From a bacterium (GTDB lineage: Bacteria; BMS3Abin14): 9,082 nucleotides of DNA. Where the stretch lies: positions 1 through 9,082 of the forward strand of contig JARGFV010000098.1 in the NCBI GenBank assembly GCA_029210545.1, read 5' to 3'. Under the pieces are notes generated by a model. It was given only the letters and a program-made list of their open reading frames with translations. It did not search any database and was not told where the DNA came from. This document shows positions 1 to 9,082 of this stretch, one piece after another. How positions within the stretch are numbered: the first letter of the stretch is position 1; the number at the start of each line of letters is the position of its first letter. The position numbers were made by a program, and so were the translations under genes.

Positions 1-91
1 GCGTGGTTTTCGGTTCCCTCACGGATCGAACACACAGCCATTGGCACTCGATCCAGGCGCCTCTCCCAGGCGCGGCTTGTCATTGATTTGG

Positions 92-138
92 GCGCCCCGC
101 GCGGGGCGCGTTGATGGACTTTTTGCGAGTCCATCAAC
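92..138. repeat. Composite two-hairpin intergenic element
   Basis: Two adjoining dyads lie just before the lipoprotein gene. Positions 92-109 are a perfect 18-bp GC palindrome (arms GCGCCCCGC / GCGGGGCGC). Positions 110-120 and 128-138 are perfect 11-bp inverted arms (GTTGATGGACT / AGTCCATCAAC) around a 7-base loop. The arrangement looks like a dispersed repeat unit rather than a terminator, because no clean T-tract follows. It ends 26 bases before the chosen start codon and may fold in the leader RNA. That it is dispersed elsewhere in the genome is inference. Confidence 0.6.
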
Positions 139-163
139 TTTGAATGGGGAAAGGGGGAGTGTG

Positions 164-973
164 GTGAAAAACTTATCTATTACCACAGGATCGATCATCC
201 TGGCGCTGACGCTGGCCACGATATCCTGTACCACGATAAGCCCGGCACCGGATCAGGCAGCGGGCAGCGGGATCAGGGGGGTTATTCTCTCGAAGGAGAC
301 CGGCAAGCCCGTCGCCGGAGCCCATGTGTATGCCTATAGTGATCCTGCCAAGAACCTCATCGGGGTGGCTGACCATGTAAGCAAAGGGTCGGCTCCGGAC
401 GGGTCATACACATTGGAGATGCCCCCCGGAGAGTACTATTTCGTTTCCCGGCAAAGGGCTTCGGGGTCCAACTACGGCCCCATCGTCACCGGCGACCTGT
501 ACGACCACCGGTACGAACAGGATCCTGTGCGTTTACATAAAGGGCAGGTCATCGAAATGAATTTTGACCTGCTCCGGCTCAGTGAGCCCATGTTCTTCCA
601 GGTGTTCACAGAGCCTGAGCGCACAACAGACACCGGGATCACAGGCCGGATCCTCGACGATACCGGGGAGCCGGTTCAGGGGGCCTTCGCCACCGCCTAC
701 CGCGACGAAAACATGAAACGTCTGCCCGACTATGCCTCAACCCTGAGCGGGGATAATGGAAACTACAAGCTTTACCTGCCGGAAGGTGGAAAGTGGTATG
801 TCGGAGCGAGGTCCCACGCCCGTGGAGTCCCCAGGCCCGGTGAGCTTATCGGGCGTTACGAGGGGTCTGCCGATCACTCCCTGCAAGTCCCCGCCCAGGG
901 GTTTGTGGATGGTGTCGAGATAACACTTAAGCCGTTCATATCCGAGCCTCCTGCAGGTTACGTTCCGTATTGA
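164..973 (+). CDS. Lipoprotein with two carboxypeptidase-regulatory-like repeats
   Basis: A predicted exported lipoprotein of 269 residues. Residues 1-21 form a signal peptide (basic start, hydrophobic core) ending TISC, with Cys22 as the likely lipidated residue; Thr at -3 is not ideal for a lipobox. Two related beta-sandwich modules follow, at about residues 37-104 and 158-254. Each begins GI-x-G-x-I-L and carries G-K/E-P-V-x-G-A, then D-G/N-G-x-Y-x-L and P-E/P-G, the pattern of CarboxypepD_reg-like (peptidase-associated) domains. Such domains usually bind protein or carbohydrate; no catalytic residues are seen. The frame is open from 41, but GTG at 164 is preferred because AGGGGG lies six bases before it and the signal peptide begins there; GTG at 161 is the alternative. 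The next gene starts three bases after the stop, so they are probably co-transcribed. The ligand is unknown. Confidence 0.8.
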   Translation: MKNLSITTGSIILALTLATISCTTISPAPDQAAGSGIRGVILSKETGKPVAGAHVYAYSDPAKNLIGVADHVSKGSAPDGSYTLEMPPGEYYFVSRQRASGSNYGPIVTGDLYDHRYEQDPVRLHKGQVIEMNFDLLRLSEPMFFQVFTEPERTTDTGITGRILDDTGEPVQGAFATAYRDENMKRLPDYASTLSGDNGNYKLYLPEGGKWYVGARSHARGVPRPGELIGRYEGSADHSLQVPAQGFVDGVEITLKPFISEPPAGYVPY

Positions 974-976
974 CCC

Positions 977-1948
977 ATGACTTCTCATAATCGACCCCGA
1001 ATCGCCAGCCTCATCAACCGCCTGACCACACTTCGCCCATGCGGCAAAGGGGAGGTCATGCCCGGCTTCCTCGAAATCCTTGAATTGACGGTGTCAGCCG
1101 ATGCCTTTGCCCTGCTGAGGGTCCATCCCGATGACGGCTCGGCGGATATCCTCGGTGGTCGGGGCCTGAAAATTCCGGTAGAGCGCTGGTCGGAAAAGCT
1201 GGAGGCGCCCCACATTGCGAAGCAGGCCGCCAACTTCCCCGATAAACCCGCCATCGCCGCCATCGGGTCGTTCGTCTGCGATCCGCTGCTGGCAGAGGAG
1301 CAGGCACGTTCTCTCGTCATGTCACGGCTGGGGATCGGCGAGGACTACCTCGTGACCCTGGCTGTGCGCCGGGAGGGGAAGCCGTTTTCCTCCCACGAGG
1401 TCGAAAGGTTTGCTGCTGTGGCAGGGGTGATCAACCTGGTAGGGCGTAGCTGCTATCTTGAGCAGGAGTGTGAGGAGAGGCTTGATAAGGATGGCCTCAC
1501 CGGTCTGGGCCAGTTTCCCGTTTTCCACGATGGGTTGATAAAGGAGCTTTCCAGGGCGCGAAGAGGGGCCGGACGCATGACGGTAGGGATCCTTTCCCTG
1601 GACAGAAAAGACGAAATGCCGCCTTCCGATCCCGAGGTTCTGACAGTGGCACGTATCTTATGCGATCAGCTTCGCAATTTCGACACTCTGGTGCGATACA
1701 GCCCCGTGGAGTTCGCCTTTATTCTCCCTGACCTCAAGGTGACGGAAGGGGTCAAGGTCATGGAACGTGTGCAGGGCGGGATCGAGGAAGCCCTGGCCGG
1801 ATTCCCAGATCCATCATGGACCTGCGTCGGCCTTTCAGGCTACCCGGACGACGCCGCAAGCGTGGAGAGGCTCATCGAGATCGCCGAGGCTGCCGCCAAT
1901 CAGGTCCGTGAGGGAGGGGCACCGGGAGTATCCCGGTGGAAAGAATGA
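977..1948 (+). CDS. GAF domain plus degenerate GGDEF domain protein
   Basis: A 323-residue cytoplasmic protein with no membrane segment. Residues about 15-165 look like a GAF-type sensor (helix, then SADAFALLRV, strand-rich core, closing helix EVERFAAVAGVINLVGR). Residues about 170-320 have a GGDEF fold: DGLTGL at 172-177, LSLDRKD at 207-212, and RYSPVEFAFILP at 240-251 where the family has RYGGDEF. The signature is thus SPVEF, lacking both glycines and the aspartate needed for GTP and metal binding, so cyclase activity is very unlikely. It may instead act as a signalling adaptor. No EAL or RxxD inhibitory site is seen. ATG 977 is three bases after the lipoprotein stop but has a poor ribosome site. 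ATG 1058 has a strong AAGGGGAGG just upstream, but would remove the first helix of the GAF domain. Overall family is clear; start and role are less so. Confidence 0.85.
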   Translation: MTSHNRPRIASLINRLTTLRPCGKGEVMPGFLEILELTVSADAFALLRVHPDDGSADILGGRGLKIPVERWSEKLEAPHIAKQAANFPDKPAIAAIGSFVCDPLLAEEQARSLVMSRLGIGEDYLVTLAVRREGKPFSSHEVERFAAVAGVINLVGRSCYLEQECEERLDKDGLTGLGQFPVFHDGLIKELSRARRGAGRMTVGILSLDRKDEMPPSDPEVLTVARILCDQLRNFDTLVRYSPVEFAFILPDLKVTEGVKVMERVQGGIEEALAGFPDPSWTCVGLSGYPDDAASVERLIEIAEAAANQVREGGAPGVSRWKE

Positions 1949-2000
1949 TGGTCGTCCAGGGCACGTCATCTGCTGCCTAAAAAAGTCCTTTTCATTAATC

Positions 2001-2161
2001 TCCCTCTCCCCGTCGTGGGAGAGGGTTGGGGTGAGGGGGCGTTACTCCGGAGAACTTTGTTTCACCCCCACCTCCTTTCAGCAGCCAACCTCCTTAATTT
2101 TCCCCTCCCTCCTGGCCCGACGAAGCTTCATGCGAAGGCGACTGAGGGGGGAGGAAGAATT
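2001..2161. repeat. MITE-like block of GC-rich inverted repeats
   Basis: Positions 2002-2010 (CCCTCTCCC) and 2017-2025 (GGGAGAGGG) form a perfect 9-bp stem with a 6-base loop, continued by GGTTGGGGTGAGGGGG. Further on, TTTCACCCCCACC (about 2059-2071) is a rough complement of that G-rich tail. AATTTTCCCCTCCCTCC (about 2096-2112) is a rough complement of the GGGGGGAGGAAGAATTT that closes the block near 2161. This nested layout is typical of small non-autonomous repeats found between bacterial genes. The first stem may also help end transcription of the GGDEF gene, although no T-tract follows. No transposase is present. Confidence 0.5.
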
Positions 2162-2277
2162 TGGAAACTATACTGTATGACGGGACTCTGGCCTTGCATC
2201 CCCTCGACAAAGCTCGGAGCCTGGGTCTGTAGAACGGCTAACGCACTCTGAACGACCGAAGAATAGACAATAGTATT

Positions 2278-2301
2278 CAGGAGCCAGGATACAGGAGCCA
2301 G
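2278..2301. repeat. 7-bp-period degenerate tandem array
   Basis: Units CAGGAGC, CAGGATA, CAGGAGC and a partial CAG follow each other with exact 7-base spacing. It is one of several arrays of this period in the spacers of this window. Confidence 0.6.
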
Positions 2302-2327
2302 TAGGAAAGACTGTATCTGAAACAGTA

Positions 2328-2351
2328 AAAGGCGGCCATTTGGCCGCCTTT
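2328..2351. terminator. Bidirectional intrinsic terminator
   Basis: A perfect 10-bp stem, AAAGGCGGCC / GGCCGCCTTT, has a 4-base loop. It is followed by TTTGTTTG on the plus strand and, read on the minus strand, by TTTTACTG. It lies 50 bases beyond the stop of the minus-strand lipoprotein gene, which it most likely terminates, and it would also stop read-through from the plus-strand operon. Confidence 0.85.
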
Positions 2352-2401
2352 GTTTGTATTCTATGCATTGTTTGGAATAAGAATTCAGGTTGTAAATGTT
2401 C

Positions 2402-3142
2402 TTAAGGCTTGGGAACTTCTCCTGGCTCCTGACTCCTGGATTCCGGATTCTGCCTCACCGGCACTCTCCCCATCTGCCGGCTCATGAGCTTCGCGAGGGG
2501 AAGGAGGTCATCCTCGTAGGGCAGCTGGCGGCTCGGAAAACGGGCTATCCGACGGCGGGCGGCGGGGTCGATGAACGAGGCGTCTATCGTCAGGAAGGAA
2601 GGGGGGGCGTTATACTGCTCCCTGCCCTTGGAAAGGAGCCCGGTAAGGACTCCCTGGACCAGGTTCTCCCCGCCGCTGTGGTACTCACCCCGGCCCCGGC
2701 CCAGGATCAGGAGGTCAGCACCCAGTTTCCGGCCGATGAGGGCCGCCCCGTCCATAGCCTCCTCCCAGTCTGCCTTGCCGCTGTCGTCCATGTACCCGTG
2801 GGCGGCGGCCAGCACACCGAAGGCGTCCGACAGGTCGTCTTCGTCCATGAGCCGTTCCGTCGAGTCAAGGGGAGCCAGGACATCGTACCCCTTGGCGCGC
2901 ATGGCAATGGCAAGCGCTTCCTGCATCTTGCCGCCCATGTCGTTGGAAAGGTCGGTATCTTCGGACGTGAAAGGCGGCCGGCCGGTCCCGATGGTCATGC
3001 GGATAGGCAGGACCAGCACGGTCTTGTAAGCGTCCGGGCCCCAGAGGGGCGGCGCCGGCTGCATGGGGGCGCAATTGGCTGTGAGCAGTAAGACAGTGAG
3101 GGCGATGAGAGAGAAATGGATCCTGAATGATGTCCGTTTCAT
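2402..3142 (-). CDS. Putative lipoprotein of unknown function
   Basis: A 246-residue predicted exported protein that I do not recognise as a named family. Residues 1-23 are a signal peptide (MKRTSFRIHF then a hydrophobic run) ending LTANC; Cys24 would be lipidated, though Asn at -1 is unusual. The mature part begins with KTVLVLPIRM and later has a Gly-Ala-Asp-Leu-Leu-Ile-Leu-Gly-Arg strand (about 141-149), a layout reminiscent of the periplasmic alpha/beta fold of TolB-N/LpoB/CsgG-like lipoproteins; this resemblance is weak. The last 16 or so residues (NPESRSQEPGEV...) are encoded by a 7-bp-period tandem repeat and are probably a recent extension. No Shine-Dalgarno is evident before the ATG at 3142; the upstream leader is pyrimidine-rich on the coding strand. 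A strong terminator follows. Confidence 0.75.
   Translation of the reverse strand: MKRTSFRIHFSLIALTVLLLTANCAPMQPAPPLWGPDAYKTVLVLPIRMTIGTGRPPFTSEDTDLSNDMGGKMQEALAIAMRAKGYDVLAPLDSTERLMDEDDLSDAFGVLAAAHGYMDDSGKADWEEAMDGAALIGRKLGADLLILGRGRGEYHSGGENLVQGVLTGLLSKGREQYNAPPSFLTIDASFIDPAARRRIARFPSRQLPYEDDLLPLAKLMSRQMGRVPVRQNPESRSQEPGEVPKP
2420..2454. repeat. 7-bp-period array inside the lipoprotein 3' end
   Basis: Five units, TCCTGGC, TCCTGAC, TCCTGGA, TTCCGGA and TTCTGCC, run without breaks at 7-base spacing. Their complement encodes the NPESRSQEPG stretch near the end of the minus-strand lipoprotein. The unit is close to the complement of the CAGGAGC array at 2278-2301. Confidence 0.6.
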
Positions 3143-3375
3143 GGAGGCATCTTACATAAAATAGACAGGGATAGAAAAGGATAAAAAGGGGGGGGAAATA
3201 AATAATGGAGAAGGGGGAAGAAGAGGCGCAGTAGAAGGCTGGTGAGAAGTGCGGGATAAGCTCAGGGTGGTGAGCCTGCCGAACCACAGGCTCAGGACTG
3301 TGCGGAGTATCGGGTTAAACCTGGAATTTGAAACCCGAGCGAAGCGAGTCAGCTTCTTGTCTTTCAGATACCGGT
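3143..3375. other. Spacer between helicase and lipoprotein genes
   Basis: There is no gene here. Positions 3271-3278 and 3287-3294 are inverted arms (TGAGCCTG / CAGGCTCA) with an 8-base loop, inside a GCTCAGG-rich repeat of a kind common in bacterial spacers. Positions 3311-3316 and 3332-3337 (CGGGTT / AACCCG) form a second, weaker hairpin just past the helicase stop. Neither is followed by a clear T-tract on the minus strand, so read-through from the helicase into the lipoprotein gene is possible. No good promoter consensus is visible for the lipoprotein. Around 3176-3222 the plus strand is almost pure purine. Confidence 0.45.
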
Positions 3376-4776
3376 TTACCTCTTCGGCCGTGATCCGGAT
3401 CGCGCAGGTGATCCGCTCGTGCCTCGCCGTGGCGGTCGCAAGGAGCGGGAACCCCGGCCGCCGGTACCGGGCGCGGTACGTCCGTGCTTTGCCTGCTTTT
3501 TCCGCGTTTCCTCCCTCTCGAGGGCCATCATCTTTCGCACGGTGAACTCGGGGGTCTTGTCCTGGCCGAAATCCTCGTCGAAAGGGATCCTGGAGGGGAT
3601 GCGGTCGGCCAGAAGCTCCTCAATGGCCGGCAGGGTGTAAACGTACTGGTCGCAGGCCAGTGTATATGCGCGGCCGAGCTTCCCGGCCCTGGCGGTTCGC
3701 CCGATACGGTGGACATAATCTTCGGGGTCCTGGGGCACATCGTAGTTGATGATGTGTGTGACGTCGTCGATGTGCAGGCCCCTGGACGCCACGTCCGAGG
3801 CGATGAGGAGAGGCAGTTTGCCCAGTTTGAAACGTTCCAGGACCCGGTTCCGGGCCGATTGTCTCAGGTCTCCGGTGAGGAGTCCCACATCCTCATAACC
3901 GTGGTCCTTGAGCTTACGGACAAGCCAGCTTGCGGTGATCTTCATGTTGGTGAAGATAAGACCCTTGGGGACATCCTCTTTCCCGAGGATCCCCAGCAGG
4001 AGCGGGAACTTCATGTCCCGGTCCACATGGTAGACGGCCTGGGTGATCCCCTCGGCCGCCAGTTTCTCCGGTGTAATTTCCACATCCCTGGGCCGGTTCA
4101 TGAAATCTCTGGCGATGGAACGGGTCCGGCGGTCCAGGGTGGCTGAAAAGAGGAGGGACTGCCGGTCCCTGGCAGGGGGCAGACGTCGGAAAATGTTCCT
4201 CAGTTCGTCCCAGAACCCCAGGTCCAGCATCCTGTCCGCCTCGTCGATGACCAGGAAACGGATCTGGCCAATGTCCAGGATCCCGCGCCGCATGAAATCC
4301 AGAAGTCGGCCCGGCGTCCCGATGACGATATCGGTCCCGGCCGTAAGCTGGCTCTCCTGGCGGTTGAACCCTTCCCCGCCGTAAATGGCCGCCAACCGGA
4401 TGCCCGTATGCTTACCCAGCAGTTCACCCTCCCGGTGGATCTGGAGAGCCAGTTCGCGGGTTGGGGAGAGGACAAGAGCAAGAGGCTTTTTCCGTTCTTT
4501 TTCGGGTGGATCGGCGAGGATCCGCGTAAAAAGGGTAATGAGGAAGGTCGCGGTCTTGCCCGTACCGGTCTGGGCCTGGGCGCACACGTCGACTCCGGTG
4601 AGGGCAATCGGCATGGCTTCTTCCTGGACCGGGGTCATGGATTCAAAACCGGCGTCCCTGATGCCCGCCATGACCGGTGCAGGCAGGTCGAGGGATGAAA
4701 AGGACAGTGCGTGGGTGCGTGAGTGCGTGGGTGCGTGGGAGACGGGTTCTTTTGCTTGTTGGTCGTGGTCTGTCAC
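3376..4776 (-). CDS. rhlB: RhlB-type DEAD-box ATP-dependent RNA helicase
   Basis: A 466-residue RNA helicase that unwinds short RNA duplexes with ATP, in ribosome assembly or RNA turnover. All core motifs are intact: Q-motif (Phe26, TPVQ 48-51), AQTGTGKT 68-75, PTRELALQ 105-112, TPGR 154-157, DEAD 178-181, SAT 211-213, GLIFTN 272-277, ASDVASRG 326-333 and HRIGRTAR 356-363. The stretch TLACDQYVYTLPAIEELL (372-389) closely resembles the Escherichia coli RhlB segment after motif VI, which is why I prefer RhlB to RhlE. The tail (about 420-466) is rich in Arg, Gly, Ser and Lys and should bind RNA; no RNase E is visible nearby. Translation starts at GTG (4774-4776) with AAGGA about 12 bases upstream. 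Residues 13-23 (HAPTHSRTHA region) are encoded by an 8-bp tandem repeat. A consensus promoter lies at 4824-4852, so the gene is its own unit. Confidence 0.93.
   Translation of the reverse strand: MTDHDQQAKEPVSHAPTHSRTHALSFSSLDLPAPVMAGIRDAGFESMTPVQEEAMPIALTGVDVCAQAQTGTGKTATFLITLFTRILADPPEKERKKPLALVLSPTRELALQIHREGELLGKHTGIRLAAIYGGEGFNRQESQLTAGTDIVIGTPGRLLDFMRRGILDIGQIRFLVIDEADRMLDLGFWDELRNIFRRLPPARDRQSLLFSATLDRRTRSIARDFMNRPRDVEITPEKLAAEGITQAVYHVDRDMKFPLLLGILGKEDVPKGLIFTNMKITASWLVRKLKDHGYEDVGLLTGDLRQSARNRVLERFKLGKLPLLIASDVASRGLHIDDVTHIINYDVPQDPEDYVHRIGRTARAGKLGRAYTLACDQYVYTLPAIEELLADRIPSRIPFDEDFGQDKTPEFTVRKMMALEREETRKKQAKHGRTAPGTGGRGSRSLRPPRRGTSGSPARSGSRPKR
4707..4738. repeat. 8-bp tandem repeat in the helicase N-terminus
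   Basis: Four consecutive 8-base units (GTGCGTGG, GTGCGTGA, GTGCGTGG, GTGCGTGG) differ at one position only. On the minus strand they encode the His/Thr/Ser-rich stretch near helicase residues 13-23, ahead of the conserved core. Because 8 is not a multiple of 3, a change in copy number would shift the frame. Confidence 0.8.
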
Positions 4777-4823
4777 TGTATGAGGATTTCCTTTGCAATA
4801 TTTTATTTTTGCGAAACAAACTA

Positions 4824-4852
4824 AGTGTAGGGGAGATGCAGCCTTGTGTCAA
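4824..4852 (-). promoter_or_regulatory. Sigma70-type promoter for the helicase gene
   Basis: On the minus strand TTGACA (4847-4852) is followed after exactly 17 bases by TACACT (4824-4829). The -35 box is a perfect match and the -10 box matches 4 of 6. Transcription would start near 4817, giving a leader of about 40 bases before the GTG start. Confidence 0.75.
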
Positions 4853-4885
4853 TCAGCCACATGACATCAGCCACATGCGAATTGC

Positions 4886-4983
4886 GGTCCAGAGTCCAGA
4901 GTCCGGAGTGCAGGGGAAAACGTGCATTTGGAGCCTGACGTTTGAGGTTTGAAATTAAAACCCGGAACTCGGAACGTGGAACT
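4886..4983. repeat. Cluster of 7-bp-period degenerate arrays
   Basis: Three short arrays lie close together upstream of the helicase promoter. At 4886-4912 the units are GGTCCA, GAGTCCA, GAGTCCG and GAGTGCA. At 4937-4957 they are GACGTTT, GAGGTTT and GAAATTA. At 4963-4983 they are CGGAACT, CGGAACG and TGGAACT. The sequence motif differs but the 7-base period is the same in each. The surrounding spacer (4853-5114) holds no gene. Confidence 0.55.
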
Positions 4984-5114
4984 CTAAAAACAGACGCCTG
5001 AAAATAAAGGGCGAGCCCATTCGACACGGCACATGTGCTGATGGTGCCTTGCTCAGGGCCACTCGCCGCTTGCTCGAGGCGTTCGCCTTTCGAATTGGAG
5101 CCTGCCACGAGCAA

Positions 5115-5154
5115 ATAACAAAACCGCCATCATCAAAGAGGGCGGTTTTGTTAT
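5115..5154 (-). terminator. Intrinsic terminator after the tRNA pair
   Basis: A perfect 14-bp stem (5115-5128 with 5141-5154, core AAAACCGCC / GGCGGTTTT) encloses a 12-base loop. On the minus strand the hairpin ends in TTTTGTTATTTG. It begins eight bases beyond the CCA end of tRNA-Glu, so it should end the tRNA transcript. Confidence 0.85.
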
Positions 5155-5162
5155 GCGTCGAG

Positions 5163-5237
5163 TGGTGACCCCACCGGGATTCGAACCCGGACTACCAACG
5201 TGAGAGGCTGGCGTCCTAACCATTAGACGATGGGGCC
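5163..5237 (-). tRNA. tRNA-Glu (anticodon CUC)
   Basis: A 75-base tRNA including an encoded CCA (complement at 5163-5165). The acceptor GGCCCCA pairs with TGGGGTC (one G-U pair), and the discriminator base is A. The anticodon stem CCAGC/GTTGG holds loop CTCTCAC, giving anticodon CUC at 5202-5204 for codon GAG. The T arm is standard, with GTTCGAATC. It lies five bases after tRNA-Gln on the same strand and they are very likely processed from one transcript. Confidence 0.95.
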
Positions 5238-5242
5238 TATTC

Positions 5243-5316
5243 TGGCTGGGGAGGAAGGAGTTGAACCCTCACATACGGAACCAGAATCCGCTGTCCTACC
5301 ATTAGACGACTCCCCA
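5243..5316 (-). tRNA. tRNA-Gln (anticodon CUG)
   Basis: A 74-base tRNA with encoded CCA (complement at 5243-5245). The acceptor TGGGGAG pairs with CTCCCCA and the discriminator is G. The anticodon stem GCGGA/TCCGT holds loop TTCTGGT, giving anticodon CUG at 5282-5284 for codon CAG. The first pair is U1-A72, a known identity feature of bacterial tRNA-Gln charged through Glu-tRNA-Gln and GatCAB. Its D arm is almost the same as that of the adjacent tRNA-Glu (both CGTCTAATGGT). Confidence 0.95.
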
Positions 5317-5329
5317 AACGGAACTCGAA

Positions 5330-5358
5330 AATCTAGAACATTCGGGCCGACTTGTCAA
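5330..5358 (-). promoter_or_regulatory. Sigma70-type promoter for the tRNA pair
   Basis: On the minus strand TTGACA (5353-5358) is followed after 17 bases by TAGATT (5330-5335). Transcription would begin near 5323, about seven bases before mature tRNA-Gln. No GC-rich discriminator suggestive of stringent control is evident. Confidence 0.75.
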
Positions 5359-5386
5359 CGCAGGATGTGATTGAACTTTCCCCATA

Positions 5387-5496
5387 GACGCGGCAACGGG
5401 GGGACACGGCGAAACGGTGAGACTCACAGGTGTATGCCAATATGTCCTTCCGTGCTGTTTGTCCTCCGCGTCCCCGCGTCTTCGCGTCCCCGTGTC
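5387..5496. repeat. Inverted pair of 8-bp-period arrays
   Basis: The left array (5387-5418) has units GACGCGGC, AACGGGGG, GACACGGC and GAAACGGT. The right array (5465-5496) has TCCGCGTC, CCCGCGTC, TTCGCGTC and CCCGTGTC. The complement of the right units (GACGCGGA, GACGCGGG and so on) matches the left consensus GACGCGGN, so the two arrays are in opposite orientation around a 46-base centre and could form a long imperfect hairpin. The block sits between the end of the ABC operon and the tRNA promoter. It may serve as the operon's transcript end, as no ordinary terminator is seen there. Confidence 0.6.
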
Positions 5497-5506
5497 TGCA
5501 CTGCTA

Positions 5507-6235
5507 TCAAGCTGTGGCCTGAGCCGCAGCCGACTTCACCGTTACCGTTTCACTGATGATCCTTTCCTCTTCCACCAGGTGTCCGTCGGCGATCATGAGG
5601 ATCCGGCGCGCGTTGCGTGCGCTTTCCATGCTGTGGGTGACCATGATGATGGTCATGCCCTCGGCGTTCAGTTTGTTCAATAGCCCCATGATGTCGCCGC
5701 TGGTCCTGGAATCCAGGTTGCCGGTGGGTTCGTCGGCGAGGAGTATGGGAGGCTCGTTGACGATGGCTCTCGCCACGGCGACGCGCTCGGCCTCCCCGCC
5801 GGAAACCTGGCTGGGAAGACGGTACTCCTTGCCTTTCAGGCCCACGCGGGCCAGGGCCTCTTCGGCCATCCGTCTCTTCTCCTTTTTGGGGGCCTTGATG
5901 GTGACGAGGGGCAGCATGACGTTCTCGGCCAGTGTCAGGTACGGTATGAGGTTGAAACTCTGGAATACGAACCCGAGGTATTCTCGCCTGAAATCTGCTC
6001 GCTGGTCCCTCGACAGGTTGTAGATGTCGATGTCGTCAACGGTGAAAAGGCCGCTGGTGGGCGTGTTGAGGGCGCCCATCATGGCCAGGAGGGTTGATTT
6101 CCCGGATCCTGATTCGCCCATGACGGCAACGAACTCGCTTTCCTCTATCTCGAAACTGATGCCCCGGACCGCCTGAACGAGGGCGTCGCCGGTGCCGTAG
6201 TGCTTCACAAGGTTGTCTGCTTTTATGTAACCCAT
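5507..6235 (-). CDS. MacB/LolD-type ABC transporter ATP-binding protein
   Basis: A 242-residue cytoplasmic ATPase that would power the FtsX-type permease encoded just upstream. Motifs seen: Walker A GESGSGKST (40-48), Q-loop Gln92, signature VSGGE (144-148), Walker B ILLADE (164-169), D-loop GNLD (172-175) and switch His201. Together they mark an active ATPase of the LolD/MacB/FtsE class, which pairs with four-segment permeases that work mechanically on periplasmic partners instead of forming a solute channel. The frame is open further upstream, but ATG at 6235 is preferred because AAGGAG ends six bases before it. That site overlaps the permease stop codon, indicating translational coupling. 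The last 15 or so residues are an Ala/Val-rich extension. Substrate is not deducible from the ATPase. Confidence 0.92.
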   Translation of the reverse strand: MGYIKADNLVKHYGTGDALVQAVRGISFEIEESEFVAVMGESGSGKSTLLAMMGALNTPTSGLFTVDDIDIYNLSRDQRADFRREYLGFVFQSFNLIPYLTLAENVMLPLVTIKAPKKEKRRMAEEALARVGLKGKEYRLPSQVSGGEAERVAVARAIVNEPPILLADEPTGNLDSRTSGDIMGLLNKLNAEGMTIIMVTHSMESARNARRILMIADGHLVEEERIISETVTVKSAAAQATA

Positions 6236-6245
6236 GGTCATCTCC

Positions 6246-7403
6246 TTACAGCGCCCTGAGCGCGTCGTTGGGGTCCAGTTTGGCCGCGAGCAGAGCCGGG
6301 TAGGTGCTGGCGATGAGGCCGAGCAGGATCGACATGACCACGGCGCCGCCGGCCATGATGGGGTCGAAGGGAACTGCGATGTCCACGCTCTCGGTGAAGA
6401 AGGGCAGGGCGGCGATGGTGGTCCCAAGGCCTCCAAAGTACCCGAGGATGCCGGCCAGGGCCGACACGAGGGCGGCTTCCAGCAGCACGATGCGGATGAT
6501 GTGGCTGCGCCGGTAGCCGATGGCCCTGAAGATGCCGATCTCGCGGGTCCTCTCGCGGACGCTGCCCATCATGGTGACGAGCACCACCAGGCTCCCCACC
6601 AGGATCACCACGGAAGATACGCCGAGGGTCAGCTTCCTGAACTGGGCCAGCGTTTCCATGCGGCCTTTCACCACGGACTGGACGCCCATGACCTTTCCGC
6701 CAGGAACCACCTCCGAGATCTGACGCACCATTTCCTCGATGGGACAGTCCTTGCAAAGAGCCGCCACTTCAGCCATGGAAACGCGGTCTTCCATGCCCAG
6801 CATTAACTGGGCCGTGGCCAGGGGGGTGAAGATGATCTGATCGTCCTGTGAGCCGGTGCCGTCTAAGGCGCCGATCACGGTGAGCTCCCGGCCGTTTGCG
6901 TTAAAGGTGTCTCCGATGTTGAGCCCCAGGCTCTTTGCCGCTTCGCTGCCGAGGAGGACCTGGTCGCCTGCCGGCAGGTCGCCCTGGATGTTCCACCAGG
7001 GTTTGAGGATGGCGGTTGCTTCGAAATCGACCCCTGAAAGCAGGACTTTTTTACCGCTCACCTCCACCACCCCCAGGGCCACGGGGCCCACGGCGGCGAC
7101 GTTGGCGGCGTTTGTGATGGTGCGGATCTTTTCGAGCTGGCTCATGTGGATCTCTTCCATCTCGAAGGAGACGCCTCCCAGGGCGAGTCCGCCGTAGGTG
7201 AGGGACAGGTTCTCCGTTTTCGGGACGATGAGGATGTTGGCGCCGAACTTGTCCAGCTTGTCGGTGATGTCCGTGCGCATGGCGTCGACCAGGCTCATGA
7301 GGGCCACAACGGTGATGACCCCGATGAGCAGGCCGGCCAGCAGGAAGGCCGCCTTGGCCTTCCTGCGCCTCAGGTTAAGAAGCGCTATATCTGTCAGATT
7401 CAT
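6246..7403 (-). CDS. FtsX/MacB-type ABC transporter permease with periplasmic CxxC
   Basis: A 385-residue inner-membrane permease with the standard MacB topology: one N-terminal membrane segment (about 19-39), a large periplasmic domain (about 40-257) and three C-terminal segments (about 258-280, 303-330 and 348-372). The cytoplasmic loop RERTREIGIFRAIGYRR (283-299) is the usual coupling segment for the ATPase. The periplasmic domain carries Cys217 and Cys220 as CKDC, the only cysteines in the protein, which could form a disulphide or bind a metal. Its gene starts three bases after the DUF2318 stop, and its AGGAG ribosome site lies within the last codons of DUF2318, so the two are coupled. 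In known FtrD-like/P19 iron loci of Campylobacter type, similar permeases accompany a DUF2318 protein. A role in moving or assembling metal- or thiol-linked cargo is inference. Confidence 0.9.
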   Translation of the reverse strand: MNLTDIALLNLRRRKAKAAFLLAGLLIGVITVVALMSLVDAMRTDITDKLDKFGANILIVPKTENLSLTYGGLALGGVSFEMEEIHMSQLEKIRTITNAANVAAVGPVALGVVEVSGKKVLLSGVDFEATAILKPWWNIQGDLPAGDQVLLGSEAAKSLGLNIGDTFNANGRELTVIGALDGTGSQDDQIIFTPLATAQLMLGMEDRVSMAEVAALCKDCPIEEMVRQISEVVPGGKVMGVQSVVKGRMETLAQFRKLTLGVSSVVILVGSLVVLVTMMGSVRERTREIGIFRAIGYRRSHIIRIVLLEAALVSALAGILGYFGGLGTTIAALPFFTESVDIAVPFDPIMAGGAVVMSILLGLIASTYPALLAAKLDPNDALRAL

Positions 7404-7406
7404 GTC

Positions 7407-7949
7407 TCAGCTCCTGTTGAAGTTGAAGTAGAAGGACCCCTGCTCGATGATGTCCCTGACCTTGATGATCACGTTGCCGCCGGCGACGGTGCGGGTCAGA
7501 GGTGACGGGTTGCATCCGCCCTTGACCTCGTTGATCTTCACGGAAGGGAACCTGAGGCCGCAGTTGTTGCACACCATGACGTCGCCTTCCTGGCGGTACC
7601 CTTTACCCGCTGCCCAGCAGGTGTCACAGGCGTCGAAGGCGGCCCTGATGACGCCGTCGGAGCTCTTCATGATGAAGTACCGGATATCCAGGCCCTTGGG
7701 GGACTTGAAGGAGTAGTACCTGGCCTTGCCGTCATTGAAATCGCTCACGGGGTAGGAAAATTCAGAAGCGCCGGTGCTTTTCACCGCGGCGGTAGCGGCC
7801 ACTGGGCCGGCTTCTTTCTTCCCGCCGAGGAGGAACATGCCGCCGCCGGCCAGGGCGGCCGCGACGATGAGGGTGATGAACATGGGAGCCTTGCTCTTCC
7901 TGCTCTGCAGGACGGCGGCTTTCTTGTCTTTTGAGGTTTTCTTGGACAT
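7407..7949 (-). CDS. DUF2318 / FtrD-like membrane-anchored cysteine protein
   Basis: A 180-residue protein anchored by one N-terminal segment (about 22-42, after a basic, lysine-rich start), with the rest facing the periplasm. Its five cysteines fit the DUF2318 (FtrD-like) pattern: FDACDTC (Cys108, Cys111), CNNCG (Cys127, Cys130) and GGCNP (Cys146), together with the KGYRQEGD spacer. Members are annotated as membrane iron-sulphur-type proteins. The named relative FtrD acts with a FTR1-like permease and P19-type proteins in ferrous iron uptake, where electron transfer is proposed. The frame is open up to 8018, but ATG 7949 is chosen because AAAAGGAG lies just before it and the extension is only translated 7-bp repeat. 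An AT-rich stretch at about 8009-8036 could hold a weak promoter. The FtsX permease and ATPase genes follow closely. Confidence 0.88.
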   Translation of the reverse strand: MSKKTSKDKKAAVLQSRKSKAPMFITLIVAAALAGGGMFLLGGKKEAGPVAATAAVKSTGASEFSYPVSDFNDGKARYYSFKSPKGLDIRYFIMKSSDGVIRAAFDACDTCWAAGKGYRQEGDVMVCNNCGLRFPSVKINEVKGGCNPSPLTRTVAGGNVIIKVRDIIEQGSFYFNFNRS

Positions 7950-7964
7950 TTTTTCTCCTTTTAC

Positions 7965-8006
7965 GGATCCAGGATCCAAGGCCCAAAATCCAGGGTCCAA
8001 GGTCCT
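7965..8006. repeat. 7-bp-period array before the DUF2318 gene
   Basis: Six units run without a break: GGATCCA, GGATCCA, AGGCCCA, AAATCCA, GGGTCCA and AGGTCCT. The array begins 15 bases upstream of the DUF2318 start codon, just beyond its ribosome site, so it will lie in the leader of any transcript entering the gene. GGATCC-type palindromes could fold locally. Confidence 0.7.
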
Positions 8007-8093
8007 GTATAATTTCAATCGATAATATGTTTTTAAGCGAACGGGTAGTGCAGGGATCAGGCGGAAGGCGGGCGTTTAAGCGCAGCTATACAT

Positions 8094-8121
8094 GGTACCT
8101 GGCACCTGGCGCCTGGCACTC
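8094..8121. repeat. 7-bp-period array in the Cys-protein/DUF2318 gap
   Basis: Units GGTACCT, GGCACCT, GGCGCCT and GGCACTC follow at 7-base spacing. A small stem CCGCC/GGCGG (8121-8134) follows directly, but it has no T-tract and is not a convincing terminator. Transcription from the Cys-rich gene may therefore continue into DUF2318 through this 191-base gap. Confidence 0.6.
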
Positions 8122-8140
8122 CGCCGTCAGGCGGGTAGAT

Positions 8141-8539
8141 TCAACACAAAAACGTTGCGTTGGAAAGGTAGAGGGGTGCTTCTGGGGGAGGGGGTTGTGC
8201 AACGTGGAGTGTGCGTGCGTGTGTGCGTAGATCTGTGTCGACAAAGGCATCTTCAGTAGAGGCAACAGTTACAGCTGACAGCTGGTGGCTGCCGGCTGAA
8301 TTGAAGCAGCAGATTGCTTCGTCGAACAGTTCGTCCGCGGCTCCGGCTTCGAAGCCGCAGGTGACGCCGGATATGTCGCAGCAGGAAGGCGCCTCGTATG
8401 AGGCGGTACCGCCGGCGGCCCACTCTCCCGGCATGCAGCAATCCATGCCGCAGTCGGTGATGGACGCAAACGCCCAGGCGCCCATGAGGTTCAGGGCGAG
8501 GACGGCGATCACCAGTATGTGAAGGCTCTTCCTATACAT
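8141..8539 (-). CDS. Small exported cysteine-rich protein
   Basis: A 132-residue protein of no family I can name. Residues 1-25 are a signal peptide (MYRKSLHILVIAVLALNLMG, then AWAFA). The mature part has nine cysteines: 30, 34, 35 (DCGMDCC), 53, 54 (PSCC), 61, 77, 78 (AICC) and a final Cys132 after APLYLSNATFL. A repeated Cys-Cys pattern plus methionine suggests soft-metal binding or disulphides in the periplasm; this is inference. The aromatic/hydrophobic end closing in Cys looks deliberate and may be a contact site. ATG 8539 gives a normal signal peptide but has only a distant GGAGAG upstream. ATG 8593, with AGGA two bases before it, would add 18 residues. It is the first gene downstream of a strong promoter, and the DUF2318, permease and ATPase genes follow on the same strand. 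Confidence 0.72.
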   Translation of the reverse strand: MYRKSLHILVIAVLALNLMGAWAFASITDCGMDCCMPGEWAAGGTASYEAPSCCDISGVTCGFEAGAADELFDEAICCFNSAGSHQLSAVTVASTEDAFVDTDLRTHARTLHVAQPPPPEAPLYLSNATFLC

Positions 8540-8601
8540 TTTTTGTTTGTTTACTCTCCAAAGTACAAAAAATGTCTGTGTCAGTTTGATCATTTTCCTG
8601 G

Positions 8602-8627
8602 CTCCCGTAGGAATATAGCACCGGGAG
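8602..8627. promoter_or_regulatory. Inverted repeat centred on the -10 box (possible operator)
   Basis: Arms CTCCCG (8602-8607) and CGGGAG (8622-8627) are separated by 14 bases. The midpoint coincides exactly with that of the -10 hexamer at 8612-8617. Because transcription would start within the left arm, the dyad cannot fold fully in RNA and is better explained as a protein site on DNA. The regulator is not identified. Confidence 0.45.
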
Positions 8628-8639
8628 TTCTAATGTCAA
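8612..8639 (-). promoter_or_regulatory. Sigma70-type promoter of the Cys-rich/DUF2318 locus
   Basis: On the minus strand TTGACA (8634-8639) is followed after 16 bases by TATATT (8612-8617), a perfect -35 and a 5-of-6 -10. Transcription would start near 8605, leaving about 66 bases before ATG 8539. Confidence 0.75.
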
Positions 8640-8665
8640 CTGAAATGGTAAGGAAAGGGAGAAGG

Positions 8666-8686
8666 AAGGAGGAAGGAGGAAGGAGG
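8666..8686. repeat. Perfect 7-bp tandem repeat AAGGAGG
   Basis: Three exact copies of AAGGAGG occupy 8666-8672, 8673-8679 and 8680-8686. It lies about 25 bases upstream of the -35 box of the Cys-rich gene promoter. On the plus strand each copy resembles a Shine-Dalgarno, but no gene follows. Confidence 0.75.
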
Positions 8687-8846
8687 GGGAATATGGAAGA
8701 ACCTTTGCAACCAGGATTCATGAGATCGAACTTCTGGTGATTTTTGGCACCGATAAGGCTTACACCCGGGGGTGCATGGGGCTTAAGTGTGTGAGAGGCG
8801 AGCTTGCCAAGCCATAGCTCAAAGAGCGACGGCTGGAACTGACCCC

Positions 8847-8872
8847 ATAGGGGTACCTTATAGGGGTACCTT
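8847..8872. repeat. 13-bp exact tandem duplication
   Basis: ATAGGGGTACCTT occurs at 8847-8859 and again at 8860-8872 with no spacer. It carries the GGTACC palindrome twice. The function is unknown; it could be a slippage product or paired binding sites. Confidence 0.7.
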
Positions 8873-8972
8873 TGGTGAAAAGAGAAAAGTTGGGCTTCTG
8901 AGCAAATCAAACCGCAGCTTATTAGACCAGACTGGATACCGTTCCACGCTGGTTTTCTCTGGGCTGTTTGCA

Positions 8973-9008
8973 TAACGAGGCAGCGGCCTCAACACCGCTG
9001 CCTCGTTA
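8973..9008. terminator. Long GC-rich hairpin, probable terminator
   Basis: A perfect 14-bp stem (8973-8986 with 8995-9008, TAACGAGGCAGCGG and its complement) has an 8-base loop. TTTTT follows on the plus strand after a short gap (9016-9020). No T-tract follows on the minus strand. It could end a plus-strand transcript, or a minus-strand gene whose stop overlaps it. The direction is uncertain. Confidence 0.6.
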
Positions 9009-9082
9009 AGTACCTGTTTTTGGTATCTTCTGTATCCCAGTTCGGGCAATTCCTCTGTTTGAGCTACACCACCCAATCCATT

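Follow-up and report, generated by a model that had tools for sequence, protein, structure and literature searches.

Related systems

The best-described setting of DUF2318 proteins is iron uptake. In Campylobacter, a DUF2318 protein (FetA) and FtsX-type ABC genes support the FetMP system (PMC10783030, PMC6083913), and a 2018 study found DUF2318 genes nearly always within iron clusters of the FTR1/P19 type (PMC6083913). Two other systems bear on the locus described here because they too place a small exported cysteine-containing protein, with a conserved C-terminal motif near its stop codon, first in a metal operon. CruR, a DUF2946 protein of Bordetella, has its CXXC and RAPP elements 45 residues apart; fixed spacing from cysteines to motif is accompanied by a long intergenic region and a C>G bubble that is connected with Rho (PMC9426467). 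CutF of Rhodobacter, as presented in the main text of the paper on it, ends in a proline-rich motif, and a stem-loop shields the ribosome-binding site of the gene that follows (PMC9973294).

Layout of the locus

The window (the whole 9,082-nucleotide stretch of DNA that was analysed) is an entire contig, so the upstream context ends at 9082. Its four genes of interest all lie on the minus strand and are listed, with the elements inside and around them, in the order of transcription:

8612..8639, minus strand: sigma-70-like promoter, TTGACA-16-TATATT, 11/12 matches
8141..8539, minus strand: Cys-rich first gene, putatively exported product, 132 aa, 9 Cys (family alignment A4)
8357..8452, minus strand: Cys core CxMxCC..CC..C, residues 30-61, invariant Cys
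8177..8356, minus strand: diverged stretch of fixed length, last core Cys to C-terminal motif
8144..8176, minus strand: C-terminal motif PLYLSNATFLC, immediately followed by the stop codon
7950..8140, minus strand: intergenic spacer, first gene to DUF2318 gene, 191 nt
7407..7949, minus strand: short DUF2318/FtrD-like gene (PF10080, E 6.5e-29, 100.5 bits)
7512..7628, minus strand: DUF2318 motif CxxC-x15-CxxC-x15-C, in 48/48 short-form sequences
6246..7403, minus strand: ABC permease of FtsX/MacB_PCD type, 385 aa (PF02687 + PF12704)
6741..6755, minus strand: CKDCP motif closing the permease periplasmic domain, invariant in permease alignment A3
5507..6235, minus strand: ABC ATPase of LolD/MacB type (PF00005, 111.9 bits)

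The last three genes are closely packed (3 nt between DUF2318 and permease, 10 nt between permease and ATPase), and genes for tRNA-Glu and tRNA-Gln lie beyond the ATPase gene at 5163-5316; an Rfam search of the window returned these two tRNAs and nothing else. The promoter, immediately 5' of the Cys-rich gene at 8639-8612, is the sole promoter-like site within 5400-9082. It is kept in relatives, as a full site in three (G003, G008, G001) and as the TTGACA part only in G007. The first-pass annotation of this DNA had described a four-gene locus with a promoter-proximal nine-cysteine protein; coordinates, strand, promoter and downstream tRNAs are all borne out. The gene order (Cys-rich, DUF2318, permease, ATPase) is conserved among relatives and recurs, beyond them, in dozens of further genomes, so the grouping is not due to chance. 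In relatives of its own family the operon is divergent from a cluster that, annotated by eye, comprises Hsp20, DnaJ, HtpX and DegP genes.

A DUF2318 module apart from the iron permeases

The DUF2318 protein (180 aa) is recognized at 100.5 bits against a curated cut-off of 26.3 for PF10080, and it is predicted to consist of a single transmembrane anchor and a Rieske-like periplasmic domain. Its structure model (pLDDT 82) matches the Rieske fold with a Z of 9.7 over 101 residues, at 2.9 A to 1vm9. This predicted likeness to the Rieske-type [2Fe-2S] ferredoxins does not extend to their ligand loops: where those have CxH...CxxH, all 48 aligned DUF2318 sequences have CxxC...CxxC, together with a fifth conserved Cys and a membrane anchor. 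Searches by sequence found no solved homologues of the DUF2318 protein or of the Cys-rich protein.

The permease exceeds the cut-offs for both PF02687 (FtsX C-terminal) and PF12704 (MacB_PCD), which places it in the MacB/LolC-type superfamily, and its relatives in the PDB are MacB and LolE. It is neither MacB nor part of LolCDE proper, scoring 55.8 bits against an NCBIfam equivalog cut-off of 966 for the one and 50.2 against 362 for LolCE; the ATPase likewise scores under the LolD and MacB equivalog cut-offs. A CxxC is present in 70 of 73 permease homologues and in none of the three Fet-type permeases that were checked.

The resemblance to Campylobacter FetMP-FetABCDEF is that a DUF2318 protein, an FtsX-type permease and an ATPase share a single operon. 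The differences are more numerous. Fet-type loci mostly have two permeases and DUF2318 proteins of 360-471 aa (long FetA, with an N-terminal membrane domain), whereas here there is one permease, the DUF2318 protein lacks the FTR1-like transmembrane domain, and FetM/FTR1 and P19 are missing. The x15/x15 spacing of cysteines in 48/48 short-form DUF2318 proteins contrasts with x13/x14 in 7/7 of Fet type, so that the Fet/Ftr pattern CxxC-x13-CxxC-x14,15-C does not describe the protein in the window. The permease CxxCP, the Cys-rich gene in first position and neighbours of copper type (see below) complete the separation.

That FTR1 and P19 are not to be found in the window had already been remarked, and the statement now extends to the host's own genome (97.5% complete), which contains neither; a genome-wide search for an FTR1/P19 set that might explain the locus thus came up empty. 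FTR1 is also missing from 49 of the 50 further genomes reached via the module, and in a domain-wide sample it was matched in 0/15 short-form as against 10/11 long-form genomes. P19 (PF10634) is absent from 28 other short-form genomes, making 0/29 short-form genomes tested, compared with 4/11 long-form. The module is independent of FTR1 and P19, and a short DUF2318 protein together with a single CxxCP permease is diagnostic of it.

The Cys-rich first gene

The first gene belongs to a conserved and unnamed Cys-rich family that has no Pfam or NCBIfam match. A relative lies directly 5' of DUF2318 in 62 of the 72 loci with sufficient upstream sequence, nearly all of them from Desulfobacterota MAGs, and in 5/5 loci of its own family (one truncated by the end of its contig to the C-terminal part). 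Conservation beside DUF2318 had been set beforehand as a test of the locus, which it passes. A profile built only from four own-family sequences matched 39 ORFs outside the family (E<=0.6, 6669 ORFs), all of them immediately upstream of DUF2318. An apparent Cys-rich gene without DUF2318, in G001, was discarded when it was seen to run into a 100-N scaffold gap.

Family proteins mostly have six to ten cysteines, and 57/61 begin with a hydrophobic stretch resembling a signal peptide. C34 and C61 are at least 90% conserved among the 56 sequences of alignment A4. The C-terminal consensus P[LI]YLxxxSxL[CI]-stop is present in 53/61 members and in 17/4363 other ORFs; PP or PxP is found at -15 to -11 in 32/61 members, the motif itself not being RAPP. 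Between the last core Cys and the motif lie 58.4 +/- 2.1 residues with ~10% identity, as measured on related sequences that include 20 groups <30% identical; the C34-C54 distance has an SD of 10.2. The last core Cys is 69-70 residues from the C-terminus across the family, and 10/10 copies outside the alignment have a Cys 68-70 residues from it. The structure model of the protein is disordered and too poor for use (pLDDT 64).

Membership in DUF2946 (PF11162) was considered and rejected: no A4 member matches, the genome has no DUF2946, and hhalign of the Cys-rich profile against DUF2946 gives 5% probability over 17 C-terminal columns only.

The spacer between the first gene and DUF2318 measures 101-474 nt in 64/65 loci, compared with a median DUF2318-permease gap of 3 nt. 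C exceeds G in 63/64 first genes (p 6e-12 against DUF2318 genes), in line with the C>G bubble that in CruR extends from leader into spacer. RNA structure over 7900-8145 is weak (z -1.87). A stem-loop shielding the DUF2318 ribosome-binding site was sought in 57 loci, where accessibility equalled that of shuffled sequences; a mechanism of the CutF stem-loop kind is therefore unsupported. Intrinsic terminators occur in the spacer of 2/57 loci, and the minus strand of the spacer in the window yielded none.

With CutF (as its main text presents it) and CruR the family thus shares its place at the head of metal-homeostasis operons, predicted export and a C-terminal motif; with CruR only, it shares the Cys-to-motif spacing, the long intergenic region and the C>G bubble. 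It differs from both in its motif, in a Cys core that lies ~70 residues before the C-terminus, in having no DUF2946 match and no detected shielding stem-loop, and in its target genes. The main text of the CutF paper (PMC9973294) does not mention FtsX, MacB, ABC transporters or FtrD; its supplementary lists may count some family members as CutF-like. The generality of the family, its C-terminal motif and fixed spacing, and the contrasts to Fet-type DUF2318 had no place in the first-pass annotation.

Which metal?

The window's own operon has no adjoining metal genes, and the indications come from its counterparts elsewhere. Eight HMA matches were found in 1.0 Mb of DUF2318 loci and 8/8 lie inside the operon, mostly as HMA-SurA_N proteins; in other phyla HMA proteins hold the upstream slot. 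CusC/B/A-like genes follow in two loci (L026 and L087), and CcoI-type ATPases adjoin two more (L157 and L158). Other copies of the Cys family stand first in CusCB(A) operons, in one case after CsoR and in another after CopA, and the family also leads Cus-type and HMA-SurA_N operons with no DUF2318 nearby. These neighbours and paralogues (HMA-SurA_N, CusCBA, CsoR, CopA, CcoI) suggest copper-type metals. Some operons have thioredoxin-like, MauE or cation-efflux genes instead (thioredoxin-like or MauE genes lie downstream in L027, L053, L060 and L076), so the metal may vary.

Interpretation

The reading that we prefer, at a probability of about one half, is an ABC operon that handles soft metals, most likely of Cu(I) type, stands by itself and carries a sensor leader of its own. 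It probably encodes a pump for copper-type metals that does without the iron permease to which such genes are usually linked. The earlier proposal of a stand-alone periplasmic metal or redox module is upheld in this form, the neighbours narrowing it to soft metals. The membrane-anchored, all-Cys Rieske-like domain of DUF2318 would be where metal or thiolate is bound in the periplasm before it moves on to the permease at its CxxCP, and the ATPase would drive transfer or extrusion. NosDFY-NosL, a copper assembly ABC system, combines an ATPase and a permease with a periplasmic partner and a copper chaperone. The pump may operate similarly, a likeness proposed at the level of function; N2O reductase genes are absent here.

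The first gene has the form expected for a short exported protein that detects metal during its own synthesis, and in this way it could control whether the pump is made. Its product would be exported through Sec, and the core cysteines would meet metal just past the translocon when the ribosome stands at the conserved C-terminal motif; metal on these cysteines could change the pace of translation or its arrest, and this in turn could set downstream expression, by attenuation through Rho or by coupling of translation across the spacer, in the manner proposed for CutF and CruR. Stalling, the identity of the metal and transport are all points that we infer.

The main rival makes the Cys-rich protein a stable metallochaperone or metal buffer of the periplasm. 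It would bind metal by its Cys core and give it to DUF2318 and so to the permease, its conserved C-terminal tail serving to dock. The constant position of the gene beside DUF2318, the HMA proteins that fill the same slot in other phyla, the signal-peptide-like N-termini and the number of cysteines all suit it. However, because the gene also heads operons without DUF2318, the tail cannot be a dock for DUF2318 only, and very low sequence conservation, a disordered model, length kept without sequence, the long spacer and the C>G bubble all fit a leader better; we consider the chaperone unlikely, though to be taken seriously. The protein is closer to a metal-sensing leader of the CutF/CruR kind than to a stable chaperone. 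Of the roles that had been offered for it (substrate, metal donor or regulator), that of regulator is accordingly the one favoured, and the metal-binding chaperone stays a rival.

The CxxC pairs in both DUF2318 and the permease, the Rieske-like fold, the thioredoxin-like or MauE genes 3' of four operons and the divergent Hsp20-DnaJ-HtpX-DegP cluster would also accord with a periplasmic thiol/disulfide module, in which electrons or thiols pass along DUF2318 and the permease CxxCP, with the Cys-rich protein as redox substrate and metal incidental. The confinement of every HMA match in 1.0 Mb to the operon and the Cus, CsoR, CopA and CcoI contexts speak against this, and we regard it as improbable. 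More improbable still is an iron-uptake accessory of the FetABCD kind working for some other iron permease encoded at a distance: DUF2318 and FtsX-type ABC genes do aid FetMP in Campylobacter (PMC10783030, PMC6083913), but the genome has neither FTR1 nor P19, nearly all genomes with the short form are alike in this, and the two kinds of locus differ in the spacing of cysteines, in how many permeases they have and in the permease motif.

The sensor-leader reading can be carried a step further, with somewhat more hesitation than the operon itself. The family would then be a new and widespread class of sensor that reads periplasmic metal through the nascent chain. With a constant ~70 residues between it and the peptidyl-transfer centre, the Cys core would emerge just beyond SecYEG when translation arrives at a new C-terminal motif for pausing, and the sensor would control both the FTR1-independent DUF2318-FtsX pump and Cus-type efflux operons. 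If true, translational metal sensing would gain a C-terminal motif that is new and a geometry on the periplasmic side. The locus also belongs to a second, widespread DUF2318 class, free of FTR1, with its own signatures and a probable bias to copper-type metals, so that many 'FtrD-like' annotations may carry the wrong metal. Its first gene is the founding member of an unannotated protein family, whose cysteines, motif and spacing, as those of a putative sensor, are directly testable.

Layout of the operon

The window, which is one entire contig of an uncultured bacterium, carries on its minus strand (window 5507-8539) the four genes described in the first-pass annotation, and this arrangement is confirmed. 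Two tRNA genes come after the ATPase gene.

Features of the operon
8639-8612, minus: promoter-like site, TTGACA-16-TATATT, upstream of the four genes
8141-8539, minus: gene 1, exported nine-cysteine protein (the Cys-rich, or first, gene)
7407-7949, minus: gene 2, DUF2318/FtrD-like protein, 180 aa
6246-7403, minus: gene 3, FtsX/MacB-type permease
5507-6235, minus: gene 4, ABC ATPase

The DUF2318-permease and permease-ATPase gaps are 3 and 10 nt; 191 nt separate the Cys-rich gene from DUF2318. Simple CACACGCAC/GTGCGTG runs lie within the Cys-rich gene's spacer (8160-8230) and near a DEAD-box helicase gene start (4700-4745). A perfect 14-bp inverted repeat, TAACGAGGCAGCGG/CCGCTGCCTCGTTA with an 8-nt loop, lies close to the contig end (8973-9008).

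An FTR1-free DUF2318 system

DUF2318 genes have been described as almost always lying within FTR1/P19-type clusters (PMC6083913). In contrast, genomes with a short DUF2318 like the window's nearly all lack FTR1. The annotation had seen neither FTR1 nor P19 in the window, and a genome-wide search extends this to the organism's own genome; FTR1 is also absent from 49 of the 50 genomes reached through the DUF2318 module. Two forms of DUF2318 separate in a domain-wide sample. The short form mostly has one permease and one ATPase, with FTR1 in none of its 15 genomes; the long, FetA-like form of the Fet iron system (360-471 aa) mostly has two permeases, with an FTR1 match in 10 of 11 genomes; in six of these, match and DUF2318 share one open frame. 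In genomes G092, G417, G109, G118, G255 and G386 the long protein's own N-terminal membrane domain matches the FTR1 family, which suggests that FetA is a fusion of an FTR1-like domain with DUF2318. The cysteines also differ: CxxC-x15-CxxC-x15-C in all 48 aligned short forms vs x13/x14 spacing in all seven long forms, and a CxxC, most often CxxCP, in 70 of 73 permeases of the short form vs none of three Fet-type permeases checked. The window operon is a novel DUF2318-system variant that lacks FTR1, not a Fet iron system.

The periplasmic domain of DUF2318 is predicted with confidence (blocks mostly >90). Its best Foldseek matches are Rieske proteins (VIA-align with toluene-4-monooxygenase ferredoxin: Z 9.7, 101 residues, 2.9 A), but in place of their CxH and CxxH loops DUF2318 has CxxC and CxxC.

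Conservation of the Cys-rich gene

The Cys-rich gene is kept beside DUF2318 in related genomes. DUF2318 is present in 5 of 12 own-family genomes, always with permease and ATPase downstream; a complete Cys-rich gene lies upstream in four, and in the fifth, where the contig ends, the gene's final codons remain. Scanning named genomes yielded 80 DUF2318 loci, nearly all from Desulfobacterota MAGs. A narrow profile of the four own-family proteins only, searched against 6669 ORFs (E<=0.6), matches 39 further ORFs, every one on the same strand and directly upstream of DUF2318, and among the 72 loci whose upstream sequence reaches 700 nt or more, a wider profile finds the gene in 62; the family members being related, counts across the family, here and below, are not independent events. 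Pfam and NCBIfam searches recognise no family member, save for one stray weak Pfam match.

By eye, the operon in four relatives (L012, L013, L014, L016) is divergent from a conserved Hsp20-DnaJ-MerR/CbpM-like-HtpX-DegP-like cluster, a position that the window's contig stops short of. Two loci (L059, L070, ~9300-12000) have, as annotated by eye, DUF2318 with neither permease nor ATPase, adjoining a gene that resembles aldehyde ferredoxin oxidoreductase, others that resemble MoaD/ThiS, and a conserved protein of 317-319 aa. At L062:10573-11028 the permease start is fused in frame with the ATPase middle, as if most of the permease had been deleted.

The metal

All eight HMA matches in ~1.0 Mb of DUF2318 loci fall within the DUF2318 operon, mostly as HMA-SurA_N proteins: directly behind the ATPase, between Cys-rich gene and DUF2318 (L032), or beside CusCBA-like genes (L026). 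CusCBA-like genes also lie downstream of the operon at L087. In other phyla, HMA proteins occupy the upstream slot (L156, L160, L161, L163) and CcoI-type ATPases adjoin L157 and L158. Some DUF2318 operons have, in place of such genes, ones of the thioredoxin-like, MauE, cation-efflux or Metal_resist kinds. On gene neighbourhood only, the metal is best read as a soft one, most likely copper.

HMA-SurA_N proteins, in which HMA is fused to a SurA_N-like chaperone domain (L032:944-1927, L156, L163, L148), recur as companions of the DUF2318 module and of the Cys-rich family; some have a Cys-rich C-terminal tail (GSCCAAK, GGCCSKRG).

Role of the first gene

The first-gene protein is poorly conserved and its predicted structure is disordered. 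Three features are fixed all the same. The C-terminal motif P[LI]YLxxxSxL[CI]-stop is found in 53 of 61 family members vs 17 of 4363 other ORFs. From the last cysteine of the core to the motif proline there are 58.4 +/- 2.1 residues (exactly 59 in 28 of 52), at a spacer identity of only ~10%, and the modal spacing is common to 20 groups with <30% spacer identity; the C34-C54 distance, in comparison, varies with an SD of 10.2. Ten copies outside the alignment have a cysteine 68-70 residues before the C-terminus (L164 has a further one after it). With one exception among 65 loci (L032, with its intervening HMA-SurA_N gene), the intergenic spacer ahead of DUF2318 measures 101-474 nt, vs a median DUF2318-permease gap of 3 nt. 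C exceeds G in 63 of 64 first genes (p 6e-12 vs DUF2318) and in 46 of 64 intergenic spacers (p 1e-9 vs DUF2318).

Some 70 residues is about the length needed to span the ribosome tunnel and SecYEG, so that the Cys core would be only just emerging into the periplasm as the ribosome arrives at the first-gene stop codon. Such features are on record elsewhere. CruR of Bordetella is reported to combine fixed CXXC-RAPP spacing, a 162-bp spacer, a C>G bubble and Rho (PMC9426467), and the first gene parallels its fixed Cys-motif spacing, long spacer and C>G bubble; CutF of Rhodobacter, reported as an exported nascent copper sensor (PMC9973294), shares the first-gene features in part. Assignment of the family to DUF2946 fails, and the DUF2318 ribosome-binding site is not unusually buried. 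The Cys-rich protein may be a stable metallochaperone; most likely, on our analysis, the family regulates the DUF2318 system. The annotation's stand-alone periplasmic metal or redox module is supported and sharpened, to an FTR1-free variant with copper-type neighbours and a new, probably regulatory Cys-rich family.

Copies away from DUF2318

At L152/L153, L182 and L184, other Cys-rich copies lie upstream of OEP and CusB-like genes that carry heavy-metal-binding domains; the copy at L184 comes immediately after a CsoR-family repressor gene. At L183 a copy follows a CopA in which YHS and HMA domains are present, and others lie near a COX2/cupredoxin-like gene (L142, L143) or upstream of an HMA-SurA_N gene (L148 and similar). 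Several genomes keep a paralogous subfamily with the C-terminus VPLYIENLSLII (L144, L145, L148, L149, L150) immediately upstream of a ~360-aa gene, HMA-SurA_N where tested (L148).
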